64,000 bases of DNA from Tubulanus polymorphus. Lineage: Eukaryota > Nemertea > Palaeonemertea > Tubulaniformes > Tubulanidae. The translations under genes were made by a program, and so were the position numbers. The notes below the pieces were generated by a model. The model searched no databases and had not been told where the DNA came from. It saw only the letters and a program-made list of their open reading frames with translations. The stretch lies in NCBI RefSeq assembly GCF_964204645.1, contig NC_134026.1, positions 30,876,650-30,940,649 on the forward strand. Reading direction: 5' to 3'. Below are positions 1-64,000 of the stretch, in pieces (the stretch's first letter is position 1; the number at the start of each line of letters is the position of its first letter).

Positions 1-1345
1 TAGTCAAATATAAAATATTTCATTAAATTGATCTTTTAGTTAGTATTGAAATACAAATAAAACAATGTTTTAAAAGAATATATATACAAATGAAATATTT
101 TTTAAAATATATACGAATAAAACAGTTTAAAAAGATACTTTGAGATAAAATATATACAAATGAAATAGTATAATATTCAGATAAAATAGTTTTTAGATAT
201 CATAGGTATTTCAAAATTCAGATATGAAATAGTTACTTTAATAGATTAAAATTAAGATAAAATAGTTTTTAGATATCATAGGTATTTTAAAATTCAGATA
301 TAAAATAGTTTCTTTAATAGATTAAAATTCAGATAAAATATTTACATTAAAATTGAAATAATTTAAAATCGTTTCTAGAATGGTCTTAAGATACGTGTAA
401 AATTGTTTTTAGAATTTTTTTAGAATTACTAGTTTAGAAGTATCAATGAAATTGTTTTCAGATATGAATATTTCAAAATTGATGCCGATGAAATAGTTTT
501 AGATGGATCACCTTGATCAATCACAATATTGAACCAAACCCCAAAAGACCTGTAATCAATCAGTGAAAGAATCAAATAAGTGATAATAATTCATATAAGG
601 TATGATTTTGGGCAATAGTAAAAACGAAACCAGGAAAATAATTAATCATATTCCGCAGATATTCAAAAACTGCAAATAATTTTGAGAACTGGTATGAAAT
701 TTTGGACAAGTTAGGATTGGAAAAGTTCAAATTTTTGGAAAGTTAAGATCAAGGACTCAAAATTTGTATTAAATTGGAATTTCAGCACTGAAGGACTCAA
801 AATTTAGGAATTTTGTTCATTCTCGGCAAGTGAAATAACTGGTACCACAAAAATACAACAAACTGTTCAACATGTGCAGTCTGACTGGATCTCAGTGAGT
901 AGAAATCTATTGATGATGCTGGATTTCGTGACCTCTTCACAACAATAATTACCAAGTGGCTGAGAAACTACAAGTAGCCACATTTCATGTAATAAATTTG
1001 TAGAATATATCGCATACTTTAATACAACTTATGCCATTTTTGGGGACCAAGGAAGCACCTGAGAACCTGATCTGATTAACTGCAATATGAATGATAGACC
1101 TCTTGCAAACAACTTCATCGTAGATTTCTTAAATCTATTGATAATTCACTCTCAACAGCTTTAATCTGACGTGTGTTTAGTGCATTGCTCGCCTACGTGG
1201 AAACAATTCCACGCTCTATCAACCACATTTCAATTGCTAAACGCAATTCCTGCAATCTAGACCCCAATCGAGGACCAGGAGTTACTTATGTCAGAGTGGC
1301 GTCTATTACTGAGTTGCTCGATTGTTATTAACTTAACAATTTTCC
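1..1345. other. AT-rich intergenic DNA, no gene seen
   Basis: Very AT-rich sequence without a convincing open frame on either strand. An imperfect doublet of about 76 bp lies at roughly 175-345: the block beginning ataaaatagtttttagatat starts at 181 and again at 257. Nothing else here can be supported. Confidence 0.6.
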
Positions 1346-1349
1346 TTTT

Positions 1350-1555
1350 AGACCATCTCCTCTATCATATCTCTCTAAACTCCTCTCTCTCATATCTCCC
1401 TAAACTCCTCTCTCATATCTCCATAAACTCCTCTATCATATCTCCATAAACTCCTCTATCATATCTCCATAAACTCTTTATTCCCTGAACCTCCTCTCTC
1501 ATACCTCCCTGAACCTCTTCTCTCATATATCAGACCTCCTCTCTCATATGCCTTA
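1350..1555. repeat. CT-rich minisatellite, 23-bp period
   Basis: The motif catatctccataaactcctc recurs with starts near 1391, 1414, 1437 and 1460, a 23-bp period. More diverged copies extend to about 1555. It is pyrimidine-rich on the plus strand. Confidence 0.75.
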
Positions 1556-2207
1556 TTGATCTCAACAAGAGATGCAGACTTATCATCAACAAGCATTTTG
1601 AATTCTCAACCCTTGATCCTGGTGATCGTTAGAATCAGTAGAGATCAATATCAATCAGTAAAACCCGATCACTGATGTGATAACAACGAATTTTCCAATC
1701 CAAGATCTTTATTTTATACTTTTTTTATCAGAGATTCTTAATCGATGCATTTTTGCAGATTTTTGCATTTTCCTATTCTATCCTATGTTCAATTATGAAC
1801 TCATAAATTCATGCATTGATCACCGATCCAGATGGTGATGGTTTCACACACAAGAAATGTAATGAAATTGATTACCGTAGTCTTTGCTGTGGTTTCCTTT
1901 CTTGTGCAATTTTTAATCCAGGCAATCTCATGTATATAAATATATATTCCTTTTCCTTATGAGTAACATTTTAAATCCTTCCGATCACATGTGAAGGATT
2001 TCCCTCCGTCGTTGAGCATTAGATATTAACATTTCAATCATTCAAGTTTTCATGTCATATTAAATTTATCTTTAATTCTGTAATTAGAAAAACAAATATG
2101 TTAATAACGATATAATGGTTTTACACTTGACGTATAAACGTCATAGTATTTGGGGGGGAGGGGGTAACATGGAACATTGAACAATCTGTTTCAATGTAGT
2201 TTCCTAA

Positions 2208-2362
2208 GGAATCGCATTATGTGAAACATAGCTGTTCCTTCTCCATGTTATTTTCAGCTTCATAAGGAAACACATTATGTGTGAAACATAGCTATTCCTT
2301 CTCCATGTTCCGATAAAGTTTGATAAAGAATCACATTATGTGAATCATAGCTGTTCCTTTTG
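2208..2362. repeat. Short tandem repeat, about 62 bp, 2.5 copies
   Basis: Three diverged copies of a unit containing cattatgtgaaacatagc and ttccttctccatgtt follow each other at about 2215, 2272 and 2333. No coding potential is seen. Confidence 0.6.
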
Positions 2363-2439
2363 ATTTGAAAAATCCACTTTTTTCAAACTCCATAGGAGTT
2401 ATTGTAGGAATTGATTCCCTGCATATCTCGAAAGACATT

Positions 2440-3315
2440 TACAACGGCCGACCATAGTAGTAAGTAGTGGCAAGGATGGTAAATGCTTCAGCATCATGAG
2501 AAGCAAAATGAACCTTAATAATAAGGTATTGTAATAGAAGTAGTAGCAAGGATGGTCTATATCCCGAAAGACATTTGAAAAGGCTGACCATAGGATTAAA
2601 ATTGATGACTCCTAAGAAGGCTACTTCCACAATCAGGTGGTATGGATGGTTACTGCTGCTAAGTAGTGGCAAAGATGGTAAATGCTTCAGCATCATGAGA
2701 AGCAAAATGAACCTTCATGATAAGGTGTTGTAATAGAAGTAGTAGCAAGGATGGTCTATATCCCGAAAGACATTTGAAAAGGCTGACCATAGGATTAGGA
2801 TAGATGACTCCTAAGAAGGCTACTTCCACAATCAGGTGGTATGGATGGTTACTACTGCAAAGTAGAAGCAAAGATGGTAAATGCTTCAGCATTGTGAGAA
2901 GCACAATGAATCTTAATAATAAGGTATTGTAATAGAAGTAGTAGCAAGGATGGTCTATATCCCGAAAGACATTTGAAAAGGCTGACCATAGGATTAAAAT
3001 TGATGACTCCTAAGAAGGCTACTTCCACAATCAGGTGGTATGGATGGTTACTGCTGCTAAGTAGTGGCAAAGATGGTAAATGCTTCAGCATCATGAGAAG
3101 CAAAATGAACCTTCGTAATAAGGTGTTGTAATAGAAGTAGTAGCAAGGATGGTCTATATCCCGAAAGACATTTGAAAAGGCTGACCATAGGATTAGGATA
3201 GATGACTCCTAAGAAGGCTACTTCCACAATCAGGTGGTATGGATGGTTACTACTGCAAAGTAGAAGCAAAGATGGTAAATGCTTCAGCATTGTGAGAAGC
3301 ACAATGAATCTTAAT
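2440..3315. repeat. 199-bp satellite, 4-5 copies
   Basis: The anchor aagtagtggc or aagtagaagc falls at 2462, 2661, 2860, 3059 and 3258, always 199 bp apart. Two variants exist. Type A has catcatgagaagcaaaatg and type B has cattgtgagaagcacaatg. The order is A, A, B, A, B, so the last four copies form two A-B dimers. Each unit contains cccgaaagacatttgaaaag. Open frames of 80-126 codons on the minus strand are a by-product of the repeat and are not annotated as genes. Confidence 0.85.
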
Positions 3316-3756
3316 GAATATGGGTCGGAACAAAAATGGTGTGGAACACAGTGGGACGTACAGTCAAAAAAAGAAATAAATAAATGATATAAAATGTATA
3401 TGAATGAGATGATGGATAAAAATTTCCTTTCATCCAAAAAATAAATAAATTGATGAAATGATTATGAATTTTTTTATATTTTTATCTTTTTAAATTTTTT
3501 TGGAGATTAACCGTAAAACTCCATAAAATCCATATTTACAAGGCTGGTTTTTATTTTTTCATATTTTTTTCAAATAAAAATAAGGAAGGACTGCACGCCC
3601 ACTGGTTCAAGGAGTGTTGACAGATATTTAACACTGCGCAACCTGCAGATCGACGAAGGAGGAAGGGAAAACTGAGTTTCAAGAAGTGCCGATCTGCAGA
3701 CGTGCATGGGCTGATGTTGTTGCCCGGGTGATGGCGAGTGAAGGGGCTATATTATA
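3316..3756. other. Intergenic, downstream of the 3757-5072 gene
   Basis: AT-rich flank followed by a more GC-balanced stretch at 3590-3740. It would contain the 3' UTR of the minus-strand gene that ends at 3757. No other feature is seen. Confidence 0.4.
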
Positions 3757-5072
3757 TTAATGAGTTCGCCTGCGTTTAACTAATTCATATTTGCCTTTAA
3801 AGGCCCCTTCAACGTCGCGGAGCATTTTAATAGGATCATTATACTCGATGTTTCTTGACCAACCAGGGCCGCGCGCGATGAGCTCGACAGCGGGGGAAGG
3901 TGGTGGCCCCGCTGGAGCGCCCGATGTCGATGCCTGGGCGGGCGTATTATTATTTTCATAATCATCATCACTTTCTTCATCTTCAAGTCTTCTTTTTCTA
4001 TTTCTTGTATTATTTGATCTAGTTGTCGAAGTTGTAGTAGTACTAGTCGCAGTTGAAGTAGGTGGTCGTGGTCGTCTTTTCTTAGTAGTGGTAGTAGTGG
4101 TAGTAGTAGTAGAATTAGTAGTAGTTGCAGGTGGTTGTCGTGGTCGTCGTGGTGGTCTAATATCATCGCGAGGTGGTGGTGTTGCGGGCCCTGGTGGTGG
4201 CGCTCCAGGAGTGGCGAATTCCTCCTCATCACTGCTCTCCTCCTCAAAATTTGGTTGTGGAAGTGGGGGAGGACGAGCTGCACGTTTGCCTTTTTTTTTT
4301 GATTTCGGACGCCCCGTACCTTCTGTATAATCTATTTCTTTTGTATTACGACGGGGCGACCGACGCAGTGAAGGCGTCTGAAGCTGTGGCGCCTCTGTCG
4401 GGGTCACCACTGCAGGGGCGACCTCCTGCTCCACATTTACGGGAGAAGCAGGGTCCACCTCCTGCAAAGGAACCAACTCAAATGGTGGAATTATTTTAGG
4501 AGGAGTTGGCTCCTTAGGCCCGCAGATATTTGCAACGCACCTTTTGTAAACGTTTTTCAATCCCGGAAGTGCTCTGCGGGCTGCTTCAGACTGGTCTTTC
4601 ATTATATTATCAATTATATCCAAATCTGGAATGAAAAAAAAAAAACATTAAGGATCATGCATATTACACATAAATGACATGTTCGCATATAATTATCATA
4701 TTTGTAAATAGTAACCTATAAAATAATGCAGTTATCCAATAGTTGAATGTGATGTGATGGAAAAAACGAAGAGAGTTGGGTAAGAAGGGTCATTTGAACG
4801 TTTGGAAGCGATCGTAAGCTTATTTTGCGAGAAGTGATCATGTCACTGGTTGTACGATACGGTTGTACAACTAACTCCGTTGTAACTACACTTTTAACCC
4901 CTTTCATGATTTGCATCATCCATTACATAATAACGATAAGTCGACAGTATATTATCAGTGAGGCTGATGATTGAATCTTTCGATACACATTTTATGTCTT
5001 ATATACTTACATATTTCAGAACCAACCCTGTATGTGGACGGGTACACTTTTGTTAATCCATTAATGGAACTA
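3757..5072 (-). CDS. Unrecognised protein with possible histone-fold start and long charged Pro/Ser/Thr tail (5' end missing)
   Basis: Two exons are visible on the minus strand: 5072-5011 and 4625-3757. The first has an acceptor ending acaatcag and a donor gtaagtat; the second follows an acceptor ending cattccag. Both exons share one phase: the T left by the first joins AT of the second to give Tyr. About 309 residues are visible, ending in TAA at 3757-3759; upstream exons and the start codon were not found. The opening LTKVYPSTYRVGSE...LDIIDNIMKDQSEAARRA resembles histone H2B from its LKQVHPDTG region through helix 2, but the rest of the fold is not recognisable. After that come an SPRR basic motif, KSKKKGKR, an acidic ESSDEEE run, Pro-rich and Thr-rich stretches and a second basic/acidic patch RKRRLEDEESDDD. 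This suggests a nuclear chromatin-associated protein, by inference only. No family is confidently recognised. Confidence 0.5.
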
Positions 5073-6079
5073 CTGATTGTAATAAATTACATCCTACCAT
5101 TACCTTGACAATCAATTTTGGTAGCAAATCATGAATCAAAAATACACTTGATTTTTTTCTGGGGTGATGATGTACCAGGTTCCAGGTGACAAAAACTATA
5201 CATTATAATGAATGGAATTGTTACCCATGACCCTGGTTTCAAAATCTGGGAACCTCTTTGGAATAACACGCATGATAACTTTTCATTTATCAACCAATTG
5301 AAGTGGAAACTTTGCAACGATAAAAGATCTAATTTAAAACAACAGACGTCGCGCTGTATCAACAAAAAATTAATTGATAATTCCTTTTATTCAGTAATTA
5401 CTTTTCAAATGGACGAGTGAAAAATGAGTCCAAACTTCAGAAATGTATTCAATTATTTTGTAGAACACTTTTTACTTGCATACAGGGCCACACTCCATCC
5501 ACGGTAAGTGGGAGAACTTGCATTTCATTTCCTCTGAACATGAGGCAAGTGTGTACATATTATATTTTCTTCTGAATTTTCTCAAAAATGAAGATAAAAA
5601 TATGACTGATTTTTTTTTATTTTATTGTTTAAACTATTTACAGCATGAATTAAAACAGAAAAACGACACAAATAATTTCACTTCGCTGAATCTAAAACCA
5701 GTAAAAACCATTTCACACAACACTGCCCATACTGCACCTTCAGAAACAACACTCGCTACAAATATAATACATTCATTTTGAAGAACAATATTTCACTATC
5801 AACATAAATGGCTGTAATTTATTTTTCCCAATAGAATATTCATTGTCAGCAATAGGCCTATCGGTACTCCACATATTCATTACATAACTCACCTAGAATG
5901 TATAATTCATCGTACAGCAGCCATTCATTTATTCAGATCAACAAAATTCCATGCACAGCCATTTCAGCTGATATTCACCATACAGTAGCCTCCGCCTAAA
6001 CTGCTACAGTTGCACCGGGTTTGTAAGAATTGCAAAAATCAATTGATGAAAAGATTTATTGAGCCTAATAGCGGTCAAA
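5073..6079. other. Intergenic or intronic sequence, no supported exon
   Basis: The region probably includes an intron or upstream part of the 3757-5072 gene, but no further exon with matching phase was found. The stretch 5640-5780 resembles 8080-8350 (both contain aaaaaccatttcacac and cagaaacaac), so both belong to one dispersed repeat. Confidence 0.4.
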
Positions 6080-6530
6080 ATTAGGATAGGATAGGATAGG
6101 ATAGGATTGTAAATTTCTATAGCGCCTTGTAAATAGCAGGGCGATTATCAAAGGCGCTCTCCAGACGAAGATGATGACCTGAACAGAAATGTCTTGAGCT
6201 GTGCTTTGAATGCTGGCAGAGAGTCAATATCACGGAGAGGTTGCGGAAGGGAGTTCCACACTGTAGGTGCAAATGTCTCAAATGCGCGTCCGCCGAATGA
6301 CCTAAGACGACATGATTTGACTAACAGAAGGTTCTGCGACTCGGAACAAAGTGTTCGGACTGGTCTGTAAACTGTAAACAGGTTGGAGAGGTAAGAGGGT
6401 GCCAAGTTATGGAGGCACTCGAAAACCAGCAAAGCAACTTTAAATAAGATCCGTTTGCGTACTGGAAGTGAACGGAGAATCAGAGAGATGTGATCACGTG
6501 ACTTAGTGAGTGTAATAATCACGTGATTAT
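6080..6530 (-). mobile_element. 5'-truncated non-LTR retrotransposon (LINE) 3' end
   Basis: The minus-strand frame 6522-6148 encodes the block that follows the reverse transcriptase domain in jockey/CR1/L2-type LINEs: RKRILFKVALLVFECLHNLA, then PSYLSNLF, then RSFGGRAFETFAPTVWNSLP and a final LPAFKAQLKTFLF. A short tail of (ATCCT)n, read on the minus strand from 6110-6085, follows the stop, as expected for a LINE 3' terminus. The catalytic domain is absent, so this is a dead 5'-truncated copy. It was assigned by family pattern, not by search. Confidence 0.8.
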
Positions 6531-7290
6531 CAAGTTCTTTGTATTTTATACAATCTGACCATGTAGTGAATCCCCAAATTTCTTCTATAACTCTTTCAGA
6601 GCCCAGTCCACTTTCGTCTACAGATTATTTCAGGTCGTACTGTGCCCTGTCGACTTTCGTCGACATTTCTTATAGCAGTTTTATTTTTAGTTTTTCGCAT
6701 AGAATTCAGCAGAGAACCTGCCGCTAGACGGCTTGATTAAATGGCAGCGCCCGTTAGTTTGTTTTTATGCTGCGTTTTTGTGGTGTTGCTATTCAAAATC
6801 ATTGAGTTTTTTGCATTTGAAAGGTCACGTGATTTAATTATTAGCTCATTTTCTAATTATAATTACCCATATAATTTATATTTCTGACCGTAGACATTGA
6901 ATATTCCATTGTCAGCTGTTAGCTGAGGCTAGATACCCGATTTGTTCATTTTGATACATGAAATTTAGGGGGTTATCAAATAAAAAGGTAACCGATTATA
7001 ATTTATGCAAATTAGCTCATTTGCATAGGACGTCACTTTCGGTCAGAAAAATTACCACCAAAATTTTCCAAGGGTCATACCCTACAAACTTAATGTTTCT
7101 TTATCCCATTTTCATAATGGAAATTATGACCAGTTTAAGTCATGCGTGTGCATTAATAGAACATAAGGCCTAATCACTAACAGTAAAAATACATAAAGAT
7201 GTTCTCATGTTTTTATGTATTTTTGCTAACAGAGATAGAAGGTTGATAGTACATACACGTATTCTATAATATAGGCGAACAGCCGTTACA
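6531..7290. other. Intergenic, no gene seen
   Basis: No supported exon, repeat or RNA. Small plus-strand frames at 6539 and 6958 lack any recognisable protein pattern. Confidence 0.4.
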
Positions 7291-7319
7291 GTTTACCGGT
7301 TCAGGCAGATAATAAACGG

Positions 7320-7770
7320 AAATGAAGTGAACATTAACGGGATATGGGAAGCGTTCTGGGAAACCAGGTCATTATGGATTTGAACCCCGTACATTACCAT
7401 TGCATCCCCGGCAAGACACTTATCCTCATTTCCTCTCTCCACCCAGAAGTAAATGGGTACCTGGCCCGATAGATGACCCCTGAGCACCTAGCGGCTGTTC
7501 GGATGTTGCTTCTCCCCAGGGGCGGGTCCATAGTCATGGCTTAGACTTAAGACTAGTCTAAGACAATTTTAGTTATATAGCTAATCTAACAGCTTAAGAT
7601 CAGTCTTAAGATTTAAGACCACTTTTGGACTTAAGTCTCGACTATGGAACCGGCCCCAGGAGACTATTAAATGGCTGGGGCAATAAAACCGAAAATGTAA
7701 AGCGCTCTGAGCAGCAGCTGGATTTAGGGCTATATTAGACACATAATATTATTGTTATTATTATCATCGA
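7320..7770 (+). mobile_element. SINE-like retroposon split by a MITE
   Basis: The left part (7320-7519) contains cctctctccacccagaag and aaatgggtacctggcccga. The right part (7657-7770) contains aaatggctggggcaataaa, tgtaaagcgctctgagc and a (TTA/TTG)n tail. This layout is typical of invertebrate SINEs whose 3' part ends in gcgct plus a simple repeat. A 137-bp MITE at 7520-7656 interrupts it. Confidence 0.55.
7520..7656 (+). mobile_element. PIF/Harbinger-like MITE, copy 1
   Basis: A 137-bp element with inverted ends, starting GGGCGGGTCCATAGTC and ending GACTATGGAACCGGCCC, flanked on both sides by CAG (7517-7519 and 7657-7659). A GGG terminus with a 3-bp target duplication fits PIF/Harbinger-derived MITEs. 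The centre has cttaagactagtctaag and gctaatctaac, the module that is amplified in the arrays at 32, 51.8 and 57.6 kb. No transposase is encoded. Confidence 0.75.
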
Positions 7771-8159
7771 ACAGAGCAATATACCATAAAAGGCAAAACA
7801 TATGTATCGAAAAACAACATTTCATCTTTATTTCATCGAATTGAACAGATTATACCAGGTATAGACCGTCTACCAGTTTAAGTGAAGTCTACAGTATCAT
7901 TAAGGGCAAAATATCCATCAAAATGCGATACGTTTGAAAATATGTTTTTGTAATATGAATTTTCACCGAATTTTATTTCGAAAAATTGTGATACACAGTA
8001 TTTCCTTAGAGTACTGCACATTTCCATATGGTTTTTGCTAAGTAAGTCTAGTTCATTTCCATTTCATGACAAACAGAAAAAGGACACAAAAAATTTCATT
8101 CAAATTTCTTCTGTATTTTCTGTATTTTCATCATCAATCAAAAAACTTAAACTTTTACT

Positions 8160-8345
8160 TTCAGAAACAACTGCCGGGGTAAGATCCATTTCACTCGACA
8201 CTGCCCGCTGCTGTACAATCATGCTGTACCTTCAGAAACTACCACTAGGGGTGCAAACCATTTCGCACGACACTGTCTGTTGCTGTACCTTTAGAAACAA
8301 CCACCAGGGGTAAAAACCATTTCACACGACTCTGTCCACTGCTGC
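8160..8345. repeat. Irregular three-copy repeat
   Basis: Copies of cagaaacaactgccgggg, cagaaactaccactagggg and tagaaacaaccaccagggg begin at about 8162, 8233 and 8291. Each is followed by an accatttcacacgac-like block. Related sequence occurs at 5640-5780. Confidence 0.5.
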
Positions 8346-8939
8346 AACTTCATACAATTAAATCCATTCACTACAAATTATAATAAGATTTTTGTCTATA
8401 AAAATCAAACGTCATTAAACAGCGAACAATAAACGATATTTAGAATTAGGCCTATATCACATGAATTCATTAAGTATTTCAAATAATCACTACTTACCCT
8501 TCAAGTATAGAATCATTCAGTGGAATAATTCACTATAAATACAGCTGCAGTTGTTTACAGAAAAAACAATACGAAATGTCCCTGTCGAACTTGTAAGGTG
8601 TAAAACAGGATAGACCTAGATAAATGTCAGGCCTGGATAACGGTAGAGGAAATACTTTTTATGGCTGCAAGAAAATAAAAGAATTCTGAAAAATAAAACA
8701 TTAAGTCAAAGGGTAGGCCTATCTGAAGACATCCTCGCTTGCGAGGGGTCCGGTATCACTCCCAAACTCGCTTCCACCAGCCCCCCTGGCTTCACGACGC
8801 GTGATTTCATTACTGGCGCTGTTGCGCATGACGTCATATATCGACTTGCGAAATACTTCCTTGTTCGCTGATTGGTCCATTTATCGGTAATTCCAACAGA
8901 AGCCTAATATCATTTGTAACAAGCGCTGTGATTGGTACA
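8346..8939. other. Intergenic, no gene seen
   Basis: No exon or RNA could be supported. The part 8720-8900 is more GC-rich than its surroundings but has no distinct feature. Confidence 0.35.
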
Positions 8940-9040
8940 ACCGGATTCTGGTCAGCTAGTAACGACTCGTGAGGTCAAGGGATTCGGCGAACAGCTTTAG
9001 CGTAGAGGGTTCGAATCCCTTGACGGGTGAAGATTATCTG
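8940..9040 (+). mobile_element. tRNA-derived sequence (SINE head or pseudo-tRNA)
   Basis: Contains a good RNA polymerase III B box, gagggttcgaatcccttga, with a T-arm stem gaggg/ccctt. The 5' half does not form a proper acceptor or anticodon arm, so a functional tRNA is unlikely. Confidence 0.45.
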
Positions 9041-9103
9041 AAGAACAGCTAGAGGAAATTTGATAAAATCTGGTCTCAGAACGAAATGAATCACACAGTT
9101 CCG

Positions 9104-9325
9104 TTACTGACTAAACTGTAATCCGGATACTGAGTAAACTGTGGTCCGGATACTGAGTAAACTGTGGTCCGGATACTGAGTAAACTGTGATCCGGATACT
9201 GAGTAAACTGTGGTCCGGATACTGAGTAAACTGTCATCCGGATGCTGAGTAAACTGTGGTCTGGATACTGAATAAACTGTGGTCCGGATACTGAGTAAAC
9301 TGTGGTCCGGATACTGAGTAAACTC
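9104..9325. repeat. 23-bp minisatellite, about 9 copies
   Basis: The unit actgagtaaactgtggtcc plus ggat repeats every 23 bp with single-base variants (gtggtcc, gtgatcc, gtcatcc). It creates a spurious minus-strand frame. Related wording (gactaaaccgcagtccagtt) recurs at 9850-10165. Confidence 0.85.
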
Positions 9326-9559
9326 ACTGTATAAGACTCAGTACCTAACAAGGTGCCAACCTTTGACCGTAATAATGAATCCATTACAAAATAAATCGTG
9401 TGCAAACTGTATTTGCCGCAAGGCCACAATATCTAGGATTCGCCAACAATTAGACGATGAAGATTCTGACTATGAGCCCAGTTAGTGAAGGACATTTGTA
9501 TCAAACATCAGTTTAGATCTAGTATAAACATTGAGTGGGTGCGGCTTGAGACTAGTTCA

Positions 9560-9690
9560 CAGATAAGCTCATGATAGCAGTGGCGAGATGTACCTCCTTC
9601 CTGCCATAATCTCAGGATCTCAAACTGTTTTGAGCAACTACCTTGAGATACGAGGAATAAAGTTTAACCAATCAATCAAAAATAGTGATC
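9560..9690 (+). mobile_element. Possible retroposon 3' end
   Basis: Sequence ending gaggaataaagtttaacc then a short (AATC)n run resembles the 3' end of a LINE or SINE. No coding part remains. The assignment is by appearance only. Confidence 0.3.
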
Positions 9691-9849
9691 CTGAATTTCC
9701 TGACGGTTGATGAATGATTAATAAAAAAAGAAAATCACATGTTTTCGGATCCTGGAGTCAAAGAGAAAAACGAAAGTACCGTAAAGTACTAGTGCTACTT
9801 TTCAGCGGTATCTAAAAAGTTGGTCCCATAATGTGACGGGTATCTGGAT

Positions 9850-10165
9850 ATGAACTAAACAGCCGTGCGGTTCCTGACTAAACTATCAACTAAACCGCAG
9901 TCCAGTTATTGACTAAAATATGGACTAAACCATAGTACACTAAAATATGGACTACACCGCAGTCCAGTTATTGACTAAAATATGGACTAAACCGTAGTCC
10001 ACTAAAACATGGACTACACCGCAGTCCAGTTATTGACTAAAATATGGATTAAACGGTAGTACAGTTATTGACTAAAATATGGACTACACCGCAGTCCAGT
10101 TACTGATTAAAATAAGGACTAAACTGCAGTCTGCTTCCTGACTAAATGGACTGAACCGCGCAGTC
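9850..10165. repeat. Tandem repeat, interlocked units
   Basis: Units built from gactaaaatatggactaaac and accgcagtccagttattgac recur about five times, with some copies shortened to cactaaaatatggactac. It looks like an irregular expansion of a sequence related to the 9104-9325 minisatellite. Confidence 0.7.
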
Positions 10166-11925
10166 CAGTTACTTGATTTATTAAACATAAATAAGGATTT
10201 TCTATGAAATGCATTGGTCTGGAAGCCTACACAGTTTAAATTATTTATGTTGTAACTTATCTCTATTGACTGGAATATGAATAACATGATGAATATTTCA
10301 CAATTTGGACAATATTTGGAACCGAAACCAGGAAATGAAGTTACTTCCTCGAGTTAATTCTCATCCACCAGAGCCTCTACTCACTATTCAATTCAATTCA
10401 ATTCAAACTTAATTCACCATAGATTCGATAGCAAATTCAATTAAGTTTGAGAGTTTTCCAAACTTAAAAAGAGAATTGAAAGAAATTGACATTAGATGAT
10501 ATTAGATTTTTTAATTGATGATATTCGAAATAATTGAGATTTAGGCAATTTGAGATTTAGGAAATCAAATAATGCGGAGATTTGAGATAAAATAATTGTG
10601 ATTGTGAATTTGAGATCAAATAATTTCGGATGTTGGAAATCAAATAATTTGAGATGTTCATGAAAAATAATCGAGAATTTGAGATACCCCAGATTGAGAT
10701 TGATGAAGTAGACTTTGTACTTACTCAAATCAAAAAACGCGCCGAGGGTTTCAGGGTCGAGCGTCAGCACCTCGGCGCGAACCAGCTTCAACAGTCCCGA
10801 AAAAAGGTCATATTTTGTAGACATATTCAAAGTTGAAGTTCAAGTTTTAATTGTTGAAGTTGTAATTGTTGTAGTTGTCGTTGTACTGCTGCTGTTGCTT
10901 TTATAACTGTTGCTTTTTTAACTGCTGCTGTTGATGCTGCTGCTGCTACTGCAATGTAAAAACAATCTTATAAAAATCAAGAAAATCGAAAATTATTGAC
11001 TCTAAGAAATAGCTAAATCGAGTTTCTATTAAGTAATAATAATAATTAACATTAAATTATTTTATCATTATTTTCTTAATAATAGATATAGAAGCCAGCA
11101 GGATTAAGTTGAACGACGCTTCGAATGAAAGGTTTCTATGGATTCGAGTCATGGTTCAATAGACTGAGCTGTCTGTGTATTACACCTAGGCATGTCAACT
11201 AGCCGCTTTAGCGCTAGATTTGAACACCAGAAAAACTGCTTCCGAAAATTTCATAAATAAGTTTAATAAATTTCCTCAATAAAATCACAATAACGTCTTC
11301 ATTATTACGAGAGCGAAATTGCAAATCAAACGTTGAAATTTACTTCTAAATGTTAAAAACACCATTTGGACAATTTAGAGCAAAAGGAACGTCAAAATGG
11401 AAATGTCATAATTAAACACCTATATGATATAATCCGAACTTTCGGAACTCTTGAAATTGTCTTACATAAAGCCGTATGCGAAACCTAAGGTCTATATGTA
11501 TAAAATTTACAAGTAAGATTGATAAATAAATTTTATCGAAAGAATTAAATAAAATGGACGACGTTTGCTTACCTGAAAAATGGCCGAACTGGAAGGAGGG
11601 ATCAGCTGACCTGAGTTTTTATACTGACAGTGTGACGTCACTGATCCTGACCAATGAAAAGTACCAATATTACCGCCAAGTCTAGAAAATAATTTTCTGA
11701 TGGGATTCGAACCTGATCAACGCCACAAAAATTCCATTTGGTTCAAATCCACGCAAATTCAATTAATATTCACACTGATGTGTCCTCAGTTTACCCCAGT
11801 TATCTGTTTAACTTAATCCGTTTGACAAACTGTTTAAGATACATTCTGAAAATCGATTTTAAGCAAACTGAACACATACGAAATCACATACGAGACAAAC
11901 TTACACACCCGAGTGATTACCATAG
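10166..11925. other. Intergenic, low-complexity tracts
   Basis: Holds an (ATTCA)n-like run near 10390, a degenerate tttgagatcaaataat repeat at 10540-10690, and a (GTTGCTGCT)-type run at 10850-10950. No supported gene. Confidence 0.4.
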
Positions 11926-12020
11926 ATCTATGGTCTAGTGGTTAGAATTCCCGCCTGGTAACCCGGAGACCGCAGTTTCGAGTCCTGCCGGTTCGAACTT
12001 CGCTTTTTTATTTCACGGGA
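11926..12020 (+). mobile_element. tRNA-derived sequence (SINE head or pseudo-tRNA)
   Basis: An A-box-like tggtctagtggttagaattc is followed 30 bases later by the B box gtttcgagtcctgcc and then a run of T at 12005. The acceptor strands do not pair and the anticodon arm is irregular, so it is scored as a SINE head rather than a tRNA gene. Confidence 0.5.
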
Positions 12021-12352
12021 CTTGGTAATTTGCCCCAACTCTTTTTCTTTTTTTTACATTTCAGATTGTGATGAGGGGTGGCCTACTCGGTGATATTGAT
12101 TTGAAGATGAAATAATTTAATGGATCATGAATTTAGGAAAAAAGATTACAGCACCACTGACCCATGTTTAAAACAGGAATTTTGGCCTTACTGTTGCAGA
12201 TGATGGATGTAATTTCAGAGGGTATAATTTGAAACGTCAATAACAGCAGTCCCAAATTGTGATCGGTAGTGTGAGTGAGTGAACCCTGTGATCGCTCTCT
12301 TAATTACGAATCTAATCAATTCTTATTCTGCGCATGCAGTCGGTTTTTTACT

Positions 12353-12487
12353 GTAAGGTGCTGCCCCTATGTGTATCATAAGCGGTAAATTTGTGAACTA
12401 ACTGATAGTTCAATTTTCCTACTGCGGCGCGCGAGTAATGAGTTAGTTCACCGTACCGTCAACGATATTTTTAGGGGCAGCACTTGA
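12353..12487. mobile_element. MITE with GTGCTGCCCCTA ends
   Basis: Inverted ends gtaaggtgctgccccta and taggggcagcacttgac enclose about 135 bp. An inner inverted pair gtgaactaac / gttagttcac adds a second hairpin. No coding capacity. Confidence 0.6.
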
Positions 12488-14066
12488 CGGTTATTGGGAC
12501 CAAAGAAAGTAAGAGCTATACGGGTGCCGTTGCGACTTAGAAAATCATACATTAAGAATTTCTTTAAAAAACATTTCACCCCCTGCTGTCAATTTCTGGG
12601 TGGTACATTGTATGGTAGTGGAACCGATCATTCCGTAAAAGTGACGCTAGCACCGGACAAACCCTTTAGAAAAAATAAAGTATAATACTACCACAAAGGG
12701 CAACCTATTCAGAGACACTTACTCAACTGAATCATCGTTAGGATGATTCATCAACATGATGACAGTTTCAAACAACCAGAGAGGCTAAGTTTTTACCTTT
12801 TAGAAATATTAAATTTCATTTTTAATCGCCGAACCGTCGTGATTTTATACTTAATTTTTCATGTAAAAGATATTTTCTACAAGTTAATATTTTTGTGCCC
12901 AAAAAGTCAAAGAAATTCTTAAAAATATCGCTACTGTTCAGCTGCACCAATAACATACGGCCCCTCAGTGTGATAAACTTGAACTGGTTCATTAGACTGA
13001 ATCATGCGGCGGCGTCTGGAATCGGGGATGAAGATAGACCGGTAACCTATTGAATGGGACAGTCTACTTGTGGTACCGGGATTAGATCTGTAGACGTAAC
13101 ATTAGCAATAAATGGTTCAAGTTCAAAGTTCAAGTTCAAATTTATGGTGGATTCAAACAAACATCACAATGACGTCATCACCGACCTTGTAGTCGCGCGA
13201 CGGGAAAGTCGTGTTAGCACCGGAACCGAAAGGTAACTGCGGTATTCCGATTCGACACGGGAGGTCACAATTCGATATTTTCATCATTTTTTGCCAGAAA
13301 TTGATAAAATGAGAGAATGCGGGAATGAGTAGAAGTTGAAGGTAAGCAGCATATTTTACATTAAATCACAATCATTTTCTCTCGTGGTGTTAGTGAACAC
13401 CGTTTGCCGGAGTTAGTAGACGTCGTAGCCTCTTCTAGGCTAAACTAAGTAAGGCAAAGCGAGTGACAACATTTGTCAACATGTCGAAAAGTGAAACCAA
13501 ATGTCAGTCAGATGGAACTACAGGTCCTGAAATGGTCGAGGGATTGTTCACAGTCACTGTAGTTCGTACCTTAACTCCAAGATGGCTGACACGCTACGAC
13601 CGGGCAGCCGACCTAAGTGCGTTCAGCGAGTGGTGGTCGTGGTCCGGGCCGTGGTTGTTTGGCGATGTGCGTTATCTACAGTCTGATCGACATTTTCTAA
13701 ATCTCTGATCTGATATAAACTACAAGATGGTAGGAAGTGGTAGTAACCTTCCTCTCTTCTGACTGTGAAAATCATCTTATCGCCTTACAATTGAACCCAT
13801 TTAATGGGTTCAATTTTAAGGCACAAAGATGATTACCGCTGTGGATTGAATATAACTATGGTTACCCTGATATTGATAAAAGCTCGCATTATTGCAACTT
13901 CACGGACGCTAACCACGCCATTACCACAATCAGCATCGCACAATTAATTAATTATTTATTAATGTTAGTTTTACATGTATTCACTACTATATTGATTGAT
14001 TCTGTTAAATGATGTGATGTTCCAGAGGAGACCTTGACAACAATTTAAACTGTTTGACTGACTGCA
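12488..14066. other. Upstream region of MGAT2, possible 5' UTR exon
   Basis: No protein is recognised. A GC-richer segment at 13370-13447 ends in a plausible donor (aaactaa then gtaagg) and could be a non-coding first exon for MGAT2, whose first coding exon has an acceptor at 14293-14294. The sequence ccaagatggctgac near 13578 matches a YY1-type promoter motif. Both calls are inference. Confidence 0.3.
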
Positions 14067-14250
14067 GCATGCGGATGCAGTATTTTCTATAGCAGGCTGT
14101 GGCATGCGGATGCAGTATTTTCTATAGCAGGCTGTGGCATGCGTATGCGGTATTTTCTATAGCAGGCTGTGGCATGCGTATGCAGTATTTTCTATAGCAG
14201 GCTGTGGCATGCGTATGCGGTATTTTCTATAGCAGGCTGTGGCATGCGTA
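14067..14250. repeat. 35-bp minisatellite just upstream of MGAT2 coding exon 1
   Basis: gcatgcggatgcagtatttt (later copies gcatgcgtatgc) starts at 14067, 14102, 14137, 14172, 14207 and 14242, a strict 35-bp period with about 5.3 copies. It ends some 44 bp before the acceptor of the first coding exon, so it would be intronic. Confidence 0.85.
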
Positions 14251-14343
14251 TCTAATACAGCATACTGTACGATGATTATTCTATATATTTTTAGGAGCTG
14301 TTCCCATGACGATGACATTGTTGTGAAGGTTGATATCGTAACA

Positions 14344-17300
14344 ATGCGAGGTCATTGTTGCTACGTGTCGAGGAAGACTTTACGCTCAGTCGCTGCGCTG
14401 GTTATAACCGCGATATTGTTCATAAACGTTATAGCGTTTAACCGCAGTTTGAAATATGAAACGGTTCATCCTGACTACGAGATCAGTCGACGTTGGACCG
14501 ACAATAAAAAACTATTCCCAGTCGCGGTGCCGGCTGCGGCTAGTGACCACTCTGTGATAACGGATACTGTTGTTCGAACTGCTCCGGCTGAAACTATTCG
14601 ACCTACGAAGATGCTCGTAATCGTGAATAACGTTCCGATATCGATGCCGTATTCAGATTTATTGAACGTAACGTCCACAAATTTAACGACGTTGAAAACA
14701 GCCATTCGGACCATCAACGAAAAACAGTTCATTTTTAATAAACACATGTTGGATTCAAAGTTCGCGAATAATTCGGACAGCGTCGCGATTCTCGTACAGG
14801 TTCACAATCGAGCGGCGTATTTACGACACCTCGTACGCTCACTCGCCAGGGCAAGAGGAATCGAGAATACGCTCGTTATTTTCAGCCACGATTATTATTC
14901 GCCTGAATTGAACGCCATCACTGAATCGATCGGAGCATTCCCAGTAAGTATTCACTGAATCGATCGGAGCATTCCCAGTAAGTATTCACTGAATCGATCG
15001 GAGCATTCCCAGTAAGTATTCACTGAATCGATCGGAGCATTCCCAGTAAGTATTCACTGAATCGATCGGAGCATTCCCAGTAAGTATTCACTGAATCGAT
15101 CGGAGCATTCCCAGTAAGTATTCGAATCCCTGCCAGGAATCAAACACAGCATTCTTTGTAAGTTTCACGGCAGGGATTCGAACCTGATAGCATCGTTACA
15201 CTCGGCTACAACACAAACCCCTGTCACACTGGACCGAGTGCGCAGGTACAGCTTTGCCGCACAAAAACTTGCGGCACCAATCAGATTGCTCGTTGTATAA
15301 TCGCTGAGGTAAATGTCATGGAACAACTACCGGTATAAATGGGAAAAACCCAGGCTAAAATGAAACGGGATATCTGATTGGCTAATAATGACATCATCTA
15401 AGCTGCACGCTCGGTCTAGTGTGATAGGGTTTTGTACTGTGACAATCTCGATGCCATCAGGTTCGAATCCTGGGGAGGATGGTTTTACGGTATCTAATGG
15501 AGCATTCCCAATAGTACATGTAATATTATCTGATTAGTTTTGAATTGTTCACTGATGCTATAATCTGTTGATAGCTTTTATGAAAATGATGGTGTTTTTA
15601 AACCAGTTTTTGCTGCGCGAAGTCAATGAGAATGTGTTTGTTTTTCTGATTCAGGTTTTGCAGATTTTCTATCCGAAGTCGATGCAACTTTACCCGCGTG
15701 TATTTCCCGGGGAAGATCCCAATGATTGTCCTCGTAATTTACCCAGAAAAAAGTGAGTTTTTACTCGCGAAATCAATGATATTCTCAAATGTTAAATCCA
15801 TATCAATGAATGACTGAGACAATAAATCAGGATTTTACATCCTGGACAGATCCTGGACAGACCGTAAATAATATCACAATCAGGATTAAGTGTTTTGGTC
15901 TATAATTGTATGTGTAAATGTTAAGTTGTTTTAATTGTGTGTATTTTCTAGAGCTGCGATAAAACGTTGTAATAACGCCGGGTATCCGGATAGATACGGA
16001 CATTACAGGGAGGCAAAATATACACAAACCAAACATCACTGGTTCTGGAAGGTAACGTTGGAATCTGAACTCAATTAACCGGGTTTCTGCGACTCCAGGG
16101 TCCGATCTAAGGAATAAGAACCACTCGCCCGGGGGGGCAAGCATATCTGAAATTTTACTTACCCCCTCAAAAATCTACTTGCCCTACATAAGCAGTCCAA
16201 CTGTTGTATCGATTGGCAAAAAGCTTTGAGACAGAATTGCACTAGCCCGGGGGACAAGTGATAATGATAACCTACTTGCCCTTATGATAATATACTTGTC
16301 CCAGGCAATCAGTGCTTAGATCGGACCCTGCGACTCTTTTGGCTGAGAGTCGAAATATCAATATAAATCCATCATTCACAGAATCCTACCTGATGATGCT
16401 GAATTAATTGTTTTCTAGATGAATCGTGTGTTCGGTAACCTTCACATCATGAAAGATTTTCAAGGTCACTTGCTTTTGTTAGAAGAAGATCATTTTGTAG
16501 CTGAGGATTTTTTACATGTGTTAAATTTACTTAAAAATCATCGCGACAGGTAAAAAAAACACGCTTCGTTTTATTGTGCGATCACGTCCAGTCAATCACT
16601 TTCTTACCTTATTCCAAATGGTTTTTATTCGAAATTAAGAAATTGTTTTTCTTATTCTTATCTGTACGATACAGTGGATTACGCTCGTATTTATTATAAA
16701 ACGTTTATCTAATTTCATTTGGTGCGCAATACAGTTAACCATACCTAACTCTGACTAGCCGGGACCAGCAAGAAGCAAGGTCCTAAGATCGGAATTCGAA
16801 TTAGTCAAAAGTCTCCGAGTTGACGATGACTGAGTAAAACAAGGTTTACCGTATTGTGTTTATGCTGAACTGTAATGGATATCTCCTGTATGATATAATA
16901 TAAGCGTAGTTGATTGTATCGCGATGATTCCTTCAATCCCAATCATATAGGAAATTATTTGATTTCAGATGAATGTAATTATTGTGGTGAGCATTCTAAT
17001 CTTCTATCGGTACCTTCTTATTCTCTTATAGATATTGTAAAATATGTCAAATTGTTGATATATTTTCAAAGCTTACGTATTTGCTACTTCGGTGGTGAAG
17101 AACTATGTGAATTGTGATGTCGGAGATTGGGACAGCAATATGTATTATATATGTGTTAATAGATATGGCTTGGTTGAAAGATATTTCTGCATTTTTTTCA
17201 CAGCTCAACTCCTAAATCTTCATAAATTACTGGGCAGCAACATCTAGTTCAGGGTGGCCACTTACTTACCTGTGAATCTGGGAAAATTCGGGGAAATTTC

Positions 17301-19511
17301 TTTTCTGTGAGGTAGGGCATTTTGCGGCGAAAATCTGTCTGATTACTGGATTTTGTAGAAAAAAAGCTAAAAATCAAGGAAATTCATCGAGATTGTTCGT
17401 AAAATCAACAGTTTCAGCAGTAATGTCTTACGTATTTGACTGTGTCAGGGAATAGTCGGGGAAAACCCAAGTCAAATAAAAGTGGCCGCCCTATAGTTAT
17501 ATCCATCCTATACATCATACTGATCTGGAATAAGCACCGCACTACTGTGGCAAGCGAGGATCTGTCAGGTGGCGCTAGTAGTAATTCCGTCATACATGCT
17601 TCGATATCTGCTGCATTTCGTTTAAATTCAAATCAACTTTTCTTCCCTCTATCCTAAATCATTACTAGGGACAGATAATCTTGTAAAGACTCTTTCTTGA
17701 GACCAGTTGTGAATTTAGATTCGGAAGTTTAAAAAAATCCAGCAAAAATAATTTAGTTTCATCTGCCTACAAAAAACTGAATGTTACTCCTGCCATCTAG
17801 TTGCCAGTACCTCACACGATCATGAACTATTACGGTAATTATTATAATGTTAAATTGATGATTCTATTGTTTTTCAGCACATGTCCAGATTGTAATATTT
17901 TAACGATAGGAAATTACGATAAACGACCAACTTTTTCACCATTTTCTGGGAAAGTAAGTTATTAATAACTCGGGATCTCGCAGTTATCATAGATTCTCTT
18001 CTGGATCCGGTTCGGGAGTTTGAGTAAGAGTTAACTCTGAGTTCTCATTTTCATGAGTGAAATCTGAACTTTTACCCGTGGAACTGGATCCAATTCAATT
18101 TGCTCAAATATAGATGATTGGTCCTCTGACTGAGATCTGAGGCGTGCGCTTATAGTCGACTGTATTTCTTGCGGGATTTGTTTAAATGTTAATTTCTTCT
18201 TTTGATTTTTATTCTATAATCAACACAGTTGGAAGTATCGTTATGGGTATCGGCTAAACACAATATGGGCATGGCTCTGAATTCAACTACTTGGAATAAA
18301 ATCAAGCGATGTAGTAACGAATTTTGTAAATTCGATGATTACAATTGGGATTGGACATTACAGTATATCGGAATGAAATGCATTCCCGGTCGTTTGAAAG
18401 TGATGGCTCTGAAATCACCGAGAGTTTTTCACATCGGGGAATGGTAAGTATTCATTCATTACTCATCAGTTCATCGCGATCATTTACAGTTTAACTCTCA
18501 CCATTGAAGTCATCATTAGCCGCGTTCACACTAGATTCGGCGCTTACAAAGTACCGTACTTCACTGGTGCCGAATTCACCAAAATACGGCGCTTATAACA
18601 GCCAGTTACGTTCACACTACGAGTCGGCAATTCGGCACTTAGTAAGCCCGGTATAGTAGTCACCCAGTGTGCCAATAGAGGGGAGTGTAACTAGTGCTAA
18701 GTGTATTGTACTACGCAGATGTGAATACGCGGCTAGCTAAGCGTTGAATCTGCGTTCACACTACAGAGAATACGCGGCCAGCTCAGTGCCGTACTGAGAT
18801 CGGGTTTTCTGCTTAATAAGCGGCGTATTTCAGTACGGAACTGAATAGGCCTCGAATAGGCCTCGAATAATTTCCTAGTGTGAACGCTTAGTACCGTACT
18901 GAAATCCTAGTGTGAATGCAGCTATTGTAGCTGTGACAACTTGTACTTGAATTAGATGTATTATTTATTAAGTGTAAGTCGTCATTTGGATCGAATTGAG
19001 ATTAGAATATAGAGTTGTTTACCCTAGTTTAACTGAACTCAAGTCGACGAGACTTGAGGGGCTGGTTCCATAGTCGAGACTTAAGTCTAAAAGTGGTCTT
19101 TAATCTTAAGACTGGTTTTAAGCTGTTAGATGAGCTATAGAACAAAGATAGTCTTAGACCAGTCTTAAGTCTAAGTCATGACTTTGGAAACGGCCCGAGG
19201 AGTAAAAGTCATTGCAACTGACGATTTATCAAAATGATGACTTACACTTTTGTCGATAATTCAGGTTTTTCATAAATTCAGTTCTAATTTTCTCATTGAA
19301 TTACAGCGGAATTCACCATAAAGGGAAAGTTTGTTTACCCGACCAAAAAGCAGCTCAACTCGACGACTTACTACACAAGAATACAAACTTTCTTTATCCG
19401 AATTACTTAAAAACATTAGGCTGGTCGAAACAACAAGCTCGTATTCCAAAACCAAACGGAGGTTGGGGTGATATCAGAGATCATCAACTATGTAGTAGTT
19501 TTATACAATGA
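14344..19511 (+). CDS. MGAT2: Alpha-1,6-mannosyl-glycoprotein 2-beta-N-acetylglucosaminyltransferase (GlcNAc-transferase II)
   Basis: Adds GlcNAc from UDP-GlcNAc to the alpha-1,6 mannose arm, converting hybrid to complex N-glycans in the Golgi lumen. Seven coding exons: 14344-14943, 15655-15752, 15952-16051, 16419-16549, 17878-17953, 18229-18443 and 19307-19511. All have GT-AG borders and agreeing phases, giving 474 residues (the human enzyme has 447). It is a type II membrane protein: short cytosolic start MRGHCCYVSRKTLR, membrane anchor about residues 14-32, then stem and catalytic domain. Family hallmarks are VQVHNRAAYLRHLV, LVIFSHDYYSPELNAI, YGHYREAKYTQTKHHW, the metal-site EED at 288-290, DDYNWDWTLQY and NGGWGDIRDHQLC. 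The start at 14344 is preferred because an acceptor (tatttttag, AG at 14293-14294) precedes it; frame upstream is intronic. Exon 1's donor region is tandemly repeated. Human MGAT2 has an intronless coding region, unlike this copy. A possible poly(A) signal is at 20482. Confidence 0.95.
14920..15123 (+). repeat. Six perfect 34-bp copies of the MGAT2 exon 1 end and splice donor
   Basis: The unit starts actgaatcgatcggagcatt and ends cccagtaagtattc. It begins at 14920, 14954, 14988, 15022, 15056 and 15090 without a mismatch. The first copy consists of the last 24 coding bases of exon 1 plus 10 intron bases including the donor GTAAGT. Joining at the first donor (after 14943) restores the family sequence GAFP-VLQIFYP. 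Use of any later donor would include the in-frame TGA at 14956-14958. Confidence 0.95.
15140..15485. mobile_element. Two tRNA-like remnants in opposite orientation
   Basis: 15145-15217 on the minus strand reads as a tRNA-like head with B box aggttcgaatccctgcc. 15435-15480 on the plus strand carries aggttcgaatcctgggg. The MITE at 15218-15430 sits between them. All lie in MGAT2 intron 1. Confidence 0.45.
15218..15430. mobile_element. MITE in MGAT2 intron 1
   Basis: Imperfect inverted ends of about 27 bp: left CCCCTGTCACACTGGACC then GAGTGCGCAG, right CTGCACGCTCGGTCTAG then TGTGATAGGG. The 213-bp body has no open frame. Confidence 0.7.
16096..16330 (+). mobile_element. hAT-like MITE, copy 1 (MGAT2 intron 3)
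   Basis: Perfect 16-bp inverted ends CAGGGTCCGATCTAAG and CTTAGATCGGACCCTG enclose about 235 bp. The flanks share cgactc, extendable to tgcgactc if the terminal bases are shared. CAGGG termini are typical of hAT elements. The interior contains acttgccc / gggacaagtg complementary stretches. A second copy is at 38266-38512. Confidence 0.7.
18519..18922. mobile_element. MITE in MGAT2 intron 6
   Basis: Ends GCCGCGTTCACACTAGATTC and its near-complement GAAATCCTAGTGTGAATGCAGC enclose about 400 bp and are flanked by TA on both sides. The interior repeats gttcacacta-type blocks at about 18611 and 18754, suggesting nested or duplicated copies. Confidence 0.65.
19059..19196 (-). mobile_element. PIF/Harbinger-like MITE, copy 2 (MGAT2 intron 6)
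   Basis: A 138-bp element, reverse orientation to the 7520 copy, with ends GGGCTGGTTCCATAGTCGAG and GGAAACGGCCC. It is flanked by GAG on both sides (19056-19058 and 19197-19199). Confidence 0.75.
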
Positions 19512-22230
19512 GTTTATGGCTTCAACTCATGTGATGAATAACTCAACGCGGATTAGTTTTTTGACGAATTTTTATGCTGCTTTTTTGCGTATGTTTTTTT
19601 CTTTTAAAGAAATTATAGAATATTGCTAAAAATAATGAACTTTGCTGGAAATTATTTAATGTTATAATTTGCTGAAAATGACGTTAATATTGAGGGATGT
19701 GACACTACTGTTAATGTGATTTAATTTATAAGTAGAATTCAACGTTCTTCTGGTTAAATTATTGTTTTCTTTGTTGTTATGTCTGAGTGTATTGAATCTA
19801 TGGATCTGACTTGTATCGTGTGGTTCTAGAATGTACAGAAATCTAGACAATTTTTAGGCAAAATTAATTTGAAATGTAACAAAACATTAATCAAGGTTTT
19901 GAAGGCATCGCTCTTTATAATCACAATTCTGAGATGTCTCACATGAACTCGATGGTTTTTAAGGGTTTGCTCGGAATTAAAATGTTATTTGCTCTGTTGT
20001 TATAGTTGTTTCTATTAGATTTCTCATTATTGTTGCAATTATGTTTTCACATTTAGAGTCAGTGCTCAACACAAAGATTTGTTTGTAGTACACTCTATAG
20101 CCTGTAATATCAGCACTGTGTTATCAAATACAGTAGACTCCAATTGCTTCGGATTTTGAGGGACCAAAAAAGTCTCTCTAAAATTTGAAAATTTGTAATG
20201 TATTATCAGTATGGGCCCGTGTCACTATGGGGTAGAATGAGTCCGGGCCCGCAATAATCCGAGGCAATCAACTCCAGGTCAAACTGAGTCTGCGCCCGTG
20301 ATAAACGGTTGTAATCAGCTCCGGGGTAAACTGAGTTCGGGGCCCATGACAAATGTTGTAATCAACTCTGGCGTAAACTGAGTCCACTGTATCAAATTGA
20401 AGTATTACAAATTACCAGTGTCAGGGATATTGCATAATATTGAGATTTCAAAAAAAGATAATTATGCATTTTATAACGTTGAATAAAAAGTAATTTTATA
20501 TTCAAGTATTATTATAAATATAATTATTATTATTATACAAATGAAATCAATGCCAAATCAGGCGCCGAATGATCACAGCGAATAATTCATCAATTATTTG
20601 AAATTACTGACATTAATTTCTGGTATTTTACAAAATAGCGTCGCTTTCAGTTGAATCTAATTATTATTTTATATAAATACATTTATCTTGTAAGAAACAG
20701 ATAAAAGATAATAAAGTATATCTATCGTATATCTATAGTTCAATGTTATATTCAGTTTCTCTGTCCCTTTCTCATTCTCCTCCCTCTCCTCATTCTCCTC
20801 CCTCGGCCCCCTCCTCATTCTCCCTCTCCTCATTCTCTCCTCTCTGCTCCCTCCTCATTCTCCTCTCTCTCTCTCATTCTCCTCCCTCGCCTCCCTCTCC
20901 TGAAATCAAAGTTACTGAACTACTTGGTACCTCTCGGATCGATTCATCGGATATAACAGTCAACACAATTTTGTTATTTTCGTACGCGACAACGAACTAT
21001 CAGATTTATAACGAACATATTTTCCGATTTCCTGAAGTTCGTTGTAACGAGGTTCCGCTGTATTTTAGCCTTGCTGTTGAAATAACAAGGCATTCGTGAA
21101 TATTACTATTACAACACGGAGGAAACTTCGAAATGTTAGTGGGATTTGATGTCATTGTTTGAACAACGTGGACTGTGTTTCATCTAAGCTGCAGTCGCAA
21201 GTAGTCGCGTTGAGAGGGTAGAAGTGAAAGCCCCGCCGTGCTGCCGACTGATGAATTGCTCTACAAGAAACTGAAGTTTTGCATCTATCGAAAGTAATTA
21301 ACGTTTAGTTTGATGACGTGAAAAGTGCTCAGCAAACAGATGAATAATCAGAACTATAAATTATTGATGATTAGTCATCAATTTCAAGTGGAAAACTGCG
21401 CACAAAAAGTGAACTTATTACGAACCATACATTTACAGATTTCTCTAGATATTCTTGATAGAGGACACGAAGCTGTCATTAAAGAAAATTCAGATGTTAA
21501 TTGAGAGAGAAAGCGACCCGGCTTAACGGTGCTTGGTTTGCTACCGAACCCACCACCGTTTAACCTTCAGACAGCATACTTGAAGTCATAGAGATAGAGA
21601 GAGAAGGGGGAGAGACAGAGACAGAGGGAGGGGTAGAGGGAAAGGGACAACTGGGTAACTGAGAAACGATAAGGACATATGGACGGGAAGAACCGATCAG
21701 CTATTTACGTGATTTCAAGAACCTTTTCGAGATTTTCAAAACAGATTTCATATTCATAAAACGATATAGGCTAAACGTATATAAGTCCATATAGACCTGT
21801 GGTACCAGGACCTTGATTAATACAAATATACGCAATTATTATGACCTGGCACTGATTCAAGTCACGCATTTAAGTTCAACGCTTTATTGGACAGAGAACA
21901 GATTTTACGAAAATGTACTGAATATTTCTGGTCAGAACATTAACACAATTACACTCGGAATTACAAATTGTTCATCAAAATCAGTGTGATGATTATTAAC
22001 CTAAATTAATTCTGATAGAACTGAAGGTTCTCGCTCTCTTCTTTCCCTCACGAGAATTACATTTATAGTCACTGTGGTGCGGTGTACTTATCCTCGGAAC
22101 ATATTGGAACCGCCATCGATCCAGCGGTTGGAAAAGTGCCACATTTGACGTTAATAAGGGTTTGCATATTAATGCACCACCATCTGTTGTCGATGTTATT
22201 ATTATTATATCGCAGACGCGACACAGAGAG
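19512..22230. other. MGAT2 3' UTR and downstream intergenic
   Basis: A poly(A)-signal candidate AATAAA is at 20482-20487. 20138-20400 carries cagtagactccaattgcttc and degenerate internal copies ending gagtccactgtatc, resembling Tigger/pogo-type ends. 20755-20900 is a CT-rich tract. 20990-21066 is one reverse-oriented copy of the unit that forms the 45.1-45.8 kb array. 21595-21655 is GA-rich. No coding exon was found. Confidence 0.5.
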
Positions 22231-22290
22231 CTCTAGAACAGACGAACCACATCTCAGCTGAGCGACGACGGCTTACTGAAATATTTACAG
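22215..22290 (+). promoter_or_regulatory. Possible non-coding first exon of the HOPX-like gene
   Basis: A GC-richer stretch ending aaatatttacag followed by GTATGG gives a usable splice donor at 22291, and the next acceptor used is at 24483-24484. This linkage is inference from position and splice signals; transcript data would decide it. Confidence 0.25.
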
Positions 22291-24484
22291 GTATGGTTCA
22301 ATACCCTTTAGTTTCATTGTCGGCTTTCACCCTTGATGAGAGTTGAAATTACGCAGTTTACTTCAAAATGTTTTAACCATCTCTTCTGAACCGCACGTGG
22401 GAATATGGGGTCAATCTTTTTTTCGTAAATCTTTTTTTTTTAGATAACCATAGCAATATTATATCGAAGACATAATTGTACTATAAGATGTGATAAGATC
22501 TACTTTGTTTTCTTAATGAAAAATCATCGTGTCGGAAAGATCCTTTGCATTTTATTTCTCCTTTGATTTTCCGGTTTTTTCTAACATTTCTAGGCCTTCT
22601 TTTAATTTCACAAATGTTAGTATGAAATATGAATTAATCACAGTAATGAAATATACAATAACATGATACGTATAAAACATGACTAAACAAAACAAAACAA
22701 TGTGATTGATTTTATCGATTATCAGTTGATCGATTGGGGCCCTAGAGGTACTTGTTGAACCCTGGGTCGAACCCTGGATAACAAATGTGACAATGTTTAA
22801 ATGTCAATATAAATACACAAGGATTTATTTGAGTTTCAAGGAGCTCGAATTGACTTTCAATGAATGAATGTATGATCAATATTTACAACACAAATAAACA
22901 CCGACAATATAAGAGTTTGTCGTAAACACAAAAACGATCAAATATGAAATGTGAAATTGAAAATTTTGAAATTATGCGGCATCTCAGATCATTTTCAGCA
23001 CTTGTCAAGCACCCACGCTCCGAAAATTCAGGCTTCCCAATATAATTGTTTCAATCCTCTTCAACGCTTTTTGTTTTCTATACTTGAAAATCGTGTTCTA
23101 AGCGCTAATGAAAATTCCGATGTTCAATCAGAAATTGCCAGTTTGAAGTGAAAACTATGATTTATTCACGTTGTTTTATGTTGAAGACCTTGAAGTCATG
23201 AAATTATTTTCATGAGTAATGGCGAAGATCTGAACCATGTACTGAGCGGACCACGAAACATCAATCATAATTCCACTATGCCTTGTTTATTTCAATCTCA
23301 ATCCAGTGGTAATCATAAACCGAAGTCATAAAAATAATTGTCGCGTGGAATTTCATATCGGATCGGATAATATGTTACACAAATTGACAAAATTAAGACA
23401 CAGTTATAAGCGACATGTAGGGGCCTATATGTATTATAGATTATCATAATCATTATAAATTGTAAATATTTTCTTGGTTGATGGTTGTGAATTAACCCTT
23501 TTGTATGGACTGAGTTCTTAGTCGGGTCTTTCTTGCTCAAACTCCTGCGGATCCAGAAAGTTTTATGTATATATGATAAATCATTCAATTTTTGAATCCA
23601 TCCTAATATACTCCATCGAAATTAGGAGTTCTAAAATACGTTTTTAGATGGTGATTTAGGAGGTGATTTATTTGCTCTGTTTTACTTGAACAGCTCAAAT
23701 GCTTTATTGATGAGAGTGGAAACATTCAGTAGGTCTGCTGTACATGACGCTGCAATTGTTTCGTGATCTCGATAATTATTGGCATGTAACTAGTAATGCG
23801 AGAGGTGGTAGAGGGGGAGAGGGGAGAGGGGAGAAGGGAGAGGGGAGAGGGGAGAGGGGAGAGGGGAGAGGGGAGAGGGGAGAGGGGAGAGGGGAGAGGG
23901 GAGAGGGAGATGGGAGAGGGGGAGGGGGAGAGGGGAGAGGAGAGTCGGGCTGTACTCAGTAGTGAGGCAGGATGTAGATGTATTCCAAAGTAATAATATC
24001 TAAGTCATCCCGCTGACTGATATAGAATAGATATTTTGTATGCAACACAATAAAAACATTTGTTTGCTACTGTAAGAAAATAAAAAATCTATGTGTTTGT
24101 ATCGCGATTCAATGAAAGGTAGAAGCAATTCCTATCCTTAACACCTGACTTGCGCAGAGGTAGCTGGCATGGGTGCACAGTAGGACGAGATGGTCCAGGC
24201 GTCACAGGAGATGTAGTAGGTCTTAACATTTACCTGGAAATCTCTTGATGTGGGGAATGACGACGATTGATTCCGGGCTTACATTTGAGTCCGAAATATT
24301 GGACGCAGGCCAAAGGGCCAAACTAACTATAGCTGCCCATCGGCAGAACTTCCAATCAAAATGAATGCGTAAGCACCCCTCTCTTCACCTGAAAAAAATG
24401 GAGCCGACCGGTCTAAATCAGCAACGCCAAACTATCGATGTTTGTTTGTATATGAAAGTAAATATTAATCTGGTAATTTTTCAG
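22291..24484. other. Putative first intron of the HOPX-like gene, with a GA-rich microsatellite
   Basis: No supported exon. 23800-23945 is (GGGAGAGGGGA)n purine-rich DNA able to form triplex or slipped structures. The rest is AT-rich unique sequence. Confidence 0.4.
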
Positions 24485-24512
24485 ATAGGTATTCTAACCG
24501 GCGGCCAGAAAT

Positions 24513-25023
24513 ATGATCGAAGCTCGTTTGGTTCATCCGGATAAATTGCCGAAAATGAACGACGTACAGAATAAACTACTCGAAAAATATTTCCAGTCAA
24601 ACAGAAACGCAACAGAAATAGATTTGATTATTTTATCAGCCGAAGTTGACTTATCACAACAGGATGTTCTGGTAAATAGAATAGATGTTCCCGGAGTTCC
24701 CCGGTTATAGGCCATATCTCCTTATATTACATTTCATTATTAGAAATAACAATAAAACAAGGTTAAGCAGATTTATCTCTGAACAATATTGAACGAATGG
24801 CGATATGTATCTGATTTGCAGGGTCAGGGGTGCACTGAAGGACCAGTCTGAGGGGTCCGGGTTGCAGGATGAGGGATCGCAGGTTCTAGAAGAGCCCCTG
24901 TATTATTTCTCGAGTCAGAAACTGATTGAATTATTCTATTTGCAGGTTTGGTATAAGAATAGATTAGCGTTATGGCGTAAACAACAAGGATTACCCGCTA
25001 ACAGAGGTTCCGTCAATGATTGA
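24513..25023 (+). CDS. HOPX: Homeodomain-only protein homolog (HOPX-like)
   Basis: Two exons, 24513-24671 and 24946-25023, give 78 residues (human HOPX 73). The protein is a short lead plus one homeodomain and little else, as in HOPX. Helix 1 is VQNKLLEKYFQSN, helix 2 IDLIILSAEV, helix 3 VWYKNRLALWRKQ, and the tail QGLPANRGSVND parallels the vertebrate ending GLPSECRSVTD. No gap is needed between homeodomain positions 16 and 58. The intron falls between positions 46 and 47, the classic paired-class site. Asn51 is present here, whereas human HOPX has Gln; Leu replaces Arg53 in both. Vertebrate HOPX binds no DNA and acts as a co-regulator of SRF; whether this one binds DNA is open. An acceptor (tttttcag, AG at 24483-24484) precedes the start. 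A poly(A) signal candidate is at 25544-25549. Confidence 0.85.
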
Positions 25024-25854
25024 AATTATCCGCTTTTACACAAGACTTTTTCTAGTAGAATTTAAAATGGACAATCGGGTTTCAGTCTGTACAGGCATTA
25101 TATCACGTTGTACTATTCCATACAGACGTTTTTATTCTTTAAGACTAGGCTCCAGTTTAATGGAACTTAACATCGTGAAAGTATGACCATCCAGACTTAA
25201 AGGAAGCTGTATAAATCGTTTATAAAACGGACACTTGGATCGAGGGCTGTGAGTTAATAACATTTGACTCTGGCAGTTCCAGTTTGTTTAACTCCGGTAG
25301 TTGAAATCAAATAATTTTCGAATTTCTGAACAACCTGTTATATGACCCCAAAGTGCTTTAAACTTTCTCATTTTCGAATATTTGTTTTTGCCTGCTTGTA
25401 TAACGGATTCAATCGAACAAAACGTCCCGATTCAAAAGAATATTAACAATTCATATGATTATGTTTAAAATACGGAATATGCGTTTTATTTCTACAAACT
25501 ACACTGAGACACTGAGACTATGTTAAATACTATTACATTATCCAATAAACAAGAATTCTTCATAAATACATATCGATTGATTTGATTATATTAAATAAAT
25601 GAATTCAGCAAATTATCGTTTTTTAATTTATTTCATCTCTAGCAGACCACACTGATGCGGGTTCGAATATTTAGAAGTTGACATAATTGAAAAGAGGCAA
25701 TAAACTCCCAGGGGAACCAAGATCAACTCATCAACCACAAGTACACGCGATAAAATAGAAGCGAAATTGAATTTTGTAGACATTGTTCTGTAGTTGTCTT
25801 AAGCGAGTAACATTCTGGATGCAGTAACGTAAAGAATTTACTGCATTTCACTGA
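25024..25854. other. HOPX-like 3' UTR and intergenic
   Basis: AATAAA occurs at 25544-25549 and 25594-25599. No other gene or repeat is supported. Confidence 0.4.
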
Positions 25855-26103
25855 CAGTAAATCGAGAATCCCCCCCCCAAACTAAACGGAAAAGATGAAG
25901 TCCAAAAAGCTAATTCCTTAAAGCTAATAATTGATTGAATCGACGTTGCGACTATAACCTAATAGTCATCTGCCTCAGGAATACTGTATTCCCGAGGAAG
26001 ATGACTACTCGGTTATAGTCGAAACATCGATTCAATTAATTGCTTTAAGGAAACCTTTCGGAATTCATCTTTGTCGTTAGTGTGGAATTCTTGATTTATC
26101 GCC
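25855..26103. repeat. Fold-back element, about 120-bp arms
   Basis: The left arm (about 25855-25980) and right arm (about 25985-26103) are imperfect inverted copies. For example agctaattccttaaagct pairs with gctttaaggaaac...gaattc. The inner part has cccgaggaagatgactac...ttatagtcgaaacatcgatt and its inverted partner. It belongs with the elements at 28191 and 47938. Confidence 0.65.
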
Positions 26104-26288
26104 AAAACACTGAAATGGCGTTTCATCAATGGACATAATACTGGAACCCGGGACCCAGTTTCATGAGAAAAAGTTTAACTCAAATTTCCTGTTTGATTGC
26201 TATAGGTTATTTCATGTTTTCATTGATAGCAGCAAATTCAAATTTAACCGTTTTCATGGGACACCGGACTCTGGTGATCACGGGTTCA

Positions 26289-29200
26289 TTATTGCAGCTT
26301 TTTCAGATCATTTTTGCTCGGGAAATACCAGTAAGATCCGGTGACACATTTAGTAAGTCTCATTACGTCATCGCAATGACCACCGTCTGCACCAGATCCA
26401 ACCATTCTATCCAACATATAGTCGAAATTCTCCGGAGATTCGGCGTAGGCGATAAAAAACAAACCAGCTTCACCACTGAGACTTCCATAAGGCATCGATT
26501 GTCTAACTATCTCAAAACGTTTTTTCTGCTCAAAATTATTACCTATAAAATATATGTATACAGAAAAATGCATTTAAACAACACGAAGATTTATAACTGA
26601 CAATTAGTTGAAAATTGGGATGTCTCGTGTGGGACGCTAACCAGAACGGGCTGCTGGGTCAGAGAATATCAATGTTTTAATCGTCCCCCAAACTCCCGGT
26701 AATGCGCCTCTGAACCTGAGAGCGGTTCATAAAACAGCACGTGGCCCCCATTTAGCAGTTTAGCTTCAGTTCAGTTTAGTTTAGTTCCTCCACGAGCATT
26801 TGGCTACGGTCCTTTTCTTTTCAAAAATGTGGTCACACTATTTGGTTCATCGTAGTGTGACGTATTCGTGGCTCATTGTAAATTGTACGCACGATTTAAT
26901 CATATCGTAATAGGTGGCAGATTAGTTCTGACTGGCTCTCACACCCTCGCTCCCTCTCCCTTCACCCCCTCTTCCTCATCTCCTACTCCCTCCTCTCAAT
27001 GAAGTGAATGGTCCAGCATCTTACCCCCAGTCATCCGTCCCAGATGAGATGTTATTGACTTTCTCCTCAATTCGATACTATCAGGTTTAGATCTACCGAC
27101 CCACTGTTCCATCTTATCACCCGCTACAGCAAAAAAAACAAAACAAATATCATTACATATATATATACGTATTGATATGAATTAGTGATATTTCAAAATG
27201 ATATTCTTGATATTGAAAATGTGTCCAAACCTGAATTGATAACGTCAAATTGATGGATCCATTTCTGAGTAATGACGTAACTGGCACCGGTAGATTTTTC
27301 AACGGTTACAGATTGCCTGTGTTCTTCATCAGCTGGGTTCTCCGTACCTGAGCAGTATATAAACGAGCAGTTTTCATATCCCAAGCTCCCGATTTCAATT
27401 ATAGGCGATTTAATTTTTTGTCATCTTTGAAGCAACAAATATGGCATCGTTTTTTGTTGTTGATCTAAAACAACCGTATGCAATCAAAACTGATCACAGA
27501 CTATAGAACCATCATAATCTTACTGGTCTATTGAGCTCAGACTGGTTGCAATTGGCTGCTTGGGTTGGGGTTTTACATCCAATTTCATTCGACCAAGAAA
27601 CTCTGCCAACACCACCAGGGCCCGGATTTATAGGCTGGTATCATTCTTAACCCGGGGGCTAACTCAATTGAAAACGAATTAAGTTAACAAAGGTAATACT
27701 ACCAGTCTATAAAACGGGGCCCAGGATTCGGATACATTCAACCCTGGATTGGTCGAGGGATACTTACCATCGATAAATCCTGATAAATCGCGACCGTTTT
27801 TATAAACGAAACTATAAACATCTTCGAATTGTTTCACGGCTCCGGGTGGAAATTGTTTCAGAATAATTTGAGTTAATTCGAATAAATTGCTGTATGTATC
27901 AGATTTAGCGTGTATGAATATATCACCACCAGTGCTGGGTAAATCTCCTAACGCACCCTTTCTGTGCGCGTAATTAAACTCTTTCTCTGTTTTTCCGGCC
28001 ACCTACAAACAGAACGATAATTCAAATGCGTACAGTAATGATACGTATAATTCTGGAATATTTGTCATTTATTGCTTCCCGGGGACCAATTCCCAACCAC
28101 TCGCTCGAATCTGTGTTAGATCCCTATTTCAAGAATAGCTGTACATCAATGATAGGAACATGGGGAAACAATAAAAACATTTTCGGACTTTAAGATAAAA
28201 TCCCACTATTTACAGATTAAAAGAATTTAAAAACAAGAATTTATTTATTAAATCTAAAATATCTAAAAGACACGACGTTTCGATCTCACCCTAGAGATCA
28301 TCGTCAGAGATCATCGTCACCTGACGATGATCTCTAGGGTGAGATCGAAACGTCGTGTCTTTTAAATATTTTAGATTTAATAAATAAATTCTTGTTTTTA
28401 AATTCTTTTAATCTGTAAATAGTGGGATTTTATCTTATTATCCGTTCACCACGTTTGAGTGTGGTTATCGTTCTATTTTCGGACTTTATTTTTTCATCAT
28501 ATTATTGTTGGATTGCCTCTATATCATAGGAGGGCACAGACACTGGGTTGGTCATTGATACTGTTTTCATTCATTCACTGTAAGATGGTCACATTGGTTT
28601 CAACATCTTTGAAGTTGACTAATGAAGTGTTTCTATAACGGGATCCTAATCTAAATTCATTTCTAAAATATTATATAAAATTCTAAACTTCATTTACTTT
28701 TCGATAAAAGTCCGGACCGAATCCGACTCCGGCTAAAATCTCTTCCTCGTCATCGCGATCTTTAGGAGGTACCACGTGATCCACGTAACGCTGTAGATTG
28801 GCTGCAATCTTAGCGCACGTTTGGACGTTAGCGTTTGAATTCAAATGAATCCATATATAAACGGCATGCTTCTTCGTCTCAGAATAAACCTGTCGATATA
28901 ACGAAAGACATACATTAATTCAATCAATCTAAATATAAATTGCAGAAGTATTTCAAGCAGATACCAGTTTTTGTATTGTTCGTTCTTATCTGGTCGATTT
29001 ATTACCTTAAGGCTTTAGGGAATCAGATTGTGTGTATCAATTTTCAATACGGGATATCGACAAATTCAAGTTCTTGAATTACTCGTTTGATGGCGCTAGT
29101 CAGAACCGGAAATTGGAACCTAAATCCGCCATGTTCTAGTTCATTTGCAATAAAAATCTCTCGCTTCAAGTTTTTAGTTAGCGATATTTTACTTACTATA

Positions 29201-30391
29201 CATAGGCACGTATAATCCTTTACGTATGATATCTTGGCAATGTGTTGAATTCGATAAAACCTCACTTTGAACGCTAAAGATCACTAGAAATGTGAAAAAA
29301 CTACCAAAAATCACAAATTTAGCGATGACGCTCGAAGCAGCTAACGGAAGTAATGACTGGTGCCGGGTGTCATCGCTTTGTTGTTGAGTTCAAGACTCTA
29401 AGGTGAATTCATTGCAGGCTACACTGATAAATATGAAATCATATTACGAAATGAAATTGATGTTAGAAGGAGTACACCCGTAGATTCATAATAAAAATAT
29501 GAAAAGTACCAGGACTCGAACCAACAATCGAAATTGGGCCGTCAAGTGCTGCCACCATGTAATACCTGGCAACCAGTCTTTACATCTTCAGCCGTTGCAA
29601 AATGTTTTTTGATAATTTTAGGACACTTATAGTGATTTTTAGCCTTTGCAGTGAGGTTTTATCATATCCAACGTAGCGGTAGGATAACATATTTAAAGGA
29701 TTATGCGTAATGATGTATAGTAAATAAAATATCGCTCATTGAAAACTTGAAGCGAGAGATTTTCATTGCAAATGAACTAGAGCATGGAGGATTTAGGTTC
29801 AAATTTCCGGTTCTGACTAGCGCCATCAAACGAGTAATTCAAGAACGTGAATTTGTCGATATCCCGTATTGAAAGAGATTTTCTTAAGTGAAGATTGATA
29901 ATAAAGGTTCTGAAATTGCATCCGATGGAAATGACAAATTTCGGGACCCCGAGATTATCTTGGGATTCTGGAACACCCATGTCCTAAATCCCAGACCCTG
30001 TTGGTTCACGCTATAGTTGCCCTACTGAGAGCCCTGATTGTAGACACCTACACTCGGTTGACTTTCCGGAACATTAGCCGCCTTCACAACAGGAACAGTT
30101 ACAACATCGTCACGCAGTATTGGCAGGATATTTTTCGCTGCGTAGATTCCTAATCCAGATGCAGCCAGTACAGCTCCGCCAGTAACAACCTTCTTATACA
30201 GCGACGAGCGTACGGTAGACCCAGCCCCGTGGATACCACGAACTATAACACCGAATCAGGAGAGCTTTAATTAGAATATACCACGATCCGCTTTTTCAAG
30301 CGCTATAGCAGAAATACCAACCTCCATTTTTGTTGAAGGAACACGATCTGATTCTGCCTAGGATCCGTTCGATACCCCCTCGTACTGCCAT
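26289..30391 (-). CDS. DyP-type (dye-decolorizing) haem peroxidase
   Basis: Seven exons on the minus strand: 30391-30322, 30242-30052, 28889-28698, 28002-27768, 27347-27231, 27123-27025 and 26542-26289. Phases agree throughout, giving 385 residues. The DyP fold begins near SQPSVYSETKKHAVYIW and continues with VGFGPDFYRK and GDIFIHAKSD. The signature GFIDGTENP holds the distal Asp229. ASYVITQKWIH and WVGRSKPDSIEL follow. SHLGR contains the likely proximal haem ligand His295, and IVRQSMPYGSLSGE the distal Arg315. It closes with GLFFIAYAESPENFDYML and TGSYWYFPS. All catalytic residues known for the family are present. The first 87 residues are extra: a basic start (RILGRIRSCSFNK) and a hydrophobic stretch VVTGGAVLAASGLGIYAA, suggesting an organelle or membrane address (inference). 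DyPs oxidise bulky substrates with H2O2; the animal substrate is unknown. Multiple introns argue against bacterial contamination. Confidence 0.92.
27615..27724. mobile_element. MITE in a DyP intron
   Basis: Ends CAGGGCCCGGATTTATAGG and CTATAAAACGGGGCCCAG are inverted, with further pairing of ctggta and taccag. The 110-bp element lies between the exons at 27347 and 27768. Similar cccagtttcatg-type ends occur at about 26150 and 36750. Confidence 0.65.
28191..28438. repeat. Near-perfect palindrome with 116-bp arms and hammerhead-like core
   Basis: Left arm 28191-28306 and right arm 28321-28438 are almost exact inverted copies around a 14-bp spacer. Each arm contains ctgacgatgatctctagggt followed by gagatcgaaacgtcgtgtc. 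Read as RNA this has CUGACGA, a stem GAUCUC/GAGAUC, then GAAA, a 3-bp stem III and GUC, the order of a type I hammerhead ribozyme core. One extra U follows CUGACGA, and no stem I partner is seen. It lies in a DyP intron. Confidence 0.85.
29040..29875. mobile_element. Fold-back element with about 280-bp inverted arms in a DyP intron
   Basis: The left arm, about 29040-29325, and the right arm, about 29610-29875, are inverted copies. Both contain gatatcgacaaattcaag, gatggcgctagtcagaacc and ctctcgcttcaagttttt in opposite orientation. The middle has a tRNA-like stretch (ggactcgaacc near 29512, minus strand). No transposase frame is present. Confidence 0.7.
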
Positions 30392-30814
30392 GATTCCGGT
30401 TTACACACACACTCACACGACCGGTTTTTAAAACGAGTCCTATAGATTACAGTGTACTTAAAATAAGTCCTTCAAAATTACCCTATTTATTTATCACTGT
30501 TTGCGCAGTATAGATATAATGCTGTATTACACTTGCAGCGCTAGCGGTATACGATACTGACGCGTCATGAATAGCTAGACCTGTATTCAACAGATTGTTC
30601 ATTAAAAAAACCATAGAACACAAGTATAAAGTATGCCATGAATTCATTACATATCGTTTTGAATGTTTCTTATTGTGTAAGATACTTCACTGAATATATA
30701 TTATATATATATATCAATCTGCGGCCAGCAAAACCTCAATACTACCCTCTCAACCTGGACTTTACAACCTCACTGCCTGAACGTTGTACGCCTTCAGCAG
30801 CCTGGATGCTGCAC
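30392..30814. other. DyP 5' flank
   Basis: Should contain the DyP promoter. An (AC)n-like stretch lies at 30402-30418 and a (TA)n stretch near 30698. No further gene is supported. Confidence 0.35.
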
Positions 30815-31590
30815 TCAACCTGGACCCTACACCCCTGAGACTGGACCCTGCACCCCTGAGACTGGACCCTGCACCCCTGAGACTGGACCCTGCACCCCTG
30901 AGACTGGACCCTACACCCCTGAGACTGGACCCTAGCTGCATCCATGAGACTGGACCCTGCACCCTACACCCCTGAGACTGGACCCTGCACCCTACACCCC
31001 TGAGACTGGACCCTGCACCCTAGACCCCTGAGACTGGACCCTGTACCCTGAGACTGGACCCTACACCCCTGAGACTGGACCCTGCATCCATGAGACTGGA
31101 CCCTGCATCCATGAGACTGGACCCTGCACCCCTGAGACTGGACCCTGCACCCCTGAGACTGGACCCTGCACCCCTGAGACTGGACCCTGCACCCTACACC
31201 CCTGAGACTGGACCCTGCACCCTACACCCCTGAGACTGGACCCTGCACCCTAGACCCCTGAGACTGGACCCTGTACCCTGAGACTGGACCCTACACCCCT
31301 GAGACTGGACCCTGCATCCATGAGACTAGACCCTGCATCCATGAGACTGGACCCTGCACCCCTGAGACTGGACCCTGCACCCATGAGACTGGACCCTGCA
31401 TCCATGAGACTGGACCCTGCACCCCTGAGACTGGACCCTGCATCCATGAGACTGGACCCTGCGCCCTACACCCCTGAGACTGGACCCTGCACCCTACACC
31501 CCTGAGACTGGACCCTGTACCCTGAGACTGGACCCTGCATCCATGAGACTGGACCCTACACCCTGCATCCATGAGACTGGACCCTGCTCC
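30815..31590. repeat. 21-bp minisatellite with higher-order duplication
   Basis: More than 30 copies of cacccctgagactggaccctg and the variant catccatgagactggaccctg, mixed with 28-bp versions that insert caccctac. The block around 30960-31100 reappears about 230 bp downstream, so a multi-unit segment was duplicated. Long frames on both strands here are repeat artefacts. Confidence 0.9.
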
Positions 31591-31985
31591 TCCCCACAAC
31601 CGACGCTGCACCATTCCTCGTTCATTCTCCTCAGAGCTGTCAGAGATTATGTCACAAATTGATGAAGAGCTAATTCTTATGCGTCAGAAATAACAAAAAC
31701 AACTAATTTTTGAGAACTATGAAGAGTTGATCATATACAAAATGTTTATTCATCGGTATTTGAATAATTTACACATAAAATTAATAACTATATATATATT
31801 AACAATAGGAACCAGCCGAACATGACTGCATCTACTACTACTAAATATACCGGTACAATATGACTAGGTTTTAGCATCTACAATCATTGAATAGATTTAC
31901 AGAAATACACGAAATAAAATACAACACAAATATTGAAGGAATGTTGAAATTTAAGATGTATCAATAGTTTTGTACACTGAAATTG
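31591..31985. other. Intergenic between minisatellite and satellite array
   Basis: AT-rich unique sequence, no gene supported. Confidence 0.35.
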
Positions 31986-31989
31986 ATCA

Positions 31990-32445
31990 AGGCTTAGATT
32001 TAAGACCAGCGCAAGCTTAGCTTAGGACCAGTTTAAGTCCATTTTGGTTCTATAGCCAATCTAACAACTTAGGACTAGTTTAAGCTCAATTTGGTTCTAT
32101 AGCCAATCTAACAACTTAAGACCAGTTTAAGCTCAATTTGGTTCTATAGCCAATCTAACAACTTAAGACCAGTCTAAGTCCATTTTGGTTCTATAGCCAA
32201 TCTAACAACTTAAGACCAGTTTAAGTCCATTTTGGTTCTATAGCCAATCTAACAACTAAAGACCAGTCTAAGTCCATTTTGGTTCTATAGCCAATCTAAA
32301 AACTTAAGACCATTCTAAGTCCATTTTGGTTCTATAGCCAATCTAACAACTTAAGACCAGTCTAAGTCCATTTTGGTTCTATAGCCAATCTAACAACTTA
32401 AGACCAGTCTAAGTCCATTTTGGTTCTATAGCCAATCTAGTCATG
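31990..32445. repeat. 47-bp satellite array derived from the MITE core, array 1
   Basis: tatagccaatctaacaactt recurs with anchors at 32051, 32098, 32145, 32192, 32239, 32286, 32333, 32380 and 32427, an exact 47-bp period. The unit (aacttaagaccagtctaag, then ccattttggttctatagcc) matches the centre of the MITEs at 7520, 19059 and 63499. Confidence 0.9.
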
Positions 32446-33575
32446 AATACATACTTCGACTGATTGAATATCATTAAGAAGCACATTGAATAGTATCAAA
32501 CTGGAGTTTATCAATAGAATGGAATGTTTTGAATCATCTTGGAATGTTCTTTTTTATCGTAATACTTAAATTACTAAAATGATAATGCAATTATCACGGA
32601 TTAGAGTTAATACATGATTATCATGAATTGTATAAATTCATATAATCAAAATGGAATGTGAAAACAATTTACAAAAGCAATTCTGAAAAAAAAATTAGCG
32701 AATCTAGCACAATAAAAACCTATATTGATGTATATTAGATCTATCATACACTTTCCTCATTAACCTCGAAACAAATACAAATTCATGATTAAATAAATTA
32801 TATCATAAAATATGATGATATTAAACACCAAAATGTAAAACATTCAGATCTCAAATGATATTACGCATTTAAACAATTGAAATGAGCTGAATGAATGTTG
32901 TCTTGTCAAATAGTACATACTATACACATAACAGTGAGAAAACGAGACAGAACAACAGAAACAAAGCCATCTATGATATATCAATATCAATCTATGATAT
33001 ATCATTATCAATCTACTAGGATATATCATTAACAATCTATGATCTATCACTAATATAATATATCATTGAGATCTATGATATAATTATATCATTGATATCT
33101 ATGATATAATTATATCATTGATAGTCTATGATATATCGTAAATTGCGTATGATATATCAACAATAGCAATTAGTACATAATAGCATATAGTATATCATTA
33201 ATCTATGATTTATCGTTATATTCTTATGATTTATCGTTAAAATCTTATGATATATCATTAATAGAATAGAAACAACATGATTTATAGAAATATTTTACAG
33301 AGTAAAAGAATACTTTTATATAAAATACAAATATACACTATAGTATAGGTGTAGCCTATAGATTGGATGGAATTACACTGTAACAACACATTGAGTCAGC
33401 GTTCAATTTCTCATTCACAAACTTTTCAAACTTCAGCATAAAAACATTCAGAGTAATACTAAAATAATTAAGTACTCCTTCACTTAGAATTATAATCGGT
33501 ATAAAACCAGAAATTCGCAAATTTTGATTTCAGATTTTCTCTCGATGAATAAAGATCTCGATTGCGACGATGATT
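32446..33575. other. Receptor 3' flank with degenerate TATGATATATCAT repeats
   Basis: 32965-33260 has many degenerate copies of tctatgatatatcatt spaced 20-35 bp. The remainder is AT-rich. The 3' UTR of the minus-strand receptor should lie in the part just below 33576. Confidence 0.5.
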
Positions 33576-41784
<8,209 letters not shown>

Positions 41785-42044
41785 AATTTCATTCACCGGT
41801 TAGAAAACATCTGAAATACACAATATTATAACTCTTCAGATCAGGACACGGTGAGAAAATCTGTGATAACTGAGAATTGACTTTTTCTTTATTACGCTTT
41901 AGGCCAGCAGGCAAAGCAGTTATCATATTGTCAGTTATCACAGTAGAACAATATGAATGTTATAATCATAGAAAGTAAATGCAGCCTTTCTTTTATTGGA
42001 AACATATTCCTCAATTGATTGACCCCATTTACATCGGCGCTATT

Positions 42045-42171
42045 CACCCCACCTGCACAGGGACTAGTCACAATCTGATGGATAATACCAGTATCCCTAT
42101 TTCTTTTTTACATAGGGATACTGGTATCATCTATCCTCCATCAAATTGTGACAAGCCCCTGTGACCACCTG
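42045..42171. repeat. Fold-back element
   Basis: The strongest pairing is ccagtatccctat with atagggatactgg. Outer arms cacaatctgatggataata and tcatctatcctccatcaaat plus cccctgtg/cacaggga continue it. The whole forms a single hairpin of about 127 bp. Confidence 0.7.
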
Positions 42172-42698
42172 GGTTTAGTGGGGAGCTGAATCAAGGTGGG
42201 GGGTCGAAACTCCCGCTTCTTAAATACAATGCTTCTTAAATACAATATGGTTACATTGAACTTCGGTTTTAGATTTATTCCTTTAGATTTAGAAGGTCAT
42301 TTTTTGTTTTTTTTTCTTCAATACATGATATTTTCTAGTAATTTCATTTCTTATCATGGATATTCGGGGATTATATTCATATTAAGGGTTATTTTAACCA
42401 GGGATGACATATTGAAGTATTTACAAGTTTGACAACGAGCGTTACGATGGTTGATCTACAAGCAAATTGCTTCATTACAAATACAAGTTTGTTGTAATAT
42501 TATATGGTGGATGGGTGTGGGGTACTGAATCGGTGTGGAGCCGGAGATTTTGACGGTTTTTAGTTCATAAGAATTAACTTAACGATGAACCAGAAAATTC
42601 AAACTACTCAAAAAAACGATATTGAAATAAATCCTTACTTTTAACATCAACAAAAATACAACAATAAATAGTGACTCATCTCACGAGTAGGAAACTTG
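42172..42698. other. Intergenic, no gene seen
   Basis: Unique AT-rich sequence between the receptor 5' end and the divergent ORF pair. Nothing supported. Confidence 0.35.
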
Positions 42699-43200
42699 TT
42701 ATTTACCAGCGTCACCCATTATTTCAATGGCGCCATCTGGTGGTTGTATCGAGTAAACAGTAAAATGCGGATTAAAAATGTAAAATACGAGACAAGGTAT
42801 CGGAATGCGTCGCGGACAACCTGCCACTATGATGCTCGGACCACGCCCGCGGCGCCGTGACAGGGGACTGTAAGGATTGGTAGTCCATCTCGTTAACGGG
42901 GATGGTGAAAGGCCGCCCGAGAAGGACAGAATGACGGGCATCGGATGCTCCACGATCCAGGCTTTACTGGACCCGGGGCCTGGAGTCATGACTTCTCGGT
43001 GGAACGGGCGGCATTTACTCCTCAATATCTTTTTTATCATCAACATTGAAACAAGTCCAAACCATCAATTCCGTCGCATGCCACGATGTGTGGGTTCCAC
43101 AAAGTGACCATCCCGATGTTGCTACGCCATCGACACAATACAATGCCAAAAATAAAAAAAATTGAAATCTAATAAGTGAAATTTCAAAGTATTTGCGCAT
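42699..43200 (-). pseudogene. Secreted-protein-like ORF pair, possibly one frameshifted gene
   Basis: A first minus-strand frame (43200-43015, 61 codons) opens with a good signal peptide, MRKYFEISLIRFQFFLFLAL then YCVDGVA, followed by GWSLCGTHTSWHATELMVWTC. A second frame (43046-42699, 115 codons) overlaps it by 32 bases in another phase and is unusually GC-rich, with dibasic clusters (SRRRGRG, CPRRIP). A one-base shift near the AAAAAAG run at about 43030 would join them. That could mean a pseudogene, a sequence error or a missed splice. No family is recognised. It is divergent from the GPCR gene, with starts only 105 bp apart. Confidence 0.3.
42729..42743. promoter_or_regulatory. Candidate CTCF binding site
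   Basis: GGCGCCATCTGGTGG matches the well-known CTCF core (GCGCCMYCTRSTGG type). It lies between the receptor gene and the divergent ORF/GPCR pair, where a boundary would be plausible. This is a motif match only. Confidence 0.35.
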
Positions 43201-43304
43201 GAAAGGAACTCACACGCGGGATTGCCGGATAATTATCCGCAAATGAGGAAGTGATTTCAATGTTCAATGTTTTAAACTTTTGTTTCTGATCAAACTGTGC
43301 AATC

Positions 43305-44303
43305 ATGGCCTGGACTTATGTCAACAGAACTTCGCTCAGCGGCGAAACCTTCTTATCTCTGTCGACGCTACACGAGGTATTATTCGGTATTTGCACTTTA
43401 TTCGGAATTTTCGGCAACTGTTTATTGTTAATCGCTTACATCATCGACAGAAAACTTCGCACCACATCAAACACGTTTATTTTCTACGTGAGCATATCGG
43501 ACTTTCTCTTCAGCGCGTTACTGAGTCCTATCGTTCTTGCGTCTTCGATAGCGAAACGAAATGTAGTGAACGAAGGAACCTGTTTCGCTATCGGGATGGT
43601 ATCGACGTTCTCATTCGGCGTATCGATGTACGGTCAAGGTCTGATCGCTTTCAATCGCTATATCAGAGTCTGCCATCATTTCTTATACCCGAAAATATTC
43701 ACGAGAAGAAACGTGGTATTTATGTCGGTAGGGTTACTCGTGTCTCAGATCGTTGTTATCTACGGTTCGGTGCTCGTTGGTTGGTGCGCCTATGATTTCG
43801 ATGATCGGATGTTTACCTGTATGTTTGACTGGAAGTCCCCTAAACCGTGCACGTACATACTCCTGACAACCGCGTTCATTCCCGCTAATTCTATCATCTT
43901 TCTTTACATGCAAATATTTCTGTTCATTCGACGCGCAAACTCTAGTCGCAGGAACACGGTTAACAGAGAAACACGGAACAGTAGGACCCGCGTAATTAAG
44001 GCTCTTTTCACGGCGTTCGTTCTGCTTCTGATGATGTTTACTCCGTTCGCTATCGTGACTATCATCGATAATAACATGAGTTTAGTTGGTATCGATATAC
44101 AACTGCGGTTTATAACATTCTCAGTGTTTTTCATCCCCTGTATAAATCCGGTCGTCTACGGACTGATGAACGCTCGTTATAAACGAAGTTACGGCAAAGT
44201 TTTTAATCTGGCGAAATATTGTTTGAGTTGTAAAACTCAAGTCGAGCCGCCGCCATCTTCGTCAGAGCAAGTCACTTCGACAACAGAAAGTAATCAATTC
44301 TAA
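43305..44303 (+). CDS. Class A (rhodopsin-like) G-protein-coupled receptor, melatonin/moody-like, orphan
   Basis: An intronless 332-residue seven-helix receptor. Landmarks: N-glycosylation site Asn7, TM1 with GN at 37-38, TM2 SISDF with Asp66, Cys93 and Cys172 for the extracellular disulfide, NRY at 117-119 in place of DRY, Pro193 in TM5, FTPF at 245-248 in TM6 instead of the usual CWxP, and NPVVY at 281-285 in TM7. The tail has a cysteine pair (CLSC) suited to palmitoylation. NRY followed by IRVCHH is reminiscent of melatonin-receptor-like and Drosophila moody/Tre1-like receptors; the ligand is unknown. The start at 43305 has a favourable context (atcATGg). A poly(A) signal AATAAA is at 44418-44423. 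A divergent ORF starts 105 bp upstream. Confidence 0.92.
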   Translation: MAWTYVNRTSLSGETFLSLSTLHEVLFGICTLFGIFGNCLLLIAYIIDRKLRTTSNTFIFYVSISDFLFSALLSPIVLASSIAKRNVVNEGTCFAIGMVSTFSFGVSMYGQGLIAFNRYIRVCHHFLYPKIFTRRNVVFMSVGLLVSQIVVIYGSVLVGWCAYDFDDRMFTCMFDWKSPKPCTYILLTTAFIPANSIIFLYMQIFLFIRRANSSRRNTVNRETRNSRTRVIKALFTAFVLLLMMFTPFAIVTIIDNNMSLVGIDIQLRFITFSVFFIPCINPVVYGLMNARYKRSYGKVFNLAKYCLSCKTQVEPPPSSSEQVTSTTESNQF

Positions 44304-45120
44304 CCGATTAAAACTTCCATCAACTCCGCTTTATTCGGTAGCGTTGAGACTGAGTTGAGAATCAGGGAACTCGGTAGCGTGTTGGGACTGCTGTAATAAA
44401 TTGAGAATGTGCAAATCAATAAAGATAAGGAAATGAACAAAAAATTCTGATTCTAAAAATATAATTTGTCATATAATTTTAACATCCATAATTTTAACAT
44501 TTATAATTTTACTTCCTTGTACACTGCATTCACCTGTAGATAATGTAATCATGTTACATCTATTCATTACTTGTTCGATCACATACAATGTATAGAAAAA
44601 TAGAAACAAACCCAAATTGCAGCTGACCTCGTTATTGTTCGCTGGATGAGTCGTCAGTGTTGTATCCATTTATTTACTGTTGTTGTTTTTTTTTTTTATA
44701 GTTTGTTTGACCATTAATCATATAACGACTATAAGACAAACTGACAGAAATAGTTATATCATTCACTAAGATTTATATAATTCGCTTGTTGAGAATGCAT
44801 GAAATTCTAGTTAATATATTTGTAATTGGTTGGAATAAAAGAATAAAATGCATTGGTAAAATATCCCGTTTATTTCTACATTCAATATAAATTTATAAAG
44901 GAACCAATGGACAGTTCCACAGTTGCTGACAGTTAATTCATTGAACTCGGAGTTAACTCTAACTCACAAGTGTGGAACTGGATCCTGTTAAATTAATGAT
45001 ACGAACTCTTGACCTTCATGGATGACTCGATCTTCGATTTTGAAGTGAAAGTTTTCATTGTTTTGAACGAGGTCAAATGTGATAGAACGAACAACAACTG
45101 TCCCGGCTATAACAGATTGT
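44304..45120. other. GPCR 3' UTR and intergenic
   Basis: The poly(A) signal is at 44418. 44910-44990 contains acagttccac and gtggaactggatcc, belonging to the same repeat family as 46195-46395. No gene is supported. Confidence 0.4.
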
Positions 45121-45134
45121 TACAATAAACAATT

Positions 45135-45770
45135 TGAGAGCAGAACCTCGTTACAACGAACTTCAGGAGACCAGAAAATCTGTCCGTTATAACCGATAGT
45201 TCTATAGCGGAACCTCGTTACAACGAACTTCAGGAGACCAGAAAATCTGTTCGTTATAACCGATAGTTCTATATACAGCGGAACCTCGTTACAACGAACT
45301 TCAGGGCCGCAGAAAATCTGTTCGTTATAACCGATAGTTCTATATACAGCGGAACCTCGTTACAACGAACTTCAGGAGACCAGAAAATCTGTTTGTTATA
45401 AGTAACTGGTAGTTCTATATACAGCGGAACCTCGTTACAACGAACTTCAGGAGACCAGAAAATCTGTTCGTTATAACCGATAGTTCTATATACAGCGGAA
45501 CCTCGTTACAACGAACTTCAGGGCCGCAGAAAATCTGTTCGTTATAACCGATAGTTCTATATACAGCGGAACCTCGTAACAACGAACTTCAGGAGACCAG
45601 AAAATCTGTTTGTTATAAGTAACTGGTAGTTCTATATACAGCGGAACCTCGTTACAACGAACTTCAGGAGACCAGAAAATCTGTTCGTTATAACCGATAG
45701 TTCTATATACAGCGGAACCTGGTTAGAGCGAACTTCAGGAGACCAGAAAAAAATGTTTTGTTTGTTGACC
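45135..45770. repeat. Nine-copy array of a Tigger-like terminal repeat
   Basis: agcggaacctcgttacaacg recurs with starts near 45139, 45207, 45278, 45349, 45423, 45496, 45565, 45640 and 45713, period 66-75 bp. Each unit continues aacttcaggagaccag, aaaatctgttcgttataacc and gatagttctatata. Variants (gggccgcag; gtaactggt) recur every third unit, so a trimer of about 217 bp was duplicated. A single reverse copy lies at 20990-21066. Confidence 0.9.
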
Positions 45771-46194
45771 GATAGTTGTGTAACCTATTACTAACTGTGT
45801 TGTGATTTTCATGAAAACAAACTAGGAAGATGATTAACATTGAAATAGTCTTCATCAGGGCCCGGTATCATCATAATGCCACCTCAAAATACATAAATAA
45901 CGTGATCTATTGCGGCATACTTGTTGTACAAACCAACGACATCTTAGCCTGATTGAATTTATGTAAACCACAGTTAACGTACACCATTGCTCCACAGCGC
46001 GTCTTATCTGTAACCAAGTACAATTGACGAACAAGAACTGGTAGCAAATTTCCGCAAGAAAACGCAATAACGTGTATTTTATGTTGGTCATATCCCCTCG
46101 TATTCGCCATCAAGTAGTCTTACGCTAGAAATGCAATTACTAGCTCAAGCATCGGGAGGATTGTAGCGATCGGCATTCTAACTGAGAACCCAGA

Positions 46195-46400
46195 ATCCAG
46201 TCCTTGTTGTGAGTTAGAGTTGACTCTGAACTCAGGATCCAGTTCCACAGTTGTGAATTAGAGTTAACTCTGAACTCAGGATCCAGTTCCACAGTTGTTA
46301 GTTTGAGTTAACTCTGAACTCAGGATCCAGTTCCACAGTTGTTAGTTTGAGTTAACTCTGAACTCAGGATCCAGTTCCATAGTTGTAACTTGGAATTAAC
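46195..46400. repeat. 44-bp tandem repeat, 4-5 copies
   Basis: ggatccagttccacagttgt recurs at 46235, 46279, 46323 and 46367, with gagttaactctgaactca between. The unit itself contains the inverted pair gagttaactc. Related single copies occur near 18050, 41570 and 44950. Confidence 0.85.
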
Positions 46401-47264
46401 TCATCGAGTCAACCAATTCATTTCCAATAACTTGATTTTGTGTCAGTTTTAACTCACAACTGCGGAACTTTTGTCCAGATTTGTATTGAAACTAGTAATT
46501 TCTCTAAAATAGTCAGCATTTCAAGTCAATCTGCGTCACAGATATGTACGCTACTCCCGGGTGACCACTGAAAGACGAATGATGTATTGTAAATCAGGTC
46601 GACTATTTACTTTAGTTTTATGAACAATGTACGAGATTGACGGTATGTCGTATAGAGCTGTTAGCCGGTGATGGATCGGCCTGCGAATACTGTCAATGTC
46701 TGGAGTAGTGTTAGAATCTGAAAGTGACAGAGAGAGAGAGAGAGAGGGAGAGAGCGGGCAGCAGACATGTATCTGATGTATAAATGTATATACATAGGTC
46801 TTCGTGTGTATTCAAAACGCTGCTTTGTAGTTTGAAAATTTGACTGAAAATTAAAACGTTTTTCTCTTCGACTATTTCTGTTTTGACTTCATCGCACACG
46901 ACATAGCAAAACACATCGAACACGTTTTTTTTGTGCGCACCGTGTGCGCTTGGTTTTAAAGTGCTTCAAAGGAAAATGTCGCAATTTTATCGCAAAGAAA
47001 ATTCATATTAAACGTTGTCAATGACAGCTGTTTTTATTGTTAGGAGTCGCGCTACTAAATGTATACATATTCTCTTTCATGAACTGAAATAATATTTTTC
47101 TTAAAAAAGACATAATTATTTTATGTTATGGCGTCATGTGGTGTCTTTAACAAAGCCTACTATACAATCTATGTCATGTAGCTTTTGTTTATAATTTCAC
47201 TTTACCAACATAGTATTCGTAGTGAAATCTGGCAAACTGTCGATTCTATTTTACAAATCTGAAA

Positions 47265-47475
47265 TGAGTTCGTGTCTGGCCTTATGGACCCAGACTCTAA
47301 AAAAGAAGCCAAAACTGTAAAACTGGGTCCGTAGTAAAAATAAACCTACACAACAGCGGAACAGGCCCACAAAACTGTGGAATTGGATCCATTGTAAAAT
47401 TAAACCCACATAATTGTGGAGCTGGGCTCGGAATGAAATTAAACCCACGCAAAAGTGGAACTGGGTTAAGACTTT
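47265..47475. repeat. Diverged tandem repeat, about 52 bp
   Basis: Four diverged copies of a unit with aaaattaaacccac and gtggaactgggtcc-like text. Confidence 0.6.
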
Positions 47476-47742
47476 GAGTAATAATTTGACAACTGATTAC
47501 CCAAAAGTTCAGAGTCCAATCTAGATTAAGCCTTCACGAAAACTCTGTGAACATCAAAGAAAACCTCCTGATCTTGAATTAAACCCAACTGAAATAGTCT
47601 GCGTGCGATGTTTATTTCGTGCTCGAACTGAATAAACTATAGCGGGTTAGTTTGTAAATTTCAAGTGCGCGCGAGGCTGACTTCACCAAGTTGCCTTCAG
47701 GCTGATTTTAGATATGAATCTCTTATCGGGAACTGAATGGTA

Positions 47743-47768
47743 GCAGCAACAGCAGCAGCAGCAGCAGT
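47743..47768 (+). repeat. (CAG)n microsatellite
   Basis: agcagcaacagcagcagcag run of about 8 triplets, not in a supported coding frame. Confidence 0.8.
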
Positions 47769-47937
47769 GAACACACGCGACCACACCGTCGTAAGATTGG
47801 ATTTATACTATGTAACGAATAAATCGGATTATATTTTACAGTTCGAATGCTATTTTCTATTTATTTGAAGTGGATTAAAAACGTATTGCATCTAGTCCTC
47901 TCGCGATAAAAGGTGAAATGTCGTTCGAAGATGATCT

Positions 47938-48146
47938 CACAATATGAGGAAAAACTAAAAAAGTTGTGACGTTTCGACTCAATTTTATGAGCCATTTTCA
48001 AAAACTAAGCGAGTAGTGACGGAGTGACATTTTTAATTCTATGCGCCATCCTCAAAACAGTTTCAAAAATATAAATTTGAAAATGGGGGTCATATAAAAT
48101 TGAGTGGAAATTGAGTCAAATGCTCTTTTAGTTTTTCTTCATAATT
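47938..48146. repeat. Fold-back element with GAAACGTC motif
   Basis: The left arm ggaaaaactaaaaaagttgt then gacgtttcgactcaatttta pairs with the right arm ataaaattgagtggaaattg then gctcttttagtttttcttc. The minus reading of the left arm is tgaaaatggctcataaaatt then gagtcgaaacgtcacaac, comparable to the arms at 28191 and 25855. Confidence 0.6.
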
Positions 48147-48581
48147 CATGGGGTTTTTCTTCGATTGAATTCGACAGTCACTTGTTGTCTATATGGAAAC
48201 GAGACGTCATCCCTGATAGTCGCCGCGCACCACCACCACGTTCCGCCAGTATCGACTCGCTCTAGTTCTATATCGGCTGTGTTCTAGTAAACCGCGTCGC
48301 CTCCACGTCAAACTTTATCAAACAAAAACCAAACGTATTCTCATCCTCATTATCATTATCATCATCAATCGATGGATGTTATGAATGAACTGAAGTGAGA
48401 AGATTTCTCTTTCGCATTTCTGACAAATGAAATTCTGTATAGAGTTATGTACTGATCAATTTGTTGTCAGTGTTGTGGATAAGTAGATTTGACAGTTGCG
48501 TTGTTCTAAACAAGCTGATACGGCGAGATATCGGCGGCACTTGTTGTGAATCATCCCCAATGTCATATTTACATCTTTTCT

Positions 48582-48635
48582 ATGGATACTAATAATCGAT
48601 TCAAGAGTTTGGCTAAACCTCGAATTAGTGACTCG
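48582..48635 (+). CDS. Candidate first coding exon of a gene continuing downstream
   Basis: ATG at 48582 opens MDTNNRFKSLAKPRISDS and ends exactly at a strong donor, actcg|gtaagt (GT at 48636). The preceding 400 bp (48200-48580) are CpG-richer than the surroundings, as for a promoter and 5' UTR. No matching second exon was recognised up to 64000, so either a long first intron follows or the call is false. The protein is not recognised. Confidence 0.35.
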
Positions 48636-51600
48636 GTAAGTTTTGTTAGAGATGTTTCACCAAGTCTTTAACCAACAATGATTTATTTATATCTTGTATT
48701 TTTACTTCGTTCTGTTCTGTTTATTTATACTGATGCTTTTTTCTTGGATGTTTAACCTTTCATCGTCAACATCGCGTCATTTATTTTGTTATGTAGTTTT
48801 CGAATTAATCAATTTTGTAAAGGACTGGTTAAACGATTTTGAAAACTATTTGTGATGTGTGTTTTATTATATTTCAGCGGTTATTTTCCATGGATTTCGA
48901 AAACATCCCAAACATTCAAACCATGCGAATTTCTAGTTTTCAATTCTCAAATTTGCAACATTGCGACTATGAGTCGAGAGCGATATAAATAAATGACCAT
49001 TGGTCTTGTAGTTCGCTTGCACTCACCAGAACAGTTAAAAATGTATTGGTAATCTGTAATTTAGGCGTAATCCGCGATATATCAGGCATTCAGTGTCCAC
49101 AGCGAACTTTGTTCTTCGTAGCATGTAACATTAGCAAATAATTGATCAAAATGGACTTGATTTTGGTCAGTGTCAACTTTTAATGAAACTGTCCTTAACG
49201 ATAGTTCTAGAATGATATATCTTCGAAAGATTGATCAGCTTTATTTGTCAGTAGGAGTTAAATCTGGAGACACACGTTAAGTTACGTTTTGACACGAATG
49301 CTTTAGCAGTTGATGACGTTGATGACGTCATTAAGTCGACGACCGCGGATAAGCTCGAGTTAGACATGAGCAAAAAACTGTTGCCAATCTTGACACACGC
49401 CTCAACGAAATCTTATAAATATTATATTGATAAGAAATATTTTTATACATAAATCATTATTTAGAATCATCGATGATGTATTAACTGATTCTCAGTGAAC
49501 AGGATTATGAACGATCCCTTCTAAGGCAAGAGTGCATGATCCCTAGAAGACGGCCAAAGTCTGTTATAGCCCACTTTTTTATCGACAGCTCTCCGTCAAC
49601 GACCATCGTGCCAAATATCATTCCAAATCAATGTATATCCCAATTGCAATAACGCCAAATTCGGTATAGCACAAAATTCGTAATAGAGCCAAGTTGTTCT
49701 TGGTCCAAATCGTGGCGTTATGGGGTATTCATATACACTTTAACAAAGTCTTGTATCCGAGAGTGCGGAATATGGGAATTTCTGGTTCAAAAACTGTGAA
49801 CTGGAAAAACTGGAGTGACGAGTGAGAGTTTAGTTCAGTTCCATGCGCGATAGGAACGGAAACTAATTGAAAGAGCGTCGTCTCAGGTGCGAGTGAGCGT
49901 GAATTTTAAACGATCATTAATTAGAGATAGTGCAGTTCAGGCAGTCAGTCGACGTTAAAATCACTCGCGTGACCTGAGTTTTAAATTTCTCAGATTTTAA
50001 AATCAAGTTAGTGCACACGTAACTCATCCGTTGAAAATTGGGTCGAGAACATAGTCTTTTTATCTGTGCCCGATTATCTTTTATTCCAAAGGTTAGAAAA
50101 CCCAGTTTGTATGTCAAAGGTATCTTCAACAGAATTAAGCTTTTAGCTTTGGCTTTTTGACAAGCGGGTAACTCCCTATCCGTGGAAAAACGGTAGATTT
50201 TCATCGAAAATCTAATATCTAAAATCTTAAATTGTCATGCGGTGGATTTTATCGAATAAATTCTTATATATTGAACAAGTTTCTGACGCGTAATTAAATC
50301 TTATGCGAGGATAAATGATTTCACAAATATAATCAATTCTGATGGGCACAAAACAAACAAATAAATGACATAGGGACAACACGTATACGAGCTTATTGGA
50401 TGTCATCAAATAATCCACCATCTGTTAACCATAACATCCGTGTGTGGTCAGTGTCTGGTCAGCTAGCTGGACTTAAACTGGAGTGTCAGGTCAGCTAGGC
50501 TTTCACTATTGGGTCAGCTAAGGCTATCTATTTACCAGATATTCGTATCCAAAATCATCCCAGAAAATTGATTTGATTTTTTTAGTATCATTTCCGGGAT
50601 CATTAAAAGATGTTCAACCGAGACACCAAGGTTCCGGATCATAAGTTCTTGAACTGTATACAATCATCACTGACAAATATATGAAATGAATCGATTTATA
50701 GTCCATGATGAAACCGAGTTCTAGTTTGATTCGTATTTTCTCGTTCAACACCAAACTGAGTCTGAAATCCGCAAATAAACTGAATTATCACCAGTGATGA
50801 TGATAACAATAATATTTCATTTATCATATAGTATATAATATGTAGTATATGATATGTAATACGTAAATTTGCCAATTTGACAACATAATTGAAAGGACAT
50901 CCCCGAGCGTACAGACTGTTCCATTAATATAAACTAAGGTGGATGCCCTGTATAGGAGGAAAACGATACAATAAACAACGCAGTTAGAAATAATGACACA
51001 AATAAAGCAGAAAAACCCGCAGATACAATGAAGTTATAATCAATGTCTCATACGAAATATCAGCACGAAGAAATCTTAATGTATTCATTTCAGTTATTCA
51101 AGAATAAGTGTTAATTCCTCAGCCTCTCGGCTTTTATCACCTCTATGTCGATATTTTTGCTCGCGTTTATCTATTTTTCGACTCTCCCCGGAGAAACGCG
51201 GGATAAACTCATATCGTCGTATCTGATAGACTCCTGCCGGCGGGAATATAATAAGTGTCTGATTGGTTAGTGTAATCCCGCAGTTAAGCACTTTTGTCTT
51301 GATGATTTGGGTTTTATAATAAACGCAATGTCGATATAAGACCCTTACTGAGACATAACTATTAAACAATACGCATAGAAATGAGTGTTTTATAAGTTAT
51401 TTACAGCACTATTCGTCGATATCATATTAGATATACGCACTAGAGAATGTGATGGGTACATATTAATCATTGCTGGTTGTAAACCCTGGACAAATACCAG
51501 ACAGGGAGAGACACAGATTTCCGCTGATTTTCTGACGATTTGTTTGACCACATTTCGAAGCAAAGAACAAGCGGTTTATGTCGTTAACTTTATTTACTAT

Positions 51601-51680
51601 CATTGGAAAATATGCATCGTTTCTCTATTTCCTGAGGTCAGTTACACAGAGAAGGCATTGCAGGCATAGAACAAACAGCC
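48636..51680. other. Non-coding, possible long intron
   Basis: No supported exon on either strand. 50810-50870 is a degenerate TATATAG-type tract. 49590-49720 repeats aacgccaaattcggtatag-like text weakly. Confidence 0.4.
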
Positions 51681-51682
51681 TT

Positions 51683-51955
51683 AGTCCATAATGGTTCCAA
51701 CCAATATAACAACTTGAGACCAGTCTAAGCTCATTTTGGTTCTATAACCAATCTAACAACTTAAGACCAGTCTAAACTCATGTTGGTTCTATAACCAATC
51801 TAACAACTTAAGACCAGTCTAAGCTCATTTTGGATCTATAAACAATCTAATAAGACTAAGACCAGTTTAAGCTCATTTTGGCTCTATAACCAATCTAACA
51901 ACTTAAGACCAGTCTAAGCTCATTTGAATTCTGCAGCTAATCTAACTTATGAATT
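51683..51955. repeat. 47-bp satellite array derived from the MITE core, array 2
   Basis: About six copies of aaccaatctaacaacttaag then accagtctaagctcattttg, same unit as 31990-32445. The last copies diverge near 51930. Confidence 0.88.
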
Positions 51956-54900
51956 TTGGACTCGAGTAACTTGACCCATTTACATGAGCACAATATATAC
52001 AGGGATATATTGTATAGGCATTTATACGTGTGACGTCACACCCCCCGGGCGTCTAGTGAGCCAGGCGCAGGTGAACAATACATCGTGACGTCATAACAAG
52101 ATCCAACTATGAAAATATTTGATTTTCGAGCGAAAATATGTTTGACACTCGAAGGGGGAAAAATCTCAGTGAAGCATATTATATTTCATGTTTCATGATT
52201 AACACATCATGTCAATTCTACGTGAACAACTCTGTTTACGCAAATTAAATCTTTAATGGAATTTCCGGCAAAATGCAGCTCACAAAATAACAGAATGTTT
52301 TAGAACAAGCTACAACGAACCAGATATTAACGATCTGAATAATCGACACTGTTTGTAGGCAAGGAAACACCGAGCTGGCAAATGTTTTTGTGGCTCCTAA
52401 AAAACGAAACTGATGTTCACGTGGCACTGACTATCACAATAGAAGGTGTTGCTTTTAGTTGCTTTTACGTTTGTTGTTCGCAGAAATGTTTTCTCCGGGA
52501 TCAAAAATCGAATTGTGTAATTTCACTGCGCGCCTCCATGAATAAATATAGTTATAATAAATTAGCTGCTATCGTCAGTTCGGATATCTGCTCTTCGTAC
52601 AAAGCATATTTCAGTGAAGGTACAATTCTTCGTGGTTTTGCGTTGAAGTGCAACAGCGATAAGAAAAAAGAAGCTTTTCGTCGAGGTTCCTGATTAAAAA
52701 ATACCCATAGCCTATAGATAATCGAGATATTTGGCCGACAACCTGCAGTGTTTCTCTCTCAAACAGTTTACGAGTTGATGTTGCCTCATCAAACAGTGGT
52801 TTACGAATTAAAACAATAATTCAAGCCTGAAACACACAGTTACAATAAACATTACAAACCCGCTGGCACTTTATGTGCAATTACTCAACGCTTCCGATAT
52901 TTTCTACGTAGTAAATTTAAAGGAAAAAGTTGTATTTTGTTTCTCCACCGCGGAAATTACTTCACAAAAGTGCGCGTCTTAAATTACGCACAACGACAAG
53001 TGACACCTGTCGACCGTGTCTCAAAACTGACTGGCCAGACACAGTTCAAGGTCAATCCGTTATAATGAGCTAACAAAAAATATTATTGTTGAAGTATTTG
53101 ATCAGATGAAAGAAGATTCGATTTGGCCCTAGATGACACAGACGCAACAAACCGTAAAATGACAGAAATGTATCGTACCCGCTGTAACAAATTATCGAAA
53201 TAGCCGAATGTGATCGATCCCGTAATTATGAACAAAAATAATCATAAATATTTATCAAATTCTTAAATTAAATTCAAAAAACGATCATTCTGATAGTAGC
53301 CTTAACCAAACTTAAACCCAGTATTGTATATAGTGTACTGTTTCAATATACGTAGAAATTTGTCTTGAAAAAGTTTCACCCTGAAGTCGTTTGACTAAAC
53401 GATAGTAGAAAAATTACACCGTTTGTTTATCTTATGGTTATTAAAAAATTCTATAAACGTATATATGATATGTCTATATATATTCATATTGAATGTACTG
53501 TAATAATAGGCTACATCAGTTGAATAAAGCGAGGTTCCGGTATCCGTTACCCTGCGTGAACTTGTTCGTAAGAATTCACAGTTGCTGCTTCGGAAAACAT
53601 TTTGTTTAAAGGCAAAATTCATCAAACTGTTAACCGCAATTATCGCGATACTAATAGTTCTTCTCACACATCGGCTGCCAGGTGCTTGAACCTAAATGTC
53701 AGTTCGTGCTGCTTTATGTTTCTCGTGTTTTGAGATTACACGTATTGCATCTACCGAGAGATTTTGTTGGAATTATCAAACATTCTCCATTTTCTGAGAG
53801 AAGTTTATTCAACTGTCTGCTAGCGGAGGATTTTGATGTAAGTAAATCAGTTATAGTCGTTGAAAGATAATTCTGGGAATTGAACTTGAAAACAATGACA
53901 CATGGATATATGAAATAGACCCTATAGTATATAGGGATATTGGTCATCGATATCGGGTCAAGATTACATGCAATATCAAATTCACGTAGGCTCCAAGCAT
54001 CGATCCACAGTGCATTAGAAACAAGAAGATTACGAAATCTGCGCTCGACAAAGTTGTTTAAAAGATTATCGATATTCGTAGACATGAATTTGAAATATAA
54101 AACCAGTGTCTGTCTCTACTGTAATATTGACGTATTCAAGAATTATCAAAGCAACGAACGACATCGTGTTTACAGTTTTACAGTTTGAGAATTAATTAAT
54201 GGGTAACGTTAATGGTTTGTAGCTATATAGGATGATAGAGCGATAGTAAGATCGCATGTGAGATCACGTTTGACGCAGTCGTGATACGGTTTTTTTATCA
54301 GCATCATTAATGATGATGGTCTCTCATTTTGTTGCTGTGTGAACCTCGTTTATTATCATGTCGTTGTCAGTATGATCCGTCTCTACTCGACTTTGTCAAA
54401 ACATTCTAACCCGTTTCAAATGTCACCATCAGATCACCTTTATAGTTTACACACCCCATCAACATTACTACGAACTGACCTATCTATCATCTATCATACG
54501 CGAGGGTAATCTATGAAATTGAAGTAACACTTAGTGGTCAGGCGTCTACGTCGTGATAAGGAACCATAATTACTTGCATGTCAGCTCAGTATCAATAGCT
54601 ATGATGAGACGTGTCAATGGTAATTAACAGCAATTGGTCACGAGATGCAGAGGACGCGGCTGCTACATTACTTACCTTCATCATACCAATCTACAGATGT
54701 AAAAATCTGTTCACCATCCGAAATGTCGGTTAGTTCGGGATTAGGGCGATCGGGTCACGACTATGTGCTTCACTGAGACACTGGGACCCTATAGAGCAAT
54801 GCAAACACGGATACAACCACTTCTAGGACCGGCCAAATGGCTGTGCACGGTCCAATTCAATGAACCCTGACAAGGCGACTGTGCAAAAAGGCTCAACAAT

Positions 54901-57573
54901 AATATGTGCCTTTTTGCAAAGAGGAATAAAGCATGTAGTACTGTAGGTGTCTGGATTCTGATGTACCCCTGGACCCGACCCTACTGAGCCATCTTTCACA
55001 TATACTCAATTGATGTTTCTTTTTGTAGATTTAACTGTGTAAATGTTTTAAGGAGTTCATGTAGGTTAAATTGAGCAATTCTAGAGACATCGAGGAGAGT
55101 CGAATACAATATATTTCATTAGTTTGTCGCCGCTGATTGGGCACGGGATGGGGCGGGCAACAGCACCATCTTGTGATTTAAGTAAGTTTCGATTGAGTTT
55201 TATTTCGGGACGAATCGATGACAGGAAATACTTGACAACATTTAGTCGAAGTCCCTGACTGGGAAATAGCAGCGTCTCGCGTCATACCCAGTCAAGTTTA
55301 TATCAATTATTAGAAGATCTTCCATTTTCCTTTTAATATCACAAAAATGGCATTTTAATTGCGCAAAGTTCCATCCATATCATTAAACACAAGTCATCAA
55401 TGATTTTTTCTCTACCCCTGCGGTGGTGATTCGATCGGATAGTTATTATCAAAATCTTCCGCGTTTTATAAGAAATACAATTAAGAGCTATCTTTCTTTC
55501 GTTCGCTAATGGATGAATGTCTATGATTAGATAAATCACATTTTCTGCCCTAAGCGTTTTCTTAACTTCGCATCATTGAACACGAGAGCTTTTTCATTGT
55601 CTGTTTTATTATAAATGAATGATTTATAAAATAGAAATCTACGTAGATGAATCGATGGTCTATGAATAGGTCGACAGTGGTTTAAGCCATTCCAGGGTTC
55701 AGTGTTTGAATCCTGGTGGTAGCCGAAGTTTATTGGTCGAAGATTCTTCTCTTGCCGTTTTTGTTTTTTATTCGACTGGTTTATCACAGGCCCCGATACT
55801 TGAACTATCTATATCCTCAAGAAGCGATCGATGTTTCTTTCAGATCAGACAGCGGTTAATAGGATGTCTCTTCTCGTTTATACATCTTCAAATGGGGACG
55901 ATTTGCCTCTCATTTTTAAACCTGATTGATTTGATGTGTTGGTGTCCTTTACAAATCCACCGCACCTGCCGTGAACGAAACAGAATCGGGTCTCTAGTTT
56001 CTAACGCGCTGTTGCTCGATTCTAACAAATTTCAAGTCGCATGTTTGAAGTTATCAGGACCAATAGACATTTATATCTGTTTTTCTACGCTTTTTACAAT
56101 TTTCAATTATATCTATTAGTTTTTGTGTAAAAGTTAGTTTTTTTTCTTTATTGCATTTCTCTTTTTTTTTCTTCACTTTTCTCTTTTGATGGACCTGTTT
56201 TATATAAACTATTCCTTAGTTTCTACAGACCCCTCCAGGTCTAATTTACTGTATTTTGTATTATGCTTTGTACACTATGCTGTAAATTATATTCGAAAAA
56301 TAAACTGTTCAAAATTCAAAAAATTCAAAAACGTCGCTGAAAATTGCGCGGATATGTCTTGTTGATATTATGATGATGGCAATCCGCTCATCATACGGTC
56401 GGTTACTCGAACAGACAAACACGGTTAGGTAAACTCCATCGCTGATAATACGGTAATACAGGATGAAACCATACAGCAGTCAACGATCGTGTGGTATATA
56501 TATATACTTCAGCAATCTTTTTATGGATTGAGAGTCGTCGGTAAATCCAGCCATGAATAAATGATTTGGCTCATCGCGTCACAGCCTAACTACTGTATGG
56601 ACTATACAGATTCAACTACCACCAGTTTTCTATTTCTAGCCGATATAATCTTATAAAAACCATCGATGAAACACTCTGAGTCCGTGTGTGATAAAGATGA
56701 TATTGAAAATCCCTGCACACTAAGAACGAAAAACTAACGAAATGTTTTCTTGAGCTTGTGTAGTTTATTTGACGTTCCGACCTTACCGTAAAAGTCATCT
56801 ACAGGAATATTTGTCTACAATTCAGAGCAAAGAAATTAATCAATAGTGATAAATTGTGAAAACAGCTACAAAAATAAACTGAGCGCATAAAGCAGGGAAC
56901 TAACTATAAGAGGTAGTTACAGTTTCCCTTATACAGGGAATAGTTATGATACAATTTTCATTCGTGCCACAAAACGTAATCAATTACATATCTAAAAACC
57001 TGGTTGATGATTTTCATCTGTGAAATGAATAATTAATTTTTCGTGTCGCGGTATATGATATGTCTCTGAAGTTGATTCTCGAGGACTATTCTGTTTCGGG
57101 TATATTTGATTATTTCGCACTAATTTGTTCAACCAGTGACAATTCTTTCCGCTGACTCTATTTCGAGTAGCCGATGTTGCCGTCATTTGCAAACCTATTT
57201 AGGATTGAGTTACATTTGATGTCCCGCGTTTTTGTCGATTCGCAGCCGCCGTTCCGAAGCCCGAGGAAATCAAAATAAACATTGGTTTGTTGAGTAATTG
57301 GCAATAGGAAGTTGAATGGGCTGATGTTTCCCTCAGGGGGGTTCAAGGCCATCCATTTCAATTTACCTTAAATACCCTTAAAGCTGTTGTCATGGTAATT
57401 GTGTATAAGAAATATGGACGTGAATTTGTAAGATTTCCTCTAGAGATGTGCTTTTTGCAAATGTAGAAAATGAAATTTTGTAATTTCACAAGTTAACAAT
57501 TCGTCGCGGAACTTTCATCGTGCATCGCTGTTCCACTGCATCGCTTGAAGCGCAGTTCTGAAATATGCTATTT
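51956..57573. other. Non-coding, no supported gene
   Basis: No exon could be supported. 54891-54928 has an 11-bp inverted pair tgcaaaaaggc / gcctttttgca. 55690-56330 may be a decayed retroposon, ending with aataaactgttcaaaattc and short ttcaaaa repeats. 56500 has a short TA tract. The remaining sequence appears unique. Confidence 0.35.
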
Positions 57574-58260
57574 TAAGTTGTGAGATCGCTTATAGAACCA
57601 AATGAGTTTAGACTGGTCTTAAGTTGTTAGATTGACTATAGAACCGAAATGAGCTTAGACTTGTCTTAAGTTGTTAGATTGGTTATAGAACCGAAATGAG
57701 CTTAGACTTGTCTTAAGTTGTTAGATCGCTTATAGAACCAAATGAGTTTAGACTGGTCTTAAGTTGTTAGATTGACTATAGAACCGAAATGAGCTTAGAC
57801 TTGTCTTAAGTTGTTAGATTGGTTATAGAACCGAAATGAGCTTAGACTTGTCTTAAGTTGTTAGATTGGTTATAGAACCGAAATGAGCTTAGACTGGTCT
57901 TAATTTGTTAGATTGACTATAGAAACCGAAATGAGCTTAAACTGGTCTTAAGTTGTTAGATTGACTATAGAAACCGAAATGAGCTTAGACTTGTCTTAAG
58001 TTGTTAGATTGGTTAAAGAACCAACATGAGCTTAGACTGGTCTTAAGTTGTTAGATTGACTATAGAAACCGAAATGAATTCAGACTGGTCTTAAGTAGTT
58101 AGATTGACTATAGAAACCGAAATGAATTCAGACTGGTCTTAAGTTGTTATATATTTGTTAAAGAACATAGCTTAAACCAAATTTAAATTTAAAACCAGTC
58201 TTAATATTTGAGAGAGCGTTTCGATTTAAGTCTCGACTATGGACGTCTCGGCTCTCGAAA
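57574..58260. repeat. 47-bp satellite array derived from the MITE core, array 3, with one MITE end
   Basis: About twelve copies, inverted relative to arrays 1 and 2: cttaagttgttagattgac then tatagaaccgaaatgag. gatcgcttatagaaccaaat occurs at 57584 and 57724, a three-unit step, so a trimer was duplicated. The array runs into tttaagtctcgactatgga near 58235, which is the inner and terminal part of the MITE, showing physical continuity. Confidence 0.9.
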
Positions 58261-61200
58261 AAACTGTATAAAGTTGGTCTTATACTTGAGTCTTGGTTTC
58301 AGATTATCCATCTGTCGCTCAGAATTAAGTCTCGACTGCAAAACCTTGATTTAAACCAAAGCAATACCAGGAATTTCACATCGAGATAAAAATAATTCGT
58401 CGCAATATTTGATTAGTAAGATAATAAATCATAGCATTTCTCTACATTTCAACGGACGAACTGAAAAGACATAAGGAACATAAGGAGAATTTATTGTTGC
58501 ACTTGTCGGCGACATTGTACAATAAATTACATTCGTCCTCTCTGATTCTGTTACATATAAATTCAATTCGATGGTTTAAAGCTAACCTGATTTCAATAGA
58601 AGAAGAACTAATGGACCATCTTTCATTGGCCTCAGTTCAACGCGGGTCTTCCTTGATTTTACCAACCAAAACATCCATTTTACAGCAAACGATCACCGAT
58701 GTCTAGACTGAAGGATGGGAAGAGCAATCTTTGTAAAACGTCTTCGTGGAAATGATTAACTGTCTGTAGTATGATTGGGTCATGTTCGACAATTCACCAT
58801 CTCTGATTAGGCATTTGAAAAGGGAGTCAAATTTTTCGAATCTATCTCTAAATCGAGTGAGGCCTCCGGTATCATCTGCGACAATTTCAACGCATTAAAT
58901 AATGATTTACATTCTGCGTTCAATGGATCAAGACTGGAGGCGAATTGTTACAAATGCCAAACAGATCTGGAATTATTTCTTATGTCGCGTTCGCAGCTTA
59001 ACATCTTGCAGCCACATTTTCTGACATCGCTCAACGAATCAATAACGCATCAAAATAATCAAAAATAACATCGGCTTCGACAAAATATCATTCAGAAATC
59101 GTATGAATCCAATGTGAATGAATGATTTCAGCAAAAAACCAAAATAGCGTTTTATTTAGCGCGGTAACATTTTGATCTAAGTGTGATCTGTTTTTATCGC
59201 TAATTTTCGTTTCTGTTTCGTGTCTGGAGTCGGAACCAGCGCGCACAGTTTGTGGTCGTTACCTTCAAACACTCATTATCTCTCCCTCTCTCTTCTCCCT
59301 CTCTCTTCTCTCCTCTCTCTCTCTCTCTCACTCTCTTTTCTCTCTCCCACTCCCCCTGTCTCTCTACTCTCCTCTCTCTCTTCCTCGATTTCTCTCTATT
59401 ACCACGTAATGGCCTCGGAAACTGTCCTTTATTTTTGCTACGGTGTCACCTTGAACGATTGACATTGAACGTTCACCGTTTTGTGACATCAATTTGTTTC
59501 ACGTTAAATACACATGTACTACGAAATCAAATTTATTAATAACTTCCCTCGACTTATCGATAATTAAACAGCATCGACGACATGACACACTGATTTTCAA
59601 GATCAAAGCTGAAATATAAACGTATTAACTGGAGCTATTGAATTCAATACAATCAATTGTTGTTCTGTTCTGGATGAAAAGTTGCGGGACATACGTGAGG
59701 AGATTCCCATTCAAATGAATAATGACGTCACTGGAGATTCCATTCTATTAATTCCAGTCGAGCATGTCAGTAATCAGACCGGTCAGTGTGGCCGAGGGGT
59801 TCGGACGATCGCCTTCGACACCGGAGGTTAGAGATCGAATCCTTGCAAGGATTTTCTGGATTTCGCGTACACGCTCACCCCAAGTTGCAAATTTTTTTGT
59901 TAGTTTTGATATAATCGTTTCATACATTCATTAAGAAAATCTCATTCGAAATCACAAAAGTCTTTTTAGTAACGAGGTTTTCTATTCCTCAGCCGAGGAT
60001 GAGAGACCACGAGAAGAACTTCGATCAATGAATCCCGGATTGTGACGAGGGATCACGTCAATGGTGGACACCACGATGAACTGATATCTCAAACTTAAAA
60101 ACAGACTGAAATGTACAAAAGTAATCATTCGATCGTCGATCGGAGCTAACTGGACGTTCGGTCGTGATGCTTTCACAGTGTCGACCATCTCGAAACTAGG
60201 TGCTAACTACAGCTACCACGCTCAATCCCGTAGTCGATCGGCCATGTCCGGACCATAGTTCTGACTAACTGACATTCGATTTCACTTTTGTAGTTCGCGA
60301 ATAATCGCTGACTCTGATAACCGAGGTTCTCCCAGGTGTAGACTGATGTCATCACATCACATCGTACAACCATCACAATAGTCTGAGTCTGTCTAACTCT
60401 TATTTCACGAACACGAGAAACGTTTCAGGACTTTTTTCAATTAATGTCATGATAACTTGTCCGCGCACTTCACACGAGCTAGTCGATACTCTGCTTACAT
60501 CCCGTACCACAATGTTTTGATTTACATTTTTCTCACACAGGTTCAGATGGTGAAAACCTGCCCTGCTCTGACTGGACTCAGCATTCATTCATTATCCACC
60601 GATCGAGATCGCACGACCGCCTACGGTCAGAATCTGGACTGAATTAACTCTATAAAGATGTTATCAATCCTTTTTAGATCGGCTTTAGAACAAAGATTGT
60701 TGAATGCGCTCTGGGCCCTGTGAGCATTGCAATGACCACCCCTAAAGTTCTCTCTACGTCATGTCCTGTTCTTTATGGACTGCTTAAAGCCACTAGCAGT
60801 ATTATACAATGCGATGTGAAAACGATGCCGGTTAATGTCCCGTTCCCGGCATCCCTCTCCATCATATGATAAAGTTGTGGAGCAGCTGCGTGTGAGCCTA
60901 ATTAGAAACAAAGTAGGAAGAAATGGTACATTGAAGGAGGTAAACTTTGCTGTTAGCGCATAGTAGCTTACTTTAGATAGATGACACATATTGACGCCAC
61001 TATTGGTATAGCGGAAGCTCAATGCTCCCAGTCACCTAGTTAACATTCAAAGTACTACTTGTCTTAACGCTAACTGATTCTGATAAGATATTTTCCGTGA
61101 CAGGTGAAACCGCATGGGAGCTGTCCACAATATTGATATTCAACGCCCCCTGGTCGATTACGGGAACCACTGATGACATTGAAACTCACCACAATCATAG

Positions 61201-61480
61201 AGCATGTCATAGCTTCAGCTTTTGAGGTTAAACGTGGTTACAAAATATGCATAGGTACCAATATCTATCTGTAGCATTAATCTATATTCGATAATGATTA
61301 GTAGAGAGATTAGCACGTGAAAATTTGAATTAGAAACAAGATCGTATCCCGACAGTGCGCCGGCTATCAATCTCCTCAATTAGGCAACAATTTTAGTTTC
61401 ATTTCACACGCAAATAGCTCACGTGAAAATCACCACGACTAAACCCGTTTCGACAAAACACGGTTGATCTAGCGAACATT
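58261..61480. other. Non-coding, CT-rich tract and SINE remnant
   Basis: 59270-59400 is a (CT)n-rich tract. 59785-59860 reads gtcagtgtggccgaggggtt then gagatcgaatccttgcaag, a tRNA-Ser/Leu-like SINE head with poor arms. No exon was supported. Confidence 0.4.
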
Positions 61481-62275
61481 ATGCCGGTCAGAACGTTGTT
61501 GAACGTCTCCTCCGCGGATTGCAAGGTTTACGAGACGGTCCGATGGCTGATGAACGCCTACATTCTCCCACCGGTAATCCTTTGTTGGCTTCACGTTCAG
61601 CTCAATGGTCGTCATCGTTTTCGTACGTTTAAAATACAACAACCATCGTTCTGCATGTTTGCTCACCGCTCTCGCCGTGGTCGACAATCTCTTCCTAATC
61701 GTGCAGTCCACACTCGAGCCGCTGCGCTATTTCTTACTATTCGGCGAACGCGGGATGGCACGATGTTTTCCGTGGCCCGTGAAACCGATAATTTACATTT
61801 TCGGTGATATTCTATAAAGCGTTTTTACTTATGAGAAACTGGTTCATCGTTCTGATACAAGTCGAGCGACTGATCACGATTATTAAGCCGCTAAAGGCCG
61901 GTTTGCCGGAGGGGTATGTTCGTGGCTGCATTTGTATCGGTATGTTTTGGTATGTCTGCCACACTGACTACTATAGAACACCCGGGCCCGGATGTATGCA
62001 TTGGCGGAGAGGTCGTCTTCAGGTGGGTGGCTCTACGAAAAATCTTCGAAAGTATCAACTTTCTGGTCGATCCACTTCTGCGATCGATTCTGCCGACATT
62101 GTTCGTGTTTGTTTCCAACATCATGCTGTTGGTCGTGCTCTACGGGAAGTTGTAGCAAAGCAAGGCAATCACGACTGGTACCAAGGAGAGGGGGAGCAGG
62201 GCTCGAAGCTGGTACCAAGGGGAGCAGGGCTCTTCCGACATGAAGTCGACGAAAATGGTTATTACGATCGATGAG
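61481..62275 (+). pseudogene. Decayed class A peptide-receptor-like GPCR
   Basis: Receptor-like segments appear in three successive frames. The N-terminus with TM1 start (LNVSSADCKVYETVRW, NAYILPPVILC) is in one. A second has FSSMVVIVFVRLKYNNHRS, TM2 ACLLTALAVVDNLFLIVQS and the TM3 start PWPVKPIIYIF. A third has VIFYKAFLLMRNWFIVLIQV and RLITIIKPLKAG. Back in the first phase come AAFVSVCFGMSATLTTI and TM5 RSILPTLFVFVSNIMLLVV. Frame changes fall near 61590, 61800 and 61910; a TAG follows YGKL at about 62154; only a TM6-like beginning (KSTKMVITI) survives, then the match ends. Other genes in the window are clean, so sequencing error alone is unlikely. It resembles FMRFamide/peptide receptors; this is a family-level guess. 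Confidence 0.7.
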
Positions 62276-64000
62276 CGTCGTTTTTCTGTTTTCTGGAAAT
62301 TCCGGGTTCGACTTCGAAAATGAGCGAATTGTTTTTTGATAAACCGATAGAGGTCGCCAATGTTTGACGCTCTATCCAATCCATATGACTTCATCAGTTT
62401 TAAACTCACGCGTCAATTTCATTCTATATTTCATCGCCAACGTCAATTTCAGATCGATGACACACGAAATAGTGACTTGTAAGAAATAGAAATTTTGATT
62501 GGAAGAATTGTGATAAGTTCCGATTCACTGCGAGTTATTCAGCACTTATTTCAATTCGAAAAGTTCAATTTTATTTCTCATCTTATCATATTAACAAACT
62601 CCTGAGCGACCACGCCCTCAGATTCACCGCGGATATTCTAATCTTTACTTATTCAAATCACATTCAGATTTATTGTTCTATGCAGTGTGTACAAAAAGTT
62701 ACGTTTCGCCAAAAACATTTTGATTTTCTCACGTTTCCTAGAAGCGGGGATAAGATGGATAAGCGACAAACCCGCACTTATTTTCACAGCTGTTTTTGTG
62801 AATCCCGTAGCGTCAAACAAAAGCTGAATTTCCGAGTAAATGTCCACATAAAACAGAGTCGGTTTTTATAGTGTCCTCTCGTCGGGAACTGCGCCTTAAT
62901 TAACACGTTAAGCGGCGTCACTGAGTAAAGGATTATTTACGCCGCTGTTATCGCGGTTAAATCCGTCAACACGATTCTATTCTACTATCATAATCTGGAT
63001 ATCAACATCGTTCTGACAGCCGAATTTTCAACGATTAGCTGCTGCGTAGAGAAGGACATTCATGCAGCCGATCCTTCGCCTATATATAATATCCCATTGA
63101 CACCTACCCAATGCTCAATCTGTCATCAACGCGCACTGTTTTATTGACCGAATTCAAACATCAACTATAATTGGGTGATTAGTGCTGGTACTGGATATAG
63201 GTGATATTTTTAGTCGTAGTCATAAATAGTTTGAATATTCGTAGTGGGAATAAACTGGTCAGTTCAGTGCACATCTAAAACATCATTCATATATACTATA
63301 TTCATCTATAGAGCTGCTGCCGAACCCAGTTGCACAATTCCACAATTCCACAGTTCCACAGTTCCACAGTTCCCGGTTAAAACGTGTCTAAGTACGTTTA
63401 AATGAAATGTTTGTGACGCATGTTCTGTAAGGTGACCCAAATGTAACAACTTGCTTCATTGGATACCTTCAATTAAATTCATATTCTGTAAATCTGGAGG
63501 GCCAGTTCCATAGACAGGGCTTAGACTTAAGACCAGTCTACGACAATCTTGGTTATATAGCCTATCTAACAAATAAGACCAGACTTAAGATTTAAGACCA
63601 CTTTTGGTCGTAAGTCTCGACTATGGAACTGGCCCCAGGACTATTTATTATCAAACCAATCTCTGCATGTTCATCATGTTTATTATCAACTTCCATTTAT
63701 ATGTAACATATTGCATTTATATCATTGTTCTGGCAGAAATGTTCTTTCGTAGAACAATAAATCTAAATGTGAATTCATTATTATCTGACTATACTTCATG
63801 ATAACCTGCAGTGTAGATTCATTGTGAAATACAGATTGACACATACAATACAATATAAAATCCTACACTGAATATCAATAACAAGAGTCCGAATTTTTTC
63901 TTGAACTCATATTTCTTCAACATTTCGATCATATCCTTTTTAATAGTCTTCAGGAAACGTGAAGATGACTATCAGTATTCCTGAAGATGCTATAAGATTT
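62276..64000. other. Non-coding, MITE and partial fold-back at the end
   Basis: 63335-63375 is a short (CCACAGTT)n run. 63499-63635 is a MITE annotated separately. 63945-63992 contains gtcttcaggaa / ttcctgaagat around gaagatgactat, like the fold-back family, and is cut by the window edge. No gene was supported. Confidence 0.4.
63499..63635 (+). mobile_element. PIF/Harbinger-like MITE, copy 3
   Basis: 137 bp with ends GGGCCAGTTCCATAGAC and GACTATGGAACTGGCCC and the same interior as 7520-7656 (gacttaagaccagtct, cctatctaac). A clear 3-bp target duplication is not seen here. Confidence 0.75.

Follow-up and report, generated by a model that had tools for sequence, protein, structure and literature searches.

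Minisatellite-like duplications of intron–exon borders, termed mirages, have been described in the amphioxus Adh3, globin, troponin C and PGBD5 genes (PMC3087553, PMC3902484). Their units measure 10–72 bp in Adh3, 60 and 108 bp in PGBD5 and 150–160 bp in the globins. The Adh3 data and RT-PCR of the globins are said to show regular splicing, and it has been suggested that new introns may arise from mirages (PMC3087553, PMC3902484). Our literature search returned no mirage outside amphioxus among the matches listed, most subscription journals lying outside its coverage.

Here we describe a perfect tandem array at the end of MGAT2 exon 1, located in a 64,000-nucleotide stretch of DNA (the window), together with related arrays elsewhere in the same genome. 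As in the amphioxus cases (Adh3, the globins BflGb6 and BflGb9, troponin C and PGBD5), both 5′ and 3′ borders are affected and splice signals are duplicated. The amphioxus clusters are also reported to undergo concerted evolution that excludes their edges, a pattern matched at the present locus (PMC3087553, PMC3902484). Unlike amphioxus, the genome studied here carries protostome-type microRNAs; and while regular splicing was reported in amphioxus, the present arrays are known from DNA.

More distant relatives have been reported. The human internal tandem repeats of De Grassi and Ciccarelli (2009) resemble the present arrays in that minisatellite units of about 30 bp on average alter gene structure, some of them at exon–intron boundaries (PMC2812944). 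They differ in being variable, in lying in primate segmental duplications and in that those at boundaries are said to form novel introns, frequently alongside an alternative transcript in which the repeat stays exonic (PMC2812944). In potato RdRp, too, a tandemly duplicated segment extends over a splice border and takes its signals along, but that duplication made a new intron (PMC4974935), whereas the present one multiplies a donor and gives no sign of a new intron. Tandem duplication as treated in a review of intron gain is a further relative (PMC3443670), and an earthworm gene has intron minisatellites with exon duplications that are missing from the transcript (PMC12783039). The twin 5′ splice sites of ERα exon 1 are comparable donors with nearly the same spacing, 33 nt versus 34 nt in MGAT2. 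There, two non-identical sites are present and the intron-proximal one is used, while in MGAT2 six sites are identical and the exon-side one alone is productive (PMC6002489).

Results

MGAT2 exon 1 ends in a perfect tandem array

The gene model consists of six exons joined by hand, which yield the first 406 residues; the 3′ part of the gene lies outside the model. The translation matches the MGAT2 family profile (Pfam PF05060, E=6.1e-120). It aligns with PDB 5vcm, which we take to be the human protein, at E=1.1e-93 and without gaps over 261 residues (query 146–406), spanning the exon 1/exon 2 join. These matches agree with an earlier note on this DNA, which had named the gene MGAT2 from the sequence. 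At window positions 14932–14943, the end of exon 1, the gene encodes GAFP where 5vcm has NFCP, and a cysteine is absent within the array unit. The downstream cysteine in DCPR is retained in the same alignment.

TRF run on the window places a repeat of period 34 with 6.1 copies and 100% matches at 14918–15123, and exact period-34 identity covers the same 206 bp with zero mismatch (Table 1). In each unit, the eight intron bases GTAAGTAT come after 26 coding bases from exon 1. The earlier note had already recognized the perfect sixfold repeat with its GTAAGT donor, and all six donors were located. Its end point is kept, but it placed the start at 14920, with 24 coding bases per unit; since exact identity begins at 14918, the correct count is 26. 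The unit spans an authentic exon–intron border, fixed by the ungapped MGAT2 alignment across the join, and the splice signal is thereby present in six copies. Intron 1 ends at an acceptor located outside the array.

Table 1 Features of the MGAT2 locus (window positions) and of the related PDK arrays
Feature	Position	Strand	Remarks
MGAT2 coding exon 1	14344..14943	+	ATG 14344, 600 nt, 200 codons, phase 0 end
34-bp tandem array	14918..15123	+	6.06 copies without mismatch; unit of the 26 final coding bases + GTAAGTAT
Donor 1 GTAAGT	14944..14949	+	sole donor among six yielding MGAT2 protein
In-frame TGA	14956..14958	+	kept by all five later donors; first stop met
Donors 2–6	14978, 15012, 15046, 15080, 15114 (14978..15119)	+	in-frame stop included by each
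Diverged relative of 34-bp unit	15137–15177	+	seventh GTAAGT at 15158; 0/1000 shuffles
High-copy element with inverted ends	15168..15470, limits approximate	.	arms 15174–15195 / 15449–15470; between the two relatives
Second diverged relative of 34-bp unit	15484–15516	+	donor destroyed; 0/1000 shuffles
MGAT2 exon 2 (VLQIFYP...)	15655..15752	+	
Further MGAT2 exons	15952–16051, 16419–16549, 17878–17953, 18229–18443 (15952..18443)	+	
PDK donor array	L002:1498–1740 (C6)		perfect 34-bp x 7, seven donors
PDK acceptor array, same exon	L002:1172–1397 (C6)		33- and 36-nt units, six acceptors

Reading frames computed for all six donors bear out the claim that donor 1 alone keeps the frame and that any later choice includes the TGA at 14956. 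Leaky use of a later donor would place a stop upstream of several exon joins, and such transcripts would be expected substrates of nonsense-mediated decay. If the gene works, donor 1 is used at least in part, because it is the only one of the six to make MGAT2 and the exons in the model are open and conserved. From the sequence, this exon-side site is most likely the working one. Two points count against its use and would favour donor 6. Between two comparable donors the intron-proximal one is reported to be favoured, for reasons not known (PMC6002489), and the predicted local RNA accessibility at MGAT2 is highest at donor 6 (0.21 versus 0.018–0.046 at donors 1–5). At the PDK array described below, the first donor has the highest predicted accessibility (0.034 versus at most 0.006 elsewhere).

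A second array lies upstream of MGAT2 exon 1, at window 14067–14251 (35 bp x 5.3 by TRF). Its unit carries the acceptor-like TATTTTCTATAG and could affect a 5′ UTR exon. A 47-bp tandem repeat family occurs at window 32021–32439, 51699–51925 and 57573–58149, the third in opposite orientation as judged by eye. A search for tRNA genes at 14900–15700 found none, and no Rfam family matched the window at gathering scores.

Intron 1 contains diverged relatives of the unit

The intron carries two such relatives of the 34-bp unit, both downstream of the array. Their 30-nt cores show 63% and 77% identity in the repeat search, and both score 17 against the unit. In neither case did any of 1000 dinucleotide shuffles reach this score, nor did any of 230 other segments of the window, counting both strands. 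Earlier shuffle runs gave 0/200 for the whole stretch and 1/200 for 15125–15490. The inverted-end element between the relatives is present in many copies: 40 places, itself included, match at least 277 of 315 bases among the 40 scored of 1704 candidates, and the best other copy among these 40 is 86% identical. Because the first relative runs about 10 bases into the edge of the element, any order of events is tentative.

The locus thus combines a homogenised core of six identical copies with two diverged edge copies whose descent is judged by similarity. The locus would most simply be read as an array that is older and was once longer, whose intron-side copies decayed and whose core was homogenised. 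The shortness of the relatives counts against an old array, as do the similarity-based case for their descent and the 1/200 of the earlier run on 15125–15490. The earlier suggestion of a "recent or homogenised" expansion holds for the homogenised core; the two relatives favour an old array over a recent one.

Exon ends in other genes lie in similar arrays

The array used as query has one other match in the genome (E=1.5e-18), in a pyruvate dehydrogenase kinase (PDK) gene on contig C6. The gene was identified by PDB PDK2 (E=7.8e-24), with an alignment crossing the join INQH^TLIF. The first donor of this array leads to PDK. With donor 2 the frame is shifted and runs into a stop after the join, and donors 3–7 all bring in a stop. 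The six acceptors duplicated at the same exon are all in frame and open, and the upstream ones would add modules such as GVIEMIFDIFQ without a stop. The MGAT2 and PDK arrays share the period of 34 and the 16-mer CAGTAAGTATTCACTG, which has 12 matches genome-wide (5 and 7, respectively) and none elsewhere. Outside the 16-mer the units differ.

Two further exon ends were placed by homology up to the end of the exon, without the next exon. An exon of REV3 (PDB polymerase zeta, E=1.1e-24, 80/83 residues up to the exon end) ends in a diverged array of 22-bp units, of which there are at least 16. Over the 377 bases read, GTAAGT is kept in 7 copies and GTAGGT occurs in 3, and a stop is included by all five later sites tested. 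The third case is a myosin exon (Myosin_head, E=5.1e-21, the match reaching the exon's end), whose end and donor recur at a period of 70 bp. TRF reports 2.4 copies with 83% matches, and a third copy was seen by eye. The MGAT2 case is accordingly not unique, as three more homology-recognised exon ends are duplicated with their donors.

The duplicated donors might regulate gene output. Donors 2–6 would then be used appreciably, the stop-containing mRNAs degraded, and the copy number would set MGAT2 output. The retention of the stop by all five later donors and the several exon joins downstream fit this proposal, and with identical donors the intron-proximal preference would move use downstream (PMC6002489). 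However, the amphioxus mirages are reported without disturbed splicing (PMC3087553, PMC3902484). The later donors of PDK and REV3 break the frame too, as would be expected from the mere inclusion of intron sequence. We regard such regulation as unlikely, and the broader version, in which donor copy number would be a heritable and perhaps somatically variable dial for MGAT2, PDK and REV3 output via stop-containing forms, as similarly improbable.

Donor-bearing arrays are not in excess

In the surveys of myosin and kinesin genes, the ends of the matches stood in for those of exons, as an approximation, and questionable loci were judged by eye. For myosin, 30 loci were cut from 91 matches. An exon border lies inside an array in one of the 30, the myosin exon described above. 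By eye, arrays at L053, L076 and L077 are close to an exon border and not on it. In the kinesin survey, none of 40 stretches (of 138 matches) has a border in an array at a TRF score of at least 50; by eye, arrays at L115/L119 and L090 are near exons and do not include the splice site. TRF repeats cover 4.3% of the 30 myosin loci, 2.1% of the 40 kinesin stretches and 10.4% of the window (rows picked by hand). A separate observation concerns C4:4125126–4126944 (minus strand), where the myosin-head profile matches four times in tandem, each time over roughly the same positions (112/119/121 to 152), and the arrangement looks like a cluster of alternative exons.

Triple donor patterns were counted genome-wide together with reversed-pattern controls, both counts being dominated by a few large repeats. 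Triple GTAAGT occurs 505 times (278+227) versus 1541 (674+867) for its control, triple AGGTAAGT 30 (16+14) versus 107 (54+53), and triple AGTAAGT 164 (72+92) versus 674 (294+380). All three patterns are rarer than their controls, and a genome-wide excess of donor-bearing arrays was rejected. At least 17 distinct arrays were counted by hand from the listed AGGTAAGT and AGTAAGT matches plus PDK, and ten of them were read. Three lie at homology-recognised exon ends (MGAT2, PDK and REV3), one at a possible exon end (L019, an 81-codon open frame with no Pfam match). The other six (L015, L026, L033, L120, L122 and L123) gave no exon sign in open frames or by eye, with Pfam used for L123 only. Because MGAT2 and PDK were known beforehand, the unbiased share is one recognised and one possible exon end in eight arrays. 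A 34-bp donor-like array at C6:889824 is without a long coding frame.

These counts bear on the idea that a dedicated process seeds arrays preferentially at splice donors in this genome. Four homology-recognised exon ends do lie in arrays with their donors, and the MGAT2 and PDK arrays have in common their period and a 16-mer unique to them. Against this stand the triple-donor counts below those of the reversed controls and the rarity of bordering arrays in the myosin and kinesin surveys. As donor patterns are not in excess, the counts lend no support to a special seeding of arrays at donors, which we consider very improbable. It suffices that minisatellites arise in the ordinary way in a genome that is rich in them and tolerates arrays on splice borders. 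Also very improbable is an assembly artefact, in which the real genome would have fewer copies: the copies show zero divergence and a draft genome mis-assembled an amphioxus mirage (PMC3087553), but long reads should easily span 206 bp, the 267.8-Mb assembly comprises just 77 contigs, and diverged copies are present in the arrays at the PDK acceptor, REV3 and myosin.

Discussion

We interpret the MGAT2 array as a mirage, in which a minisatellite happens to lie across an exon–intron border, and give this reading a probability of roughly 0.8. From the DNA we infer its origin, its homogenisation, the use of donor 1 and the fate of leaky transcripts. In the proposed course of events, a tandem duplication would have linked exon base 14918 to the intron after 15121, with only TC in common between the two ends. 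Slippage or unequal exchange may then have spread and homogenised the 34-bp unit, the authentic donor being copied in every cycle. Older copies on the intron side would have escaped homogenisation and decayed, with the inverted-end element between them. Donor 1, on the exon side, would do the splicing, and the later donors would become silent or leaky intron sequence. Leakage to donors 2–6 would yield stop-containing transcripts.

MicroRNA families offer a view of the host lineage. The mir-279 family is of protostome origin, and to our knowledge both bantam and mir-279 are absent from amphioxus. In this genome bantam has a match of 62.9 bits, just over the cut-off of 61. Nineteen mir-279 matches were found genome-wide, eight over the cut-off and eleven below, and mir-279-like hairpin clusters are located at C1:23624176–23624990, C10:11677477–11684351 and C10:12479095–12479891. 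Bantam is described as of protostome origin and absent from vertebrates and cnidarians (PMC8016320). The matches to these two families suggest that the host is probably a protostome and not a cephalochordate. Contig C77 was considered as the mitochondrial genome and rejected, as the 10,000 bases read of its 15,646 contain no tRNA and, on inspection by eye, encode no protein of mitochondrial type.

The exon-end repeat at MGAT2 is of a known but little-studied kind that is present here in several genes. It constitutes a natural test of the choice among identical splice sites, to which the other genes add further copy numbers and an acceptor version. The mechanism of choice between two comparable 5′ splice sites has been called not known (PMC6002489). 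Six identical donors 34 nt apart, with the exon-side one productive, present the opposite of the intron-proximal preference reported in that work, and the spacings of 22, 34 and 70 nt form a natural series for spliceosome choice among equal sites. Should the host indeed be a protostome, mirages would not be peculiar to amphioxus. Genomes rich in minisatellites may then give rise to them more widely as a by-product, and introns may change by drawing on them as raw material.
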